Shown here one piece after another: positions 1 to 64,000 of a DNA stretch of 64,000 bases. The translations under genes were made by a program, and so were the position numbers. Source of the DNA: Microbacterium sp. 1S1 (lineage in GTDB: Bacteria; Actinomycetota; Actinomycetes; Actinomycetales; Microbacteriaceae); contig NZ_CP043430.1 of the NCBI RefSeq assembly GCF_008271365.1, forward strand, positions 1,178,001 through 1,242,000, in the 5' to 3' direction. Position 1 is the stretch's first letter. Every line of letters begins with the position of its first letter. Below the pieces are notes generated by a model. The model made no database searches. It worked only from the letters and a program-made list of their open reading frames with translations, and was not told where the DNA came from.

Positions 1-1
1 G

Positions 2-853
2 GGCCCTCCCGGCTGGCCGGCCACCTTCACCCAGTGGGACCACACCGTCGGCGGCCGGGCCGTCTACACGATGAACGGTCCGCGTGGGGAGAAGGCCTCC
101 GGCACCTGGGAATTCCTGGAGATCGACGCGCCCCGCAGCTTCACGGTGCTCGATTCCTTCGCCGACGAGGACGGCACGCCGGATGCGAACCTCCCCTCCA
201 TGCGCATGACCTTCACGTTCGAGCCGACGGCCGAGGGCACGCGCATGGTCAACACGAGCCACTTCGCCTCGGCCGAGGCGCTCGAGCAGGTCGTCGCGAT
301 GGGCGCCGTGGAGGGCACCCGCATGGCGATGGCCCAGCTCGACGCGGTGCTGCAGGACCTCCGCGACTACGCGCAGGGCAAGGGCACGCGGGTGGAGCTG
401 CTGGACGACACGCACGTGCGCATCACGCGGCTGGTCGAGGGTCCGCGCGAACTGGTGTGGCGCGCCCACTTCGAGCCCGACCTCATCCGGCAGTGGATGC
501 TCGGCCCGGACGGGTGGGAGATGACCGAGTGCGTGTCGGCGACCGAGGTCGGCCAGTCGTACCGGAACTCCTGGGCCCCGGTGGGCGACACCGAGGGTGA
601 GCCGTTCGGCTTCGAGGGGGAGGCGCTGCTGATCGACGCCCCGAAGCGCGCGGTCACCACGGAGCGCATGCAGGGCATGCCGACCGAGACGCTCAACGAC
701 CTCAACCTCTACGAGGAGGACGCCGCGACCCTCGTCACGGTGCTCATCGAGTACCCGGACAAGGAGACGCGGGACATGATCCTCGCCACCGGCATGGCCG
801 ACGGCATGGAGGCCTCGTTCGCGCGGCTGGAGCGGCAGCTGCTGTCCGTCTGA
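2..853 (+). CDS. Tandem SRPBCC (AHSA1-type) protein, 5' end outside window
   Basis: The frame is open from the first bases, so the true N-terminus lies upstream; 283 residues are visible. Two AHSA1/SRPBCC units follow one another: the end of one (visible residues 1-120, with WEFLEIDAPRSF and MRMTFTFEPTAEGTRM) and a complete second unit (about 135-280) opening with GPRELVWRAHFEPDLIRQW. The Met at 71 is not a credible start because family-like sequence (FTQWDHTVGGR) continues before it. SRPBCC folds bind hydrophobic ligands; such proteins often sit beside ArsR regulators, but the partner lies outside the window. The specific ligand cannot be told. The gene ends 13 bases before a strong hairpin. 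Confidence 0.85.
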   Translation, partial: GPPGWPATFTQWDHTVGGRAVYTMNGPRGEKASGTWEFLEIDAPRSFTVLDSFADEDGTPDANLPSMRMTFTFEPTAEGTRMVNTSHFASAEALEQVVAMGAVEGTRMAMAQLDAVLQDLRDYAQGKGTRVELLDDTHVRITRLVEGPRELVWRAHFEPDLIRQWMLGPDGWEMTECVSATEVGQSYRNSWAPVGDTEGEPFGFEGEALLIDAPKRAVTTERMQGMPTETLNDLNLYEEDAATLVTVLIEYPDKETRDMILATGMADGMEASFARLERQLLSV

Positions 854-866
854 CACGCAGGCACTC

Positions 867-911
867 GCGCCGGAACAGGCGGTTCTCGTTGAGAGCCGCC
901 TGTTCCGGCGC
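867..911 (+). terminator. Long perfect hairpin, terminator of the SRPBCC gene
   Basis: A 21-bp stem (867-887 pairing with 891-911, one G-U pair) closes a 3-nt loop. It starts 13 bases after the stop codon of the SRPBCC gene and is followed by a short pyrimidine stretch (TTCTGCCT). It separates that gene from the amine oxidase gene, which has its own -10-like box after it. Confidence 0.75.
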
Positions 912-933
912 TTCTGCCTGTAGGAAAGCGGGA

Positions 934-939
934 TAAAGT
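934..939 (+). promoter_or_regulatory. -10-like box, leaderless-type promoter of the amine oxidase gene
   Basis: TAAAGT lies nine bases before the ATG at 949 and no Shine-Dalgarno sequence is present, so transcription probably starts at or next to the start codon. This is inferred from spacing alone. Confidence 0.4.
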
Positions 940-948
940 GGCGGCACG

Positions 949-2301
949 ATGAGGATCACGCGCCGTACCCTGCTCCTCGGCGCCGGAGCCGGTGTCGTCT
1001 CGGTGCTTCTCGCCTCCTGCACGCCGGAGCCGGAACCGACGCCGACCCCCACCCGCACGCGCGAACCCGAGCCGCCGCCCGGAGTCCCCGCCCCGAGCGG
1101 GAGCATCCGCAGCACGTGGACCACCGATCCGTTCGCCCGAGGCGCCGCGAGCTTCACTCCCGTGGGGGTGCTCGCCGCGACCCGCACGGCGCTCACCAAG
1201 CCCGTCGACGACCGGCTCTTCTTCGCGGGCGAGGCGACCGATGACGAGGCGCCGGGTACCGTCCGCGGTGCCCTGCGCTCAGGCCGCCGTGCCGCCCGCG
1301 AGCTCACCGTCGCCGCGGAGGACGGCGAGCGGGTGGCCGTGATCGGCGCCGGGATCGCCGGGGCGACCGCTGCCGCGCAGCTCGCGGAGGACGGCTTGCA
1401 GGTGACGGTGTTCGAAGCGCGCGACCGCGTCGGTGGCCGCATCCTCTCCCGGATGGACGACGACTGGCCGGTTCCGGTACAGCTCGGCGCCTGGCTGTTC
1501 GGCGAGGCCGACGCGGAGCTTCTCGAGACGATCGACGAGGGCGACGGGGACCTCGTCGACCTGGAGGGCGCACGGTGGCGATCCGCCGAGGGCGAGGTGG
1601 AGCCCGTCGATCAGCAGCCGGTGCAGGCCGCCGTGACCACGGCCCAGGCGGCCCCGCAGGACTCCTCGGTGGCGGACGCCCTGGTGGCCGCCGGCATCGA
1701 CCCCGAGGATCCCGCGACCGCCGCGCTCCTCGCGCTCCTCGCCGCACGGACGGGTGCCGACGCCGCTGATCTGTCGAGCTGGTTCGCCCCGCCGCTGCCC
1801 GATACGGCGCTCCAGGGGGTCGGCGACGATCTGACCCCGTTCATCGAGAGCACCCTGGACGGGGTGAAGGTCGGACTCAGCTCTCCGGTCACCCGCCTCG
1901 CCTGGGACGACAGCGGCGTGAGCGTGCGCCTCGGCACCGGGGAGGCCCTCTCCTTCGACCGGGTGCTGCTGACGGTGCCCCTCGGGGTGCTGCAGGAGCA
2001 GGGTATCGAGTTCGATCCGCCGCTGCCGTTCGACAACCGTGGTGCCGTGTCCGCGCTCGGCATGGGTGCCATCGAGACGGTGTGGCTCCGATGGGACGAA
2101 CCGTTCTGGGACGGCGACGAGTCCATCTGGCACGCGGTCGGTGCGGACATCGCGATCCCCACGTGGATCAACCTCCGCCCGTCAACCGGTGAGAACGTGC
2201 TCGTCGGGATCGTGGGCGGTGCGGCGGCGCGGGACTTCGCAGAGCTCGGGGACGCCGAGGCCGTCGAGGCGGCGCTCGCGTCCCTGGCTTTCTACGCCTG
2301 A
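949..2301 (+). CDS. Circularly permuted FAD-dependent amine oxidase, Tat lipoprotein
   Basis: The 450-residue protein opens with a twin-arginine signal (RRTLLLG) ending in lipobox LLASC (Cys24) and a Pro/Glu/Thr linker, so it should be an exported lipoprotein. It belongs to the flavin amine oxidase (MAO/polyamine oxidase) family. Unusually, the family's C-terminal FAD segment (WTTDPFARGAASFTPVG, then DRLFFAGEATDDEAPGTV) comes first, at about residues 60-115. The N-terminal Rossmann motif follows at about 124-156 (VAVIGAGIAGATAA, EARDRVGGRI). The frame then runs through the middle of the fold and stops after GGAAARDFAELGD...ALASL, exactly where the WTTDPF segment would normally continue. Reaction and substrate are unknown. 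The 3' end overlaps the convergent Pr6Pr gene by 10 bp. Confidence 0.88.
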   Translation: MRITRRTLLLGAGAGVVSVLLASCTPEPEPTPTPTRTREPEPPPGVPAPSGSIRSTWTTDPFARGAASFTPVGVLAATRTALTKPVDDRLFFAGEATDDEAPGTVRGALRSGRRAARELTVAAEDGERVAVIGAGIAGATAAAQLAEDGLQVTVFEARDRVGGRILSRMDDDWPVPVQLGAWLFGEADAELLETIDEGDGDLVDLEGARWRSAEGEVEPVDQQPVQAAVTTAQAAPQDSSVADALVAAGIDPEDPATAALLALLAARTGADAADLSSWFAPPLPDTALQGVGDDLTPFIESTLDGVKVGLSSPVTRLAWDDSGVSVRLGTGEALSFDRVLLTVPLGVLQEQGIEFDPPLPFDNRGAVSALGMGAIETVWLRWDEPFWDGDESIWHAVGADIAIPTWINLRPSTGENVLVGIVGGAAARDFAELGDAEAVEAALASLAFYA

Positions 2302-2990
2302 ACCGTCTCGCGCGGGGCCTCGGTCGGGGCGCTGTCCTCGGGTGACGGCTCCGAATGAGCACTGTCCCACGGGTCGGGCAGGCGGCTGATGAGCACGAGT
2401 GCGGTCGCCACAGCCGCGAAGACCGCCAGCGCGATGGCACAGGAGACCGTGAACTCGACCGGACCGCTCACCTGTCGCGGGTCGAGGAAGTAGTACGGGT
2501 ACCAGCCGATCAGCGGTCCGCGGATGAGCGTCGCGACGCCCCACAGCACCGGGTAGGCCAGGGTCACCGGGATCACCCGCCACGGCACCGAGCGATGCCC
2601 GGGAGCCAGGGCCCAGGCGGCGACCGTCACCGCGGGGAGCCAGAAGTGCAGGACCTGGTCCGACCACGGCACGTCGATGCGGATCCCCCGGACGCCGGCC
2701 TGCCAGACGAGGATCGCGAACACGAGCCCTGCGGTGATGGTCCAGGTGAGGACGAGCGCGAGGGCCACGGTGAGCCAGCGCGGGTCCTGAGCCCGGCGCA
2801 GCGCGAGGACTCCGGCGACGGTCAGGAGAACGACGAAGGCGATGTTCGACTGATTGGTCAGGTACGCGAAGAAGTTCTGGCTCGCGATGGTGTTCGACGC
2901 GAGTCCCCACGCCAGGCGGTGGACGAGCGCGATGAGGCAGACGGCGGCGGCGGTGAGCCGGAGCAGGCCGAAGACGGTGCGCTTCTTCAC
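2292..2990 (-). CDS. Pr6Pr-family multi-pass membrane protein
   Basis: The 232-residue protein has about six hydrophobic helices and the pattern of the Pr6Pr (FAR-17a/AIG1-like) family: an N-terminal FFAYLTNQSNIAFV segment, VPWSDQVLHFWLPAV in the middle and IGWYPYYFLDPR near the end. The start is GTG, preceded by a purine-rich ribosome site and by a -10-like TAGACT (minus strand, 3020-3025). The acidic C-terminal tail is cytoplasmic or disordered. Its physiological role is not established. It converges on the amine oxidase gene, with a 10-bp overlap. Confidence 0.8.
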   Translation of the reverse strand: MKKRTVFGLLRLTAAAVCLIALVHRLAWGLASNTIASQNFFAYLTNQSNIAFVVLLTVAGVLALRRAQDPRWLTVALALVLTWTITAGLVFAILVWQAGVRGIRIDVPWSDQVLHFWLPAVTVAAWALAPGHRSVPWRVIPVTLAYPVLWGVATLIRGPLIGWYPYYFLDPRQVSGPVEFTVSCAIALAVFAAVATALVLISRLPDPWDSAHSEPSPEDSAPTEAPRETVQA

Positions 2991-3090
2991 CGTCGCCTCG
3001 TCCTCTCCGCCATCCGCCGAGTCTACGGAGCCGAGCCGTGCGCACGCCGCATCAGGCGGTCGCGCGGGGTCAGGAGCGGGCGGCCGTGGC

Positions 3091-3251
3091 GGCCTGGTCT
3101 CGCGTGGATGCCTGTTCTCGCGTGAGGGCCTGTTCTCGCGTGAGGGCCTGTTCTCGCGGGTGGGCCTGTTCTCGCGGGTGGGCCTGTTCTCGCGTGAGGG
3201 CTGATGGCGCGGGTGGGCCTGATGGCGCGGGTGGGCCTGTTCTCGCGTGGT
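3091..3251. repeat. 18-bp tandem repeat, nine units
   Basis: Nine units of consensus GGCCTGTTCTCGCGTGAG lie head to tail from 3091, all 18 bp except one 17-bp unit at 3199-3215. Three variants are mixed: GTGAG endings, GGGTG endings, and two units carrying GATGGCGCGGGTG in place of GTTCTCGCGTGAG. The array fills the gap between the DoxX stop and the Pr6Pr promoter on the minus strand. Eighteen bp is six codons, but no supportable gene uses it. Confidence 0.9.
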
Positions 3252-3254
3252 GGG

Positions 3255-3644
3255 TCAGCGGCGCGGGGCGCGCGTGGACCACAGGGCCAATGCGATGAGG
3301 GCCGGCTGGAAGAACAATCGCACGAAGCGCTTCATGTCGGTGTCGAGACCGAAACCGTCCCGATGGTGCATCCACTGCGCCACGTTGCCGGGGAAGACCG
3401 CTGCGAAGAAGAGCGCGGCGACGGTGCCGACCGTACGACGGCGGCGGCGGCGGGCCAGGAGCAGAGCGGAGCCGAGCGCGACCTCGGCGACACCGGACGC
3501 GAGGACCGTGGTGTCCGGATCGAGCGGCAGCGATTCCGGCACCTGCGCCTGGAACTCCTCCCGGGCGAACGTGAGGTGGGAGATCCCCGCGAACACGAGC
3601 GAGGCGCCGAGGAAGATCCGGCCGATGGTGCGGGGAGTCGACAT
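3255..3644 (-). CDS. DoxX-like membrane protein
   Basis: The 129-residue protein has four predicted hydrophobic helices and a DoxX-type N-terminus (GRIFLGASLVFAGISHLTF), a basic loop (RRRRRR) after helix 2 and the motif FPGNVAQWMHHRDGFG before the last helix. DoxX-like proteins are small integral membrane proteins of mostly unknown role. A -10-like TACACT (minus strand, 3651-3656) lies six bases before the ATG, indicating a leaderless transcript. The stop codon lies directly next to the 18-bp repeat array. Confidence 0.75.
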   Translation of the reverse strand: MSTPRTIGRIFLGASLVFAGISHLTFAREEFQAQVPESLPLDPDTTVLASGVAEVALGSALLLARRRRRRTVGTVAALFFAAVFPGNVAQWMHHRDGFGLDTDMKRFVRLFFQPALIALALWSTRAPRR

Positions 3645-3672
3645 GGTGCGAGTGTACGCCTCGTACTCTCGG

Positions 3673-4419
3673 TCAGATCAGGCGGCGGAGCGCTTCTTCC
3701 AGCCCGACGCCCTGCGCCTCGGCGCGGTCCCGGAGACGGGCGTGCTCGTCGGGGGACAGCGGAACCCGGAGCACGATGGGGTCGTCCGGGGCGAGGTCGA
3801 GTCCGTCGAGGAGGTCGGAGGTCTCGGCCCACAGTGGCTGCGCGTCGTCCGCCTCAGCGAGGGTCGACGTGCGGGACGGGGCTGCCGTCGAGGGAGCGAC
3901 CGGGGCCGCAGCGGCGACGGCGGCAGAGCCCGCGACGGCGGCGCCCGCATCGGTCGCGCGGGTGAAGCCGGGGCCTCGGCGCGGCTCCTGCTTCTGCTGG
4001 TAGGCCTTGGCGGCGGCGTTCGCGCGCTCGTCGGCGGCCTCGTTCAGGGGGTGTCCGGCATGACCTTTGACCCAGGAGAACTCGACGTCGCGCCCGCGCA
4101 GGGCTTCGTCGATGCCTTCCAGGAGGTCGCGGTTCAGCACGGGCCCGCCGTCGGACTTCCGCCAGCCGCGGCGCTTCCACCCCGGCATCCACTTCGTCAC
4201 GGAGTCGATCACGTAACGGCTGTCGCACTCGATCAGCAGCTTCTCGTCGGTACCGGCCGTCGCCTGCAGCAGTTCGAGGACGGCGCGGAGCTCGCCCTGG
4301 TTGTTCGTGCCGTGCGGGGAACCGCCGGCCGCCCAGTTCGCGTCGTCGATGTACCAGGCCCAGCCGTTCGGGCCGGGGTTGCCCAGGGCGGAGCCGTCTG
4401 CGGCGGCGGTGATGGTCAT
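3673..4419 (-). CDS. rnhA: Ribonuclease HI with C-terminal ribbon-helix-helix-like extension
   Basis: Residues 1-140 form a type 1 RNase H domain with all catalytic residues: Asp8 (TAAADGSALGNPGPNGW), Glu43 (NNQGEL), Asp66 (IECDSRY), His123 and Asp130 (KGHAGHPLNEAADE). It would cleave the RNA strand of RNA-DNA hybrids in the cytoplasm. At 248 residues it is about 90-100 longer than the bacterial enzyme. After an Ala/Pro/Thr linker (about 145-205) the last 35 residues (IVLRVPLSPDEHARL, then GVGLEEALRRLI) look like a strand-helix-helix RHH unit. A -10-like TACGGT lies six bases before the ATG. The extension's function is inferred only. Confidence 0.9.
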   Translation of the reverse strand: MTITAAADGSALGNPGPNGWAWYIDDANWAAGGSPHGTNNQGELRAVLELLQATAGTDEKLLIECDSRYVIDSVTKWMPGWKRRGWRKSDGGPVLNRDLLEGIDEALRGRDVEFSWVKGHAGHPLNEAADERANAAAKAYQQKQEPRRGPGFTRATDAGAAVAGSAAVAAAAPVAPSTAAPSRTSTLAEADDAQPLWAETSDLLDGLDLAPDDPIVLRVPLSPDEHARLRDRAEAQGVGLEEALRRLI

Positions 4420-4522
4420 CCGTCCACCGTATCGCTGCCCGCGGTCGGACTTTCGCGCCGCGGTCGCACCGAATCCCGGGAGTCCGGCGACGTGAGGGCG
4501 AGAGTGCGACGCCGTGCGGGGG

Positions 4523-4744
4523 TCAGTCCTCGGGATCGGAGTTCTCGGTGCTCTCGGCCTCGGGCGCGGGGGCGGCGACCGGGAACACGATGGAGCTCAC
4601 CGAGGACGGGGAGTCGAGGCCGAGGCTCAGCGGGTCGAGCGCGGGCGCGGCGTCGAGCGTGTCGGCGGCCGACGTCTCGAGAGGCTCGGAGGGGAGTCCC
4701 CACTGCTTCTCTTCTTCCTCGGGTCGTTGCTGGAAGAGTCCCAT
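4523..4744 (-). CDS. Small acidic conserved hypothetical protein, 73 aa
   Basis: The frame extends further upstream, but the ATG at 4744 gives a compact protein starting MGLFQQRPEEEEKQWGLPSE and ending in an acidic tail (TENSDPED). It has no membrane segment, no signal peptide and no recognised domain. The Glu-rich start and hydrophobic C-terminal patch (SSIVFPVAAPAP) resemble short actinobacterial hypotheticals. It lies downstream of emfourin on the same strand, 104 bases away. No function is proposed. Confidence 0.6.
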   Translation of the reverse strand: MGLFQQRPEEEEKQWGLPSEPLETSAADTLDAAPALDPLSLGLDSPSSVSSIVFPVAAPAPEAESTENSDPED

Positions 4745-4848
4745 GCGTCCATTCTCACCCCGGGGTGGCGTGAGGTCGCCGTTTCCCACCGAGGTCGCAT
4801 CGATGCGGAGAGTTCGTGCGACGGGGGCGCGACTCTGCGACCGCGGGC

Positions 4849-5166
4849 TCAGGCGTCGCGCGCGGCCTCCCGCACGGCGTCGACGAGGGCGCGCCACGGG
4901 CCGTCCACGGCGGAGTCGGGTAGCTCTCGTTCCCGGCGCTCGGACGGGGTGCGGGCGCGGATGTTCCAGACGAACCGGTCGGCCCCGGGCTCGGTGTCGA
5001 CGTCGTCGTCCCAGGGGCAGCTGTCGATGAGGCTGATCCACTCCTCGGCGTCCGGCGGCTCGGCCTCGACGCGCCACTGGCGACGGATGCCCGCGACGCC
5101 GCCCGAGCGCACGACCGCGATGATGACGGGGGCGTCAGGCGGAGTCGGGTCCTCGGTCATTCTCAT
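4849..5166 (-). CDS. Emfourin-like protealysin inhibitor
   Basis: The 105-residue cytoplasmic protein has the emfourin pattern: VIIAVVRSGGVAGIRRQW near the N-terminus, a DRFVWNIRA strand in the middle and GPWRALVDAVREA at the end. Emfourins are proteinaceous inhibitors of protealysin-type M4 metallopeptidases and are encoded beside them. Here the gene start overlaps the end of the M4 peptidase gene by 32 bp on the same strand, so translation is probably coupled and both proteins would be made together. Identification rests on motif pattern plus this diagnostic neighbourhood. Confidence 0.82.
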   Translation of the reverse strand: MRMTEDPTPPDAPVIIAVVRSGGVAGIRRQWRVEAEPPDAEEWISLIDSCPWDDDVDTEPGADRFVWNIRARTPSERRERELPDSAVDGPWRALVDAVREAARDA

Positions 5167-6205
5167 AGACTCCCACGGCCGTCCAGGCGCGTCGAGCGGC
5201 GGCGACCGCCTCGTGGTCGACCGTGGCCGCCGCGGCGACCGTGGCGTCCGCGAAGTCCGTGAAGCTCGCGGTGCTCGACAGGCCGCCGGTGAGCGCCCGG
5301 TACCAGACCGTGCCGGCGCGCTCCCAGGCGTTGCCGCCGAGGTCGCGGGCGAAGAGGGCGAAGGCGCGGTTCGGGATGCCGGAGTTGATGTGCACGCCCC
5401 CGTTGTCCTCGGTGGTGCGCACGTACCCGCTCATGTGGTCGGGCTGCGGGTCTTTCCCGAGCTCGTCGTCGTCGTAGGCCGTGCCCGGCGCGATCATGGA
5501 GCGCAGCGCCGAGCCCTGCACCGCATCCGTGAAGATCTCCGCTCCGATGAGCCAGCTCGCCCGATCGGCGGACTGGCCCAGGGCGTACTGCTCGGTGAGG
5601 GCGCCGAACACATCGGCCACGGACTCGTTCAATGCGCCCGGCTGTCCCTGGTACTCCAGGTTCGCGGTGTGCTGCACGACACCGTGGGCGAGCTCGTGTC
5701 CGATCACGGTAAGGGAACCCGTGAAGTGCTGGAACACCTCGCCGTCGCCGTCTCCGAACACCATGCGCTCGCCGTCCCAGAAGGCGTTGTCGTAGTCGAC
5801 GCCGTAGTGGACGGTCGCGTCGAGGCGGGCGCCGGCGTCGTCGAGCGAGTTGCGGCCGAACGCGGAGAGCAGCATCTCGAACGTCGCGCCCAGGCCGTCG
5901 AACGCCTCATTGACCGCGGTGTCCTCGACCGGCCCGTCGTCTTCCGTGCGGACCACGGCCCCCGGGAGCTGCTGCGTGTTGCCGGCGTCACTGATCGTGC
6001 GGTTCGGCGCATCGGAAAGCTGCGCGACGAGGTCGCCGTTCTCGTCGATCGAGAGGTCGATGCGGGCACGGAACGGCGGACGTCCGGCGGTGAGCGTCTG
6101 CCGGGCGGCGGCTGCGGCCTTCGGGAACCGGCCGGATGCCGCCAGGCGCGCGAGCAGGTAGGAGGGGACGACGCCGGGATGCGGGGAGGATTCTGCGCTG
6201 CTCAT
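5135..6205 (-). CDS. M4-family (protealysin-like) metallopeptidase
   Basis: The 356-residue thermolysin-family zinc endopeptidase carries HELAH (170-174), the third ligand Glu194 (ALNESVADVFGAL) and the transition-state His272 (GGVHINSGIPNRAF). It has no signal peptide and only a short N-terminal propeptide (HPGVVPSYLLARLAAS), as in protealysins, which act inside the cell or leave by unusual routes. The emfourin-type inhibitor gene follows with a 32-bp overlap. A -10-like TAGGGT (minus strand, 6212-6217) is six bases from the ATG. The true substrate is unknown. Confidence 0.92.
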   Translation of the reverse strand: MSSAESSPHPGVVPSYLLARLAASGRFPKAAAAARQTLTAGRPPFRARIDLSIDENGDLVAQLSDAPNRTISDAGNTQQLPGAVVRTEDDGPVEDTAVNEAFDGLGATFEMLLSAFGRNSLDDAGARLDATVHYGVDYDNAFWDGERMVFGDGDGEVFQHFTGSLTVIGHELAHGVVQHTANLEYQGQPGALNESVADVFGALTEQYALGQSADRASWLIGAEIFTDAVQGSALRSMIAPGTAYDDDELGKDPQPDHMSGYVRTTEDNGGVHINSGIPNRAFALFARDLGGNAWERAGTVWYRALTGGLSSTASFTDFADATVAAAATVDHEAVAAARRAWTAVGVYENDRGPDSA

Positions 6206-6260
6206 GCGTCGACCCTACGCCGGGGTGCGGACACGGCAGGAGACCCCCAGCGCACTCGCG

Positions 6261-6266
6261 TAAAAT
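6261..6266 (+). promoter_or_regulatory. -10 box of the SDR gene, leaderless-type
   Basis: TAAAAT stands out in GC-rich surroundings seven bases before the ATG at 6274, with no ribosome-binding sequence between. It also decides the start: the frame is open further upstream, to 6136, but only inside the divergent peptidase gene. Confidence 0.5.
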
Positions 6267-6273
6267 CGGCCCA

Positions 6274-7791
6274 ATGACCGACGCGCCCGACGCCACCCCC
6301 GAGCTGGGCCCCGGCATCGACCCCGACGATCTCGCCACGACGCTGCGCGTCCTCGCCGAGCTGCACACGATCGACAACGAGCACCCCGACTTCGTGGCCG
6401 TGCGCCACGCGACCGCGGCGATGTTCAAGGCCGTCAAGCGCGTGCGCCGCAAAGAGATCCGGGATGCGATCGCCGAGGCCGACAAGGCCGTCGTCGCACG
6501 CACCGCGACCGGCGCCCCCGACCGCATCGACGACGAGACCCGCGGGCACGACCTCGCGTCGAGCGTGATCGACGCCCCCATCGCCGGCGAGCTGCTCAAG
6601 CCGCGCAACTGCTACATCTGCAAGCAGCCGTACACGATCGTCGACGCGTTCTACCACCAGCTCTGCCCGGACTGCGCCCGCTTCAGCCACGGCAAGCGCA
6701 CCGCCCGCACCGACCTCACCGGCAAGCGCGCCCTGCTCACGGGCGGCCGCGCGAAGATCGGCATGCACATCGCGCTGCGCCTCCTCCGCGACGGTGCGCA
6801 CACCACGATCACCACCCGCTTCCCGCGCGACGCCGTCCGCCGGTTCTCGGCCCTGCCCGACGCCGCGGACTGGCTGCACCGGCTGCGCGTCGTCGGCATC
6901 GACCTCCGCGATCCCGCCCAGGTGATCGGGCTCGCCGACTCGGTCGCGGCGCAGGGCCCCCTCGACATCCTCATCAACAACGCCGCGCAGACGGTCCGCC
7001 GCTCGCCGGGGGCCTATTCACTGCTCGCGGATGCGGAACTCCAACCGCTGCCGGACGGGCCGCTGCCGGAGATGGAGACCTTCGGGCATACCGTCGACCC
7101 GCACCCGCAGGCGCTGCAGGCGTCCGTCGACGCACACCCGCTGCTGTCGGTGGCCGCGCTCGGCGGCACGGTCGCCGAGCAGGGGGGCCAGGCGCTCACG
7201 GCCGAGGACCTCGCGCGCCTGGCGATGGCGCCCGGCTCCTCCTCGCTGGAGAAGCATGCTGATGGCACGGCGATCGACGCGGGCGGCCTCGTCCCGGATG
7301 TGAACCGCGTCAACAGCTGGGTGCAGTCCGTGGATCAGGTCGATCCGCTCGAGATGCTCGAGGTGCAGCTCGCCAACACCACCGCGCCGTTCCTGCTCAT
7401 CAGCCGGCTGCGGGCGTCGATGGCCGCATCCCCCGCGCGCCGGAAGTACGTCGTGAACGTCTCCGCCATGGAGGGGCAGTTCTCTCGGCGGTACAAGGGC
7501 CCCGGCCACCCGCACACGAACATGGCGAAGGCCGCGCTCAACATGCTGACCCGCACGAGCGCGGGGGAGATGCTGGAGAAGGACGGCATCCTCATGACCG
7601 CCGTCGACACGGGCTGGATCACGGACGAGCGTCCGCATTACACGAAGGTGCGCCTGGCGGAGGAGGGTTTCCACGCCCCGCTCGACCTGGTGGACGGCGC
7701 TGCCCGCGTGTACGACCCCATCGTGCGCGGCGAGGCCGGCGAGGACATCCACGGCGTCTTCCTCAAGGACTACGAGCCCAGCCCCTGGTGA
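6274..7791 (+). CDS. Long SDR-family oxidoreductase with N-terminal zinc-knuckle extension
   Basis: The 505-residue protein is about twice the usual SDR length. The first 120 residues are helical and charged. A CxxC-x(n)-CxxC pair follows (CYICKQPY and CPDCARF, about residues 111-132), likely a zinc site. The Rossmann core begins near residue 150 (GKRALLTGGRAKIGMHIA) and includes DILINNAAQTVRR, the Ser of VVNVSAMEGQ and a Lys-containing TNMAKAALNML helix in place of the classic YxxxK. An Ala/Gly-rich insertion (about 255-345) separates the halves. It probably binds NAD(P); the substrate is unknown. The start is set by the TAAAAT box seven bases upstream. Confidence 0.82.
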   Translation: MTDAPDATPELGPGIDPDDLATTLRVLAELHTIDNEHPDFVAVRHATAAMFKAVKRVRRKEIRDAIAEADKAVVARTATGAPDRIDDETRGHDLASSVIDAPIAGELLKPRNCYICKQPYTIVDAFYHQLCPDCARFSHGKRTARTDLTGKRALLTGGRAKIGMHIALRLLRDGAHTTITTRFPRDAVRRFSALPDAADWLHRLRVVGIDLRDPAQVIGLADSVAAQGPLDILINNAAQTVRRSPGAYSLLADAELQPLPDGPLPEMETFGHTVDPHPQALQASVDAHPLLSVAALGGTVAEQGGQALTAEDLARLAMAPGSSSLEKHADGTAIDAGGLVPDVNRVNSWVQSVDQVDPLEMLEVQLANTTAPFLLISRLRASMAASPARRKYVVNVSAMEGQFSRRYKGPGHPHTNMAKAALNMLTRTSAGEMLEKDGILMTAVDTGWITDERPHYTKVRLAEEGFHAPLDLVDGAARVYDPIVRGEAGEDIHGVFLKDYEPSPW

Positions 7792-7792
7792 C

Positions 7793-7857
7793 TCGCAGAC
7801 TCGCCTCGACGTCGCAGGCACGGCTGCGGATCCTGCGACGCGCGTGCGAATCTGCGA
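7793..7857. terminator. Nested inverted repeats between convergent genes
   Basis: TCGCAGA (7793-7799) pairs with TCTGCGA (7851-7857), and inside it GTCGCAGG (7811-7818) pairs with CCTGCGAC (7832-7839). The structure fills the gap between the convergent SDR and histidine-kinase genes and could end transcription from both sides. It has no clear U-tract. Confidence 0.45.
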
Positions 7858-7863
7858 CCGCGG

Positions 7864-8955
7864 TCAGCTCGGGTAGGGGTGGGGGAACCAGACCGTCACG
7901 ATGAGGCCGCCGCCGTCGCGGGGCGTCAGCACGAGCGTGCCGCCGTGGGTCTGGGTGATGCGCTGCACGATCGCGAGGCCGAGCCCGACCCCGGCGTGCT
8001 CCGTTCCCCGGACGCGGTCGGTGCCGCGCTGGAACGGCTCCACGAGGGTCGCGACCTGCGGGGCGGTGAGCTCCGCACCGGTGTTCTCCACCACGAGGGC
8101 CACCGCGTGCGGGAGCGCGTGCGTGCGCACCGCCACGGAGCCGCTGCCGTCGGTCCTGTTGTGGACGATCGCGTTCGCGACGAGATTCGTCACGAGCTGG
8201 GGCAGCAGCGCGGAGGAGCCGAGCACGGCCGCCGGGACCCCGCTCACCTCCACGGCGACCCCGAGGCGGTCGGCCAGGGGCACCAGCGCCTCGACGGACT
8301 CCTCCGCCAACAGCGAGAGGTCGACGAGCGTCCGCGGGAACGTGCGCTGTTCCGCCCTGCTCAGCAGCAGCAGCGCCTCGGTGAGGTCGATCGCGCGCGT
8401 GTTGACCTCGCGGAGCCGGTCGATCAAGGCATCGACGTCGCGGTCGGGGTCGGTGCGGGCCACGTCGAGCAGTGTCTGCGAGACCGCCAACGGTGTCCGC
8501 AGCTCGTGCGAGGCGTTCGCGGCGAAGCGCTGCTGCTCGGCGACGTGCGCCTCCAACTGCTCGAGCATCGTGTCGAAGACGTCCGCGAGGTCGCGGAACT
8601 CATCGCTCGGACCCTCCATGCGGATCCGGTGGGACAGAGAGCCCTGCGCCGCGAGCCGCGCCGCATCGCCGATGCGATCGAGCGGGGCCAGCATCCGGCC
8701 CGCGAGCAGCCATCCGCCACCCAGTCCGATCGCGAGCAGCGCGACCATCACCATCGCCGCGACGGGAACGAACGCCCGGATCAGGTCGGAGCGGTTCGGG
8801 ACGAAGAACTCCACCACGGGGATCTGCACGTCCGGCACGTAGCGCAGCAGATAGAGAGCGACCGCGGCGAGCAGGAGCAGGCCAGACACGACGACGATCC
8901 CCGCATAGCTGAGCGTCAGCTTGAGCCGGGCGCTCATCCCGCGCCGCCTACGCAT
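7864..8955 (-). CDS. Sensor histidine kinase (VanS-like position)
   Basis: The 363-residue membrane kinase has helix 1 (about 14-37), a short extracellular loop of roughly 25 residues, helix 2 (about 60-86), a HAMP linker, and a HisKA domain with phospho-acceptor His150 (FAANASHELRTPLAVSQ). The HATPase domain has N-box LVTNLVANAIVHN and G-box AGVGLGLAIVQ. The small sensing loop is typical of VanS/intramembrane-sensing kinases. Its start overlaps the response-regulator gene by 8 bp; an ATG 18 bases downstream (MSARLK) is an alternative. The divergent cell-wall operon suggests it senses envelope or peptidoglycan stress, which is inference. Confidence 0.9.
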   Translation of the reverse strand: MRRRRGMSARLKLTLSYAGIVVVSGLLLLAAVALYLLRYVPDVQIPVVEFFVPNRSDLIRAFVPVAAMVMVALLAIGLGGGWLLAGRMLAPLDRIGDAARLAAQGSLSHRIRMEGPSDEFRDLADVFDTMLEQLEAHVAEQQRFAANASHELRTPLAVSQTLLDVARTDPDRDVDALIDRLREVNTRAIDLTEALLLLSRAEQRTFPRTLVDLSLLAEESVEALVPLADRLGVAVEVSGVPAAVLGSSALLPQLVTNLVANAIVHNRTDGSGSVAVRTHALPHAVALVVENTGAELTAPQVATLVEPFQRGTDRVRGTEHAGVGLGLAIVQRITQTHGGTLVLTPRDGGGLIVTVWFPHPYPS

Positions 8956-9619
8956 CCGCGTCCGTCCCGATGCGATACCCGACGCCGGGCACCGTGAGGA
9001 TCAGCCCCGGATCGCCCAGGCGCTTGCGCAGCGACGAGACGGTGATGCGGACGGCGTTCGTGAACGGGTCGGCGTTCTCGTCCCACGCGCGTTCCAGCAG
9101 CTCCTCGGCGCTGACCACCCCGCCCTCCGCATCGACGAGCACCTCCAGCACCGCGAACTGCTTCCGCGTAAGGGCGACGTACCGGCCCTCGCGGTACACC
9201 TCCCGACGAAACGGGTCGAGGCGCAGACCCGCGAGCTCCAGCACGGGTGGTCGCACCCGCTGCCTGCGACGGTCGAGGGCACGCAGCCGCAGCACCAGCT
9301 CCCGCAGTTCGAACGGCTTGGTCAGGTAGTCGTCGGCGCCGATCTCGAAGCCGGACGCCTTGTCGTCGAGGCGGTCGGCTGCCGTGAGCATGAGGATGGG
9401 GATCCCGCTTCCCGAAGCGACGATCCAGCGCGCGATGTCGTCGCCGGACGGGCCGGGCACGTCGCGGTCGAGGACGGCGCTGTCGTACGTGTTGACGCTG
9501 AGGAGCTCCAGCGCGGTGTCCCCGTCGCCCGCGATGTCGGCGGCGATCGCCTCGAGCCGCAGCCCGTCGCGGACCGCCTCGGCGAGGTAGGGCTCGTCCT
9601 CGACGATCAGCACACGCAT
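8948..9619 (-). CDS. OmpR/PhoB-family response regulator (VanR-like position)
   Basis: The 223-residue regulator has a receiver domain with the acidic pocket (VEDEP), phospho-acceptor Asp51 (LDRDVPG) and the conserved Lys in LTKPFE, then a winged-helix DNA-binding domain (ALTRKQFAVLEVL, NAVRITVSSLRKRLG, VPGVGYRIG). It is cotranscribed with the kinase and diverges from the M15 peptidase-racemase-ligase operon across an 87-bp gap. That arrangement suggests it controls that operon and itself. The ATG at 9619 begins the receiver domain directly; longer upstream readings have no family support. Confidence 0.92.
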   Translation of the reverse strand: MRVLIVEDEPYLAEAVRDGLRLEAIAADIAGDGDTALELLSVNTYDSAVLDRDVPGPSGDDIARWIVASGSGIPILMLTAADRLDDKASGFEIGADDYLTKPFELRELVLRLRALDRRRQRVRPPVLELAGLRLDPFRREVYREGRYVALTRKQFAVLEVLVDAEGGVVSAEELLERAWDENADPFTNAVRITVSSLRKRLGDPGLILTVPGVGYRIGTDADA

Positions 9620-9640
9620 GGCAGCGATCCTACGCAGTGC

Positions 9641-9660
9641 GATATATCGGCGGTGTATCG
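9641..9660. promoter_or_regulatory. AT-rich direct repeat in the divergent Van-like promoter region
   Basis: TATATCG (9643-9649) and TGTATCG (9654-9660) are direct repeats exactly 11 bp apart, the usual spacing of OmpR-family half-sites. They include the 10-bp palindrome CGATATATCG. They sit between the response-regulator start and the M15 peptidase start, in unusually AT-rich sequence, and are the best candidate operator for the adjacent regulator. Confidence 0.45.
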
Positions 9661-9706
9661 AAAAAGCCATACGCCGTGGCAACCGCCCCCTCTCTTCACT
9701 GGAGGC

Positions 9707-10373
9707 ATGAACGACCTCCGCAGTCCCCGAGCCGTCCGCGCACGGCGCCGCCGTCGGATCGCCACCACGGTCTCCGTGGCGGCGCTCGCCGTTGTCGGCG
9801 GGGTCGCCGTGCAGCAGTCGCTGTCGGCGGCATTCGCCGAGACCGCCCCGCACGTCGCCGGCCCCGCCCCTTCCTCCCATCCGCAGCCGCCGGCCGGGTC
9901 GGTGCTTGCCCGGAGCGACGCGGACGGCGTGGTCCGCGACGGCGACCAGCCGACCCCGTTCGACGTCGACAGGGTCGCCGTGGGCAACCTCGATGCGGCG
10001 CTGCTCGACGCCCTGCAGCGCGCCGCCGCGGATGCGGCGGCCGACGGGAGTCAGCGTCCTCGTGAACAGCGGATGGCGTTCGGCCGCGCTGCAGGACACC
10101 CTGCTCCGCGAGGCGATCGACGAGTACGGCTCGGAAGAGGAGGCGCGGCGCTGGGCGGCCACGGCCGAGACCTCGGCGCACGTCTCCGGGGAGGCGGTCG
10201 ACCTCGGTCCCCTCCCGGCGCTCGACTGGCTCAGCCAGCGCGGCTGGCGCTACGGGCTGTGCCAGACCTATGCGAACGAGTCCTGGCACTACGAGCTGCG
10301 GCCGGAGGCCGTGGACAGCGGCTGCCCAGCGCCCTACGCCGATCCCACCGAAGACCCGAGGATGCAGCGATGA
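9707..10373 (+). pseudogene. VanY-type M15 D,D-carboxypeptidase, frameshifted
   Basis: Two frames must be joined for the family protein. From ATG 9707 (GGAGG just upstream) comes a membrane anchor (IATTVSVAALAVVGGVAV) and a lead-in to ...LLDALQRAAADAAADG. From about 10050 the next frame gives VSVLVNSGWRSAALQ, zinc motif HVSGEAVD, and ESWHYEL. One extra base at about 10046-10050 (GACGGGAGTCAGC) breaks the frame; removing it gives a coherent protein of about 221 residues. The enzyme would trim the terminal D-Ala from peptidoglycan stems outside the membrane. It is either a real frameshift mutation or a sequence error. The stop overlaps the racemase ATG by four bases. Confidence 0.8.
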
Positions 10374-11491
10374 CCACTCTGCTCACGGAAAGGACCACAC
10401 CCTCCCGCCTGCAGGCTCCGACGCTGTGCACGATCACGGACTCCGTCGCCGAGAACCTGCGCCGGGTGCAAGCGGCCACCCCTGCGCCCGTCATGGCCGT
10501 GGTCAAGGCCGACGGCTACGGCCACGGGATGGTGACGGTCGCGACCGCCGCCGTGGACGCCGGGGCCGAATGGCTCGGGGTCACGGACGTCGCCGAGGGC
10601 GTCGCGCTGCGCGAGGCCGGGCTGCGCGTGCCGATCCTCGCCTGGCTGCACCCCGCGGGCATCGACGCGCCGCTCGCGGCCGCCGCCGGGATCGACGTCG
10701 CCGTCGGCTCCGTCGAGGAGCTGCGTCAGCTCGTGGCCGAGGCCGCGGCTCCCGTGCGGGTGCACCTGCAGCTCGACACCGGGATGACACGGGGAGGGTG
10801 CCCCGTGGACGACTGGAAGGACCTTCTGCGGACGGCGCGGGCGGCTCGCGGGCGCATCGAGGTCGTCGGGGTGATGGGTCACCTCCCCCGCGCCGACGCC
10901 GCCGACCCGCGAGCGAACGCGGCCGCGGTGCTGCGCATGCGCCAGGGGAGGGACGCGGTCCTGCGGGCCGGCTTCGGACCACTGCTCGTGCATCTCGCGG
11001 CGACATCGGGCGCCCTCACCGACCCGGCCACGCACTTCGATCTGGTGCGGGTCGGTGCGGCGCTCGTGGGGATCGACCCGTCGGGCACCGTGCCGCTGGT
11101 CGGCGCCTCCCGGTGGACGGCGCCCGTCGTGCACAGCGTCGCCGTGCCGCCGGGAACCGCGGTGGGCTACGGGGGGATGCACACGACGACGGCGGCCACG
11201 CATCTGAGCGTCATCGGTGTCGGGTACGCCGACGGCATCCCGCGTGAGCTCGCGCCGGAGGCGGGGGTGGAGATCGGCGGAGTGCGGCACCCGATCGTCG
11301 GCCGGGTGTCGATGGATCAGCTCGTCGTCGACACCGGGGGGAGGGCGTTCCCCCGAGGAGCGGTCGCGACGGTGTTCGGGCCGGACGGCGGCGCGGTGCC
11401 GTCGGTGCAGGAGTGGGCGCGGTGGGCGGGCACTATCCCGCACACCATCGTCACGGGCATCGGCCCGCGAGTGAAGAGGAGCGTGGCATGA
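10370..11491 (+). CDS. alr: Alanine racemase (Van-like operon)
   Basis: The 373-residue PLP enzyme interconverts L- and D-alanine (or possibly serine). PLP-lysine Lys46 lies in MAVVKADGYGHGMVTVA, and the catalytic Tyr267 in GTAVGYGGMH. VIGVGYADGIPRE and GRVSMDQLVVD are family blocks. It lacks the membrane domain found on VanT serine racemases. It starts at an ATGA overlap with the carboxypeptidase and ends at an ATGA overlap with the ligase, so the three were clearly one translation-coupled operon. Whether it is the cell's housekeeping racemase or a stress-induced copy cannot be decided from the window. Confidence 0.92.
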   Translation: MTTLLTERTTPSRLQAPTLCTITDSVAENLRRVQAATPAPVMAVVKADGYGHGMVTVATAAVDAGAEWLGVTDVAEGVALREAGLRVPILAWLHPAGIDAPLAAAAGIDVAVGSVEELRQLVAEAAAPVRVHLQLDTGMTRGGCPVDDWKDLLRTARAARGRIEVVGVMGHLPRADAADPRANAAAVLRMRQGRDAVLRAGFGPLLVHLAATSGALTDPATHFDLVRVGAALVGIDPSGTVPLVGASRWTAPVVHSVAVPPGTAVGYGGMHTTTAATHLSVIGVGYADGIPRELAPEAGVEIGGVRHPIVGRVSMDQLVVDTGGRAFPRGAVATVFGPDGGAVPSVQEWARWAGTIPHTIVTGIGPRVKRSVA

Positions 11492-12437
11492 CGATGAAGG
11501 TCCTGGTCATCGGAGGGGGGCAGAATCCCGAGCACGAGGTGTCGCTCGCCTCGGCGGCAGCGGTCGCCGCGGCGCTGCGGTTGGGGGACACACCGTCACG
11601 ACCGTGACGATCGACCGCGACGGCGTGTGGCGGGCGGACGGCATCCCGCCCGGCGCGAGTCCGGCGGCGTCGCTGCAGCACGCGCTCCCGCTGCTCGCGG
11701 CGAGCGATGTCGTGTTCCCTGCGGTGCACGGCGCGCTCGGGGAGGACGGCGCCCTCGCGGCGCTGTGTGCGCTCGCCGGGGTGCCGGTCGTCGGCTCCGC
11801 GCTGGGGGCGGGGGCGATCGGCATGGACAAGTGGGCCACGAAGCTCGTGGCCCAGGCTGTCGGGCTGCGGACCGCCCGCGGTCGGCTCGTCGCCGCCGAC
11901 GACATCGGCGACGTGGAGTTCGACGGCGATGTCGTCGTCAAGCCAGTGACCGCCGGATCGAGCCACGGCGTGAGCCTCGTGACGGAGGAGCGCGACCTGC
12001 TCACGGCGCTGCGGGGGGCGGCCCGCCTCGATCGGAGGATCCTCGTCGAGGAGGTCGTGCACGCGCGGGAGATCGACGTCGCCGTGCTGCGGGAGAAGGG
12101 CGGGGTGCGGTGGGCCGCCCCACCCCTGGAGATCCACGCGCCCGGGTTCTTCGACACCGCGACGAAGTACGACGGCACGGCCCGGTTCACGGTTCCGGCG
12201 CAGCTCGATGCGGCGGCCACGACGGCGCTCAAACGCGCCGCGATCGCGATGTTCGACGCCCTGGGGTGCGACGGGGTCGCCCGCATGGACTTCTTCCTCA
12301 CGGACGAAGGTCCGGTGCTCAACGAGGTCAACACGATGCCGGGGCTGACCGCCGCCTCCCAGGTGCCGCGGATGTTCGCGGCGGCCGGGGTGCACTACGT
12401 CGACCTCGTGGGCCGGCTCGTGCGCGCGGCCGTGTGA
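11488..12437 (+). pseudogene. ddl: D-alanine-D-alanine (or D-Ala-D-X) ligase, frameshifted
   Basis: The first 33 residues (MTMKVLVIGGGQNPEHEVSL) are read from ATG 11488 and then break at a run of five G (11583-11587). One additional G would continue into GHTVTTVTIDRDGVW and the rest of an ATP-grasp ligase, about 316 residues in all. Later blocks are intact: VKPVTAGSSHGVSLV, EVVHAREIDVAVL and MDFFLTDEGPVLNEVNTMPG. The enzyme would join two D-alanines, or D-Ala with another residue, for peptidoglycan. As sequenced, only the downstream part could be made. The homopolymer context makes a sequencing error plausible. Confidence 0.82.
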
Positions 12438-12479
12438 GAGGGGCTCGACACGGGGGGCGGACAGGCGGATGCTGGGGAC

Positions 12480-12869
12480 ATGGCAGCCTTCACAGCGGAG
12501 AATGCGTTCAGCGGTTTCAGCGTCGACGACATCGATGCGGCGAAAGAGTTCTACGGCACGACCCTGGGACTCGACGTCGAGGTCAATGCGATGGGGTTCC
12601 TCGAGCTGCGGTTGCCCCGCGGCGGGTCGATCCTCGTCTACGCGAAGCCGAACCACACCCCGGCGAGTTTCACGATCCTGAACTTCCCGGTGGCGGATGT
12701 CGACGCCGCCGTGGACGAGCTCAACGAGCGCGGGGTGCAGACGAAGATCTACGGCGACGACGAGTTCCCGTCCGACTCCCGCGGTATCGTGCGCGGGAAC
12801 GGACAGGGGCCGGACATCGCCTGGTTCCGGGACCCGGCCGGAAACGTGCTCGCCGTCATGCAGGCGTGA
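12480..12869 (+). CDS. VOC-family (glyoxalase/bleomycin-resistance fold) protein
   Basis: The 129-residue single-domain protein contains the VOC layout: NAFSGFSVDDIDAAKEFYGTTLGLDVE at the start, LRLPRGGSILVYAKPNHTP, a second half beginning FTILNFPVADVDAAVDELNERGV, and the closing DIAWFRDPAGNVLAVMQ. The His/Glu metal ligands of classic glyoxalase I are not obvious, so the reaction is unknown. It is transcribed alone, 42 bases after the ligase and converging on the helicase with a 12-bp gap. Confidence 0.8.
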   Translation: MAAFTAENAFSGFSVDDIDAAKEFYGTTLGLDVEVNAMGFLELRLPRGGSILVYAKPNHTPASFTILNFPVADVDAAVDELNERGVQTKIYGDDEFPSDSRGIVRGNGQGPDIAWFRDPAGNVLAVMQA

Positions 12870-12881
12870 CGGGGCCCGTGG

Positions 12882-15449
12882 TCACAGCCGGTCGACCGCC
12901 GTCACCGTGACGACGGCTTCCCCCGCTTCGTCGGACGCGGCGAGGTCGACGGTGGCGCTGATACCCCAGTCGTGATCGCCCGCGGGGTCGTCGATGATCT
13001 GCCGCGCCGACCACTCGGCCGGGCCCTCGGTGAGCAGGAGCATACGGGAGCTGCGGGCGTCCGGTCCGATGCCGATGTCGTCGTGCTCGGCGAAGTACGC
13101 GTCCAGTGCGTCCGACCAGGCGTCGGCGCCGAACGTCGGGTCGAGTTCGGCCAGGGCGTCCACGTCCTCCCTGGCGGCGAGCTGCACACGCCGGAAGAGC
13201 TCGTTGCGCACGAGCGTGCGGAAGGCGCGGGTGTTGCTCGTCAGGCGCTTCGGCGCGGGCGGGACGATCGGCTCGTCCTCTTCTCCCCGCGCGCCCGGGC
13301 CGGCGGTCAGCTCGCTCCATTCGTCGAGCAGGCTGGAGTCGATCTGGCGCACGAGCTCGCCGAGCCACGCGATGAGGTCGTGGAGGTCTTCATCCTTCCG
13401 CTCCTCGGGGATCGTCTGGGAGGCGGCCCGATACGCATCCGACAGATACCGCAGCACGACGCCCTCGGAGCGGGCGATCCGGTAGAACGCGACGTACTCG
13501 CCGAACGACATGGCCCGCTCGTACATGTCCCGGACCACGGACTTCGGATGCAGCTCGAAGTCCCGGATCCACGGCTGCGCGGCGCTGAACGTCTCGAAGG
13601 CGGCGCCGAGGAGCTCCTCCAGCGGCTTCGGGTACGTGATCCCTTCGAGGAGCTCCATGCGCTCGTCGTACTCGATGCCCTCCCGCTTCATGGCGGCGAC
13701 CGCCTCGCCCCGTGCGAGGAACTCCTGCTGGCTGAGCACGGCGCGAGGATCGTCGAGCGTCGCCTCCACGATCGAGATCATGTCCAGCGCATACGACCCG
13801 GTCCCGACTCCCTGGGCCTCCGCCCCCGCGTGGGTCCCTGCGCCTGTCGCGGGGTCCAGCAGGTCGAACGCCGCGAGGGCGAACGGCGACAGCGGCTGGT
13901 TGAGCGCAAAGTTCGGCTGCAGGTCGACCGTGAGGCGGACCCCCTTCGGCGCTCCGGGCAGGCCCGTGTCGAACGTCTCCACGACGCCCGACTCGCGGAG
14001 CGTCCGGAAGATCGCGAGGGCGCGGAGGGCGAGCGCGCGCTGGCGGGCCCTCGGCTCGTGGTTGTCGAAGACGAGCCGCCGGACGTTCCCGAACACATCG
14101 CCACCCCGGGCGATGACGTTGAGCAGCATCGCGCTGGTGATCTGCATGTGCGAGGTCAGCGTCTCCGGCGTCGCGTCGATGAGCTTCCGGAACGAGGGCT
14201 CGCCCCACGACACGAAGCCGTCCGGGGCCTTCTTGCGGATGATCTTCCGCTTCTTCTTCGGGTCGTCGCCGGCCTTGCGGATCGCAGCGAGGTTCTCGGT
14301 CTCGTGTTCCGGGGCCTGGGCGACGACCGTGCCCGCGGTGTCGTAACCCGCCCGACCGGCGCGTCCCGCGATCTGGTGGAACTCGCGGGCGTTGAGCTGG
14401 CGCATCCGCGTCCCGTCGAACTTCGTCAGCGCCGTGAGAAGGACGGTCCGGATGGGGACGTTGATGCCGACGCCGAGCGTGTCGGTTCCGCAGATCACTC
14501 GGAGGAGGCCGCGCTGGGCGAGCTGCTCCACCAATCGGCGGTACTTGGGCAGCATGCCGGCGTGGTGCACGCCGATGCCCGCCCGGAGGAAGCGGGAGAG
14601 CGTCTTGCCGAACGCCGTCGTGAAGCGGAAGCCGCCGATGAGGGCGGCGATCTCGTCACGCTGCTCCCGCGTCGCGACCTTCGTGCTCGACAGTGCCTGG
14701 GCCCGTTCCATGGCGGCCGCCTGCGAGAAGTGCACGATGTAGATCGGCGCCTGTCCCGTGTTCAGGAGGTCGTCGATGGTCTCGTGGAGGGGCGTCGTCT
14801 CATAGAAGAAATGCAGCGGCACCGGGCGCTCGACCCCGGTGACCGACGCGGTCTCCCGCCCGGTGCGCCGCGTCAGGTCGGCGGCGAGGGTGGTGACGTC
14901 GCCGAGGGTGGCCGACATCAGCACGAACTGGGCCTGCGGGAGCTCGAGGAGCGGCACCTGCCAGGCCCAGCCGCGGTCCGGGTCACCGTAGTAGTGGAAC
15001 TCGTCCATGACGACGAGACCGACGTCGGCGCCCTCACCCTGGCGCAGGGCGAGGTTCGCGAGGATCTCGGCGGTACAGCAGATGATCGGGGCGTCGGCGT
15101 TCACGGACGAGTCGCCCGTCACCATGCCCACGTTCTCGGCGCCGAACACCTCCGCCAGAGCGAAGAACTTCTCGCTGACGAGAGCCTTGATCGGCGCCGT
15201 GTAGTAACTCCGGTGTCCGCCGACCATCGCCGCGAAGTGGGCGCCGACCGCGACGAGCGACTTCCCGGTGCCCGTCGGCGTGGACAGGATCACGTTCGCG
15301 CCGGAGACGATCTCGATGAGCGCCTCGTCCTGCGCGGGGTACAGGCGGATGCCGGTCGACTCCGCCCATTCCACGAAGGTCAGGTACACCGCGTCCGCGT
15401 CTGCCGCGTCGGGAACGAGAGAGGGTTCGAGCCGCGGCGTGGGTTTCAT
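12882..15449 (-). CDS. DEAD/DEAH-box (Ski2-like) helicase with DUF3516
   Basis: The 855-residue protein has the superfamily 2 helicase motifs: Walker A STPTGTGKS (56-64), TAPIKALVSEKFF, DEFH (149-152), SAT (179-181), a motif IV/V region (GIGVHHAGMLPKYRR, GTDTLGVGINVP) and motif VI QIAGRAGRAG near residue 345. The C-terminal half, from about residue 400, is the DUF3516 region typical of actinobacterial homologues. The Ski2-like core suggests unwinding of RNA or structured nucleic acid in the cytoplasm; the true substrate is not known from sequence. It is monocistronic. Confidence 0.92.
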   Translation of the reverse strand: MKPTPRLEPSLVPDAADADAVYLTFVEWAESTGIRLYPAQDEALIEIVSGANVILSTPTGTGKSLVAVGAHFAAMVGGHRSYYTAPIKALVSEKFFALAEVFGAENVGMVTGDSSVNADAPIICCTAEILANLALRQGEGADVGLVVMDEFHYYGDPDRGWAWQVPLLELPQAQFVLMSATLGDVTTLAADLTRRTGRETASVTGVERPVPLHFFYETTPLHETIDDLLNTGQAPIYIVHFSQAAAMERAQALSSTKVATREQRDEIAALIGGFRFTTAFGKTLSRFLRAGIGVHHAGMLPKYRRLVEQLAQRGLLRVICGTDTLGVGINVPIRTVLLTALTKFDGTRMRQLNAREFHQIAGRAGRAGYDTAGTVVAQAPEHETENLAAIRKAGDDPKKKRKIIRKKAPDGFVSWGEPSFRKLIDATPETLTSHMQITSAMLLNVIARGGDVFGNVRRLVFDNHEPRARQRALALRALAIFRTLRESGVVETFDTGLPGAPKGVRLTVDLQPNFALNQPLSPFALAAFDLLDPATGAGTHAGAEAQGVGTGSYALDMISIVEATLDDPRAVLSQQEFLARGEAVAAMKREGIEYDERMELLEGITYPKPLEELLGAAFETFSAAQPWIRDFELHPKSVVRDMYERAMSFGEYVAFYRIARSEGVVLRYLSDAYRAASQTIPEERKDEDLHDLIAWLGELVRQIDSSLLDEWSELTAGPGARGEEDEPIVPPAPKRLTSNTRAFRTLVRNELFRRVQLAAREDVDALAELDPTFGADAWSDALDAYFAEHDDIGIGPDARSSRMLLLTEGPAEWSARQIIDDPAGDHDWGISATVDLAASDEAGEAVVTVTAVDRL

Positions 15450-15573
15450 GGTGCTTCGATCATCCCATTGCGTCGGTCGGCCGAGGGGCCAGGCGCTCGC
15501 GCAGGATCAGGCCGAGGACCGCCGTGGCGCCTGTCGATGCGCGGGTGCCTGGTGCGGCGTGGACGAGCGCGCG

Positions 15574-16233
15574 TCAGCCCTCACGGCGGCGGACCATCTC
15601 GCCGATCCAGAGGGGCGCGAACGGGGACGTACAGCCCGGGGCCGTGGGGTAGTCGGCGAGGACCTGGAGCCGCTCGCCGATCTCCACCGCCCTGGCGCGC
15701 AGCTCGGGGTGGTCAATGCCGATGTTCGCGAGGGTCTCGTTCATCGCCCACTGCAGCCGCGGAGGGGCATCCGCGAGGTCGCGTTCGATGAGGTCGAGCA
15801 GGTGCGTCAGATCGAGGCCGCCCGGGTCCTTCGTCACGCGGACCGTGGTGAGGGACCAGGCCGCTGCGGCGACGGTGGGGTCGGCGTCGTCGAACCAGCG
15901 CAGCCGCAGCTCCTCCGCGAGGGGCGACTTCTTGAGCACGTAGTTCACGAACCAGTCGTTCACCTTGGGGGGCCGGGTGTCGCGCAGCATCGCGTCGAGC
16001 TCGTCCGCCGCGTAGTCCCGGGGGCGGCACACGAGCAGGGCCAGGAGTCGGGCGGACGTCTCCCCGGTCGCCCACAGCTCCCGCGCGAGGGGCTGGTCGG
16101 TCTTGCTGCGCTTCGCGACGGCGCGCAGCCGGCTCAGGTTGATGCCGTGGTCGTCCCCGCGCTTCTCGTTCGCCGCGCGCTGCTTCGGATCCTCGAGCGC
16201 CGCGAGTTCCGCCAGCGCCTCCTCCACTGTCAT
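15574..16233 (-). CDS. AlkD-like DNA alkylation repair protein
   Basis: The 219-residue all-helical protein is made of HEAT-like repeats (MRDTRPPKVNDWFVNYVLKKSPLAEELRLRWFDD region, then WSLTTVRVTKD and LQWAMNETLANIGI). AlkD-type enzymes are DNA glycosylases that remove alkylated bases without flipping them. The motif set DWFVNYVLKKSP and LQWAMNETLANIGI fits the family, though catalytic residues cannot be assigned confidently. A -10-like TACCCT (minus strand, 16240-16245) lies six bases before the ATG. Confidence 0.8.
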   Translation of the reverse strand: MTVEEALAELAALEDPKQRAANEKRGDDHGINLSRLRAVAKRSKTDQPLARELWATGETSARLLALLVCRPRDYAADELDAMLRDTRPPKVNDWFVNYVLKKSPLAEELRLRWFDDADPTVAAAAWSLTTVRVTKDPGGLDLTHLLDLIERDLADAPPRLQWAMNETLANIGIDHPELRARAVEIGERLQVLADYPTAPGCTSPFAPLWIGEMVRRREG

Positions 16234-16256
16234 CCCGCCAGGGTAACCCTCGCCGA

Positions 16257-16327
16257 CCCACCCCTTTCGGTGCGCCCCGGCCCGTTGCGGACGCCCGTAC
16301 GGGGCCGGGAGGCGTGAAAGGGGTGGG
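16257..16327 (-). terminator. Long imperfect hairpin after the FUSC gene
   Basis: CCCACCCCTTTC (16257-16268) pairs perfectly with GAAAGGGGTGGG (16316-16327), and CGGCCCGT-like inner segments extend the stem. It starts nine bases beyond the FUSC stop on the minus strand and separates that gene from the AlkD-like gene. Confidence 0.5.
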
Positions 16328-16335
16328 ACGGGTCG

Positions 16336-17373
16336 TCAGTCCTCGTCGAGGAGCTCGCCGCGGATCCGGCGGAGGTCCTCCATGAGGGAGCCGATGAGGA
16401 TCCAGTGCTGCGAGGACGGCGGTCGAATCACGAGCGGAGCGGTCAGGGCGGGGATCGCGGAGGTCAGCGCCTCGGGCTCCGGGGCGGGCGCCGTGGTCTG
16501 CACGGCGAGGCGCACGTCGTGCCCTGCTCGACGGAGCTGCTCGGCGATGGCGGCGACGGCCGGCTCCTCGCCCAGGCGGTCGTCGTAATGGTCGAAGTAG
16601 GCCCGTGTCATGCCGATGGTCTGCGTGACGATGGGGGACAGCCGGTCGAGCAGCGCCTTGAGCTCCTGCAGATCCGCGCGATGGGTGGAGCGCCGGGGGT
16701 TCAAGGTCAGCGATTCCTCCCCGGCGGCGATCGCGGCGTCGGCGGCGTCCTTCATCGGACGAAGCAGCCGTACCTCGACCATGAGCTCCTGCAGCCGCGC
16801 CGGCGTCTGCGGGGCGGGCAGCGCGTCCGCGAGGCGGTCGAGACTCGCCGCGAGCTCCCTCCCGAGCAGCCCCACATTCCGCCGCGCCGGCTCCACGAGC
16901 ACCGGCGGCACGATCAGCGCGTTCACGACGATGCCGATCACGACGCCGATGAGCGTCTCCACGATGCGGGCGACCGCGTACTCCGGACTCGACGACCCGA
17001 GCGCCAGGACGAGCATCGCCGAGATCGCCACCTGGTTGCCCGTGCCGGGGGAGGCCCGGAAGATCCACGCCACGAGCATCGCGACGACGATGGCCAGCAG
17101 CACGATCCAACTCGGCGAACCGAGGAGCAGCCCGAGGCCGACCGCGATGACGACGCCGACGATGACGCCGATGCTGCGCTCCAGCGCCTTCGACAGCGAC
17201 TGGTTGACGCTCGGCTGCACGACCAGCAGGGCGGCGATCGCGGCGAAGACCGGCAACTGTCCGGGGAAGACCCAGCTCGCGATCAGCCACGCGGCGATCG
17301 TGGCCGCGGCCGACTTGACCACCTGCAGCAGCGGAGACCGCTGGGAGGCGCGGATCGCGGCGGGGATGCGCAT
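16336..17373 (-). CDS. FUSC-family (aromatic-acid exporter-like) membrane protein
   Basis: The 345-residue protein has six closely spaced N-terminal hydrophobic helices (about 15-165). They start with SAAATIAAWLIASWVFPG and include RSIGVIVGVVIAVGLGLLLG, followed by a cytoplasmic helical half ending LIGSLMEDLRRIRGELLDED. This is one FUSC/YccS-like unit, roughly half the length of AaeB-type exporters, so it may act as a dimer. Export of aromatic or organic acids is the family role, not shown here. The ATG at 17373 has GGAGG two bases upstream and a -10-like TACCGT seven bases upstream. Confidence 0.8.
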   Translation of the reverse strand: MRIPAAIRASQRSPLLQVVKSAAATIAAWLIASWVFPGQLPVFAAIAALLVVQPSVNQSLSKALERSIGVIVGVVIAVGLGLLLGSPSWIVLLAIVVAMLVAWIFRASPGTGNQVAISAMLVLALGSSSPEYAVARIVETLIGVVIGIVVNALIVPPVLVEPARRNVGLLGRELAASLDRLADALPAPQTPARLQELMVEVRLLRPMKDAADAAIAAGEESLTLNPRRSTHRADLQELKALLDRLSPIVTQTIGMTRAYFDHYDDRLGEEPAVAAIAEQLRRAGHDVRLAVQTTAPAPEPEALTSAIPALTAPLVIRPPSSQHWILIGSLMEDLRRIRGELLDED

Positions 17374-17473
17374 GACCTCCACGGTAGTCGCGCAGATGTC
17401 AACCCCATCGCCCATCTCGCGGGCGCCGGGCTGAATGGAGGGACACGAACGACGAACAAGTGAGGAGCATCCC

Positions 17474-17929
17474 ATGGTGCAGATCATCGAGACCATCGAC
17501 GTCGACGTTCCCGTCCGCACGGCGTACAACCAGTGGACGCAGTTCGAGAGCTTCCCGAAGTTCCTCGACGAGGTCGTCTCCATCACGCAGATCGACGACA
17601 CCCGCACGCACTGGAAGGTGAACGTGGGTGGCGCGGAGCGTGAGTTCGACGCCGAGATCACCGAGCAGCACCCGGATGAGCGCGTGGCGTGGAACAGCGT
17701 CGGCGGCGAGACCGAGCATGCCGGCGTCGTCACGTTCCACAAGCTCGACGAGTCCACCACCCGGGTCACGGTCCAGCTCGACTGGGAGCCGGAGGGCCTG
17801 CTGGAGAAGGTGGGTTCGCTGGTCGGAGCCGGATCGCACGCGGTGAAGAAGGACCTCAAGAACTTCAAGGAGTTCATCGAGAGCAGGGGCGTCGAGACCG
17901 GCGCCTGGCGCGGCGACGTGGACGCCTGA
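17474..17929 (+). CDS. SRPBCC-family protein (polyketide cyclase/dehydrase-like)
   Basis: The 151-residue protein is one START-like domain: VQIIETIDVDVPVRTAYNQW, FESFPKFLDEVVSITQID, HWKVNVGGAEREFDAEITEQ and FHKLDESTTRVTVQLDW, ending with an amphipathic helix (LKNFKEFIESRG). This version matches small stress-associated SRPBCC proteins of actinobacteria; ligand and role are unknown. The start is chosen at ATG 17474, with GAGGAG six bases upstream. It is followed 12 bases later by a strong terminator, so it is transcribed alone. Confidence 0.85.
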   Translation: MVQIIETIDVDVPVRTAYNQWTQFESFPKFLDEVVSITQIDDTRTHWKVNVGGAEREFDAEITEQHPDERVAWNSVGGETEHAGVVTFHKLDESTTRVTVQLDWEPEGLLEKVGSLVGAGSHAVKKDLKNFKEFIESRGVETGAWRGDVDA

Positions 17930-17940
17930 CACAGCACGCA

Positions 17941-17979
17941 GGAGAAGGCCCGATGGCATCACGCCATCGGGCCTTCTCC
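17941..17979 (+). terminator. Perfect 17-bp hairpin terminator
   Basis: GGAGAAGGCCCGATGGC (17941-17957) pairs perfectly with its complement at 17963-17979 around an ATCAC loop, 12 bases after the SRPBCC stop codon. Confidence 0.8.
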
Positions 17980-18040
17980 GTGTCTGCGTCCGCGAGCCGC
18001 CGACGGCTCTTGCGCCGGCCGGATGCTCGCGGCTACGCTC

Positions 18041-18064
18041 TGCCTAACTAATAGTCGTTAGGCA
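18041..18064 (+). promoter_or_regulatory. TetR operator (autoregulatory)
   Basis: A perfect inverted repeat TGCCTAAC-N8-GTTAGGCA ends three bases before the ATG at 18068, the classic position for autorepression by a TetR-family protein. No second copy was found upstream of the permease gene. Confidence 0.75.
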
Positions 18065-18067
18065 GCC

Positions 18068-18646
18068 ATGACCAAAGACACGATCCTCGCGCAGGCCCGG
18101 GCGATCTTCGCGCGTCGGGGCTACGCCGAGACGAGCCTGCGTGAGATCGCCGAGGCGGTGGGGATCAAGACCCCGTCGTTGTACGCGCACTTCCCGAGCA
18201 AAGAGGCCTTGTATGCGGAGGTCTACGCCTCCGTCTCGGTCGATCACACGGCGTACTTCGACGACCTCGCCCGCCGGAGCGCGGCGCTGGAGCCGCTCGC
18301 CCGACTGCGTCACCTCCTCGACGGCATCGAGGCGTACTATCGCGACCGCCCCGACCTCGCGGAGTTCAGCCTTCGCGCGGCCGTCACCGAGTACGGTCCG
18401 GCAGGCGGGCGCCTCCGACAGATCTTCCTCGACTCGGAGTCGACCCTCGCCGCCGCGGTCCGCCAGACCTACGAAGACGGTGTCACCGCCGGAGTCTTCG
18501 TCCCCGGCGATGTCGATGGGTTCACGGCACTGGTCTTCGTGATGATGGACGGCCTCTTCCTCCAGCTCACCCACTACACGCCCGAGGTCTACCGCGAACG
18601 GTTCGACCAGGCCTGGCGGCATCTCTCCGCCGTCCTCTCCCGATGA
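18068..18646 (+). CDS. TetR/AcrR-family transcriptional regulator
   Basis: The 192-residue regulator has a helix-turn-helix (AIFARRGYAETSLREIAEAVGI then KTPSLYAHFPSKEALYAEV, residues 13-50) and an all-helical ligand-binding domain with no recognised ligand signature. The palindrome touching its start codon should be its operator. It lies 186 bases before the permease-DUF917-hydantoinase operon on the same strand, so it is a candidate regulator of that operon as well as itself. Confidence 0.9.
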   Translation: MTKDTILAQARAIFARRGYAETSLREIAEAVGIKTPSLYAHFPSKEALYAEVYASVSVDHTAYFDDLARRSAALEPLARLRHLLDGIEAYYRDRPDLAEFSLRAAVTEYGPAGGRLRQIFLDSESTLAAAVRQTYEDGVTAGVFVPGDVDGFTALVFVMMDGLFLQLTHYTPEVYRERFDQAWRHLSAVLSR

Positions 18647-18648
18647 CC

Positions 18649-18672
18649 GCCCGCCGCCTCCCCGCGGCGGGC
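18649..18672 (+). terminator. Short GC hairpin after the TetR gene
   Basis: GCCCGCCGC (18649-18657) and GCGGCGGGC (18664-18672) form a 9-bp stem three bases after the TetR stop codon. The T-tract is poor, so termination is uncertain. Confidence 0.4.
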
Positions 18673-18721
18673 GCCCTCACCCTTCCGCCGTCAGGAGCCA
18701 CGAACCCCGAACCGGCGTGAT

Positions 18722-18813
18722 GGGGCCGCACCGACAGGCCCCGCCCCCCGACCCGCCCTGCGAGCCCTCCGCACCCCCGGGAACCCGAATCCCCGTGGAC
18801 CGGCTCGCAGGGC
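18722..18813 (+). promoter_or_regulatory. Structured 5' leader upstream of the permease operon
   Basis: Two stems are visible before the permease start. GGGGCC (18722-18727) pairs with GGCCCC (18737-18742), and GCCCTGCGAGCC (18755-18766) pairs perfectly with GGCTCGCAGGGC (18802-18813) across a 35-base, C-rich loop containing CCCCGGG and TCCCCG. The second stem ends 19 bases before the ATG, just before the ribosome site AAGGAAG. It could be a cis-regulatory RNA or a protein-binding site; it matches no riboswitch class I can confirm by eye. Confidence 0.45.
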
Positions 18814-18832
18814 CACATCCAAGGAAGACAAG

Positions 18833-20149
18833 ATGACCACCACCGACTACGAGCACGGGGTCGTGCCCCTGGACCAGCGCAAGAGCTGGCTGTCGATCGC
18901 GACGGTCTGGATCGCGATCGGCATCGACCTCTCCGGCGCATTCCTCGGGGTGTCGCTCGCCTCGGGGATGGCGTTCTGGCCGGCGATCGCGGCCACCATG
19001 CTCGGCTCCCTCCTCCTCGGCCTCCTCGCCATGGCCTGTGCGTATGTGGGCGCGGCGACCGGCCTGTCCACCGCGATGATCTCGCGCGCCGTCTTCGGCA
19101 GGATCGGCGGTGCCGTCCTCGCCCTCGCGATCGCGGTGAGCCTCGTGGGCTGGTACGCCGTGCAGGCCGGGTTCTTCGGCACGAACGCGCAGATCGCCTT
19201 CGCGGAGTTCACCGGCCTCGACGTACCGGTACAGGTGTTCACCGCGATCGGCGGGGTGCTGATGGCGATCACGGCGTTCTGGGGCTACCGGTCGATCAAC
19301 CGCCTCAGCACCCTCGCCGTGCCGCTGCTGCTGCTCCTGCTCATCGTCGGGATCGTCGTCGCCTTCACGGTCAATGGAACCGCAGGCCTGGAGACGCCGG
19401 TCGAGTCGACGTTCACCTTCGGTGGTGCGGTGTCCCTGGTGATGGGCATCTTCATCCTCGGCGTGGTGCTCGCTCCCGATATGGCGCGATGGGCGAAGAC
19501 GCCGAAGCAGGCGATGATCGCCGGGTTCGTCGGCTTCTTCTTCGGAAACTCGATCATCCTCGTCGTCGCGATCCTGCTGGCGCGCATCATGGACGGCACC
19601 GAGCTGATGGCGATCTTCTTCGCGCTCGGTCTCGGCGGCGTCGCGGTCATCGTGCTGATCCTCGCGCAGTGGACGACGAACACCACGAACCTGTACTCCT
19701 CCGGTCTCGCGTTCGCCTCGATCAGCGAGCGCCTGAACCGTCGGACCGTGACGATCGTCCTCGGGGTCATCGGAATCGTGGTCGGCGTGATCGGTGCGGC
19801 GGACTACTTCGTGCAGTTCATCCTCGTGATCGGCACCATCATCGCCCCGTACGGGGGTGTCTACCTGGCGTCGTACTTCAGCGGCCGTCGCACGGCGCGC
19901 TGGCAGCACGACGCGGACGTCCCCCTCGTTGACGGCTGGGCCATCGGGGCCTGGGCAGTCGGGATCCTGGTGGCCGTCGCCACGACGAATCCGGCGGACG
20001 GCCCCGGCTTCGGCTGGTTCACCCTGACCACGATCTCGGCTCTCGACGGGCTTCTCGCGGGCTTCGTCGCCTCCCTCGTGCTGCTCCCGTTGCGCCGACT
20101 TGGGCGCCCGGCGCGCGGCGCAGCCGTGGGCGACGAGGTGAAGGCATGA
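18833..20149 (+). CDS. NCS1-type nucleobase/hydantoin permease (CodB-like)
   Basis: The 438-residue protein has about 12 membrane helices. Family features include the N-terminal VPLDQRKSWLSIATVWIAIGIDLSGAFLG region, SLVGWYAVQAGFFG in helix 3, MGIFILGVVLAPDMARWAKTP, and LILAQWTTNTTNLYSSGLAFASI near helix 8. NCS1 carriers import purines, pyrimidines, hydantoins or related compounds with Na+ or H+. The stop overlaps the DUF917 gene (ATGA), so the carrier probably delivers that pathway's substrate. The exact compound cannot be read from the sequence. Confidence 0.88.
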   Translation: MTTTDYEHGVVPLDQRKSWLSIATVWIAIGIDLSGAFLGVSLASGMAFWPAIAATMLGSLLLGLLAMACAYVGAATGLSTAMISRAVFGRIGGAVLALAIAVSLVGWYAVQAGFFGTNAQIAFAEFTGLDVPVQVFTAIGGVLMAITAFWGYRSINRLSTLAVPLLLLLLIVGIVVAFTVNGTAGLETPVESTFTFGGAVSLVMGIFILGVVLAPDMARWAKTPKQAMIAGFVGFFFGNSIILVVAILLARIMDGTELMAIFFALGLGGVAVIVLILAQWTTNTTNLYSSGLAFASISERLNRRTVTIVLGVIGIVVGVIGAADYFVQFILVIGTIIAPYGGVYLASYFSGRRTARWQHDADVPLVDGWAIGAWAVGILVAVATTNPADGPGFGWFTLTTISALDGLLAGFVASLVLLPLRRLGRPARGAAVGDEVKA

Positions 20150-21279
20150 CCGCCGCCATCACCGAGGCCGATGTCGACGAGATCGCGCTCGGCGCCGCAG
20201 TGCTCGGCACCGGTGGCGGAGGCGACCCGCATGTCGGGTCGCTCATCGCCAAGCGGCTCATCCGACTGCATGGGCCCGTACCGCTGATCGCGGTCGCCGA
20301 CCTGACGGACGACGACTTCGTGCTCCCGATCGGCGGCATCGGCGCCCCGTCGGTGAGCGTCGAGCGGATCCAGGCGGAGTCGGAGTTGCTCGCCGCGGTG
20401 CGCGCGATCGAGCGCGCGGTGGGGCGCACGGCCACCGCCGTGATGCCGATCGAGGTCGGCGGAGGGAACTCGATGATCCCGATCGCCGCGGCCGCACTCG
20501 CCGGTCTGCCCGTGGTCGACGGCGACGCCATGGGGCGCGCCTTCCCGGAGGCGCAGATGGTCACCTTCCACCTGGCGGGCTACGGACCGGGCACGACGGT
20601 GCTCGTGGACCACCACGGCAACGAAGTGGTGAGCCGCCCCGTGGACGGTGGCTGGTCGGAGCGCATCGCCAGGGCCGTCACGGTCGAGATGGGGGGAGGG
20701 GCCACCATGATCGACTACGCGTACGGCGGCGACGTCGTCCGGGAGTGCGCCATCCCCGGCACCCTGGGTCTCGCCCAGCGCATCGGCCGCATCCTGCGCG
20801 GCCGGGACGCGGCGGGACGAGAACTCCGCGATGACGAGCGGATCGCCGCGCTGTGCGGCGACCTCGGCGCCGTGCGCCTGTTCGACGGGAAGGTCGCCGA
20901 CCTGCAGCGGGCGGTCGACGGCGGATTCACGCGCGGGGCGGCCGAGCTGGCCGGAGTCGGCGCCGACCGGGGGAGCGCGTTCCGGCTGGACTTCCAGAAC
21001 GAGATGCTGCTCGGACGGCGCGACGGTGTGCTCGCCGCCGTGACGCCGGACCTCATCGCGGTGCTCGACCTCGCCACCGGCATGCCTATCACGACCGAGT
21101 CGCTCCGCTACGGCGCCCGTGTCGCCGTCATCGCGATCCCCTGCCACGACAAATGGCGCACGCCGGTCGGACTGGAGACGGCGGGCCCTGCACACTTCGG
21201 CTACGACGTGGAGTGGGTCCCCGTGGAGGTCATCGCGCAGGGCTCCGGTCCGCGCACGACGGACGAGGAGGCCGCGTGA
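20146..21279 (+). CDS. DUF917-family protein
   Basis: The 377-residue protein has the DUF917 pattern: LGAAVLGTGGGGDPHVG near the N-terminus, LPIGGIGAPSVSVERI, MPIEVGGGNSMIPIAAAAL and VDGDAMGRAFPE in the first 150 residues, then a beta-rich C-terminal half (FQNEMLLG...VLAAVTPDLIAVLD). DUF917 proteins are nearly always found with HyuA/oxoprolinase-type proteins, sometimes fused. It starts at an ATGA overlap with the permease and shares a base with the next start (TGATG). A role in opening or phosphorylating cyclic amides with its partner is inference only. Confidence 0.88.
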   Translation: MTAAITEADVDEIALGAAVLGTGGGGDPHVGSLIAKRLIRLHGPVPLIAVADLTDDDFVLPIGGIGAPSVSVERIQAESELLAAVRAIERAVGRTATAVMPIEVGGGNSMIPIAAAALAGLPVVDGDAMGRAFPEAQMVTFHLAGYGPGTTVLVDHHGNEVVSRPVDGGWSERIARAVTVEMGGGATMIDYAYGGDVVRECAIPGTLGLAQRIGRILRGRDAAGRELRDDERIAALCGDLGAVRLFDGKVADLQRAVDGGFTRGAAELAGVGADRGSAFRLDFQNEMLLGRRDGVLAAVTPDLIAVLDLATGMPITTESLRYGARVAVIAIPCHDKWRTPVGLETAGPAHFGYDVEWVPVEVIAQGSGPRTTDEEAA

Positions 21280-22826
21280 TGGGTGGGTATCGGATCGGCA
21301 TCGACGTGGGCGGCACGAACACGGACGCCGTGATCCTCGACGAGCGGCTCGAGGTCGTGGCCTCCGTGAAGCGCCCGACCACCGCCGACACCGGGGACGG
21401 GGTCGCCGCGGCGATCGATGCCGTGCTCGCGGCCTCCGGCGTCGACCCGGCACGGATCGGGCACGCGATGCTCGGCACGACGCACTGTACGAACGCCATC
21501 GTGGAGCGTCGAGGGCTGGGGCGCGTCGGAGTCCTGCGGCTCGGCGCGCCTGCCACCACCGCCGTCCCGCCGCTCGAGGGGTGGCCGGACGACCTGCGTG
21601 CCGCGATCGGCGGGCACACCTTCCTGCTCGACGGCGGGTTCGAGGTCGACGGCAGGGTGCTCTCGCCGATCGACGAGGAGGCCGTGCGCACGGCCTGCGC
21701 CCGCATGCGCGGAGAGGTCGATGCCGTCGCGGTCGTCGGCGTGTTCTCCCCGGTGGACGAGAGCCAGGAGGAGCGCGTCGCCGAGATCGTCGCCGACGAG
21801 CTGGGCGTTCCCGTCTCGCGGTCCGCGCGGATCGGCTCGCTCGGACTGCTCGAGCGGGAGAACGCGACGGTGCTGAACGCGGCGTTGATGAGCACCCTGC
21901 GGCAGATGGCCAGCGGCTTCGTTGCGGCCCTGCGCCAGCGCGGCATCCCCGCCACGCCGTACTTCGGGCAGAACGACGGCACGCTGATGCAGCTCGAGTA
22001 CGCGCTGGAGTTCCCGGTGCTCACGATCGGCTGCGGACCCACGAACTCCATCCGCGGCGCCGCGCACCTCTCGGGCGCGACGGACGCCCTCGTCGTCGAC
22101 ATCGGCGGCACCACCACCGACATCGGCGTGCTCGTCGACGGGTTCCCGCGACAGTCCGCGCACGCGGTGGAGATCGGCGGCATCCGCACCAACTTCCGCA
22201 TGCCGGACGTCCTGTCCGTCGGGCTCGGCGGCGGGACCATCGTCCGCGAGACCGCGTCGGGGACGACGGTCGGCCCGGACAGCGTCGGCTACCGCCTCCC
22301 CCAGGAGGCGCTGGCGTTCGGCGGGCGTACCCTCACCGCGACCGACGTGGCCCTCGCGGTCGGCGGCGCGCAGATCCCCGGTCTCACCGCCCCGACCGTG
22401 GACGGCCCGGTCGGCGCGGCGGCCTGGGCAGCGATGCGCGGGATCCTCGAGGATTCCATCGACCGGATGAAGCCCAACGCGGCGCCTGTGCCGGTGATCC
22501 TGGTCGGCGGAGGCGGCGTCATCGCTCCCGACCGGCTCGACGGTGTCGCCGCGCTGATCCGACCGGATCACTTCGGTGCCGCCAACGCCGTCGGGGCGGC
22601 TCTCGGCGAGGTCGCCGGTCAGATCGAGAAGATCTACCGTGTGGAGGCGTCCGAGCGACGCGCCGCCCGTGAGGACGCGGCTGCCGAGGCCACGGAGCGC
22701 GCGCGGCTCGCGGGAGCCGACCCGGCGACCATCGAGGTGGTCGCCGTGGAGGAACTTCCCGTGGCGTACTCCGACGGTACGGCGGTGTTGATCCGGGCGA
22801 GAGCCGTGGGACGCCTGGCCGCCTGA
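21279..22826 (+). CDS. Hydantoinase/oxoprolinase (HyuA)-family protein
   Basis: The 515-residue protein has the actin-like ATPase fold of the family: phosphate 1 motif GIDVGGTNTDAVI (6-18), LGTTHCTNAIVERRGL, SLGLLERENATVLNAALM, the second nucleotide motif VVDIGGTTTDIGVLV (about residue 272) and LVGGGGVIAPDRL. Members cleave cyclic amides (hydantoins, 5-oxoproline) with ATP. The usual N-methylhydantoinase B partner is absent; DUF917 takes its place. ATG 21279 is chosen because it follows DUF917 by one-base overlap and begins the ATPase motif at once. The true substrate is unknown. Confidence 0.9.
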   Translation: MGGYRIGIDVGGTNTDAVILDERLEVVASVKRPTTADTGDGVAAAIDAVLAASGVDPARIGHAMLGTTHCTNAIVERRGLGRVGVLRLGAPATTAVPPLEGWPDDLRAAIGGHTFLLDGGFEVDGRVLSPIDEEAVRTACARMRGEVDAVAVVGVFSPVDESQEERVAEIVADELGVPVSRSARIGSLGLLERENATVLNAALMSTLRQMASGFVAALRQRGIPATPYFGQNDGTLMQLEYALEFPVLTIGCGPTNSIRGAAHLSGATDALVVDIGGTTTDIGVLVDGFPRQSAHAVEIGGIRTNFRMPDVLSVGLGGGTIVRETASGTTVGPDSVGYRLPQEALAFGGRTLTATDVALAVGGAQIPGLTAPTVDGPVGAAAWAAMRGILEDSIDRMKPNAAPVPVILVGGGGVIAPDRLDGVAALIRPDHFGAANAVGAALGEVAGQIEKIYRVEASERRAAREDAAAEATERARLAGADPATIEVVAVEELPVAYSDGTAVLIRARAVGRLAA

Positions 22827-22877
22827 CACGCGGCGTCCGCTCTTCCCGGCGTCCGAGGGGCGTGCTTGCATGGGCGC

Positions 22878-23984
22878 ATGGAGCAGGCGGAGAGGCTGCG
22901 CGGCGAGACGGAGGCCGTCTGGGCGACCGTGGCCTGCTTCCTCGTCGGGGCGGTCGCCGGCTTCCTGTCTCTGGCCGGGACGACGCGGCGGCTCACGGGC
23001 GAGGGCGCGCTCGCGCCGACCCTGGCGGTCATCGCCGGCCTGGTCTCCTCGGCCGCGTTCGTCGCGAGCTCGCTCCGGCACCGACGGGGAGAGACGGCGC
23101 CGATGCCGCGGTGGCAGACGGCGGTGTCGCACTTCTCGTCGGGTGCTCTCACCCTCGCGTTCGGCGCCGTCGCGATGATGGGAGTCCTGCTCGCGGCCGA
23201 GGTCCTCGCGGCGGGGCTCGAGGGCATCGAACTCGATGCCCTCGGCGGTGCCGCCCTCTCGGGGGTCGCGGCGGCCGTCGGTGGCAGACTCGCCTTCGGC
23301 GCCGGCACCGGACTGCGCACGGCCGACCTCGCGGCGCTCCTGTTCGCCTTCCTCATCATCGGAACCCTCTTCGCCATGGTCACCGCGGCCGATCCGCGCT
23401 GGTGGGAGCAGAACTTCTCGCAGCTCGGGGTCGGGTGGGCGTTCAACGGCACCCTCGTCGTCGCCGGGCTCCTGGTGGCGACCGTCGGCGCCTACATCGG
23501 GCGCGATCTGCACCGGATGCTCGGGGACGGAGCACTCGGGCGCATCGCCCTGGTGGTCGGGCTCTGGGGGGCCGCCGGTGTCGCGCTCGCCGCGGTGGGG
23601 CTCCTGCCGCTGCACCGGGTGCCGGTCCCGCACGACATCGCGGCGTTCGCGACGCTCGTGCTGTTCCTGGCGGCCTCGGTGTGGACGACCGTCGTGGTGC
23701 CCGACACCCCGCGCGCGCTGCTGCTCACGTCGGTGGGGGTCGGCGTGCTCGTCGTCGTCGCCGTCGTCCTGTGGATCCCGTTCGAGCTGTACACGGCCAC
23801 CGTGCTCGAGGCGGTGGTCGTGGGTCTCGGGCTGTTGTGGATGGCGACGCTGGTCCGGGTGCTGGCGATCCTCGCGCCGGATGACTCCCGCCCATCCGCC
23901 CGCGCCTCCCTCCTCCCCCGTCGCTCGTCCGTGCCGGGACAGGCGAACGCGGGGGAACAGGCAGCCGGGGACGGCCTGGCCTGA
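22878..23984 (+). CDS. Multi-pass membrane protein, DUF998-like
   Basis: The 368-residue protein has around 10 hydrophobic helices and no charged catalytic motif. Recognisable stretches are FLVGAVAGFLSLAGTTRRLTG, WWEQNFSQLGVGWAFNG (a DUF998-like FSQLG-x-N motif) and VPVPHDIAAFATLVLF. The tail after residue 335 is hydrophilic. Function is unknown. A TTG four codons upstream (22866) is an alternative start. It is transcribed with nothing obvious on either side. Confidence 0.7.
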   Translation: MEQAERLRGETEAVWATVACFLVGAVAGFLSLAGTTRRLTGEGALAPTLAVIAGLVSSAAFVASSLRHRRGETAPMPRWQTAVSHFSSGALTLAFGAVAMMGVLLAAEVLAAGLEGIELDALGGAALSGVAAAVGGRLAFGAGTGLRTADLAALLFAFLIIGTLFAMVTAADPRWWEQNFSQLGVGWAFNGTLVVAGLLVATVGAYIGRDLHRMLGDGALGRIALVVGLWGAAGVALAAVGLLPLHRVPVPHDIAAFATLVLFLAASVWTTVVVPDTPRALLLTSVGVGVLVVVAVVLWIPFELYTATVLEAVVVGLGLLWMATLVRVLAILAPDDSRPSARASLLPRRSSVPGQANAGEQAAGDGLA

Positions 23985-24115
23985 TGCGGCGCGATCGCCT
24001 GCGCGGGGTAGGGAGGCGGAGGAGGAGAAGGCGCGGAAGATAGGGCATCCGTCCGATGTCGGGGGGCCACCTCAGAGCGGAGTGTAGGGATACGCCGAAC
24101 CGATGAGGAGAGATC

Positions 24116-24334
24116 ATGTTCGAGCACCCCTACTTCACCCAGCAGGTCACCGCCTTCGAGCAGGAGCGGATCGAGCGCGCGGTCGCCCGGCGCCGGATGA
24201 TCCTCGAGCACGCGGATCAGATCGTGCCCCGGCCGGAGGGGCCGCTCCGTCGCTGGCTGCACCGCGGACGACGAGCGTCCGAGGGGCAGCGTGCGCCCCG
24301 CGGAGGAGCGTGCGATCCGGCCGTCGCCCGATGA
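24116..24334 (+). CDS. Small basic hypothetical protein, 72 aa
   Basis: An ideal ribosome site (GAGGAGAGATC) stands directly before the ATG at 24116. The product starts MFEHPYFTQQVTAFEQERIERAVARRR, an amphipathic helix, and becomes very basic after residue 40. No domain is recognised. Its last four bases overlap a possible start (ATG 24331) of the following regulator, suggesting translational coupling. A -10-like element (TAGGGATAC) lies about 20-25 bases upstream. Confidence 0.6.
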   Translation: MFEHPYFTQQVTAFEQERIERAVARRRMILEHADQIVPRPEGPLRRWLHRGRRASEGQRAPRGGACDPAVAR

Positions 24335-24402
24335 CCGGCGGCGTCGTGCTGCCCTTCCCGCTCAGCTCCCCGGATGTCCGGGGGGAGTGGGACGATGGGT
24401 CC

Positions 24403-27270
24403 ATGCCCCCAGCCCCCGGTGCCGCGATGGTCGGTCGTGACGCTGAGCTCGCCGAGATGCGCCGCCTGTTCGACGGCGTCCGGGCGGGCGCGCCCGCCGC
24501 GCTCCTCGTGGAGGGCGAGGCGGGCATCGGCAAGTCGCGGCTGGTGCGGGAGTTCGGCACCGAGATCGCGAAGGCGGCGGACGTCCACGTCGGTTGGTGC
24601 CTCGACCTCGGCACCTCGCGCGCCCCGTTCGGGCCCCTCGCCGGCATCCTCCGCTCGATCGTGGAGCGGCTGGGGGTGGAGCGCGTGCGCGAGGCGGTCG
24701 GCGTGGGTGCCGAGGCGCTCGGCATGCTGCTGCCCGAGCTCGTCGAGACTCCCGCCGCCCGCGACCGCACAAGTCCCGAGCGCCTGCGCGACGCGATCGC
24801 CTCGCTCATCGAGGCAGCCACGGAGCTGGCGCCGCAGGTCATCCTCGTCGAGGACCTGCACTGGGCCGACGACTCCACGCTCGCGATCCTGTCCTTCCTG
24901 CTCCGCACGCTGGACCACGGACGGCTCCTGCTGCTCATCACGTGCCGCACCGACGACGTGCGCCGGGGCGACGCGGTGAGCCGGTTCATCGGCGAGGCCA
25001 CCCGGGCGCGGCTGCTCGAACGGATGACCGTGCCGCGCCTCGACGACCACGCGGTCGGCGAGCTCGTCGCGCAGCTCACGGGACGCATGCCGACCGCGAC
25101 CGCGTTGGAGCGGCTGCAGGTCCGCGCGGAGGGGGTGCCCTTCTTCGTCGAGGAGATCGCCGGGTGCGCGCAGGGTCCGTTGCCGGAGAGCCTGCGCGAC
25201 CTCCTGCTCGCCCGCTTCGACCGTCTCGGCGACGATGCGAGGCGCGTGGTGCAGATCCTGTCCGGCGCCGAACGGCCGCTCACGGATCCGCTGCTCCTGC
25301 GCCTCGCCGAGCTTCCCGAGGACCGGGTCGACGACGCCGTGCGCGAGGCGGTGCGGAGCGGCATCATCGTCGTCGGCGACGACGACTACCGGTTCCGGCA
25401 CGCCCTGCTGCGCGAGGCGGTGCACGACGACCTGCTGCCGGGGGAGCGCGCGCGGCTGCACCGCGCGTACGCCGAGGCGCTGGAGGAGGGCGGCGGCGAC
25501 GACGCGGCGGCGCTGGCGTACCACTGGCAGCTCGCGCAGGACGACCGCCGGGCCATCACGTCCGCCGCCGACGCCATGCGGCACGCGAAAGCCCAGTACG
25601 CCTTCGCCAGCGCGGCACGGTTCGGCGAGCTCGTTCTCGAACTCTGGCCGCTCGTGCCGGACGCGGCGGAGGCGACGGGGTTCGCCCGCCTGGAGCTCCT
25701 GCATGTGCTCGGGTCGGTCCTGCGCAATGCCGGTGATGGCGAGCGCGCGCTCGCCGTCGCGAACCTCGCGCTGAGCGAGGCCGACCCGGCGACGGTCGAT
25801 CCACGGTTGCATGCCCGGCTGCTGCGCAACAAGGCGCTGTACCTCGTCAACCTGGGGCGTCTCGGGGCCATCCCGCTGCTGCAGGAGGCGCTCGTGCTCG
25901 CGGAGCGTGTCGACGACGACGTGTTCCGCGCAGAGCTGCTCAATCAGCTCGCGAGCCGCCGCATGATCGCGGGCGACCGGGAGGAGGCCATCCGACTCGC
26001 CGACGAGGCGGAGCGTCGGGCGGCGGGGGCCGCGACGACGGATCAGCTCTCGATCGCAGCGAACGTCCGCGGCGCCTCGCTGGCCCACCTCGGCCGGGTC
26101 GCGGAGGGCGTGCGCGAGTACGAACGCGCGCGCGACCTGGCCGCCGGATCGACGGCCGAGATGCGCTACCGCGTCAACTACTCCGACCTGCTGACGCTGC
26201 TGGGCCGCTACGGCGAGGCGGTCGCCGTCGCCGAAGAGGGTTTGCGTCGGGCACGAGAGCTCCGCGTCGAGCGCACCTCGGGCTCGATCATGGCGCAGAA
26301 CATGATTGTGCCTCTGCTCGAACTCGGGGAGATCGAGCAGGTCGAGGACATGCTGGCCCGTGACTTCCTGCAGGGCACGCTGCGGGTGTTCCGGATGTAC
26401 GTGAGCATGACGCGGGTGCGTGTCCTGGCCTGGCGCGGCCGGGCGGCGGAGGCCGCGGAGACCCTGCAGGAGTGGCTGCCAGCGTTCGAGGAGACGGGGG
26501 TCTCGGAGCGGCAGATCTGGTACGACCGCATCACGATGACGGTGGCCGTCGCCGAGAGCCAGGGCGACCTTCGCCGGGCGCTCGACGTGATCCTGGACAT
26601 GCTGCAGGACCCCGGCCCCGCTCTCCTGCATCAGAGACGGCTGCTCCTGGAGGCGGGGGCCTTCGTGTCCGAACTGCGGGCGGAAGGATCGCCCGTCGAT
26701 ACCGCGGTCGTGGCGATCCGGGCGGCCTGGGCCGTCCAGCCCCACGAGCTGCAGCACGACGCGTGGTCGGCGGTGCTCGACGCGCTCCTCGACCCGAGCG
26801 CCGCGGCGGTCGACGAGGCGCTGCTCCGTGCCGACGGGGGCGACGTGCCGGTGACCTTCCGGGTCGTGCTCCGTCTCGAGCGGGCCCGCCTCCACGTGGC
26901 GAGCGGAGAGCGCGCCGAGGCGGCGGACGTCCTGGCCACGGCCACCGCGATCGCGGACGGCCTCGGTCACGTCCCGCTGCAGCGGGCGCTCGCACGGTTC
27001 GGCGATGCGGCAGGGCTGCGACCGTCCGCTCCCCGGGAACGCGCGGAGACGGAGCAGCTGACGGCCAGGGAGCAACAGGTGCTCGCCCTCATCGCCGAGG
27101 GGCTGAGCAACCGGCAGATCGGGGAGCGCCTGTTCATCAGCGTGAAGACGGTCAGCGTGCACGTGTCGGCGGTGCTGCGGAAACTCGGTGTGAGCACGCG
27201 GACGGAGGCCGCGCTCGCCCATCGCGCGGCTGATGACGGGGCGTCCCGTCAGGCCGCCGTGATAGCGTGA
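24403..27270 (+). CDS. Large AAA-type LuxR-family transcriptional regulator
   Basis: The 955-residue regulator has an N-terminal STAND/AAA ATPase (Walker A GEAGIGKS at 38-45, Walker B VILVEDLHWAD near 150, VGRDAEL start), a long tetratricopeptide-like helical repeat middle (about 370-870) and a LuxR helix-turn-helix at the end (LTAREQQVLALIAEGLSNRQIGERL). Such LAL/MalT-type proteins switch on target genes when an inducer binds. The ATG at 24331 (overlapping the small gene by four bases) is an alternative start adding 24 residues; 24403 places the VGRDAEL motif at the usual distance. Targets are not evident. Confidence 0.88.
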   Translation: MPPAPGAAMVGRDAELAEMRRLFDGVRAGAPAALLVEGEAGIGKSRLVREFGTEIAKAADVHVGWCLDLGTSRAPFGPLAGILRSIVERLGVERVREAVGVGAEALGMLLPELVETPAARDRTSPERLRDAIASLIEAATELAPQVILVEDLHWADDSTLAILSFLLRTLDHGRLLLLITCRTDDVRRGDAVSRFIGEATRARLLERMTVPRLDDHAVGELVAQLTGRMPTATALERLQVRAEGVPFFVEEIAGCAQGPLPESLRDLLLARFDRLGDDARRVVQILSGAERPLTDPLLLRLAELPEDRVDDAVREAVRSGIIVVGDDDYRFRHALLREAVHDDLLPGERARLHRAYAEALEEGGGDDAAALAYHWQLAQDDRRAITSAADAMRHAKAQYAFASAARFGELVLELWPLVPDAAEATGFARLELLHVLGSVLRNAGDGERALAVANLALSEADPATVDPRLHARLLRNKALYLVNLGRLGAIPLLQEALVLAERVDDDVFRAELLNQLASRRMIAGDREEAIRLADEAERRAAGAATTDQLSIAANVRGASLAHLGRVAEGVREYERARDLAAGSTAEMRYRVNYSDLLTLLGRYGEAVAVAEEGLRRARELRVERTSGSIMAQNMIVPLLELGEIEQVEDMLARDFLQGTLRVFRMYVSMTRVRVLAWRGRAAEAAETLQEWLPAFEETGVSERQIWYDRITMTVAVAESQGDLRRALDVILDMLQDPGPALLHQRRLLLEAGAFVSELRAEGSPVDTAVVAIRAAWAVQPHELQHDAWSAVLDALLDPSAAAVDEALLRADGGDVPVTFRVVLRLERARLHVASGERAEAADVLATATAIADGLGHVPLQRALARFGDAAGLRPSAPRERAETEQLTAREQQVLALIAEGLSNRQIGERLFISVKTVSVHVSAVLRKLGVSTRTEAALAHRAADDGASRQAAVIA

Positions 27271-27345
27271 CCGAGCACGCGTGTCGGATCACCCGACGTG
27301 GTGCAGGTCGCGCGAGCGGCCGGTTCAACAGAAAGTAGAAAACAC

Positions 27346-27549
27346 ATGGCCACGGGCACTGTGAAATGGTTCAACGCGGAGAAGGGTTTCGGTTTCATCG
27401 CTCCTGATGACGGCACCGAAGACCTCTTCGCCCACTACTCGGCGATCGCCGGCTCCGGTTTCAAGGAGCTCCGCGAGAACCAGAAGGTCGAATTCGACGC
27501 TGAGCGTGGCCCCAAGGGCATGCAGGCGGCGAACATCCGCGCTCTCTGA
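27346..27549 (+). CDS. cspA: Cold-shock protein, CspA family
   Basis: The 67-residue single OB-fold RNA-binding protein has RNP1 (KGFGFIAP) and RNP2 (DLFAHYSAI) intact, beginning [15 protein letters not shown]. It should act as an RNA chaperone in the cytoplasm. Codon use is strongly biased and cleaner than in neighbours, as expected for a highly expressed gene. ATG 27346 is preceded by an A-rich leader (GAAAGTAGAAAACAC) with a weak GAAAG ribosome site. A strong terminator follows. Confidence 0.95.
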
Positions 27550-27568
27550 GCGTGCGCTGACTTCCTGA

Positions 27569-27604
27569 AGCCGGCCGGATCCGTACGGATCCGGCCGGCT
27601 TTTC
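27569..27604 (+). terminator. Intrinsic terminator of the cold-shock gene
   Basis: A perfect 15-bp GC-rich stem (27569-27583 with 27586-27600) with a two-base loop is followed by TTTT. It lies 20 bases after the stop codon and is the best intrinsic terminator in the window. Confidence 0.9.
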
Positions 27605-27637
27605 GCATGCCGGGACCGCAGTGCTGCGAAACGGGAG

Positions 27638-27678
27638 TGAGGTTGCCCTTACCTCCGTGTTAGATTAGGCCAGGCTTA
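27638..27678 (+). promoter_or_regulatory. Two DtxR/IdeR-like iron boxes
   Basis: Two tandem sites resemble the DtxR consensus TTAGGTTAGCCTAACCTAA: TGAGGTTGCCCTTACCTCC at 27638-27656 (13 of 19 matches) and TTAGATTAGGCCAGGCTTA at 27660-27678 (about 12 of 19). They end about 60 bases before the first gene of the siderophore-uptake locus, over its likely promoter, so the locus should be repressed when iron is plentiful. Confidence 0.7.
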
Positions 27679-27736
27679 CCAAAGGCCAGACGCCTTCGCG
27701 TCGACACACCCCCGTCCCATCCCGAAGGGAACGCCT

Positions 27737-28762
27737 GTGCGCACCTCTCGACTCCTCGCCCTCGGCGCGGCCGCCGCGCTCGCCGTGACGCTGTCCGCCT
27801 GTTCGTCCTCCGCGCCGGAGTCGACCGCGACTGCCGGAGGCAACCCGGCCTCCGACGACGCGTTCCCCGTCACCATCGAGCACGCCTACGGCGAGACGAC
27901 CATCGACGAGAAGCCCGAGCGTGTGGCCACGGTCGCCTGGGCGAACCACGAGGTGCCCCTCGCCCTCGGCATCGTGCCGGTCGGCATGAGCAAGGCGACG
28001 TGGGGAGACGACGACGGCAACGGCATCCTGCCCTGGGTCGAGGAGAAGCTCGACGAGCTCGGCGGCGAGACCCCGGTGCTCTTCGACGAGACCGACGGCA
28101 TCGACTACGAGGCTGTGGCCGACACCGAGCCCGATGTCATCCTCGCCGCCTACTCCGGCCTCACGCAGGAGGAGTACGACACGCTCTCCAAGATCGCCCC
28201 GGTCGTCGCCTACCCCGGCGTCGCGTGGGGAACGTCCGTGGACGACATGGTGGAGATGAACGCGAAGGCCCTGGGGCTCGAGGACGAGGGCGAGGCCCTG
28301 ATCGAGGACCTGCACACCGATGCCGACGCCGCTCTGGAGAAGAACAGCGCCCTGAAGGACAAGAAGGTGCTCTTCGCGTACTTCGACCTGAGCGACCTGA
28401 GCCAGATCGGGTACTACACCGCGGCCGACACGCGCCCCGGCTACCTGCACGGCCTGGGCCTGCCGCTCCCCGCGATCGTGGAGGAGAACAAGGACAGCGA
28501 TCAGTTCTACCTCGAGGTGAGCGCCGAGGAGGCGCAGAAGTTCGACGACGTCGACGTGCTCGTCACCTATGGCGACGACTCCACCCTCGCCACGCTGCAG
28601 GCCGACCCGCTGCTGTCGAAGATCCCCGCCATCGCGGAGGGCCGCGTCGCGATCCTGCCCGATGCCACGCCCATCGCCGCATCCGCGAACCCGTCGGCGC
28701 TGTCGATCCCGTGGGGTCTCGACGACTACCTGGCCATCCTCGCCGCCCCGCTCGCGAAGTAA
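27737..28762 (+). CDS. Iron-siderophore ABC transporter substrate-binding lipoprotein 1
   Basis: The 341-residue FecB/FepB-type (cluster A-2, PF01497) protein has signal peptide and lipobox LSAC (Cys22), so it is anchored outside the membrane. It contains the typical first half (VTIEHAYGETTIDEKPERVATVAWAN), the helical backbone (DYEAVADTEPDVILAAYSGL) and a second lobe. It would capture a ferric siderophore and pass it to the two permeases that follow. The start is GTG 27737 with GAAGGGA upstream. It is first in the iron operon, just after the DtxR-like boxes. Confidence 0.92.
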   Translation: MRTSRLLALGAAAALAVTLSACSSSAPESTATAGGNPASDDAFPVTIEHAYGETTIDEKPERVATVAWANHEVPLALGIVPVGMSKATWGDDDGNGILPWVEEKLDELGGETPVLFDETDGIDYEAVADTEPDVILAAYSGLTQEEYDTLSKIAPVVAYPGVAWGTSVDDMVEMNAKALGLEDEGEALIEDLHTDADAALEKNSALKDKKVLFAYFDLSDLSQIGYYTAADTRPGYLHGLGLPLPAIVEENKDSDQFYLEVSAEEAQKFDDVDVLVTYGDDSTLATLQADPLLSKIPAIAEGRVAILPDATPIAASANPSALSIPWGLDDYLAILAAPLAK

Positions 28763-28794
28763 CCCCCGCATCCGCCCCCCAGCGGAGAGTCGTC

Positions 28795-29838
28795 GTGATC
28801 TCAGCACCCGCCCTCGTTCCGGACGCCGCCACCCTGCGGCGCCCGGCGCTGGTGCGCACCCTCTGGCTGCTCGCCGGCCTCGGGGTGGTCCTGGTGCTCG
28901 TCGTGCTCTCGGTCTCGTTCGGGGTGCGGGCCGTCACGATCGACGACATCGTCGCGGCGCTCTCCGGCCAGTCGGACACGATCGAGCAGGCCGCGGTCGT
29001 CAAGCGCATCCCTCGCACGGTGCTCGCGCTCCTCGTGGGGGCGGCGCTGGCGCTGGCCGGAGCCACCATGCAGGCCGTCACCAGGAACCCCGTCGGCGAC
29101 CCCGGCATCCTGGGCGTCTCGAACGGCGCCTCCTTCGCGGTCGTGCTCGGAATCGCGTTCTTCGGCCTGAGTAACCCCTACGGGCAGATGGCCTTCGCGA
29201 TCGCCGGGGCCGCGGCGGCCGCCGTGTTCGTCTACACGGTCGGATCGCTCGGCCGTGGCGGGGCCACGCCGCTCAAGCTGGCCCTCGCGGGGGCGGCGAC
29301 CTCCGCCGCGTTCGCCTCGCTCATCAGCGCCGTCATGCTGCCGCGGGTCGACCTGCTGCAGACGTTCCAGTCGTGGCAGATCGGCGGCGTCGGCGGGGCG
29401 GAGTGGCCGCGCATCGCGCTCACGGCTCCCGTCCTCGCGGCCGGTGCCCTCATCTGCTTCGTGTGCGCGCGGGGTATGAACTCCCTCGCGCTCGGCGACG
29501 ACATGGCCACGGGGCTCGGTGAGCACGTGCTCCGGACCCGGATGCTGTCCGCGCTCGGCGCCGTGATCCTGACCGGCGCGGCGACGGCGATCGCCGGGCC
29601 GATCGGATTCGTCGGGCTGATCGTCCCCCACATGTGCCGGCTGCTCGTGGGAACCGACCACCGGTGGCTGCTGCCGTTCTCGGCCCTGGCCGGCGCCGCG
29701 CTGCTCACCGCCAGCGACATCGTCGGGCGCGTGATCTCGCCGTCGTCGGAGGAGATCCAGGTGGGCATCATCACCGCGATCATCGGGGCGCCGTTCTTCA
29801 TCTGGATCGTCCGCCGACAGAAGGTGCGGGAGCTGTGA
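28795..29838 (+). CDS. FecCD-family siderophore permease 1A
   Basis: The 347-residue integral membrane protein has about 10 helices and the FecCD/BtuC signatures: TVLALLVGAALALAGATMQAVTRNPVGDPGILGVSNGA region, LALGDDMATGLG, and GPIGFVGLIVPHMCRLLVG (coupling to the ATPase). It starts at GTG 28795 with GGAGAG upstream and overlaps the next permease by four bases. With its partner and FecE-like ATPase it forms the first importer. Confidence 0.9.
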   Translation: MISAPALVPDAATLRRPALVRTLWLLAGLGVVLVLVVLSVSFGVRAVTIDDIVAALSGQSDTIEQAAVVKRIPRTVLALLVGAALALAGATMQAVTRNPVGDPGILGVSNGASFAVVLGIAFFGLSNPYGQMAFAIAGAAAAAVFVYTVGSLGRGGATPLKLALAGAATSAAFASLISAVMLPRVDLLQTFQSWQIGGVGGAEWPRIALTAPVLAAGALICFVCARGMNSLALGDDMATGLGEHVLRTRMLSALGAVILTGAATAIAGPIGFVGLIVPHMCRLLVGTDHRWLLPFSALAGAALLTASDIVGRVISPSSEEIQVGIITAIIGAPFFIWIVRRQKVREL

Positions 29839-30908
29839 GCACGACAGAGCACACCCTCGTCCGCGTCGACGAGTCCGCCGCCGCCCGCACCGCGCGCGTC
29901 ATCGCCGGGCGTCGGGCACGCCATCGCCGTCATGCGGTGGTCACCGTCGCCCTCGCGGCCGTCGTCCTCGTGCTGTTCGTCGTCGCGCTCATGGTCGGCA
30001 ACACGTTCTACCCCCTGGACGAGGTGATCCGCGTGGTGTGGGGGGAGACCGTGCCCGGCGCCTCGTTCACGGTCGGCGACCTGCGCCTGCCCCGCGCGGT
30101 CCTCGCGGTCCTCAGCGGTCTCGCCTTCGGCATGGCGGGGGTCACCTTCCAGACCATGCTGCGCAATCCCCTCGCCTCGCCCGACATCATCGGTATCTCG
30201 AACGGCGCCGGAGCCGCTGCGGTCTTCGGGATCGTCGTCCTCTCGCTCAACGGCCCCGCGGTCTCGCTGCTCGCGCTCGTCGGCGCCCTCGTGACGGCAC
30301 TGGCGATCTACCTCCTCGCCATCAAGGGCGGATTCGCCGGCACCCGCCTGATCCTCATCGGGATCGGCGTCGCCGCGATGCTGCAGAGCGTCATCTCCTA
30401 TCTGCTCTCCCGAGCCGCGAACTGGGACATCCAGACCGCGATGCAGTGGCTCACCGGCAGCCTCAACAACGCGTCGTGGGAGCGCGTGCTGCCGATGGCG
30501 ATCGCCGCCGCGATCCTCGTGCCGCTCCTGCTGTCGCAGGGCCGGGCGCTGGGGACGCTGCAGCTCGGTGACGACTCCGCCGCGGGCCTCGGCGTGCGGG
30601 TCACGGCCACGCGTCTGATCTTCATCCTCGGGGCCGTGGCGCTCCTCGCCTTCGCGACCGCCGCCACCGGACCGATCGCGTTCGTCGCCTTCATGGCCGG
30701 CCCCATCGCCGCGCGACTCACCGGCCCCGGAGCCACGCTGCTGCTGCCCAGCGGCCTCGTCGGCGCCGTCCTCGTGCTCGGCGGCGACCTCATCGCTCAG
30801 TTCGCCCTCGGTGCGCGCTACCCGGTCGGCGTCGTCACCGGCGTCGTCGGCGCGCCGTACCTCATCTACCTGCTCATCCGCACGAACCGCACCGGAGGCT
30901 CCCTGTGA
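29835..30908 (+). CDS. FecCD-family siderophore permease 1B
   Basis: The 357-residue partner of the preceding permease is in a GTGA overlap with it. A basic N-terminal cytoplasmic extension (RRARHRRHAVV) precedes about 10 helices with LRLPRAVLAVLSGLAFGMAG, MLRNPLASPDIIGISNG, LGDDSAAGLG and ATGPIAFVAFMAGPIAARL. In heterodimeric siderophore importers the two permeases form one channel. The end overlaps the ATPase by four bases. Confidence 0.9.
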   Translation: MSTTEHTLVRVDESAAARTARVIAGRRARHRRHAVVTVALAAVVLVLFVVALMVGNTFYPLDEVIRVVWGETVPGASFTVGDLRLPRAVLAVLSGLAFGMAGVTFQTMLRNPLASPDIIGISNGAGAAAVFGIVVLSLNGPAVSLLALVGALVTALAIYLLAIKGGFAGTRLILIGIGVAAMLQSVISYLLSRAANWDIQTAMQWLTGSLNNASWERVLPMAIAAAILVPLLLSQGRALGTLQLGDDSAAGLGVRVTATRLIFILGAVALLAFATAATGPIAFVAFMAGPIAARLTGPGATLLLPSGLVGAVLVLGGDLIAQFALGARYPVGVVTGVVGAPYLIYLLIRTNRTGGSL

Positions 30909-31705
30909 CCGCCGCCCACCGCCTGTCCGCCGAGGGGGTCACCCTCTCCTACGGCGACCGCACCGTGGTCGAGGGCCTCGACCTGCAGCTCGCCCCCGGG
31001 AAGATCACGACCATCGTCGGGGCGAACGGCTGCGGCAAGTCCACGCTGCTGCGCTCCCTCGCCCGCCTGCTGTCCCCGGTGGACGGCGAGGTCGTCCTCG
31101 ACGGGAAGTCCATCCACGCCCGTCCGACGAAGGAGGTCGCGCGCGTCCTCGGTCTGCTGCCGCAGTCACCCGTGGCTCCCGAGGGCATCGCCGTCGCCGA
31201 CCTCGTCGGCCGCGGCCGTCACCCCCACCAGCGCGCGCTGTCGCGATGGAGCGCGCACGACTACGAGGTCGTCGCCGACGCGCTGGACGCCACCGGCATC
31301 AGCGACCTCGCCGACCGCAGCGTCGACGAACTCTCCGGCGGGCAGCGGCAGCGCGTCTGGATCGCCATGGCCCTCGCCCAGGAGACCGACATCCTGCTGC
31401 TGGACGAACCCACGACCTTCCTCGACGTCGCCCACCAGGTCGAGGTGCTCGACCTGCTCACCGACCTGAGCGTCGCCCGCGGCACCACGATCGTCATGGT
31501 GCTGCACGACCTCAACCTCGCCGCGCGCTACGCGGACGAACTCGTCGCCATGAAGGACGGCCGCGTGCACGCGATCGGCGCCCCCCAGGACGTCGTCACC
31601 GCCGAGCTCGTGCAGGAGGTCTTCGGCCTCCCCAACCAGATCACCATCGACCCGGTCTCCGGCAAGCCGATGGTCACCCCCATCGGAAGGCATCATGTCC
31701 GCTGA
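30905..31705 (+). CDS. Siderophore ABC transporter ATPase 1 (FecE-type)
   Basis: The 266-residue ATPase has Walker A GANGCGKST (39-47), signature LSGGQRQRVW, Walker B ILLLDEPTTFLD and switch His in MVLHDLNLAARYAD. It powers the preceding permease pair. Start GTG 30905 is chosen by the four-base overlap. Its 3' end overlaps the siderophore-interacting protein gene by 11 bp. Confidence 0.93.
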   Translation: MTAAHRLSAEGVTLSYGDRTVVEGLDLQLAPGKITTIVGANGCGKSTLLRSLARLLSPVDGEVVLDGKSIHARPTKEVARVLGLLPQSPVAPEGIAVADLVGRGRHPHQRALSRWSAHDYEVVADALDATGISDLADRSVDELSGGQRQRVWIAMALAQETDILLLDEPTTFLDVAHQVEVLDLLTDLSVARGTTIVMVLHDLNLAARYADELVAMKDGRVHAIGAPQDVVTAELVQEVFGLPNQITIDPVSGKPMVTPIGRHHVR

Positions 31706-32648
31706 GTCCACCACGACCGAGCGCCCCACCTACATCCTCACCCGCGCGGAGGTGCGGGCCGTCGACCGCGTCTCCCCGTCGTTCGTGCGCGTGACCCTCG
31801 GCGGCGAGGAGCTGGGCGAGCTGGGGACGCCCGGCGCCGTGTACGACAGCCGCGTCAAGCTCGTCTTCCCGCCGGCGTCCGGCGTGCTCGCGGAGATCGA
31901 CCGCTCGACGCACGACTGGTGGGGCTCGTACCTCGCCGTCCCGGAGGAGGAGCGCGGTTCGATGCGCACCTACTCCGTCCGGGATTTGCGAGTCGCCGAC
32001 GACGGCAGCACCGAGGTCGACATCGACTTCGTGCTGCATCTGGAGCCCGGCCTCACCGGTCCGGCATCGCGCTGGGCGAGCACCGCGGCGGCGGGACAAG
32101 AGCTGTGGCTGGTCGGTCCGCGGCGGGGCGTCGTCGCACACGGCGGGGCGGAGTACGCGCCGGGGGCGGCCACCTCGGTGATCCTCGTCGGGGATGAGAC
32201 GGCGGCCCCGGCCATCGCCCGCATCCTGGAGGACGCCCCGCGCGACCTCCGCGGCACGGCGTTCATCGAGGTGCCGTCGCCCGCCGACGTGCTCGCCATC
32301 GACGTGCCGGCCGGGGTGGACGTGCACTGGCTGCCGCGCGATGCCGGAGAGCCGCACGGGCTCCGCCTCATCCCGGCGGTGCTCGAGCACCTGGGCGACG
32401 ACGACGCCGGGGACGAGATCCGCGTCACCGACATCGAGGGCGAAGACCTGCTCTGGGAGACGCCCGAGTACTCGAGCCTGGGGGAGGAGATCGCGTCCGA
32501 CGACGCCGCCGGCCGCTACTTCTGGATCGCGGGCGAAAGCGGCGTCGTGACCACGCTCCGGCGGCACCTCGTGAAGGACCTCGGGATCGACCGCGCGCAG
32601 GTCGCGTTCATGGGCTACTGGCGCCGCGGCGTCGCGATGCGAGGCTGA
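31695..32648 (+). CDS. Siderophore-interacting protein (ferric-siderophore reductase)
   Basis: The 317-residue flavoprotein of the SIP family (ViuB/YqjH-like) releases iron from the imported siderophore by reduction in the cytoplasm. FAD-binding motif RTYSVRD is at 91-97, the nicotinamide-side motif VILVGDETAAPAIARIL near residue 160, and the family end (FWIAGESGVVTTLRRHLVKDLG then GYWRRG). It sits between two full importers and probably serves both. A one-base gap leads into the second ATPase. Confidence 0.92.
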   Translation: MSAESTTTERPTYILTRAEVRAVDRVSPSFVRVTLGGEELGELGTPGAVYDSRVKLVFPPASGVLAEIDRSTHDWWGSYLAVPEEERGSMRTYSVRDLRVADDGSTEVDIDFVLHLEPGLTGPASRWASTAAAGQELWLVGPRRGVVAHGGAEYAPGAATSVILVGDETAAPAIARILEDAPRDLRGTAFIEVPSPADVLAIDVPAGVDVHWLPRDAGEPHGLRLIPAVLEHLGDDDAGDEIRVTDIEGEDLLWETPEYSSLGEEIASDDAAGRYFWIAGESGVVTTLRRHLVKDLGIDRAQVAFMGYWRRGVAMRG

Positions 32649-32649
32649 G

Positions 32650-33489
32650 ATGACCGACACCGACGGACGCCACGCACTGGAGGGCGAGTCCCTCGCCCTC
32701 GGCTACGGACGCACCCGCGTCGTGCACGATGTCTCGCTGCGCCTCGCCCCGGGCCGGGTCACCGCACTGATCGGCCCGAACGGCAGCGGCAAGTCCACCG
32801 TCCTCCGTGCCCTCGCGCGGCTGCACCGCATCGACGGGGGAACCGTGCGCGTCGGCGGGGACGAACCGCGAGACGTCGCCGCTCTCTCCGCCAAGGAGTT
32901 CGCGAAGATCGTCGCCATGCTGTCGCAGTCCCGACCGCATCCGTCCGGGATCGAGGTCGCCGACGTGGTCGCGTACGGACGGCACCCGCACCGCGGACGC
33001 TTCTCCGGCGTGAGTGACGCCGACCGTGCCGCCGTGTCGCGCGCCCTCGCCCTCACCGGACTCTCCGCCATGGCAGGACGCCCCGTCGACCAGCTCTCCG
33101 GCGGGGAGCTGCAGCGCGTGTGGCTGGCGACGGCCCTCGCGCAGGACACCGAGGTGCTGCTGCTGGACGAGCCGACGAATCACCTCGACCTGCGTTATCA
33201 GGTCGAGACCCTCGACCTCGTCCGCGAGCTCGCGGACGACCACTCCACCGCGCTCGGGGTCGTCCTGCACGACCTCGACCACGCCGCCTCGGTCGCCGAC
33301 GACGTCGTGCTGATGCACCGCGGGCGCGTGCACGCGGCCGGGACGCCGGAGACGGTGCTCACCGGCGAGAACCTGTCGCACGTGTACGGCCTGCGCATCG
33401 ACACCGCCCTCGACGCGGAGACCGGCCTGGTCCGGGTCCGTCCCCACGGCCGCCACCACGGCCGTCACCGCGCTCGCTCCGCATCCTGA
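32650..33489 (+). CDS. Siderophore ABC transporter ATPase 2
   Basis: The 279-residue FecE-type ATPase has Walker A IGPNGSGKST (41-50), signature LSGGELQRVW, Walker B VLLLDEPTNHLD and switch His in VVLHDLDHAASVAD. A His/Arg-rich tail (HGRHHGRHRARS) may bind metal or simply be a basic patch. It presumably pairs with the fused permease at 34543, since it precedes the second binding protein. The following gene begins after 25 bases with its own ribosome site (GAAGGAAC). Confidence 0.92.
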   Translation: MTDTDGRHALEGESLALGYGRTRVVHDVSLRLAPGRVTALIGPNGSGKSTVLRALARLHRIDGGTVRVGGDEPRDVAALSAKEFAKIVAMLSQSRPHPSGIEVADVVAYGRHPHRGRFSGVSDADRAAVSRALALTGLSAMAGRPVDQLSGGELQRVWLATALAQDTEVLLLDEPTNHLDLRYQVETLDLVRELADDHSTALGVVLHDLDHAASVADDVVLMHRGRVHAAGTPETVLTGENLSHVYGLRIDTALDAETGLVRVRPHGRHHGRHRARSAS

Positions 33490-33514
33490 CCCCCTCACCC
33501 CGAAGGAACCACCG

Positions 33515-34546
33515 ATGAAGAAGACCCCCCTCGCTGTGCTCGCCCTCGGCGGCGCCCTCACCCTCGCGCTCGCCGGCTGCGGCACCACGCAGACGCCGTC
33601 CGCTGAGGGGTCCGGCGCCCCGACCTCGACGAGCGCGGGCTGCACGGACGACACCACGAGCACCTCGACCGGGGCGGTCTCCGTCACCGACGACCTCGGT
33701 CGCACGGTCGAGCTCGACAAGCCGGCCGAGCGCATCGCGGTACTCGAGTGGCAGCAGATCGAGGATGCGCTCTCGCTGTGCGTGACACCGGTCGCGGTGG
33801 CCGACGCCGAGGGGTACAGCACCTGGGTCACGGCCGAGGAGCTGCCGGAGGACGTCGTCGACGTGGGGACCCGCCAGGAGCCGAACCTGGAGACGTTGTT
33901 CGGCACGGATCCCGACCTCGTGATCGTCGAGGTCAGTGCCGCGGACGATCCCATCGTCGCGCAGCTCGAGGCCTACGACGTGCCGGTGCTCGCGACGGTC
34001 GGCGCCGACGCGAAGGATCCCATCGCCAAGATGCTGAACACGTTCGACCTCATCGCCCAGGTCACGGGTCGGGAGGAGCGGGCCGAGGTCGTCGCGGAGG
34101 AGTTCCAGGAGCACCTGGACGCCGCGAAGGCCGAGCTCGCGGACCTCGACCTCGCCACCACCGACTTCGTGTTCTTCGACGGCTGGGTCGACGGCGGCAA
34201 CGTGGCACTGCGTCCGTTCGGGCAGGGCTCGCTCGTCGGCGAGGTGGGCGAGGAGCTCGGGCTGACGAACGCCTGGACCGGCGAGGTCGACCCCGTGTAC
34301 GGTCTCGGCCAGACCGACGTCGAGGGCATGACCACGGTGGGCGACGCCAACCTCTTCTACACCGGTACCGAGGACCCGGAGTCCGAGAGCTTCGTCGACG
34401 CCCTCGCGGACAACCCCGCCTGGACCTCGCTCCCCGCGGTGGCGGACGACCGCCTGACCGCGTTCCCGGCCGGTATCTGGACCTTCGGCGGCCCGCGCTC
34501 GACCGAGCAGATCGTCGACGGCTACGTCGAGGTGCTCTCGAAGTGA
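33515..34546 (+). CDS. Iron-siderophore substrate-binding lipoprotein 2
   Basis: The 343-residue PF01497 binding protein has lipobox LAGC (Cys22) and a Ser/Thr-rich linker (residues 25-55). The N-lobe starts VSVTDDLGRTVELDKPAERIAVLEW; a helical backbone and a C-lobe with GQTDVEGMTTVGDANLFY follow. It differs enough from the first binding protein that a different siderophore is likely. Its stop overlaps the fused permease start (GTGA). Confidence 0.9.
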   Translation: MKKTPLAVLALGGALTLALAGCGTTQTPSAEGSGAPTSTSAGCTDDTTSTSTGAVSVTDDLGRTVELDKPAERIAVLEWQQIEDALSLCVTPVAVADAEGYSTWVTAEELPEDVVDVGTRQEPNLETLFGTDPDLVIVEVSAADDPIVAQLEAYDVPVLATVGADAKDPIAKMLNTFDLIAQVTGREERAEVVAEEFQEHLDAAKAELADLDLATTDFVFFDGWVDGGNVALRPFGQGSLVGEVGEELGLTNAWTGEVDPVYGLGQTDVEGMTTVGDANLFYTGTEDPESESFVDALADNPAWTSLPAVADDRLTAFPAGIWTFGGPRSTEQIVDGYVEVLSK

Positions 34547-36624
34547 CGGAGACCCTTCGCCTCGACGACACGACGGCGGCGCCGCAGTCCGGCGCCCCGA
34601 CGTCCGTCGTACCCGTCGAGGCGGAGGGTCGCGGACCGCGTGCGGCCTGGACGGGGCTGGGCGTGCTCATCGCCCTCGCCGCGGTCCTGCTCGCGGTCGC
34701 CGGCTGGCATCTCACCCAGGGGACGAGCGGCGCCGTGTTCGCCGACGCCGACGTCCTCTGGGGCTCGCGCGTCCCGCGGCTCGCCGCGGGGGTCGCGGTG
34801 GGGGTCGCGCTCGGGGTCGCCGGAATCCTGCTGCAGTCCCTCGCCCGCAACGCCCTCGCCTCGCCGGACACGCTGGGCGTCACCGCCGGGGCCTACCTCG
34901 CCGTCACGGCGCTCGCCGCGTTCGGGATCGCCGTGCCGGTCTGGGCTTCGGGTGCGGTGGCGTTCGCGGGAGGCATCGTCGCGGCGGGCATCGTGCTCGG
35001 GATCGCCGGCGGGGCGGGGTCGTCCACGACACGCCTCATCCTCGCCGGCACCGCGCTGGCGCTCGCGTTCCAGGCCGCGACCTCGACCCTGCTCATCCTG
35101 TTCGACGAGGAGACCAAGGGGCTGCTCGCGTGGGGGAGCGGAAGCCTGTCTCAGCTCGGGTTGACCGCGTTCCTTCAGGCGGCGCCGGTCGTGCTCGTCG
35201 TCACCGGACTGGCCCTGCTGCTCGGACGGCGCCTGGACATCCTGGCGCTCGGCGACGACACCGCGTCGTCGCTGGGGGTGCCGATCCGCTCGACACGCGC
35301 GATCGGCATCGTGCTCGCCGTGGTGCTCACGGCGGTCGCGGTGACGCTCGCGGGGCCGATGGGCTTCGTCGGTCTGTGCGCGCCCGTTCTCGCGCGGCTG
35401 CTGGCGCGCGTGGTGCCGGGCCTCAACCGGCACCTGCTGCTGGTCCCCGCGTCCGGGCTGCTGGGCGCGATCGTCGTGATCCTCGCCGACGCCCTGCTGC
35501 GCGCCCTCATCGGCGCCGAGGCCGCGATCCTCATCCCGACGGGCGTCGCCACCACGCTGCTCGGTGCCATCGTGCTGGTGCTGATGGCCCGACGCCTGCG
35601 CGACGCCGGACCGACGCGCGAGCCGCCTCGCGTGCGCTTCGGGGTGCGCAGCCGCCTGCGCTTCCGCATCACGATCGCCGTGGTCGCGGCCGGGGTCGTC
35701 TCGGTCCTGCTCCTCGGGCTGCTCGCCGGGCACACCTGGCTGCTCACCGGCGACATCGCGCTGTGGCTGCAGGGGGAGGCCCCCGCGCCCATCGCCTTCG
35801 CTCTCGACGAGCGGGCGCCGCGGATCGTGGCTGCCGTGGTCGCGGGCTCGGCGCTCGCCCTCTCCGGCAGCATCATCCAGGGCGTGAGCCGCAACCCGCT
35901 GGCCGATCCGAGCATCCTCGGCGTCACGGGCGGCGGTGGTCTCGGCGCCGTGCTGGTGATCACGAGTGTCACGTCGTCGGTCGGCGGGATGATCGTGGGG
36001 GCCGTCGCCGGCTCGCTGCTGGCGTTCGCGCTCGTCTACCTGCTGTCGTGGCGCGGAGGGCTGAACGCGGACCGGTTCCTGCTGATCGGCATCGGGGTCT
36101 CGTACTTCACGGTCTCGCTCACGACCTTCTTCCTGCTGCGGTCGAACCCGTGGGACACCCCCAGGATCTACACCTGGCTGTCCGGCACGACCTATGGGCG
36201 GGTGTGGGAGCAAATCGTCCCGCTCGCGATCGTCCTCGCGATCGCGGTGCCGTTCGTGGTTCTGAGCCGCCGGGAGCTCGACGTGATGTCGCTCGACGAG
36301 GACACGCCGCGGCTGGTCGGCATCCGCTTGGAGCCCGCTCGGCTGACGCTGCTGCTGGTCGCGGCCGTCCTCGCGGCGCTGAGCGTGACCGCGATCGGGG
36401 TCATCGGTTTCGTGGGGCTGGTGGCGCCGCACGCCGCGCGGGCGCTCGTGGGGGCGCGGCACTCGCGGGTGATCCCGACGGCGGTGCTCCTCGGGGGGCT
36501 GCTCGTCGGTGTCGCGGACACGATCGGCCGGACGGTCATCGCCCCCGCGCAGCTTCCGGCGGGCCTCGTGGTCGCGCTGATCGGCGCCCCGTACTTCGTC
36601 TGGCTGCTCTGGCGCTCCCGCTGA
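34543..36624 (+). CDS. Fused double FecCD permease (FhuB-type)
   Basis: The 693-residue protein carries two complete FecCD permease units in one chain, joined near residue 350-370 (RRLRDAGPTREPPRVRFG). Unit 1 shows VPRLAAGVAVGVALGVAG, ARNALASPDTLGVTAGA and GPMGFVGLCAPVLARLL; unit 2 shows APRIVAAVVAGSALALSG, SRNPLADPSILGVTGGG and GVIGFVGLVAPHAARALVG. Such fusions (E. coli FhuB) form the channel without a separate partner. It is the end of the locus and is followed by a hairpin shared with the convergent hydrolase gene. Confidence 0.93.
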   Translation: MTETLRLDDTTAAPQSGAPTSVVPVEAEGRGPRAAWTGLGVLIALAAVLLAVAGWHLTQGTSGAVFADADVLWGSRVPRLAAGVAVGVALGVAGILLQSLARNALASPDTLGVTAGAYLAVTALAAFGIAVPVWASGAVAFAGGIVAAGIVLGIAGGAGSSTTRLILAGTALALAFQAATSTLLILFDEETKGLLAWGSGSLSQLGLTAFLQAAPVVLVVTGLALLLGRRLDILALGDDTASSLGVPIRSTRAIGIVLAVVLTAVAVTLAGPMGFVGLCAPVLARLLARVVPGLNRHLLLVPASGLLGAIVVILADALLRALIGAEAAILIPTGVATTLLGAIVLVLMARRLRDAGPTREPPRVRFGVRSRLRFRITIAVVAAGVVSVLLLGLLAGHTWLLTGDIALWLQGEAPAPIAFALDERAPRIVAAVVAGSALALSGSIIQGVSRNPLADPSILGVTGGGGLGAVLVITSVTSSVGGMIVGAVAGSLLAFALVYLLSWRGGLNADRFLLIGIGVSYFTVSLTTFFLLRSNPWDTPRIYTWLSGTTYGRVWEQIVPLAIVLAIAVPFVVLSRRELDVMSLDEDTPRLVGIRLEPARLTLLLVAAVLAALSVTAIGVIGFVGLVAPHAARALVGARHSRVIPTAVLLGGLLVGVADTIGRTVIAPAQLPAGLVVALIGAPYFVWLLWRSR

Positions 36625-36631
36625 CCTGCCT

Positions 36632-36687
36632 CGAATCGCGCAAATGGCCCCATTCCCCGGGGGAAATGGGGCCATTCCGGCGATTCG
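36632..36687. terminator. Bidirectional hairpin terminator
   Basis: CGAATCGC (36632-36639) pairs with GCGATTCG (36680-36687), and inside it AATGGCCCCATT (36643-36654) pairs with AATGGGGCCATT (36665-36676), extended by CCCC/GGGG and broken by short internal loops. It fills the 70-bp gap between the convergent iron locus and hydrolase genes. Confidence 0.75.
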
Positions 36688-36694
36688 AACGGGG

Positions 36695-37612
<918 letters not shown>

Positions 37613-37633
37613 ACGTCAAGTAAACTCTTCGGT

Positions 37634-38200
37634 ATGACCGAAGACGAGGCGCGCGAACGCATCCTCTCCGCCGCGGAGGACCTGTACTACCGCAAGGGCT
37701 ACGCGGCGGTCGGCATGGACGAGCTGCGCTCCGCCGCCGGGGTGTCGCTGCGGCGCCTGTACTCGCTGTTCCCCGCGAAGACCGACATCGTCGCGGCGGT
37801 GCTCCTGCGGAAGCACGCCGAGTGGGAGCAGGGGCTCACAGCCGCCGTGGCGCGGAGCGGCGACGACCCGCGCTCCCGCCTCCTCGCCGTCTACGGCTAC
37901 CTGGAGGACTGGTTCTGCAGCGACGGCTTCCGGGGCTGCGCGTTCATCAACGCGTTCGGCGAGCTCGGGGGCACGAGCCCGGAGGTCGCGGACATCGTCC
38001 GCACGCACAAGGCCTCGTTCCAGGCGTACATGGCGGGGCTCGTCGCCGCGACCGGTGCCCCGGTGGGTCTGGCGGCTCAGCTCTCGCTCCTGGCGGAAGG
38101 GGCGCAGAGCACCGCCGCGATCGGCGCTGACCCGGACGCCGCCGTGCATGCGCGCCGTGCCGCGGAAGTGCTGATCGACGCCGCCCTCGCCCCCGCCTGA
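37634..38200 (+). CDS. TetR-family regulator of the divergent hydrolase
   Basis: The 188-residue regulator has an N-terminal helix-turn-helix (ILSAAEDLYYRKGYAAVGMDELRSAAGVSLRRLYSLFPAKTDIV, residues 11-54) and a C-terminal domain with DWFCSDGFRGCAFINAFGELG, a block found in regulators of small-molecule hydrolase or oxidoreductase genes. The two Cys residues in that block (about 96 and 102) are worth noting as possible redox sensors, which is inference. The paired palindromes upstream are its likely operators. Confidence 0.9.
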   Translation: MTEDEARERILSAAEDLYYRKGYAAVGMDELRSAAGVSLRRLYSLFPAKTDIVAAVLLRKHAEWEQGLTAAVARSGDDPRSRLLAVYGYLEDWFCSDGFRGCAFINAFGELGGTSPEVADIVRTHKASFQAYMAGLVAATGAPVGLAAQLSLLAEGAQSTAAIGADPDAAVHARRAAEVLIDAALAPA

Positions 38201-38215
38201 GGCCTGTGGTCACAC

Positions 38216-38234
38216 TCGCTAACCTGGTTAGCGA
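38216..38234 (+). promoter_or_regulatory. Palindromic operator upstream of the TspO-like gene
   Basis: TCGCTAAC-CTG-GTTAGCGA is a perfect palindrome (8-bp arms, 3-base centre) starting 15 bases after the TetR stop and 59 bases before the next ATG. The CTAACC-GGTTAG core is typical of TetR-family operators, but differs from the GAGAACG operators nearby, so its regulator is probably encoded elsewhere. Confidence 0.6.
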
Positions 38235-38281
38235 AGCCGTCCCGACCTGTCAAGGCCACTGCCTTCCGCTCCCGTCGCGCG

Positions 38282-38287
38282 TAGGGT
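38282..38287 (+). promoter_or_regulatory. -10-like box of the TspO-like gene
   Basis: TAGGGT stands six bases before the ATG at 38294 with no ribosome-binding sequence, suggesting a leaderless message. Confidence 0.4.
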
Positions 38288-38293
38288 GCGGGC

Positions 38294-39109
38294 ATGGAGA
38301 CCTCGACGAAGGGCGTCGCCCGACAGAGCCTCGTGATCGCTGCCGCCGTGTTCATGCTGATCGCCGCGGCCATCGGCGCCGGAGCATTCGGCGGTGACTC
38401 CGTCGACGAGCTGCAGAACGGTGCGCTCTCGGCCCAGGGCTCGTACCTCGCCCCCGCGGGACCGGCGTTCTCGATCTGGTCGCTCATCTATGCGGGATTG
38501 CTGGCCTACACCGTGTGGCAGGCTCTCCCCGCGCAGCGTCAGGACGAGCGTCAGCAGGCGGTCGGCGGCTGGATCGCGCTCTCGATGATCCTCAACGGCC
38601 TCTGGCTCGTCACCGCACGCTACCTGACCCTGTGGCTCACCGTGCTCGTCATCGCACTCCTGCTCGCCGCGCTCGCCCGGATCATCGTGCTCCTCGGTCG
38701 CTTCCCCGCCCGCACCCTCGCCGATCGCCTCCTCACGGACGGCGCGAACGGCCTGCACCTGGGCTGGGTCACGATCGCGACGGTCGCGAACATCGCGGCG
38801 TGGCTCACCCAGACGGTTCCGGAGATCGGGGCGGACGCCCCCGAAGTCTGGGCCGTGGGGGTCCTCGTCGTCGTCCTGGTGATCGGCGCCGCATCCGCCT
38901 GGTTCACCGGACGCCTCGCGCCCGCGCTGGCGACGGCCTGGGGCCTGAGCTGGCTCGCGGTCGGTCGCCTCACCGGAGAGCCGGAGAGCGCGCCCACCGC
39001 CGTCACCGCGGTCATCGTCGCCGTTCTGCTGGTCGTCGCCGGCATCGTGGCCATGCTCCGTCGGCGGCGCTCCGCCGGCTCGCACGACCGCGCGCCGCTC
39101 GGTCGCTAG
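38294..39109 (+). CDS. TspO/MBR-like membrane protein
   Basis: The 271-residue protein has about seven hydrophobic helices. The stretch YLAPAGPAFSIWSLIYAGLLAYTVWQ (residues 51-76), with its PAGPAFSIWS motif, is the hallmark of the larger tryptophan-rich TspO-related family, followed by LNGLWLV and HLGWVTIATVANIAAWL. TspO proteins bind porphyrins or hydrophobic ligands in membranes; the role here is unknown. Its stop (TAG) shares bases with the stop of convergent kdpE. Confidence 0.8.
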   Translation: METSTKGVARQSLVIAAAVFMLIAAAIGAGAFGGDSVDELQNGALSAQGSYLAPAGPAFSIWSLIYAGLLAYTVWQALPAQRQDERQQAVGGWIALSMILNGLWLVTARYLTLWLTVLVIALLLAALARIIVLLGRFPARTLADRLLTDGANGLHLGWVTIATVANIAAWLTQTVPEIGADAPEVWAVGVLVVVLVIGAASAWFTGRLAPALATAWGLSWLAVGRLTGEPESAPTAVTAVIVAVLLVVAGIVAMLRRRRSAGSHDRAPLGR

Positions 39110-39777
39110 ACGACGAGCCGGTAGCCCATGCCCGACTCGGTCAGCAGGTGGACGGGCGCAGAAGGCTCCTGTTCGAGCTTCTTCCGGAGCTGGGACATGT
39201 ACAGCCGCAGGTAGCCGGAGTCGGACACCTGCGCACTGCCCCAGATCTCCTTGAGGAGATCTTGCCGGGTGACCAGGGCGCCGGGGTGCCGGGCGAGGTG
39301 CTCCAGCATCCGCCACTCGGTCGGGGTCAGGTGCACTCGGCTTCCCGCGCGGGTCACGGTCTTCGTCGCGAGATCCACCACGACGTCGCCGAACCCGACG
39401 ACCGACTCCCCGTTCGCCACGACCGCGCGTCGGGAGAGCGCTCGGAGCCGGGCCAGCAACTCGTCCACCTGGAAGGGCTTCGTGACGAAGTCGTCGGCGC
39501 CCGCGTCCAGCGCCTCGACCTTGTCCGCCGACCCCGTGCGACCGGACACGACGATGATCGGCACGCTCGTCCAGCCGCGGAGGGCCTGGATCACCTCGAT
39601 GCCCTCGAGCCGCGGCATGCCGAGGTCGAGCATGATGAGGTCGGGATGGCTCTGCGCGGCGGCGGCGATCGCGGCGGCACCGTCGGCGGCCACGACGACC
39701 TCGTAGCCATGTGCGGCGAGCGTGATCCGCAGCGCCCGCACCATCTGGGGGTCGTCGTCGGCGATGAGGAGCTTCAC
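39106..39777 (-). CDS. kdpE: KdpE response regulator
   Basis: The 223-residue OmpR-family regulator has an acidic pocket (ADDDPQ), phospho-acceptor Asp in LIMLDLGMPRLEG (near residue 53), Lys in FVTKPFQVDELLARL, and a winged-helix domain (LTPTEWRMLEHLARHPGALVTRQDLL, LRLYMSQLRKKLE, ESGMGYRLVV). It is translated from an ATGA overlap with kdpD. It should activate kdpFABC when potassium is low or turgor falls, via the direct-repeat site upstream of the operon. Confidence 0.95.
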   Translation of the reverse strand: MKLLIADDDPQMVRALRITLAAHGYEVVVAADGAAAIAAAAQSHPDLIMLDLGMPRLEGIEVIQALRGWTSVPIIVVSGRTGSADKVEALDAGADDFVTKPFQVDELLARLRALSRRAVVANGESVVGFGDVVVDLATKTVTRAGSRVHLTPTEWRMLEHLARHPGALVTRQDLLKEIWGSAQVSDSGYLRLYMSQLRKKLEQEPSAPVHLLTESGMGYRLVV

Positions 39778-42335
39778 TCCATCCCCTCCGTGTCGGAAGT
39801 CCCTGCGGCGAGCGGCAGGGAGATGACCATGGTGAGGCCACCCCCTGGGGTGTCCTCCGGAGTCAGGCTACCGCCCATGCCCTCCGTGAAACCGCGCGAC
39901 AGGGCGAGCCCGAGTCCCAGTCCGGTCGTGTTGTCGGTGTCGCCGAACCGCTGGAAGGGCTGGAAGATGCGGTCGCGCCGCTCCGGGGCGATGCCCTCGC
40001 CACGGTCGATGATCCGGATCTCCGCGCGGTCGCCCAGGCGGCTGCTCGACACGAGGACGCGGCTCCCGGCCGGGGCGTGCCGGTGCGCGTTGGCGAGCAC
40101 GTTCACGAGGACCCGCTGCAACAGCACGGGGTCGGCGTACAGCGGCGGGAGGTCGGGGTCGAGCGCGAGCTCGACGTCCGACGGGCCGAGGGCGAGCTCG
40201 TCCACCGCGGCGAGCACGGGGCCGGCCGCATCGATGCGCGAAGCCGAGACGGCGAGGACTCCCGCTTCGACGCGGCTCACGTCGAGCAGGTCGGTGACCA
40301 GAGTCGACAGGGTGGCCAGGCTCTCGTCCGCCGTCTCCAGCAGCTCGGCGCGGTCCGTGGCCGACAGGCCGTGCGCGCCGCGAAGCCCGCCGATCGCCGC
40401 GACCGCCGAGGCCAGCGGCCGCCGCAGGTCGTGGCTGACGGCCGAGAGCAGGGCGCTGCGTACCTGGTCGGTCTCGGCGAGGGCCTCGGCCTCGCGCGCC
40501 GTCGCCCGCAGGTCGGTGTGCTCGATGGCCGCCGCGAGCTGGGCGACGATCGCATCCAGCAGTCGTCTCTCGGGACCGGCGATCGGCTCGCCGTTGAGCT
40601 CCAGCAGCGCGCGGGGCCCGCCGCCGGTCGTCGCTCCCACCGGGATGGTCGTGGCGCGTCCGTCCGGCACCGGCTCGCCGTCGCTCGCCAGTACGTCTCC
40701 GGACGGGGTGAGCAGCCGCACGCCGCTCAGCCCGAACGCCTCGCGCGTGCGACTGACGAGGGCGAGTACGGCGTTGTCGCCGCGGAGCACGTTGCCCGCG
40801 ACCGCGGCGAGCAACTCGGCCTCGGCGGTCGCTCGCTGCGCGGTCCTGGCGCGGCGGGCGGCCTGGTCGACGATGATGCTCACGAGGATCGCGATGATGA
40901 CGTAGAGGGTGAGGGCGAGCACGTGCAGCGGATGCGCGATCGTGATCGTGAACTGCGGGGCGACGAAGAGGAAGTCGAGGGTGATCCCTGACAGGACGGC
41001 GGCGAACACGGCGGGCCGGATGCCGCCGATCAGGGCGACGACCACCACGAGGAGCTGATAGGCGAGCACCTCCGCCGTGATCGACTCCGGGCTCCGGAAC
41101 GCGAACATCAGCCAGGAGAGCAGTGGGCCGAACACGAGGGCCACGCCGAAGCCGAGTGCCTGTCGTCGCCAGCCCAGCGCCCCGCCGGTGACGCGGGGGA
41201 GCGCGAGCCGGCCGCCGGCCGCGGCGTGGGTGACGATGTGTACGTCGATGTCGCCCGATCGGCGGATGACCTCGGCGCCGATCCCCGGCCCGGTGAGCGC
41301 GGCGGCGAGACGGCTCCGGCGGCTCACGCCGATCACGAGCTGGGTGGCGTCGGCGCCCTGCGCGAACTCCACGAGCGTCGCGGGGATGTCGTCGCCGACG
41401 ACCTGATGGTACGTCCCGCCGAGCGACTCGACGAGGGAGCGCTGCGCGGCGAGCGCGCCGGGGGCCTCACCGCGCAGCCCGTCCTGCGCGGTGACGTGCA
41501 CCGCGAGCAGCTCGCCGCCGGCGGAGCGCGCCGCGATCCTGGCCCCTCGGCGGAGCAGCGTCTCGCCCTCCGGGCCGCCGGTGAGGGCGACCACCACCCG
41601 CTCGCGCGCCTGCCAGGCCCCGGCGATGCCCTGCTCGGCGCGGTAGCTGCGGAGGGCGCTGTCCACCTCGTCCGCGAGCCACAGCAACGCGAGCTCCCGC
41701 AGGGCGGTGAGGTTGCCGAGCCGGAAGTAGTGTGACAGGGCGGCGTCGATGCGCTCCGCGGGGTAGACGAGACCGGCGGCGAGCCGGTCGCGAAGGGTCT
41801 GCGGGGCGAGGTCGACGACCTCGATCTCGTCGGCGGCGCGGACCACGGCATCCGGGATGGTCTCCCGTTGGGCGATCCCGGTGATCTTCTCCACGACCGC
41901 GTTCAGCGACTCGATGTGCTGCACGTTCACCGTGGTGACGACGTCGATTCCCGCGTCCAGCAGCTCCTCGACGTCTTGCCAGCGCTTGGGATTCCGGGAC
42001 CCGGGGGCGTTCGTGTGCGCGAACTCGTCGACCAACGCGATCTCCGGGCCGAGGGCGAGCACCGCGTCGAGATCCAGCTCCGTGAGGGTCACCCCGCGGT
42101 GTGCGTCCTCCCGTCGTGGCACCTCCGGCAGCCCGGTGGTCAGCGCCGCGGTGGCCGCGCGGCCGTGGGTCTCGACGATCGCGATGACCACGTCGCGGCC
42201 CTCCTCGCGGAGTCTGCGGCCCTCGGCGAGCATCTCGAAGGTCTTCCCGACGCCCGGCGCAGCGCCGAGGAGGACGCGCAGCCGACCGCGGCGGTTCCGG
42301 TCCGTCGCGGTGCGCGGCGTCCGCTCTGCGCTCAT
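39774..42335 (-). CDS. kdpD: KdpD sensor kinase
   Basis: The 853-residue kinase has the full KdpD plan: N-terminal KdpD domain with Walker A GAAPGVGKT (24-32), a universal-stress-protein domain near residue 230-340 (VVVALTGGPEGETLLRRGARI), four membrane helices near 385-480, a GAF region, then HisKA (AVSHDLRRPLASAVAAIGG) and HATPase (NVLANAHRHAPAG, GLGLALSRGF). It senses potassium or ionic strength and phosphorylates KdpE. Both ends overlap neighbours by four bases, keeping it in the operon. Confidence 0.95.
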   Translation of the reverse strand: MSAERTPRTATDRNRRGRLRVLLGAAPGVGKTFEMLAEGRRLREEGRDVVIAIVETHGRAATAALTTGLPEVPRREDAHRGVTLTELDLDAVLALGPEIALVDEFAHTNAPGSRNPKRWQDVEELLDAGIDVVTTVNVQHIESLNAVVEKITGIAQRETIPDAVVRAADEIEVVDLAPQTLRDRLAAGLVYPAERIDAALSHYFRLGNLTALRELALLWLADEVDSALRSYRAEQGIAGAWQARERVVVALTGGPEGETLLRRGARIAARSAGGELLAVHVTAQDGLRGEAPGALAAQRSLVESLGGTYHQVVGDDIPATLVEFAQGADATQLVIGVSRRSRLAAALTGPGIGAEVIRRSGDIDVHIVTHAAAGGRLALPRVTGGALGWRRQALGFGVALVFGPLLSWLMFAFRSPESITAEVLAYQLLVVVVALIGGIRPAVFAAVLSGITLDFLFVAPQFTITIAHPLHVLALTLYVIIAILVSIIVDQAARRARTAQRATAEAELLAAVAGNVLRGDNAVLALVSRTREAFGLSGVRLLTPSGDVLASDGEPVPDGRATTIPVGATTGGGPRALLELNGEPIAGPERRLLDAIVAQLAAAIEHTDLRATAREAEALAETDQVRSALLSAVSHDLRRPLASAVAAIGGLRGAHGLSATDRAELLETADESLATLSTLVTDLLDVSRVEAGVLAVSASRIDAAGPVLAAVDELALGPSDVELALDPDLPPLYADPVLLQRVLVNVLANAHRHAPAGSRVLVSSSRLGDRAEIRIIDRGEGIAPERRDRIFQPFQRFGDTDNTTGLGLGLALSRGFTEGMGGSLTPEDTPGGGLTMVISLPLAAGTSDTEGME

Positions 42336-42937
42336 GCACCCTCCCGGTCGTCGAGTGCGAGATTCAGCTCCACGACGTTGATGCGCTCCTCGCCGAGGAA
42401 CCCCAGGTCCCGCCCTTGAATCCTAGACTCCACGAGGGCCAGGACGTCGTCCTCGGGCAGGCCGCGGGCGGCAGCCACCCGCGGCACCTGGAGCACGGCG
42501 TACGCGACGCTGATGTGCGGGTCGAGGCCGGAGCCGGACGCGGTGACGGCATCCGCGGGCACCGCGGACGGATCGACGCCTTCCCTGGCGGCGATCTCGG
42601 CCTTCCGCTCGGCGATGGCGGCGACGAGCTCGGGGTTCTCCGGCCCGAGGTTGCTGCCGCTCGACGCCGCTCCGTCGTACCCGTCGCCGGCCGCAGACGG
42701 GCGGGACTGGAAGTACTCCGCGAGCGCCTCGCCGTCGGCGTCGGTGAAGGACTGGCCGATGAGCGCGCTGCCGCGGTCGCCGGAGAGCATCGAGCCGTTC
42801 GCCTGCGCCGGGAGGAGGAGCTGGCCGATGCCGGTGACGAGCAGCGTGTAGCCGACGCCGAGGACGAGGGTGAGGACGAGCATCGCGCGGACGGCGACAC
42901 CCGCGGTGCGCACGGTGGTGCGGGTGGTGGACGACAT
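42332..42937 (-). CDS. kdpC: KdpC subunit of the potassium ATPase
   Basis: The 201-residue protein has one N-terminal membrane helix (VRAMLVLTLVLGVGYTLLVTGIGQLLLP) and an extracytoplasmic domain with GSALIGQSFTDADGEALAEYFQSRPSAAG, SGSNLGPENPELVAAI, DAVTASGSGLDPHISV and a closing GRDLGFLGEERINVVELN, all family features. It assists assembly and nucleotide use of KdpB. It overlaps kdpD by four bases and follows kdpB by 20 bases. Confidence 0.95.
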   Translation of the reverse strand: MSSTTRTTVRTAGVAVRAMLVLTLVLGVGYTLLVTGIGQLLLPAQANGSMLSGDRGSALIGQSFTDADGEALAEYFQSRPSAAGDGYDGAASSGSNLGPENPELVAAIAERKAEIAAREGVDPSAVPADAVTASGSGLDPHISVAYAVLQVPRVAAARGLPEDDVLALVESRIQGRDLGFLGEERINVVELNLALDDREGA

Positions 42938-42957
42938 GGCGTTCCTTTCGGGCCCGG

Positions 42958-45180
42958 TCAGAAGCCGGGGAGGAGGCTGACGAGGAGGTCGATGAGCTTG
43001 ATGCCGACGAACGGGGCGATCACCCCGCCGAGGCCGTAGACGAGCAGGTTCCGCTGCAGGATCTGCGAGGCGCTGGCCGGCCGGTAGCGCACACCGCGGA
43101 GCGCGAGCGGGATGAGGAACACGATCACGATCGCGTTGAAGATGATCGCGCTGGTCACGGCCGAGGCCGGCGAGTGCAGCTGCATGATGTTCAGCGCCGC
43201 GAGCCCGGGGAACACGCCCATGAACATCGCCGGGATGATGGCGAAGTACTTCGCGATGTCGTTCGCGAGCGAGAACGTCGTCAGCGCTCCTCGCGTGATG
43301 AGCAGCTGCTTGCCGATACGCACGATGTCGATGAGCTTCGTCGGGTCGGAGTCGAGGTCGACCATGTTGCCGGCCTCCTTCGCCGCCGACGTGCCCGTGT
43401 TCATCGCCACGCCGACGTCGGCTTGAGCGAGTGCGGGGGCGTCGTTGGTGCCGTCCCCTGTCATCGCGACGAGTCGCCCGCCCTGCTGCTCACGGCGGAT
43501 GAGGTCGAGCTTGTCCTCCGGTGTGGCCTCGGCGAGATAGTCGTCGACGCCGGCCTCAGCCGCGATGGCCTTCGCGGTGAGGGGGTTGTCGCCGGTGATC
43601 ATGACCGTGCGGATGCCCATGCTGCGCAGCTCGTCGAACCGTTCCCGCAGGCCGTCCTTGACGATGTCCTTGAGGTGCACGACCCCGAGGATCCGCGCTT
43701 CGACGGACTCGGTCCCTGAGTCCGTCGAAGGGCCGGAGCCGGTCGAAGGACGCTGCACCGCCACGACGAGGGGCGTCCCGCCGCTCGAGGCGACGTCGTC
43801 GGTGAGGGTCGTGAGCTCCTCGCCCGCGGCCTGCCCGAGCCACGCCGCCACGGCGGAGGCGGCGCCCTTGCGGATCTGCGTGCCGTCGGCGAGGTCGAGC
43901 CCGCTCATGCGGGTCTGAGCGGTGAACGGGACGACCACGGCGTCCGTCGGAGCGGTCACCTGGGTCCCGCGGGCGGCGGCGAGCTCGACGATCGAGGCGC
44001 CCTCCGGTGTCGGATCGGCGAGGGAGGAGAGGGCGGCGGTGCGCAGCAGCTCGTCCGCGTCCACCCCGGTGAGCGGCAGCACCGCGTGGGCGCGACGGTT
44101 GCCGTGGGTGATGGTGCCGGTCTTGTCGAGGAGCAGCGTGGTCACGTCGCCGGCGGCCTCGACCGCACGCCCCGACATCGCCAGCACGTTGCGCTGCACG
44201 AGCCGGTCCATGCCCGCGATGCCGATGGCGGACAGGAGCGCGCCGATCGTGGTCGGGATCAGGCAGACGAGCAGGGCGATGAGGACCGGGATGCTCACCG
44301 GCGACGCGGCGTACGAGGCGATCGGGTTCAGCGCGAGGACCACCACGACGAACACGATCGACAGGCTCGCGAGGAGGATGTTCAGGGCGATCTCGTTCGG
44401 GGTGCGTTGCCGGCTCGCCCCCTCGACGAGCGCGATCATCCGATCGACGAACGTCTCGCCGGGCTTCGACGTGATGCGGACCACGATCTCGTCGGACAGC
44501 ACGCGGGTGCCTCCCGTGACAGCGCTGCGGTCACCCCCGGACTCGCGGACGACCGGGGCGCTCTCGCCGGTGATGGCCGACTCGTCGACCGTGGCGATCC
44601 CCGCGACGATGTCGCCGTCGCCCGGGATCAGCTCGCCTGCGGAGACGACGACGAGATCGTCGCGCTGCAGGTCCGCCGACGACACTGTCTCCGTCGGTGC
44701 TTCGGCGAGCCCAGCGAGCCGCTCCGCGCCCCCCTGGGTCCCAGAGCCGGGGCGCTGGGGCACTGAGCCTGTCGAAGGGCCGACCACCCGCCGCGCCGTC
44801 GTGTGGGTGCGGGTGTTTCGCAGGCTCGCGGCCTGGGCCTTGCCGCGCCCCTCGGCGACCGACTCCGCGACGTTGGCGAAGAGCACGGTCAGCCAGAGCC
44901 AGATCGCGATGCCCCAGGTGAACGCGGCGGGGACGGCGGTGCCGCCGGACTCCGCCGGTCCTCCGAGGAAGGGCTCCGCGATCGCGAGCACGGTCGTGAA
45001 CGCGGCGCCGACCCAGACGAGGAGCATCACCGGGTTGCGGACGAGCGTCGCGGGGTTGAGCTTGCGCAGTGCCCCGGGGAGCGCCTGCACGAGCTGCGCG
45101 CCACCGAACGAGCGCGGCGGCCGGGCGGGGGCGGACGCCGTGGCGTCCTGCTGTTCGGGAGGGGTGGTGAGGAGGGTCAT
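42958..45180 (-). CDS. kdpB: KdpB catalytic P-type ATPase subunit with repeat-derived insertions
   Basis: The 740-residue P-type ATPase has phosphorylated Asp352 in [13 protein letters not shown], actuator motif ITGESAPV (204-211), [17 protein letters not shown] motif ([18 protein letters not shown]) and [23 protein letters not shown] for the membrane core. It transports potassium with KdpA. Two low-complexity inserts are unusual: residues about 134-165 ([18 protein letters not shown]) in the actuator region and about 477-494 ([13 protein letters not shown]) in the nucleotide domain. Both coincide with CTGAGCC-GTCGAAGGG repeats in the DNA. Frame and catalytic sites are intact. ATG 45180 is two bases from the end of kdpA. 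Confidence 0.95.
43698..43750. repeat. Dispersed GTCGAAGG repeat inside kdpB (nucleotide domain)
   Basis: CTTCGACGGACTC (43698-43710) pairs perfectly with GAGTCCGTCGAAG (43718-43730) around GGTCCCT, followed by a second degenerate copy (GAGCCGGTCGAAGGAC). The segment encodes the extra Ser/Thr/Gly residues about 477-494 of KdpB. Confidence 0.75.
44727..44780. repeat. Dispersed GTCGAAGG repeat inside kdpB (actuator domain)
   Basis: The segment ends with CTGAGCCTGTCGAAGGG (44763-44779), preceded by a degenerate mirror-like CCCTGGGTCCCAGAGCCGG stretch. It encodes residues about 134-152 of KdpB, absent from typical homologues. Confidence 0.7.
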
Positions 45181-45182
45181 GG

Positions 45183-46859
45183 TCAGAGTCCTTCGGCGAG
45201 CGGTCCCAGTGCGAGCACGGGGAAGTAGGTGAGGGCCGTGACGACGACGGTCACGGTGAGGAGGAGGCCGACGAACTGCGGCCGATGGGTGGGGAGCGTC
45301 CCGGTGGTGGCGGGGACGCGCTCCTGCGCGGCGAACGACCCCGCGAGGGCGAGCACGAGAACGATCGGCAGGAAACGCCCGAGGAGCATCGCGACGCCAA
45401 GGGCGGTGTTGAACCACGGGGTGTTCGCGGTGAGCCCGGCGAAGGCGGAGCCGTTGTTGTTCGCGGCGGAGGTGAACGCGTAGAGCACCTCGCTCATGCC
45501 GTGTACCCCCGGGTTCAGGATGCTGGTGGACTCCACGTCCTCGCGGATGCCGGGGATCGCGAAGCTCAGAGCGGTACCGCCGAGGACGAGCACGGGGACG
45601 ACGAGGATGTAGAGGCTCGCGAGGGTCATCTCCCGCGGTCCGATCCGCTTGCCCAGCCACTCGGGGGTGCGGCCGACGAGCAGCCCGCCCACGAAGACCG
45701 CGACGATCGCCAGCACGAGCATCCCGTACAGGCCGGAGCCGACACCGCCCGGAGCGACCTCGCCGAGCATCATGTTGAGCAGGGGCATCAGGCCGCCGAG
45801 GGCGGTGTAGGAGTCGTGCATCGAGTTCACGGCCCCGGTCGAGGTCAGCGTGCTCGCGCTGCCGAACAGCGTGGAACCGAGGATGCCGAAACGCTGCTCC
45901 TTGCCCTCCATCGCCGCGCCGGCGAGCTCGGGGGCGGCCCCGCGTCCCGCCAGTTCCAGGGCGGAGAGTGCGGCGAGCGAGGCGAGGAACAGGGTGCCCA
46001 TGACGGCGACGATCGCGTAGCCCTGGCGGTGGTCGCCGACCAGTCGGCCGAACGTGCGGGGGAGCGCGAACGGGATCACGAGGATCAGGAGCACTTCGAG
46101 CAGGTTGGTCCACCCGGTGGGGTTCTCGAAGGGGTGGGCCGAATTGGCGTTGAAGAACCCGCCGCCGTTGGTGCCGAGCAGCTTGATGGCCTCCTGCGAG
46201 GCGACCGGACCGCCGGGGATCGTCTGCGTGCCGCCGGAGACCGTGACGACGTCGGTGAAGCCGTTGACGTTCTGGATCACGCCACCCGCGAGGAGAGCGA
46301 CCGCGCCGATCAGGGCGAGCGGGAGGAGCAGGCGCCCCAGACCGCGGGTCAGGTCGACCCAGAAGTTGCCGATCGTGGCGGAGCCGCGTCGGGCGAGACC
46401 GCGGATGAGGGCGATGGCGATGGTGAGGCCGACTGCGGCGGAGACGAAGTTCTGCACCGTGAGGCCCGCGAGCTGCACCGTGTAGCCCATCGTCTGTTCG
46501 GGCGAGTACGACTGCCAGTTGGTGTTCGCGACGAACGACGCGGCGGTGTTGAACGCGAGTCCCTCCGGCACGGCGGGGAGTCCCAGCGACGCGGGGAGGA
46601 AGGCCTGCAGCCGTTGCAATCCGTAGATGAGCAGCAGTCCGACGAGCGAGAACAGCAGCACGCTGCGGGCGTAGGCGCGCCATGTCTGCTCGGAGCGCGG
46701 GTCGACGCCGATCACCCGGTACAGCCCGCGCTCGACGCGCAGGTCCCGTCCGGAGGTGTACACGTGGGCGATGTAGTCGCCGAGCGGGCGGTAGAGGAGC
46801 ACGAGCACGACCACGACGGCCGTGATCTGGAGGATTCCGTACAGGATCGTCGCGTCCAT
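45183..46859 (-). CDS. kdpA: KdpA potassium-translocating subunit
   Basis: The 558-residue membrane subunit has the family's ten helices and potassium-filter segments: [58 protein letters not shown] and [19 protein letters not shown]. It binds and conducts potassium. Its ATG shares a base with the kdpF stop (TGATG) and its stop is two bases from kdpB, so all parts are translationally linked. Confidence 0.97.
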
Positions 46860-46948
46860 CAGAAGCGCTCCGGGGCGACGAGCGCCGCGACCAGGTAGAC
46901 GACCGCGGCGACGGCGAGGACGGTGGCGAGGATCTCGAAGACGATCAT
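46859..46948 (-). CDS. kdpF: KdpF small stabilising subunit, 29 aa
   Basis: A single hydrophobic helix ([29 protein letters not shown]) matches KdpF, which stabilises the KdpABC complex in the membrane. The sequence [11 protein letters not shown] is the usual KdpF ending. The start overlaps the upstream small gene (ATGA) and its stop overlaps the kdpA start by one base. Confidence 0.9.
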
Positions 46949-47028
46949 GCGCGGTCCACCGCCTTGGCGACGAGGGACACGAGGGCGAACAGCGCCAGGG
47001 TCAGCGCGAGGTAGATGATGTCGAGCAC
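46945..47028 (-). CDS. 27-residue single-helix membrane peptide before kdpF
   Basis: GTG 47028, four bases after the ribosome site GAGG, gives [19 protein letters not shown] plus VAKAVDRA: one membrane helix with a basic end. The stop overlaps kdpF by four bases (ATGA), which indicates a real coupled gene rather than chance. Similar short leader genes occur beside actinobacterial kdpF, as far as I recall; no function is known. It is too short for routine gene callers. Confidence 0.7.
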
Positions 47029-47064
47029 GTCCTCGATCCAACTGCGCCGTCCGGCCGCGGCCGC

Positions 47065-47087
47065 CGATCCTCACGGTTCCCCTACGC
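47065..47087 (-). promoter_or_regulatory. Potassium-regulon motif upstream of kdp
   Basis: The plus-strand sequence is CGATCCTCACGG, TTCCC, CTACGC. It is 19/23 identical to the site at 53454-53476 upstream of the KimA-like gene and lies 36 bases before the first kdp-operon start codon. Its TCACGG and CTACGC units are 11 bp apart, an OmpR-family arrangement, so KdpE is the likely binder. Confidence 0.6.
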
Positions 47088-47198
47088 GGTCCCGCCGAAT
47101 GCATGCGGGTTGCTCACGCCTTCCGCTTCCGACTCGCGCACCGGGTCGCAGACCCGCGCCGGGGGCCCGGTGCGCGCTTTGCAGGGCGGCGACGGCCC

Positions 47199-47204
47199 TA
47201 TGCT
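47199..47204 (+). promoter_or_regulatory. -10 box deciding the start of the permease gene
   Basis: TATGCT ends six bases before GTG 47211, with TTTGCA at 47178-47183 as a possible -35. No ribosome site is present for GTG 47211, so translation probably begins at the very 5' end of the message. Confidence 0.45.
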
Positions 47205-47210
47205 CACGAG

Positions 47211-48380
47211 GTGGGGATCAGGAGCATGCGGATCGGCGTCGGCGCGGTGATCGTCGCCGTGCTGGTGGCGGTCGCGCTCGTGTGCGTGCTCACGGGATTC
47301 CTGCCGCGAGCGGACGCCGGTGCTCTCGGGGAGCGGATCGCGCCCGTGCTGGGGTTCGTCGTCGCGATCACGATCGTCGCCGAGCTCGCCCGCGACGCGG
47401 CAGTGTTCGACGTCGTCTCCCAGCGCCTCGCGCGGTGGGGTCGAGGCCGCGTGGTGGTGCTGTGGGCCCTCGTCGTCGTACTCGCGGTGGTGAGCACCGT
47501 GTTCCTCTCGCTTGACACCACCGCCGTGATCGTCACGCCGGTCGTCGTCGTCCTGGCGCAGAGCATCGGCGTCTCCCCGTTGCCGTTCGCCCTGGCCACC
47601 GTCTGGCTCGCCAACACGGCGTCGCTCGCCCTCCCGGTGTCGAACCTCACGAACCTGCTCGCCGCGCAGGGGGCCGGGCTCGGGCCCGGGGCGTTCATCG
47701 CGCTGAGCTGGGCGCCCACGCTCGTGGGGATCCTGGTGCCCGTCGCGATCCTCACCGTCCTGCATCGGCGCACGATCCTCGCCACGTACGCGACGCCCGT
47801 GCCCCGCCGCCCCGCCGACCCCACGCTGTTCTGGAGCGCCACCGGCATCCTCCTGGTGCTGATGCCCCTGCTCGCGCTGACCCCGGACGTGTGGATCCCC
47901 GCCACGGTCGCGGCTCTGGCCTTGATCGGGCTGTTCGCCGTCCGCCGTCGCCATGCCCTGCGCCTGTCGCTCGTCCCGTGGCAGGCGCTCGCGCTCGCCA
48001 CGTCGCTGTTCGTGCTGGTCGAGACCGCGCACGCGCAAGGACTCCTCGATTTCCTGACCTCACCGACCCTGGCCGGCGACTCTCCCGGCGACCTGTTCCG
48101 GCTGGCCGCGCTCGGGGCCGTGAGCGCGAACGCGATCAACAACCTCCCCGCCTACCTGGTCCTCGAACCCGCGGCCGGGGATCCGGCCGCCCTGATGGCA
48201 CTGCTGATCGGCGTGAACCTCGGGCCGCTCGTCACGCCGTGGGCCTCGCTCGCGACGCTCCTCTGGCACCACCGCGTGACGGCGCTCGGGGTGGAGGTCC
48301 GCTGGGGGCGTTTCGCGCTCTGGGGAGTCGTCGCCGCGGTCCCCACCGTCGGCCTCGCAACGCTGAGCCTGGCCCTCTGA
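47211..48380 (+). CDS. ArsB/SLC13-like (ion transporter superfamily) permease
   Basis: The 389-residue protein has about 10-11 helices arranged as two similar halves. Signature stretches are VSTVFLSLDTTAVIVTPVVV, ALATVWLANTASLALPVSNLTNLLAA in the first half and AVSANAINNLPAYLVLEP in the second (the NLPA-type motif of ArsB/NhaD/CitM carriers). It could export arsenite or carry dicarboxylates or Na+; the substrate is unresolved. GTG 47211 is favoured by the -10 box; ATG 47226 is an alternative five codons later. It diverges from the kdp operon. Confidence 0.8.
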   Translation: MGIRSMRIGVGAVIVAVLVAVALVCVLTGFLPRADAGALGERIAPVLGFVVAITIVAELARDAAVFDVVSQRLARWGRGRVVVLWALVVVLAVVSTVFLSLDTTAVIVTPVVVVLAQSIGVSPLPFALATVWLANTASLALPVSNLTNLLAAQGAGLGPGAFIALSWAPTLVGILVPVAILTVLHRRTILATYATPVPRRPADPTLFWSATGILLVLMPLLALTPDVWIPATVAALALIGLFAVRRRHALRLSLVPWQALALATSLFVLVETAHAQGLLDFLTSPTLAGDSPGDLFRLAALGAVSANAINNLPAYLVLEPAAGDPAALMALLIGVNLGPLVTPWASLATLLWHHRVTALGVEVRWGRFALWGVVAAVPTVGLATLSLAL

Positions 48381-48392
48381 TTCGAGCGGGGG

Positions 48393-49937
48393 TCAGCCGC
48401 GGCGCATCTCGGCGGCCAGCGCGGGGTGGGCGGCGTCGAAGCGGGCGGCGATGCGCTCCCGCACCTCGGGGGCCTTGTTCTGGCTGAGCTTCGCGCGGGC
48501 GTCGAAGCGGGAGACGCGGAGGCGGAGCCCCACGGTGCCCTTCGCGGCTCGCCGGGTTCCCGCTTCGTCCTCCGCGAGGCGCCGCCCGTGCGGCTGCCCG
48601 CTCTCGAAGTGGTCGGTGAGCCGTGTGAGCATGGCGTAGTTCTCCTCCTCGGAGAGGATCTCCGGGGTGCCGAAGAGGTGCGCGGTCACGTGGTTCCAGG
48701 TCGGGACGAGGTCCCCCGGCTCGTACAGGCTCGATGACACGTAGTCGTGCGGGCCCTGGATGATCACCAGGATCTCGTGTCGCCCGAGCTCATGCAGCTC
48801 GTCGTCCGGGCGGCCGAAGTGGCTCGCCAGCACGATGTCCTCCTCCTCCTCGATCAGCAGGACCGGGTAGTGCGAGGCGACGAGGCCGGTCGAGCTCGGC
48901 GAGACGAACGTCGCCCACGGGTGGGCACGGATGAGGCGCTTCACCTCGTCGGGATCGGTCATGAGGTAGCGGGGGTGTGACGCATGGCGCCTCCTGTCGG
49001 GTGGGGTCGGGGCGGAGGTGGGAAGCGTGCTGCGGGTCCGCACGGCGAGCCCGGCGCACACGACGACGGTGAGCCCGCCGAGGACCGTGGCCGGACCGAC
49101 GTCCTCGTGGAAGAGGAAGGCTGCCCAGGTGATGCCCATCACGGGCTGCACGAGCTGGATCTGGCTCACCTGCGCCATCGGGCCGATCGCGAGGCCGCGG
49201 TACCAGGCGAAGAACCCGAGGAACATGCTGACCGCGGCGAGGTACGCGAACGCCAGCCAGGCAGTGGGGGTGGCGACGGGCGGTGCGGCGACCCCGGCAG
49301 CGACGGCGATCGCGAGCATGACGGGAGCGGCGAGCACGAGCGCCCAGGAGATGGTCTGCCACGCGCCGAGCTCACGCGCGAGCAGACCGCCCTCCGCATA
49401 GCCGATGGCGGCGAGGATCACGGCGCCGAACAGCTGAAGGTCGGCGGGGCGGAGGGCGCCGGGTGTGCCGTTCTGCAGCGTCGCGAAGACGAGGGCTGCC
49501 GCGGACCCGAGGAGCGCGAACACCCAGAACGAGGGGGAGGGGCGTTCCCGGGTGCGCAGCACGACGGCGACCGCGGTCGCAGCGGGGAGGAGGCCGATCA
49601 CGACCGCGCCGTGACTCGCGGGTGTCGTGGTCATGGCGAACGAGGTCAGCAGCGGGAAGCCGGCGACCACACCGAGCGCGACCACTGCCAGGCGCGCCCA
49701 CTGGACGGAGTTCGGCGGCTGCTGGCGGGTCACGAGGAGGACGACAGCCGCGAGCGCGGCGGCGACGACCGCGCGGGCGGAGCCGATGAACAGCGGCGAC
49801 AGTCCGCCGCCGAGCGCGATCCGCGTGAACGGGAGCGTGAACGAGAAGGCGGCGACGCCCAGGAGCCCCCAGGCGGGGCCGGCGGCACGGGATAGCGGTG
49901 TTCCGTCCGGGCGGATAACGCTACTGTGTTCTTTCAT
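48393..49937 (-). CDS. EamA/DMT exporter read in frame into a PaiB-like FMN-binding domain
   Basis: The 514-residue reading joins a ten-helix EamA-family drug/metabolite exporter (residues 1-310) to a PaiB-type FMN-binding regulator domain (about 325-514, PRYLMTDPDEVKRLIRAHPW, then PTWNHVTAHLFGTPEILSEEENYAMLTRLTDHFE). Separate genes are normal. At the joint a strong ribosome site (AGGAGG) precedes an ATG at 48985, whose frame stops after eight codons. One extra C in the adjacent five-C run (48971-48975) would turn it into MRHTPRYLMTD and match PaiB starts. So this is either a genuine fusion or two genes merged by a one-base error. The ATG overlaps the divergent MocR ATG. Confidence 0.8.
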   Translation of the reverse strand: MKEHSSVIRPDGTPLSRAAGPAWGLLGVAAFSFTLPFTRIALGGGLSPLFIGSARAVVAAALAAVVLLVTRQQPPNSVQWARLAVVALGVVAGFPLLTSFAMTTTPASHGAVVIGLLPAATAVAVVLRTRERPSPSFWVFALLGSAAALVFATLQNGTPGALRPADLQLFGAVILAAIGYAEGGLLARELGAWQTISWALVLAAPVMLAIAVAAGVAAPPVATPTAWLAFAYLAAVSMFLGFFAWYRGLAIGPMAQVSQIQLVQPVMGITWAAFLFHEDVGPATVLGGLTVVVCAGLAVRTRSTLPTSAPTPPDRRRHASHPRYLMTDPDEVKRLIRAHPWATFVSPSSTGLVASHYPVLLIEEEEDIVLASHFGRPDDELHELGRHEILVIIQGPHDYVSSSLYEPGDLVPTWNHVTAHLFGTPEILSEEENYAMLTRLTDHFESGQPHGRRLAEDEAGTRRAAKGTVGLRLRVSRFDARAKLSQNKAPEVRERIAARFDAAHPALAAEMRRG

Positions 49938-49948
49938 GAGTCAGGATA
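49922..49948. promoter_or_regulatory. Interlocked divergent -10 boxes over overlapping start codons
   Basis: TACTGT (49922-49927) lies eight bases before the plus-strand ATG at 49936. TATCCT on the minus strand (49943-49948) lies five bases before the minus-strand ATG at 49937. Each box sits inside the other gene's first codons, and neither gene has a ribosome site. The start codons overlap by two bases within TCATGA. Confidence 0.55.
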
Positions 49949-51342
49949 GCACTGAGCGGATCGTCTCCGGTCTCCGGACGTGGATCGCCACCGCCGCGCC
50001 CGGAGCGCGCATCCCCTCGAACCGGGCCCTGACGGCGGAGTACGCGGCAAGCCCCGTGACCGTCCAGAAGGCCGTCCAGCGGCTCGTCCGCCTCGGCCTC
50101 GTCGAAGCGCGTCCCGGCTCCGGGACCTTCGTCCGCGCGGCCCGCACCCTCGCCCCCGCGGACTACGGCTGGCAGGCCGGAGCACTCGGGGCCGCTGCCG
50201 TGCGGCTCGACGGTCTCTCCTCGGCGCAGCGCCCCACCTCGCCGGACGCGATCGGGCTGCATTCCGGGTACCCGGCCCCTGACCTCCTCCCCGAGCGCCT
50301 CGTCCGGCAGGCCCTGGTGCGCGCGTCGCGGACCCCCTCCGCGCTCACCCGGTCTCCAGCGGCCGGAGAGCCCGCGTTGCAGGAGTGGTTCGCGGCGGAG
50401 CTGGCCTCGGCGGCCCCGGCCGGGACCACGGTGCCGTCCGCGCGCGACGCCGTCATCATCTCCGGGAGCCAGAGCGGACTGAGCTCGATCTTCCGGGCGG
50501 TCGTCGGGGTGGGGCGCCCGTTGCTCATCGAGTCGCCGACCTATTGGGGCGCCCTCCTCGCGGCGGAGCAGGCGGGGGTCGTGCTCGTGCCCGTCCCCTC
50601 CGGCCCGCACGGCCCGGATCCCGATGCGGTCGACAGGGCGCTCGTCGAGACCGGGGCCAGGGCCTTCTACGCGCAGCCCACGTTCGCGAATCCGACCGGC
50701 GCGCAGTGGCCGGTGGCGACCGGGGAGGCGGTCCTCGAGGCGGTCCGTCGTCACGGTGCCTTCCTCATCGAGGACGACTGGGCGCACGATCTGGGCATCG
50801 ACGCGGTTCCCCGCCCCGTCGCCGCCACCGACCACGACGGTCACGTCGTCTACCTGCGTTCGCTGACGAAGAGCGTGTCCCCGGCGCTGCGCGTCGCGGC
50901 GGTGATCGCCCGCGGTCCCGCCCGTGACCGCATCCTCGCGGATCGCGCGGCGGAGTCGATGTACGTCAGTGGCCTCCTGCAGGCCGCCGCCCTCGACGTG
51001 GTCACGCAGCCGGCCTGGCGGACACACCTCCGCGGCTTCCGGGAGCAGCTGCGCTCGCGGCGCGACCTGCTGTTGTCGTGCCTGGCGGACGAGGCGCCGA
51101 CCGCGCTGGTGGAGGCCGTGCCGGTCGGCGGGCTCAATCTGTGGCTCCGGCTGCCGGACGGCACCGACGCCGCGGCCGTCGTCCGCGAGTGCGCGGCGCG
51201 CGGGCTCGTCATCGCGCCGGGGAGCGAGTGGTTCCCCGCCGAGCCGTCCGGGTCGTACGTGCGGCTGAACTATGCGAGCGCCGACCCGGCCCGTTTCCCG
51301 GAGGCGGCGACGATCCTCGGTTCGGTCCTCGCCGGAGCGTGA
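49936..51342 (+). CDS. MocR-type GntR/aminotransferase transcriptional regulator
   Basis: The 468-residue MocR protein has a GntR winged helix (ALTAEYAASPVTVQKAVQRLVRLGLVEARPGSGTFV, residues 31-68) joined to a PLP aminotransferase-like domain with cofactor Lys312 (LRSLTKSVSPALR) and the FANPTG motif. MocR proteins use PLP or an amino-metabolite as signal. It faces the EamA exporter head to head with overlapping starts, so it very probably controls that exporter and itself. Confidence 0.92.
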   Translation: MSQDSTERIVSGLRTWIATAAPGARIPSNRALTAEYAASPVTVQKAVQRLVRLGLVEARPGSGTFVRAARTLAPADYGWQAGALGAAAVRLDGLSSAQRPTSPDAIGLHSGYPAPDLLPERLVRQALVRASRTPSALTRSPAAGEPALQEWFAAELASAAPAGTTVPSARDAVIISGSQSGLSSIFRAVVGVGRPLLIESPTYWGALLAAEQAGVVLVPVPSGPHGPDPDAVDRALVETGARAFYAQPTFANPTGAQWPVATGEAVLEAVRRHGAFLIEDDWAHDLGIDAVPRPVAATDHDGHVVYLRSLTKSVSPALRVAAVIARGPARDRILADRAAESMYVSGLLQAAALDVVTQPAWRTHLRGFREQLRSRRDLLLSCLADEAPTALVEAVPVGGLNLWLRLPDGTDAAAVVRECAARGLVIAPGSEWFPAEPSGSYVRLNYASADPARFPEAATILGSVLAGA

Positions 51343-51355
51343 CCGTCGCGGCCGG

Positions 51356-53416
51356 TCAGGACTCGGACGGCGGCCCGGCGGGGCGGTGCGCGCGGCGGCC
51401 CGCCACCACGACGGGCCGTCCCGCCCGCTCCTGACCCGGCAGCGGGCGGGAGCGACGCCCGTAGATGAGCTCGGACGAGTCGAGCAGCCACGGCACCAGG
51501 GTGATCGACACCCCGTGCACGAGCATGAGCTGGTTCGCGAGACGGCGGGCACGCCGGTTGTGCAGGAAGCTCTCCCACCAGTGACCCACGATGTACTGGG
51601 GCAGGTACACCGTGACGACGGAGGAACCGTGCTTCTCGCGGTACTGCCGGATGAACTGCGTCACGGGCTGTGCGAACGACCGGTACGGTGACTCCACGAT
51701 GACGAGGGGCACCGGCACGAGGTGGTCCGCCCACTCCTGCTGCAGGTGCGCGGCGTCCTCCTGCGAGACGGCGACGTGCACGGCGAGGGTCTTGTCGTGC
51801 TTCGCCGCGATGGCGTAGTCGATGGCCTTCATGACGGGCTTCTGCAGATGGTTCACGAGGACGATGGCGACGTCGCCCGAGGCGCCGAAGCGGGTGGTGT
51901 CGTCGATGGCGATCTCGTGCTCGACGTCGCGGTAGTACCGCTTGACGCCGATCATGAGGAAGGCGAGCACGGGGATGGCGAAGAACACGAGATAGGCGCC
52001 GTGCGTGAACTTCGTGATCGTCACGATCACGAGCACGAGCACGGTCAGCGTCGCCCCGGCGGAGTTGATGAGCAGCCCGACCCGCGCCGAGCGCCGGTCC
52101 GCGGCGCCGTCGCGTGTCGCGGGCGCGGGCTCTCGCAGCACCCGCCGCCAGTGCCGCACCATGCCGATCTGGCCCAGGGAGAAGGAGACGAAGACGCCGA
52201 TGATGTAGAGCTGGATCAGCGTCGTCAATCGTGCCTGGAACACCACGAGCACGGCGATCGCCGCGATCCCGAGGAGGATCATGCCGTTCGAGAACACGAG
52301 CCGGTCGCCGCGGGTGTTCAGCGACTTCGGGGCGTAGCCGTCGCGGGCGAGCACAGCGCCGAGCAGCGGGAAGCCGTTGAAGGCGGTGTTCGCCGCGAGC
52401 AGCAGCACGCAGGCCGTGGCCGCCTGCACGATGAAGAACGGGATGCTGCCGCCGCCGAACGTGGCCGCGGCGATCTGCGCCATGAGGCTCGGCTGCGGGG
52501 TCGTGCAGTCGAAGCCGATGAGGTCGCAGGGGTTCTCGGCGTAGTGCACGCCGGCGATGAGGGCGAGGGCGGTGAGGCCGGAGAACAGGCAGATCGCGAT
52601 GGTGCCCATGAGGACGAGGGTGGATTGCGCGTTGCGCACCTTCGGTGCCCGGAACGCGGGAACCCCGTTCGACACCGCCTCGACTCCGGTCAGCGCGGAG
52701 CAGCCGCTCGAGAACGCGCGGAGGATGAGGAGCAGCACGGCCGCCTGGCTCAGGCTCTCGGCCTGCACGGCGAAGTCCGCACTGGAGGCGACCGGAGCGT
52801 CGCCGAGCGCCGTGCGGACGAGCCCGCTGACGATCATGACGCCGACCGAGCCGATGAACACGTACGTGGGGATGGCGAACACGAGCGACGCCTCGCGCAC
52901 GCCGCGGAGGTTCACGATGATGATGAGCACGACGAAGCCGACCGCGAGCTCCACGCGGAGCGGGTCGAGACCCGGCACCGCCGAGATGATGTTGTCGACG
53001 CCGGACGCCACCGACACCGCCACCGTGAGCACGTAGTCGACGAGGAGGGCCGCGGCCACGATCACGCCGGGGACCTCTCCGAGGTTCTTGGACGCGACCT
53101 CGTAGTCGCCGCCGCCGGACGGGTAGGCCTTGATGAGCTGTCGGTAGCTCAGCACCACCACGAGCAGCAGCACCACGACCGCCGCCGCGACGAGCGGCGT
53201 GAAGGACAGGAAGGTGAGGCCGCCGATGAGCAGGATCATCACGAGCTCCTGGGGCGCGTAGGCCACCGAACTCAGTGCGTCGGAGGCGAAGATCGGCAGC
53301 GCCATGCGCTTGGGGAGCAGCTGCTCGTCGACCTGTGCGCTCGTCAGCGGTTCGCCGAGGAGGATGCGCTTGGCGCGCGGCGGCGCGTCCGGGGTCGGCT
53401 TCGTTTGTTCTGACAC
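51356..53416 (-). CDS. KimA-like APC-superfamily potassium permease
   Basis: The 686-residue protein has about 12 helices (residues 40-490) and a roughly 170-residue cytoplasmic tail. MALPIFASDALSSVAYAPQELV, PSGGGDYEVASKNLGE, ALLVDYVLTVAVSVASGVDNI and ANTAFNGFPLLGAVLARDG match the family of B. subtilis KimA (YdaO) and M. tuberculosis Rv2690c, the latter next to Trk genes. High-affinity K+ uptake is therefore likely; amino-acid transport is the alternative. GTG 53416 is chosen by TAGTGT (53425-53430) eight bases upstream. The 23-bp motif shared with kdp lies 37 bases upstream. Confidence 0.82.
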   Translation of the reverse strand: MSEQTKPTPDAPPRAKRILLGEPLTSAQVDEQLLPKRMALPIFASDALSSVAYAPQELVMILLIGGLTFLSFTPLVAAAVVVLLLVVVLSYRQLIKAYPSGGGDYEVASKNLGEVPGVIVAAALLVDYVLTVAVSVASGVDNIISAVPGLDPLRVELAVGFVVLIIIVNLRGVREASLVFAIPTYVFIGSVGVMIVSGLVRTALGDAPVASSADFAVQAESLSQAAVLLLILRAFSSGCSALTGVEAVSNGVPAFRAPKVRNAQSTLVLMGTIAICLFSGLTALALIAGVHYAENPCDLIGFDCTTPQPSLMAQIAAATFGGGSIPFFIVQAATACVLLLAANTAFNGFPLLGAVLARDGYAPKSLNTRGDRLVFSNGMILLGIAAIAVLVVFQARLTTLIQLYIIGVFVSFSLGQIGMVRHWRRVLREPAPATRDGAADRRSARVGLLINSAGATLTVLVLVIVTITKFTHGAYLVFFAIPVLAFLMIGVKRYYRDVEHEIAIDDTTRFGASGDVAIVLVNHLQKPVMKAIDYAIAAKHDKTLAVHVAVSQEDAAHLQQEWADHLVPVPLVIVESPYRSFAQPVTQFIRQYREKHGSSVVTVYLPQYIVGHWWESFLHNRRARRLANQLMLVHGVSITLVPWLLDSSELIYGRRSRPLPGQERAGRPVVVAGRRAHRPAGPPSES

Positions 53417-53448
53417 GTCCGGCGACACTACGCCGGGCGACGCCGTCC

Positions 53449-53513
53449 TCACGCGATCCTCACGGAATCCCTACGGCCCGGTGGCTCTCCCTCACGGAAT
53501 CCTCACGGCCAGC
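53449..53513. promoter_or_regulatory. 11-bp direct-repeat array between KimA-like and VanZ genes
   Basis: TCACGCGATCC (53449-53459) and TCACGGAATCC (53460-53470) are contiguous 11-bp repeats, followed by a weaker CTACGGCCCGG unit. A second pair lies at 53492-53502 (TCACGGAATCC) and 53503-53513 (TCACGGCCAGC). Eleven-base direct repeats are typical of OmpR/PhoB-family binding; TCACnGn-N4-TCACnGn also recalls the mycobacterial PhoP site. The subset 53454-53476 matches the kdp promoter motif. Confidence 0.7.
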
Positions 53514-53516
53514 CGG

Positions 53517-53522
53517 TATCCT
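53517..53522 (+). promoter_or_regulatory. -10 box of the VanZ-RDD gene
   Basis: TATCCT ends seven bases before GTG 53530 with no ribosome site, again a leaderless geometry. It fixes GTG 53530 rather than any upstream reading. Confidence 0.45.
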
Positions 53523-53529
53523 TGCGTCG

Positions 53530-54618
53530 GTGGGGGATCAGGTGGTTCTGGGCATCATCGCCGTGGCGATCGGGCTGGCCGTCGGCGTCGTCCTCTTCGT
53601 GCCCTTCGTCGCGATCAGCTACCGGCGACGAGGGCGGCTCACGCTGGGTCGTACGCTGCTCTGGCTCGCGGCGCTCGTCTACTTCTGGGCCATCTGGACG
53701 TACACGCTGCTGCCGCTCCCCGATCCGGACGCCATCCGCTGCGTGGGGGCGATCACCGACCCGATGTCCGTCGTGCGGGACGTGCGGAAGGCGTTCGCCG
53801 CTCCGGGGAGCCCGCTGAGCCAGCCCGGCCTGCTCCAGCTCGTGTTCAACGTGCTGCTGTTCGTCCCCCTCGGGGCCTTCCTCCGCGTGCTGGGCGGCCG
53901 TGGTCTCCCGACCGCCCTCGTCACCGGGTTCGGGCTTTCGCTGCTCGTCGAGACTACGCAGCTCACCGGCGTCTGGGGCCTGTACCCGTGCGCCTACCGC
54001 TTCTTCGATGTGGGCGACCTGATGACGAACACGACCGGAGCCGTCGTCGGGTCGGTCCTCGCCCTGATGGTGCCACGGTCGCTGCGCGGGCTCCAGGCCC
54101 GCCCCGATGCCGACGCGCCCCGCCCCGTCACCCGTGGACGGCGGGCGTTGGCGATGCTCTGCGACGGGCTCGCGAACGGCTTCGTCGTCGCCGCCGGTGG
54201 TGTCGCCGTGCAGCTCTGGCTCGCATACGTCGTGCAGGATCGTCAGGCCGTGCTCGACGGCACCCTCGCCAGCACGGTCAGCACGGTCGTCGCCTGCGCG
54301 CTGTGGCTCATCGTCATCCTCGCCACCGGGAGGTCGGTCGGCGATCTGGCCGTGCAGCTCCGGTACACCGGTTCCCGTCTGCCGATCGCGCTCAGCCGGT
54401 CGCTGCGGTGGGCGGGTGGCATCGGCGGGCTCACGGCGCTCGGGCTGCTCGGCGGCGTGTTCGGCACGCTCTCCTCGGTGTTGATCCTCGTCGCGATCGT
54501 GCTGCTGTTCACCACGCGCCACGGCCGCGGTCTCCCCGGACTCCTCTCCGGCCAGCACCTGGAGGACGCCCGCGTCACGCTCTCGAATCCACAGGCGTTT
54601 CCGATCACGGATCGATAA
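53530..54618 (+). CDS. VanZ-like membrane protein with RDD-like C-terminal half
   Basis: The 362-residue protein (1089 nt, GTG start) has a VanZ-like first half of five helices (WAIWTYTLLPLPDPD, FNVLLFVPLGAFLRVLGG, LVETTQLTGVW, FDVGDLMTNTTGAVVG) and an RDD-type second half (RRALAMLCDGLANGFVVAAG, RSVGDLAVQLRYTG). VanZ-like proteins are linked to envelope and teicoplanin resistance; RDD proteins are small transporters or antiporters. It diverges from the KimA-like gene over the direct-repeat array and may share its regulator. Confidence 0.8.
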   Translation: MGDQVVLGIIAVAIGLAVGVVLFVPFVAISYRRRGRLTLGRTLLWLAALVYFWAIWTYTLLPLPDPDAIRCVGAITDPMSVVRDVRKAFAAPGSPLSQPGLLQLVFNVLLFVPLGAFLRVLGGRGLPTALVTGFGLSLLVETTQLTGVWGLYPCAYRFFDVGDLMTNTTGAVVGSVLALMVPRSLRGLQARPDADAPRPVTRGRRALAMLCDGLANGFVVAAGGVAVQLWLAYVVQDRQAVLDGTLASTVSTVVACALWLIVILATGRSVGDLAVQLRYTGSRLPIALSRSLRWAGGIGGLTALGLLGGVFGTLSSVLILVAIVLLFTTRHGRGLPGLLSGQHLEDARVTLSNPQAFPITDR

Positions 54619-54621
54619 CGT
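54616..54621 (+). promoter_or_regulatory. -10-like box of the alarmone synthetase gene
   Basis: TAACGT, overlapping the stop codon of the VanZ gene, lies seven bases before ATG 54629. It offers a separate leaderless promoter inside the gene end. Confidence 0.35.
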
Positions 54622-54628
54622 CGTCCGC

Positions 54629-55333
54629 ATGAGCGTGATCCCCGTCGACGAGCACCTGATCTCCGAGGCGAAGGAGCTCCGCGACCAGCTGCAGCGCTTC
54701 CTCCGCGAGTACGAGTTCGGGATGCGCGAGGTGGAGACGAAGATCTCGATCCTCCGTGACGAGTTCACCCACGACCACGCGTACAACCCGATCGAGCACG
54801 TCAAGAGCCGGCTGAAGTCTCCGGACAGCATCGTCGAGAAGATCGCCAGGAAGGGCATCGACGACCCGGACTTCGACCGCATCCGCGCCGAGATCACCGA
54901 CATCGCCGGCGTCCGCGTGACGTGCAGCTTCGTGGCCGATGTGTACCGGCTGTTCGACCTGCTCACGGCGCAGGACGACGTGACCGTGCGCACCGTCAAG
55001 GACTACATCGCGAACCCGAAGCCGAACGGGTACAAGAGCCTGCACGCCATCATCGAGGTGCCCGTGTTCCTCTCGACCGGTGCGCTGTCCGTACCGGTCG
55101 AGGTGCAGTTCCGCACCATCGCGATGGATTTCTGGGCCAGCCTGGAGCACAAGATCTACTACAAGTTCTCGAACCAGGTGCCCGCGCATCTCGTCGACAG
55201 TCTCAGCGATGCCGCGGATGCCGCCGCCGAGCTGGACACCCGCATGGAGCGGTTACACCGGGAGGCGCACGGCGTGCCGCAGCGGCAGCTCGCCCCGCCG
55301 CCCCCGCCCGCGCCGCGGGTCGTCGAGGTCTGA
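54629..55333 (+). CDS. Small alarmone synthetase (RelA/SpoT-domain, RelQ-like)
   Basis: The 234-residue protein is a lone synthetase domain making (p)ppGpp from GTP/GDP and ATP, without hydrolase or regulatory domains. Typical blocks are HVKSRLKSPDSIVEKIARKG (57-76), DIAGVRVTCSFVADVYRLFDLL (91-112), DYIANPKPNGYKSLHA (125-140) and VEVQFRTIAMDFWASLEHKIYYK (157-179). The Pro-rich tail (APPPPPAPRVVEV) is dispensable-looking. Small synthetases are usually stress-induced at transcription. It follows the VanZ gene by 10 bases. Confidence 0.92.
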   Translation: MSVIPVDEHLISEAKELRDQLQRFLREYEFGMREVETKISILRDEFTHDHAYNPIEHVKSRLKSPDSIVEKIARKGIDDPDFDRIRAEITDIAGVRVTCSFVADVYRLFDLLTAQDDVTVRTVKDYIANPKPNGYKSLHAIIEVPVFLSTGALSVPVEVQFRTIAMDFWASLEHKIYYKFSNQVPAHLVDSLSDAADAAAELDTRMERLHREAHGVPQRQLAPPPPPAPRVVEV

Positions 55334-55348
55334 CCGCGTCCGCCCTCC

Positions 55349-56617
55349 TCAGGCGAGGAACTCGCGCGCGGCCGCGGACATCGCGGTGACCCCGACCTCG
55401 ATCGTCGGATGGATCTCGGGCGCGAAGAAGGGGGAGTGATTGGTGGGGATGTCCTTCTCCACGGTGCCCGCCGCGAGGGCCTCGGCGAACCGGGTGGGTT
55501 CGACGCCGCCCCAGAACCAGAAGACGAGCGGCACGTCGGCGTCGCGGGCGAACCATGAGACGTCCTCGCTGCCGGTGAACATGCCGGGGTCGACGACGGC
55601 CGACTCGCCGAGCGCCCGACGCAGGGCCGCGGAGACCCGCGTCGTGGCCTCCTCGTCGTTGATCGTGGCGGGCAGTGTGTGATCGGTGCGGATCTCGGGC
55701 TCGCGCTCGGCGCCGGAGGCCGTCGCCTCGGCGCGCACGATGCGCTCGACGCTCGTGAGCACCTTGTCGCGCACCTCCTCGTTCGGATAGCGGAGGCTGA
55801 GCTCCAGCTTCGCCTCGGCCGGAATGATGTTGTTCTTGAGCCCGGCGTGGATCGAGCCGACCGTCACCACGGCCACCCCCTGCGGATCGATCTCCCGCGA
55901 CGTGATGGTCTGCAGGCGCATCACGGTGGCGGCCGCCATCACGACGGGATCGATGGTCGCGTGCGGGCGGGAGCCATGGCCGCCGCGGCCGTGCAGCGTG
56001 ACCGTGAGCCCGTCGGAGGCGGCCATCTGGGTTCCGCTGCGCACGCCGATGATGCCGGCGGGGAGCGGGGTGACGTGCTGGCCGAGCACCACGTCGGGCT
56101 TCGGATACCGGGTGAGCAGGCCGTCGTCGAGCATCGCCCTGGCACCGGCGCCGTACTCCTCCGCGGGCTGGATGAGCACCACGAGGGTGCCCGACCACTC
56201 GTCGCGGTCCGCGACGAGCCTCTCGACGGCGCCGATCATCGCGGTGACGTGCATGTCGTGGCCGCAGGCGTGCATCACGGGCACCGTCGTGCCTGTCGGG
56301 TCGACACCCTTCGCCGTGCTCGCGTACGCCAGCCCGGTCTGCTCCTCGACGGGCAGGGCGTCCATGTCGGCGCGCACCCACACCACCGGTCGCGGGAACT
56401 CCTCGCCCGCCTGGCTCCCTGAGCCCGTCGAAGGGTCTGAGCCCGTCGGAGGGTTCCGCAGGACGCCGACCACGCCGGTCACGCCGACCCCCTCCTCGAC
56501 GTCGAGCCCGAGGTCGCGGAGGTGCTGGGCGGCGATGCCCGCGGTCCTCGTCTCCTGGAACGACAGCTCCGGGTGCTGGTGCAGATCGATGTAGAGCGCT
56601 TCGAGGTCGATGGCCAT
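55349..56617 (-). CDS. M20-family amidohydrolase with repeat-derived insertion
   Basis: The 422-residue peptidase M20/amidohydrolase (hippurate hydrolase/IAA-amino acid hydrolase type) has metal ligands in MHACGHDMHV, a QPAEEYGAGA acid pair and the lid domain GRGGHGSRPHATIDPV. It would hydrolyse N-acyl amino acids or similar amides in the cytoplasm. Residues about 56-74 (PPTGSDPSTGSGSQAGEE) are a low-complexity insert, in frame, whose DNA is another copy of the CTGAGCC-GTCGAAGGG repeat. The active site is intact. It ends 15 bases from the alarmone synthetase stop, convergent. Confidence 0.9.
   Translation of the reverse strand: MAIDLEALYIDLHQHPELSFQETRTAGIAAQHLRDLGLDVEEGVGVTGVVGVLRNPPTGSDPSTGSGSQAGEEFPRPVVWVRADMDALPVEEQTGLAYASTAKGVDPTGTTVPVMHACGHDMHVTAMIGAVERLVADRDEWSGTLVVLIQPAEEYGAGARAMLDDGLLTRYPKPDVVLGQHVTPLPAGIIGVRSGTQMAASDGLTVTLHGRGGHGSRPHATIDPVVMAAATVMRLQTITSREIDPQGVAVVTVGSIHAGLKNNIIPAEAKLELSLRYPNEEVRDKVLTSVERIVRAEATASGAEREPEIRTDHTLPATINDEEATTRVSAALRRALGESAVVDPGMFTGSEDVSWFARDADVPLVFWFWGGVEPTRFAEALAAGTVEKDIPTNHSPFFAPEIHPTIEVGVTAMSAAAREFLA
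56419..56453. repeat. Dispersed GTCGAAGG repeat inside the M20 gene
   Basis: Two adjacent copies, CTGAGCCCGTCGAAGGG (56419-56435) and CTGAGCCCGTCGGAGGG (56437-56453), lie in frame inside the amidohydrolase gene and encode the Ser/Thr/Gly insert at residues about 56-68. Confidence 0.75.
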
Positions 56618-56639
56618 GCGCCCGAGCCTAGTCGGGTGG

Positions 56640-57284
56640 TCAGGGCTGCGCGTAGGACTCCAGAGCCGGTCCCGGATGCAGCACGCCGTTCACGATCGCG
56701 CGGATCGCGAACTCGCTCGCGGCGCCCAGGGAGACCGCTCCGGGGTGCAGGAGCCACTGGAGCTGCAGGCCGTCCATCACGGCGAGGATCGCGGCGGAGG
56801 CCGCGGCGATGGTCGCGGGTTCGGTCACGCCTTCCTGAGCGCAGAGCTCGCCGAACGCTGCGGTCACCTCCCGGCGCAGCGTCGTGTAGCGCTCCTCGAA
56901 GTACTCGCGGCCGGGGTGGTCGTCGGTCACCGACTCGGACGACAGGACGGTGTAGGCCTGCACGATGCCCGGCCGCTTCTCGTTGGCGAACGCGGTGCGG
57001 ACGAGGTGCAGGAAGAGCTCCGGCCCGTCGGGGATGTGCTTCTCGGCGAGGTCGGCCACGTCGGCCTGGTCGCGGTAGGCGAGCACCTCGAGGAGGAGCT
57101 TCTGCTTCGAGCCGAAGTGATGCAGCACGCCGGCGTGGGTGATGCCGACCTGCTCGGCGACGTCGGCGAGCGTGCCGTTCGTGGAGCCCTTGTTGCCGAA
57201 GATCTCCACCGCCGCCTTGAGGATCTGCTCGCGCTTCTCCCGCGTCGCCGGGCGCACCCGCACCGTGTGCACGTCGTCCGTCAT
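56640..57284 (-). CDS. TetR-family regulator divergent from the ABC-sugar operon
   Basis: The 214-residue regulator has a helix-turn-helix (ILKAAVEIFGNKGSTNGTLADVAEQVGITHAGVLHHFGSKQKLLLEVL, residues 20-67) and a helical ligand domain. ATG 57284 is preferred over upstream readings because it begins just before VRPATREKREQIL. The divergent gap carries two TTAC...GTAA repeats, probably its operators. By position it controls the importer operon starting at 57440. Confidence 0.9.
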   Translation of the reverse strand: MTDDVHTVRVRPATREKREQILKAAVEIFGNKGSTNGTLADVAEQVGITHAGVLHHFGSKQKLLLEVLAYRDQADVADLAEKHIPDGPELFLHLVRTAFANEKRPGIVQAYTVLSSESVTDDHPGREYFEERYTTLRREVTAAFGELCAQEGVTEPATIAAASAAILAVMDGLQLQWLLHPGAVSLGAASEFAIRAIVNGVLHPGPALESYAQP

Positions 57285-57324
57285 GCGCCCACCTCCCGTC
57301 GTCCCGCTCTGCTTGCCATCCAAC

Positions 57325-57370
57325 TTACTCCTCGGTAACCTCTCCACAGCTTACTTTCTCGACAGTAAGC
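57325..57370. promoter_or_regulatory. Inverted-repeat operators in the TetR-importer gap
   Basis: GCTTACT-N8-AGTAAGC (57349-57370) is a perfect 7-bp-arm inverted repeat. A related TTAC-N6-GTAA lies at 57325-57338 (TTAC starts at 57325). Both stand in AT-richer sequence between the divergent starts. Confidence 0.65.
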
Positions 57371-57439
57371 AAAACGCAGCGGCCGGAGGCGGTCCCTCGG
57401 CCGCGACGCCGCACAAGGACCCGTGCCCAAGGAGAAGCA

Positions 57440-59101
57440 ATGAAGCTCACGAAAACCCTGATCGCCGCCAGCGCGGTCGCCGCCCTCGGCGTTTCGGCGC
57501 TCGCCGGATGCTCGGCCGGCGGTGGATCCGACGACGCCGTCGGATCCGCCTCCCTCACCATCGCGAAGCCCGACGGCGCGATCACCACCGAGTCGAACAA
57601 CCCGTTCGTCGGCGACTCCGCGGCGTCGAAGTACGGCTACGCCAAGGTCGTGTTCGAGACCCTGGCCCTCGTGAATCAGACGGGTGACCGCGGCGTGACG
57701 CCGTGGCTCGCCGAGAGCCTCGAATGGAACGACGACTACACGCAGCTCACGGTCGTCCCGCGCGAGGGCGTCACCTGGAGCGACGGTGAGCCGTTCACGG
57801 CCGACGACATCGTCTTCTCGTTCGAGACCGCCTCGATCCCAGCCCTCGACACCGCCGGCCTCAAGTTCGAGGGTGCCGAGGTCGACGGCGACACCGTCGT
57901 GCTGAGCTTCGGCGACTCCAAGTACGTCAACCAGGCACGCGTGCTGCACGTCCCCATCGTCCCCAAGCACATCTGGGAGAAGTTCGAAGACCCCGCCACC
58001 GACCCCGTCAAGGGCGACGATCTCGTCGGCACCGGCCCCTACGCGATGGCGAACTGGTCGACCGAGTCGGTCACGCTCGACGCGCGTGACGACTACTGGG
58101 GCGGCGATCTCGCCGTGCCGGAGCTGCACTACGTCTCCTACGGGGACAACACCGCCCTCACCACGGCCCTCGCGAACGGCGACGCCGACTGGGCGCAGGC
58201 GTTCATCCCGCAGATCGAGGAGCAGTTCCTCTCCGCCGATCCCGAGCACAACAAGTTCCTCGCCTCCCCGACCACCGGCTCCGCCACGCTGTTCATGAAC
58301 CTGCAGCAGAAGCCGTTCGACGACCCCGCCTTCCGTCAGGCGCTCGCCTGGGTGATCGACCGCGACGCCTACGTCGACATCGCGCGGGAGGGTGCCAGCG
58401 AGCCCGTCTGGTCGGTCACGGGCCTGTCGTCGATCCTCGAGGGCGAGATCCAGCCGGAGTTCGAGGGCGTCGAATACGAGGTCGACCCCGAGAAGGCACG
58501 CGGCCTGCTGGAGGCCGCCGGGTACACGTGGAAGGACGACGCGCTCATCGACCCGGACGGCACGCCCGTCTCGTTCACGCTCTCCGTCCCGTCCGGCTGG
58601 ACCGACTGGAACACCGCGCAGGAGCTCATCGCCGAGGACGTGAAGGACGGAATCGGCGCCGAGGTCAAGATCGACATGCCCGACTGGGGTGGCTGGGCCG
58701 ACCCCCGCGACAACGGAACGTTCTCGGCGATCATCCACTGGCTGGAGGACAGCGGCACGGCGTACGGCCTCTACACCTCGACCATGGACCCGCGGTGGAT
58801 CTCGCCGGAGGGCAAGGCCGGCTTCAACTTCGGCCGCTTCGACGACCCGGAGGCGACCGCCGCACTGAACACCTACGCCAACGCCTCGTCCGACGAGGAG
58901 CGCACCGCCGCCATCGACACCCTGCAGACGATCTTCTCGGAGCAGGTGCCGGCCATCCCTCTGGGTGCCCACCCGCTGCTGGGTGAGTTCAACACGCGCA
59001 ACTACGTCGGCTGGCCGTCGGAGGACGACACGTACGCGTCCGCCGACCCGACCCAGCCGAACATCGTGCAGATCTTGACGAAGCTGAAGCCCGCCGAGTA
59101 G
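57440..59101 (+). CDS. Peptide/oligosaccharide ABC transporter binding lipoprotein (SBP family 5)
   Basis: The 553-residue family 5 (OppA/DppA-like) lipoprotein has lipobox LAGC (Cys24). The fold's landmarks include AYAKVVFETLALVNQ-like N-lobe, TPWLAESLEWNDDYTQL, GVTWSDGEPFTADDIVFSFE, KGDDLVGTGPYAM and DDPAFRQALAWVIDRDAYVD. Family 5 proteins bind oligopeptides or, in several bacteria, cello- and other oligosaccharides; the GH3 glycosidase at the operon's end favours the latter. It is the first gene after the TetR-type operators and has AAGGAGAAG before its ATG. Confidence 0.92.
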   Translation: MKLTKTLIAASAVAALGVSALAGCSAGGGSDDAVGSASLTIAKPDGAITTESNNPFVGDSAASKYGYAKVVFETLALVNQTGDRGVTPWLAESLEWNDDYTQLTVVPREGVTWSDGEPFTADDIVFSFETASIPALDTAGLKFEGAEVDGDTVVLSFGDSKYVNQARVLHVPIVPKHIWEKFEDPATDPVKGDDLVGTGPYAMANWSTESVTLDARDDYWGGDLAVPELHYVSYGDNTALTTALANGDADWAQAFIPQIEEQFLSADPEHNKFLASPTTGSATLFMNLQQKPFDDPAFRQALAWVIDRDAYVDIAREGASEPVWSVTGLSSILEGEIQPEFEGVEYEVDPEKARGLLEAAGYTWKDDALIDPDGTPVSFTLSVPSGWTDWNTAQELIAEDVKDGIGAEVKIDMPDWGGWADPRDNGTFSAIIHWLEDSGTAYGLYTSTMDPRWISPEGKAGFNFGRFDDPEATAALNTYANASSDEERTAAIDTLQTIFSEQVPAIPLGAHPLLGEFNTRNYVGWPSEDDTYASADPTQPNIVQILTKLKPAE

Positions 59102-59105
59102 GACG

Positions 59106-59176
59106 TCGACAGGCTCAGCCACCCACCGCGAAGCCTCGACAGGCTCAGCCACCCAGCTGGGTCCCTGAGCCTGTCG
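59106..59176 (+). repeat. Repeat hairpin between binding-protein and ATPase genes
   Basis: TCGACAGGCTCAGCCACCCA occurs twice (59106-59125 and 59136-59155). The second copy's CGACAGGCTCAG (59137-59148) pairs with CTGAGCCTGTCG at 59165-59176. It belongs to the dispersed GTCGAAGG/CTGAGCC family. As a hairpin after the first gene it may attenuate transcription or protect the binding-protein mRNA. Confidence 0.8.
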
Positions 59177-59203
59177 GTGGCCCGCCCCCACGAAGGACGC
59201 CCC

Positions 59204-60024
59204 ATGCCAGATCCCCTGCTCACCGTGCGCGACTTCTCTGTCGTGTACGACGTCGATCCGCCCGTCGAGGCGGTGAAGAACGTGACCCTCGAACTGCAGC
59301 GCGGCGAGATCCTCGGCCTTGCCGGAGAGAGCGGATGCGGCAAGACCACGCTCGCCTACGGGGTCCAGCGCCTGCTGCGCGCTCCGGCCGTCATCACCGG
59401 AGGCAGCGTGACCTTCCACGACGCGGCGGGCGTCGACGTCGACGTCAACGCGCTGGACGTCGACGCGATGCAGCGATTCCGCTGGGACAGGGTGTCGATG
59501 GTGTTCCAGGGCGCGATGAACGCCCTCAACCCTGTCGCCACGATCGGCTCGCAACTGGAGGACGTGTTCGAGATCCACCGCCCCGACATGAACCGCCGGC
59601 AGCGGCGTGCCGAGGTCGAGGAGCTGCTGGAGATCGTCAAGGTCGGACGCCAGCGGGTGCGCTCCTTCCCGCACGAGCTCTCCGGCGGCATGCGTCAGCG
59701 CGTCATGATCGCGATGGCCCTCGCGCTGCGTCCGCAGCTGATGGTCATGGACGAGCCGACGACCGCGCTCGACGTGCTGGTGCAGCGGGAGATCCTGAAG
59801 CAGATCTCGCACCTGCGGCATGAGTTCGGCTTCTCGGTGATCTTCATCACGCACGACCTTCCGCTCCTGCTGGAGATCAGCGACCGGATCGCGATCATGC
59901 GCGAAGGCGAGATCATCGAGCTCGCGAGCGCCGAGCGCATCTGGACGCAGCCGGAGCACGAGTACACGAAGACGCTGCTGTCGTCGTTCCCCCGGCTCAC
60001 CGGGGAGAGAGGAGTGCTGGTGCG

Positions 60025-60028
<4 letters not shown>
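59204..60028 (+). CDS. ABC transporter ATPase (DppD/OppD-type)
   Basis: The 274-residue ATPase has Walker A GESGCGKTT (41-49), Q-loop MVFQGAMNALNPVATI (the family's usual Q-G-A-M-N-A-L-N-P), signature LSGGMRQRVMIAMAL and Walker B MVMDEPTTALD. One of two distinct ATPases of a peptide/sugar importer. ATG 59204 has GAAGGA seven bases upstream. The end overlaps the next ATPase by four bases. Confidence 0.93.
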
Positions 60029-60827
<799 letters not shown>

Positions 60828-60831
<4 letters not shown>

Positions 60832-61916
60832 GCACGGCATTCCCCCAGCTGGACGACAACGACCTCGTCGCCCGCGACGCCCTCGAGGTCGGCACGACCG
60901 CGACCACGGCGCAGCGCACGAGACGGCAGGTGCCGTGGCGCTTCTTCGCCGGTCGCGCCGGGTTCTACCTGTTCACGCTGTGGGCGGCGATCACGATCAA
61001 CTTCTTCCTGCCCCGGCTCATGAAGGGCGATGCGGTCAGCTCGTACCTCGCGCGCAACCGCACCGTGAGCCCCGAAGCCGCCGACGCGTTGCGGGTGCTG
61101 CTCGGCATCGACAGCGACAAATCGATCGGGCAGCAGTACCTCGAGTACTGGGGCATGCTGCTGCGCGGCGACCTCGGCATCTCGACCCTGCACGGCCTAC
61201 GGCCTGTCTCCGAGGTGCTCGCCGCCGCCCTCCCCTGGACGCTCGGGCTGGTCGGCATCGCGACCGTCATCTCCTTCACGATCGGCACCCTTGCGGGAGC
61301 CGTCGTCGGGTGGAAGCGCGGCAGCAGGCTCGACGCGATCGTCCCCGTGACGACCTTCTTCAACACGATCCCGTACTTCTGGCTCGGACTCATCGCGATC
61401 GCGATCTTCTCGTCGACGCTGAAGTGGTTCCCGTCCTCGCACGCCTACGACAAGGGGCAGTCGCCGGAATGGAGTCTCGACTTCATCGGCCAGGTGATCA
61501 TGCACGGCACGCTCCCGGCATTGACCATCGTGGTCGCCTCGCTCGGCGGCTGGGTGCTCGGGATGCGCAACATGATGCTGACGGTGCTCGACGACGACTA
61601 CATCACGGTCGCGCAGGCGAAGGGCATGCCGAACAAGCGGGTGCTCTGGGGGTACGCCGCCCGCAACGCGGTGCTGCCGCAGATCCAGAGCTTCGCGCTG
61701 TCGATCGGCTTCATCGTCGGCGGCACGATCGTCATGGAGATGGTGTTCAGCTATCCGGGTGTCGGCAAACTGCTGCTCGACGCGACCAACGCCAAGGACT
61801 TCGCCCTCATGCAGGGTGTGTTCCTCGTGATCACGCTGTCGGTGCTCGTGGCCAACATCCTCGCCGATGTCGTCTACGCGTACCTCGACCCGCGCACGCG
61901 CCAGATGGAGTCCTGA
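60828..61916 (+). CDS. ABC permease (DppB/OppB-type)
   Basis: The 362-residue permease has a cytoplasmic N-terminus then about six helices: AITINFFLPRLMKGD opens the OppB domain, and the C-terminal EAA-like loop is AKGMPNKRVLWGYAARNAVLPQI. GGTIVMEMVFSYPGVGKLLLDA is family-typical. The cytoplasmic N-terminus (first 40 residues) is longer than usual. Start GTG 60828 is fixed by the four-base overlap. Confidence 0.92.
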
Positions 61917-61917
61917 C

Positions 61918-63066
61918 ATGACCGTTCCCCCCACCGCAGCGACCACGGCACCGGACGGATCCGCCGTCGTCACCGGCATGCCGGAGACCGCCACCCTGCG
62001 CACCCCACCGGTCGGAGCGCCGCCCCGCAAGACGTTCTGGTCTCAGCTCGCCCAGGCGTTCGCCATGTTCCGCAACCCGAAGTCGATCACGGGGCTCCTC
62101 ATCCTCGGGGCGTTCGTGCTCATCGCGATCCTCGCTCCGTGGATCGCCCCGTACGGACCGACGCAGAAGGACCGCGCGGCGCTCCGTCAGCCGCCTTCCT
62201 GGGAGCACTGGCTGGGTACGACGCACATGGGCGAAGACGTCCTGAGCCAGATCATCTACGGCACCCGGGGGGTGATCGTCGTCGGCTTCCTCGCGGCGTT
62301 CATCGCCACGATCATCGCGATCACGATCGGTGTGATCGCCGGCTACGTGCGCGGGTGGAAGAGCGAGTCCCTGTCGGCCCTGACCAACGTGTTCCTGGTG
62401 ATCCCCGGTATCCCGCTGATCATCATCATCGCCTCGCAGTTCGAGAACCCGCCGCTGATCGTGATCGCCGCGGTGCTCGGGATCACCGGCTGGGCGTGGG
62501 GTGCTCGCGTGCTGCGCGCGCAGACCATGTCGCTGCGCAACCGCGACTTCATCCAGGCCGCGCGCGCGAACGGCGAGCCGCTGCGCCGCATCATCACGGT
62601 CGAGATGCTCCCGAACCTCATGGCGCTCATCGCCTCGAGCTTCGTCGGCACGGTGACCGCGGCCATCCTCGGTCTCACGACCCTGGCTTTCATCGGGGTG
62701 ATCCCGGTCAGCAACCTCAACTGGGGCACCATCCTGTTCTGGGCGCAGCAGAACGGCGCCTTCCCCCGGTTGTGGTGGTGGTACGTGCCCGCAGGGCTCT
62801 GCATCGCCGTCATCGGAGTGGCCCTCTCGCTCATCAACTTCGGCATCGACGAGTACGTCAATCCGAGGCTGCGGTCGGCGGGAGAGCGAGCCAGGGCGAT
62901 GAAGAAGAAGGGGCTGAACGTGAACGACGCCGTCACGGTCGTCCGCAGCGTGCCCCTGCCGGAGAAGGGCCCCGATCCCGTATCGTCGGCGACCCCACCC
63001 GTCTCCTCCAGCACCGCCGACTCCTCGAAGACCGCGACACCGAACACGGACCAGAACACGAAGTGA
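61918..63066 (+). CDS. ABC permease (DppC/OppC-type)
   Basis: The 382-residue permease has about six helices: LLILGAFVLIAILAPWIAPYGP, then PSWEHWLGTTHMGEDVLSQIIYGTRG (family hallmark), ARANGEPLRRIITVEMLPNLMAL (EAA loop) and a Ser/Pro/Thr-rich C-terminal tail of about 40 residues. It forms the channel with the DppB-type partner. Its stop shares a base with the GH3 start (TGATG). Confidence 0.92.
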   Translation: MTVPPTAATTAPDGSAVVTGMPETATLRTPPVGAPPRKTFWSQLAQAFAMFRNPKSITGLLILGAFVLIAILAPWIAPYGPTQKDRAALRQPPSWEHWLGTTHMGEDVLSQIIYGTRGVIVVGFLAAFIATIIAITIGVIAGYVRGWKSESLSALTNVFLVIPGIPLIIIIASQFENPPLIVIAAVLGITGWAWGARVLRAQTMSLRNRDFIQAARANGEPLRRIITVEMLPNLMALIASSFVGTVTAAILGLTTLAFIGVIPVSNLNWGTILFWAQQNGAFPRLWWWYVPAGLCIAVIGVALSLINFGIDEYVNPRLRSAGERARAMKKKGLNVNDAVTVVRSVPLPEKGPDPVSSATPPVSSSTADSSKTATPNTDQNTK

Positions 63067-64000
63067 TGACCTCTCAGACCCTGACCACGCAGCTCCCGTA
63101 CCAGGACCCCGCTCTCTCGATCCGCGAACGCGTGGCCGACCTCCTCGGCCGGATGACGCGGGAGGAGAAGGTCGGGCAGATGCTCCAGCTCGACGCCCGC
63201 GACGACATCGACGACCACATCGCCCGCCGTCACGCGGGATCGATCCTGCACACGTCCCCCGAGCGCATCCTGCGGGCGAACGAGCTCACCGCGCGGACCC
63301 GACTTCGCATCCCGCTGCTGGTGGGGGAGGACTGCATCCACGGACACTCCTTCTGGCCGGGCGCGACGATCTATCCGATCCAGCTCGGCATGGCGGCGTC
63401 GTGGGATCCGGCGCTCGTCGAGCGCGTGGCGCGGGCGACGGCAGAGGAGGTCGCGGCGACCGGCATCCACTGGACGTTCTCGCCGGTGCTGTGCATCGCA
63501 CGCGACCTGCGCTGGGGGCGCGTGGGAGAGACCTTCGGCGAAGACCCGTTCCTCATCGGGGAGCTCGCGAGCGCGATGGTCCGCGGCTACCAGGGTGACG
63601 GCCTCGACGATCCCACCGCGATCCTCGCGACGGCCAAGCACTTCGCCGGCTATTCCGAGACGCAGGGCGGCCGTGACGCGAGCGAGGCGGACATCTCTCC
63701 GCGCAAGCTGCGCTCCTGGTTCCTTCCGCCGTTCGAACGGGTGGCGCGCGAGGGCTGCCGGACGTTCATGCTCGGTTACCAGACGACCGACGGGGTGCCG
63801 ATCACGCTGAACGACTGGCTGCTCAGCGATGTCCTCCGCGGCGAGTGGGGGTACACCGGCACCCTCATCACCGACTGGGACAACGTGGGCCGGATGGTGT
63901 GGGAGCAGCGGGTGCAGCCCGACCTCACGCATGCCGCCGCCGCGGCCGTGCGCGCCGGGAACGACATGGTGATGACCACGCCTGGGTTCTTCGAGGGCGC
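63066..64000 (+). CDS. Glycoside hydrolase family 3 (beta-glucosidase-type), 3' end outside window
   Basis: The visible 311 residues are the N-terminal catalytic barrel of a GH3 enzyme: LLGRMTREEKVGQMLQLD, IPLLVGEDCIHGHSFWPGATIYP, FSPVLCIARDLRWGRVGETFGEDP, ATAKHFAGYSETQGGRD and the catalytic nucleophile Asp270 (TLITDWDNVGRM). No signal peptide is seen, so it acts inside the cell on imported oligosaccharides. It starts on the last base of the permease stop. Beta-glucosidase or beta-xylosidase activity fits; the acid/base residue lies beyond the window. Confidence 0.92.
   Translation, partial: MTSQTLTTQLPYQDPALSIRERVADLLGRMTREEKVGQMLQLDARDDIDDHIARRHAGSILHTSPERILRANELTARTRLRIPLLVGEDCIHGHSFWPGATIYPIQLGMAASWDPALVERVARATAEEVAATGIHWTFSPVLCIARDLRWGRVGETFGEDPFLIGELASAMVRGYQGDGLDDPTAILATAKHFAGYSETQGGRDASEADISPRKLRSWFLPPFERVAREGCRTFMLGYQTTDGVPITLNDWLLSDVLRGEWGYTGTLITDWDNVGRMVWEQRVQPDLTHAAAAAVRAGNDMVMTTPGFFEG

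Follow-up and report, generated by a model that had tools for sequence, protein, structure and literature searches.

KdpE is known from the literature as the regulator of kdpFABC and kimA as a c-di-AMP-controlled gene, and a wider KdpE regulon goes beyond both descriptions. Escherichia coli KdpE (PDB codes 4kny and 4kfc) has an OmpR/PhoB fold, and its half-sites are 6-bp direct repeats with 5 bp between them (PMC3264566). In Mycobacterium smegmatis, KdpE is a positive regulator of kdpFABC, and its site was narrowed by footprinting and EMSA to the 22-bp CCGTAAAGAAACCATCAAGGCC (PMC5401905). The partner kinase, KdpD, is built of modules: an N-terminal domain that phosphorylates KdpB at Ser162, inhibiting the pump, and a C-terminal part that acts on KdpE. 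Among the species with an annotated Kdp pump that were surveyed, the serine-kinase domain is preserved in almost all versions of KdpD (PMC11018627). Our literature search, which left subscription papers mostly uncovered, found neither KdpE control of kimA nor a regulon in which KdpE governs both kimA and trkH.

We analyzed a 64,000-nt stretch of a Microbacterium genome (the window) in which a kdp locus and a kimA gene both lie on the minus strand. The kdp locus includes kdpA (45183..46859; TIGR00680 above cutoff), a kdpF-like frame of 29 amino acids assigned from sequence and position (46859..46948), and a 27-codon frame with a GTG start that overlaps kdpF (46945..47028) and is possibly leaderless. 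Neither the 27-codon frame nor the kdpF-like peptide, which is very short, matched NCBIfam. The 27-codon frame begins right after the likely kdp -10 element, and its start, GTGCTCGACATCATCTAC, is common to several relatives, while others have another frame at this place. The first-pass annotation had placed kdpDE in the window, and both genes are there on the minus strand. The kdpD gene (39774..42335) encodes a full-length protein in which an N-terminal PF02702 domain is joined by Usp, DUF4118, HisKA, and HATPase_c; the kdpE product (39106..39777) has Response_reg and Trans_reg_C domains, and its closest solved relative is E. coli KdpE (4kny). NF007793 and NF007820 were the best named NCBIfam matches of KdpD and KdpE, though at 483 bits versus a curated cutoff of 1123 and 228 bits versus 325, respectively; we therefore base both assignments on domain content, a shared operon with kdpFABC, and the nearest relative of solved structure. 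A CitMHS/ArsB-like permease gene (47223-48380) is divergent from kdp.

The kimA gene (51356..53416) encodes a 686-residue protein with an AA_permease_2 domain. Its only solved relative was KimA of Bacillus subtilis (6s3k), a close sequence relative aligned over residues 15 to 643 (E = 6.5e-120), essentially full length, and on this evidence the permease is KimA, a predicted potassium transporter. Its closest named relatives are from Microbacterium. The B. subtilis kimA gene is under a c-di-AMP riboswitch (PMC11018627), whereas no Rfam family reached threshold between positions 44000 and 56000 of the window. A VanZ-like gene (53530-54618) is divergent from kimA.

The first-pass annotation had described a 23-bp motif shared by the two promoters. 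Positions 47065-47087 (CGATCCTCACGGTTCCCCTACGC) and 53454-53476 (CGATCCTCACGGAATCCCTACGG) indeed carry the same base at 19 of 23 positions, and the distances given for them are correct, the GTG of kdp (47028-47026) being 36 bases away and that of kimA (53416-53414) 37 bases. Read in gene orientation, the motif consists of two units of an 11-bp direct repeat, CGTAGGG-N3-CCGTGAGGATCG. The 11-bp period is that of E. coli KdpE sites, but the half-sites there are AT-rich (TTTATA/TTTACA), and no kimA target is described in the accessible part of that work (PMC3264566). The pattern printed in the first-pass annotation, which has 22 letters, matched the window without mismatch exactly twice, at the kdp and kimA sites, and no third site was found at up to 3 mismatches within the 64,000 nt. 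Two matches were seen in 0 of 100 shuffles, a result limited by the derivation of the pattern from the two sites themselves.

At kdp, the main putative KdpE box (GCGTAGGGGAACCGTGAGGAT; 47067..47087, minus strand) had a matrix score of 32.1, which is partly circular because kdp promoters were the training set of the matrix; that of kimA, CCGTAGGGATTCCGTGAGGAT (53456..53476, minus strand), scored 34.8 with a matrix that had no kimA promoter in its training. Five 11-bp units are present in the kimA promoter, where an overlapping third repeat unit lies on the start-codon side (53445..53465; score, 20.4) and a second box lies 32 bp upstream of the main one (53488..53508; score, 19.4), both on the minus strand. 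The kdp promoter has its box and a degenerate second copy identified by eye, GCGTGAGCAACCCGCATGCAT (47099..47119, minus strand; below 12 bits in the matrix scan), so that the upstream copy is 32 bp from the main box at both promoters; many of the 46 kdp promoters that we inspected have a comparable copy at the same distance. Sites above 12 bits in the matrix scan of the whole window were confined to these two promoters. By eye, a plausible -10 hexamer follows the box after 25 bases in each case (TTGGAT at 47036..47041 for kdp and TAGTGT at 53425..53430 for kimA, minus strand), and the GTG codon follows after another 7 bases at kdp and 8 at kimA. With start codons this close to the -10 elements, leaderless transcripts are likely, in contrast to the kdp mRNA of M. 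smegmatis, for which a 120-base leader is reported (PMC5401905). In relatives such as G088, G028, G012, and G011, the forward box of kimA is followed by a reversed one, TCCTCACGGAATCCATGCG, before the -10 element is reached, so that boxes point toward one another in this part of the genus.

To follow the motif across the genus, we used 149 Microbacterium genomes, of which 118 have KimA, 105 have KdpA, 108 have PF02702 (107 over the cutoff), and 114 have a KdpE ortholog at an E value of ≤1e-58. Upstream regions of 112 kimA and 99 kdpA genes were analyzed, 6 of the 118 kimA genomes and 6 of the 105 kdpA genomes being dropped for lack of a usable gene start. The genus matrix was trained on the 99 kdp promoters alone. 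All 99 kdpA upstream regions had a best site of ≥16.5 bits, a circular result since they are the training set; within the genus, a site precedes kdpFABC wherever the operon is present. The same matrix scored 50 of the 112 kimA upstream regions at ≥13.5 and the remaining 62 at ≤2.4, against a maximum of 11.2 among 2240 simulated regions. The putative kdp box is thus common to kimA in part of the genus: the conservation in relatives on which the first-pass annotation had staked its proposal holds before 50 kimA genes and fails before 62. Because 50 of these 62 boxless regions are in KdpE-bearing genomes, the link between kimA and KdpE is not general in the genus. In the drafts G069 and G127, the kdp box was present and KdpE was not found.

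Outside the genus, the matrix was applied to 26 kdp promoters of other genera in the order. It scored beyond all 100 simulations at 6 loci, five of which have a second-best site 32 to 33 bp upstream, and it did not recognize the other 20 at that level, among them the locus of the only further genus from the family of Microbacterium. Among named kimA loci, 29 of 80 have the box (one, L382, begins inside kimA and so cannot reveal one), and no box was found at the kimA loci labeled Plantibacter, Leifsonia, Humibacter, Labedella, Mycetocola, and Compostimonas. One record has kimA and kdp genes of the Microbacterium type under the title Planococcus sp. APC 4015, which looks wrong.

We also searched whole genomes for the motif. 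In the genome that contains the window (3.4 Mb, one contig), a refined consensus had three matches at ≤3 mismatches, namely, kimA (0 mismatches), kdp (2 mismatches), and one within a reading frame (3 mismatches), versus one match for the reversed control. The kimA and kdp sites were the two best, and the genome-wide random scatter that would have counted against the motif was not seen. This result is that of the refined-consensus scan; of an earlier list of 97 hits, 60 were scored, having been picked by eye. The third match, at 2490488, is inside a 689-amino-acid frame and was taken as chance. When 58 genomes were searched openly with a shortened motif, 47 matches were obtained, versus 8 for the reversed control. 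With ≤1 mismatch, all 16 matches were at kdp, kimA, or kdpD'E. One match with 2 mismatches, in G019, lay approximately 40 bases ahead of a trkH frame; among the 31 two-mismatch matches, those looked into were the kdp, kimA, and trkH loci and one in G011, which adjoins an Lrp-like frame with no potassium gene and was taken as chance.

A further scan covered 33 relatives of our own choosing, split by whether a close KdpE is present. At ≤3 mismatches, matches numbered 27 in the 12 genomes with a close KdpE (control, 5) and 5 in the remaining 21 (control, 16). All 17 matches at ≤2 mismatches fell in the 12 genomes with a close KdpE, and all were at potassium genes (9 at kimA, 4 at kdpD'E, 2 at kdp, and 2 at trkH); G129 had 3-mismatch matches only, and a 3-mismatch match in G080 had no recognized transporter nearby. 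Upstream of trkH, scanned for the better-scoring type, boxes were found at 3 of 30 loci, that is, in 3 of 24 KdpE-bearing genomes and 0 of 6 others, and the trkH promoter of G014 has two box copies 32 bp apart. The single TrkH of the genome containing the window, which is of the other type, was covered by the genome-wide pattern alone.

Genomes without kdpA offer a natural experiment. Here and in the tree tests below, presence of kdpA was scored by KdpA search of the genomes, not by availability of an upstream region. No kdpA was found for 21 of the 112 kimA rows. In the nine of these with a boxed kimA (G010, G014, G017, G080, G091, G118, G122, G129, and G170), KdpE was always present, and it was absent from 11 of the 12 with a boxless kimA. 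The exception, G146, is an 88% complete draft that has KdpE, and its kdpDE stretch has no box above 12 bits. Box and kdpDE also share gene clusters. In G122, G170, and G080, kdpD' and kdpE directly follow kimA; a pair of suf-type genes (named from sequence) intervenes in G017 and G118, and frame ends suggest the same insertion in G010 and G091. An additional box precedes kdpD' in G017, G118, and G091, and in G014 kdpD'E lies 20 kb off behind a box of its own. One genome with an ordinary kdp locus, G092, has a kimA-kdpD'-kdpE-trkH cluster in addition. Microbacterium murale, M. sp. Bi121, M. allomyrinae, and M. sorbitolivorans have the box, a short KdpD, and KdpE, with no kdpA within the locus stretch examined; M. 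hydrocarbonoxydans P30 has the box and a full-length KdpD and KdpE adjoining kimA, likewise with no kdpA within the locus stretch. Among the 21 rows without kdpA, the kimA box accompanies retained KdpE, which points to KdpE as its probable reader.

On the KimA tree, the minimum number of changes was 8 for the box, 10 for KdpE, and 17 for kdpA. Seven supported pairs differ in KdpE, and the box agreed with it in 0 to 2 of them (usually 1) and disagreed in 0. The kdpA-less rows gave three supported pairs; all three agreed in 149 of 200 pairings, and two of the three did so in the remaining pairings. The association between box and KdpE is uniform in direction, with too few independent events for significance. 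A plain Fisher test over the 112 rows gave a P value of 5e-4 that ignores relatedness, and we do not rely on it, as independent events on the tree are few.

The kdpA-less genomes also differ in KdpD itself. Among KdpE-bearing genomes, PF02702 was present in all 102 with kdpA and absent from 10 of the 12 without it, G129 and the draft G146 keeping the domain. Eight of these ten have a close KdpE ortholog, and the other two, G032 and G061, have KdpE-like proteins at 53 to 54% identity. Thus, in 8 of the 9 kdpA-less genomes with a boxed kimA (G010, G014, G017, G080, G091, G118, G122, and G170), PF02702 had no match and KdpD is not of the full domain set; such a short KdpD is new relative to the literature that we found. 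The histidine-kinase half is retained and the serine-kinase half is absent: DUF4118, HisKA, and HATPase_c were detected in seven of the eight (the G118 protein fell outside the scan), the G017 protein also retains Usp, and in G080 the segment between the membrane part and the kinase is absent too. Between PF02702 and kdpA, 3 to 4 of 5 supported independent pairs among KdpE-bearing rows agreed and 0 disagreed; Fisher's test gave 1e-12 with relatedness ignored. The published survey sampled species with an annotated Kdp pump (PMC11018627), whereas no kdpA was found beside the short forms described here. Absence of PF02702 where no kdpA was found fits the account in which KdpB is the target of this domain, and loss of that target would be the reason.

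Several lines of evidence bear on which regulator binds. The first-pass annotation had proposed a single activator, most simply KdpE, and the comparisons favor that choice, since a matrix derived solely from kdp promoters recognizes 50 of 112 kimA promoters, the motif resembles the mapped KdpE site of M. smegmatis, KdpE in genomes lacking kdpA occurs almost exactly where kimA is boxed and often in the same gene cluster, and the open motif search reached the promoter of a TrkH-type transporter. The M. smegmatis site, also one for an actinobacterial KdpE, matches the genus kdp consensus at 15 of 21 bases without gaps; its matrix score, 2.5, is far under those of the genus sites, and random 21-mers equal it at 5-7.5e-5. 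A difference is that kdpFABC, with one site, is the sole target described for M. smegmatis in the available part of that study (PMC5401905). Taken together, the motif at kdp and kimA is very probably a KdpE binding site.

Beyond what the first-pass annotation had claimed, the comparisons suggest a wider regulon and a trimmed KdpDE. In this genus, KdpDE seems to control potassium uptake more broadly and to have been trimmed several times in genomes that lack the pump. We put a probability of roughly 0.6 on the reading that KdpDE is a general K+-uptake regulator acting on kdp, kimA, sometimes trkH, and itself, which after loss of kdpFABC becomes dedicated to kimA, its KdpD shedding the N-terminal serine-kinase domain because the substrate KdpB is gone. 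Under K+ shortage, KdpD would phosphorylate KdpE, and KdpE molecules would then line up head to tail along the 11-bp repeats, immediately before the -35 regions of both kimA and the kdp operon. Bound KdpE would activate these weak promoters, with transcripts starting at or just before the GTG codons, so that a single two-component system could turn on the P-type pump and the KimA symporter together. In relatives, the putative box also stands before a number of trkH and kdpDE genes. In genomes with no kdpFABC, a kimA box goes along with a kept KdpDE, and KdpD is then usually devoid of the N-terminal domain that is reported to act on the pump.

KdpE might bind kimA and repress it, or act at kdp alone. 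In M. smegmatis, Trk genes are reported to be downregulated at low K+ in the wild type and mutants (PMC5401905), but the orientation of the box and its 25-base distance to the likely -10 element are equal at kdp and kimA, the kdp -10 element is nonconsensus, and M. smegmatis KdpE regulates kdpFABC positively. We regard repression or action at kdp alone as improbable. Direct repeats of 11-bp period are used by many OmpR/PhoB-type regulators, and nine proteins of the genome containing the window match KdpE at an E value of ≤1e-25, so that a different member of the family might occupy both promoters while KdpE merely co-occurs. Use of direct repeats by the family is documented (PMC3264566), yet the KdpE paralogs, 35 to 39% identical in the rows listed, are present also in genomes without KdpE and box, and both the likeness of the motif to the mapped M. 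smegmatis site and the common clusters of box and kdpDE speak against such a regulator, which we consider quite improbable. Since both intergenic regions are divergent and part of the relatives have a reversed box between box and kimA, the boxes could instead serve the VanZ-like gene on the kimA side and the CitMHS/ArsB-like permease gene on the kdp side; this is very improbable, however, as the box keeps its orientation and its distance from the start of kimA or kdp, and boxes elsewhere precede kimA-kdpD'E clusters, kdpD'E, and trkH. Chance similarity, arguable from the two sites in the window alone, has a negligible probability, being excluded by conservation in 50 relatives and opposed by the scans of the 33 relatives and of the genome containing the window.

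If the general-regulator reading is correct, the DUF4118 membrane part and the histidine kinase would suffice for transcriptional K+ sensing. The natural short KdpD proteins provide a means of asking which part of KdpD senses potassium. The kdpA-less genomes without the serine-kinase domain also put to the test, independently and through evolution, the claim made in 2024 that this domain acts on KdpB.

G092 and G140 have two KdpE copies each; the copy nearer kimA is 82% and 93% identical, respectively, to KdpE of the window, and the second, with the kdp operon, is 67% and 65% identical, the kdp boxes there being among the weakest. In G061 (L452:3088-6900) and G032 (L451), a KdpDE-like pair comprises a 362-amino-acid kinase with DUF4118 and a regulator 53 to 54% identical to KdpE, and it adjoins a divergent 643-amino-acid membrane-type protein with no Pfam or PDB match. 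Between the pair and the gene for the 643-amino-acid protein, G061 has a box-like site of 17.5 bits.
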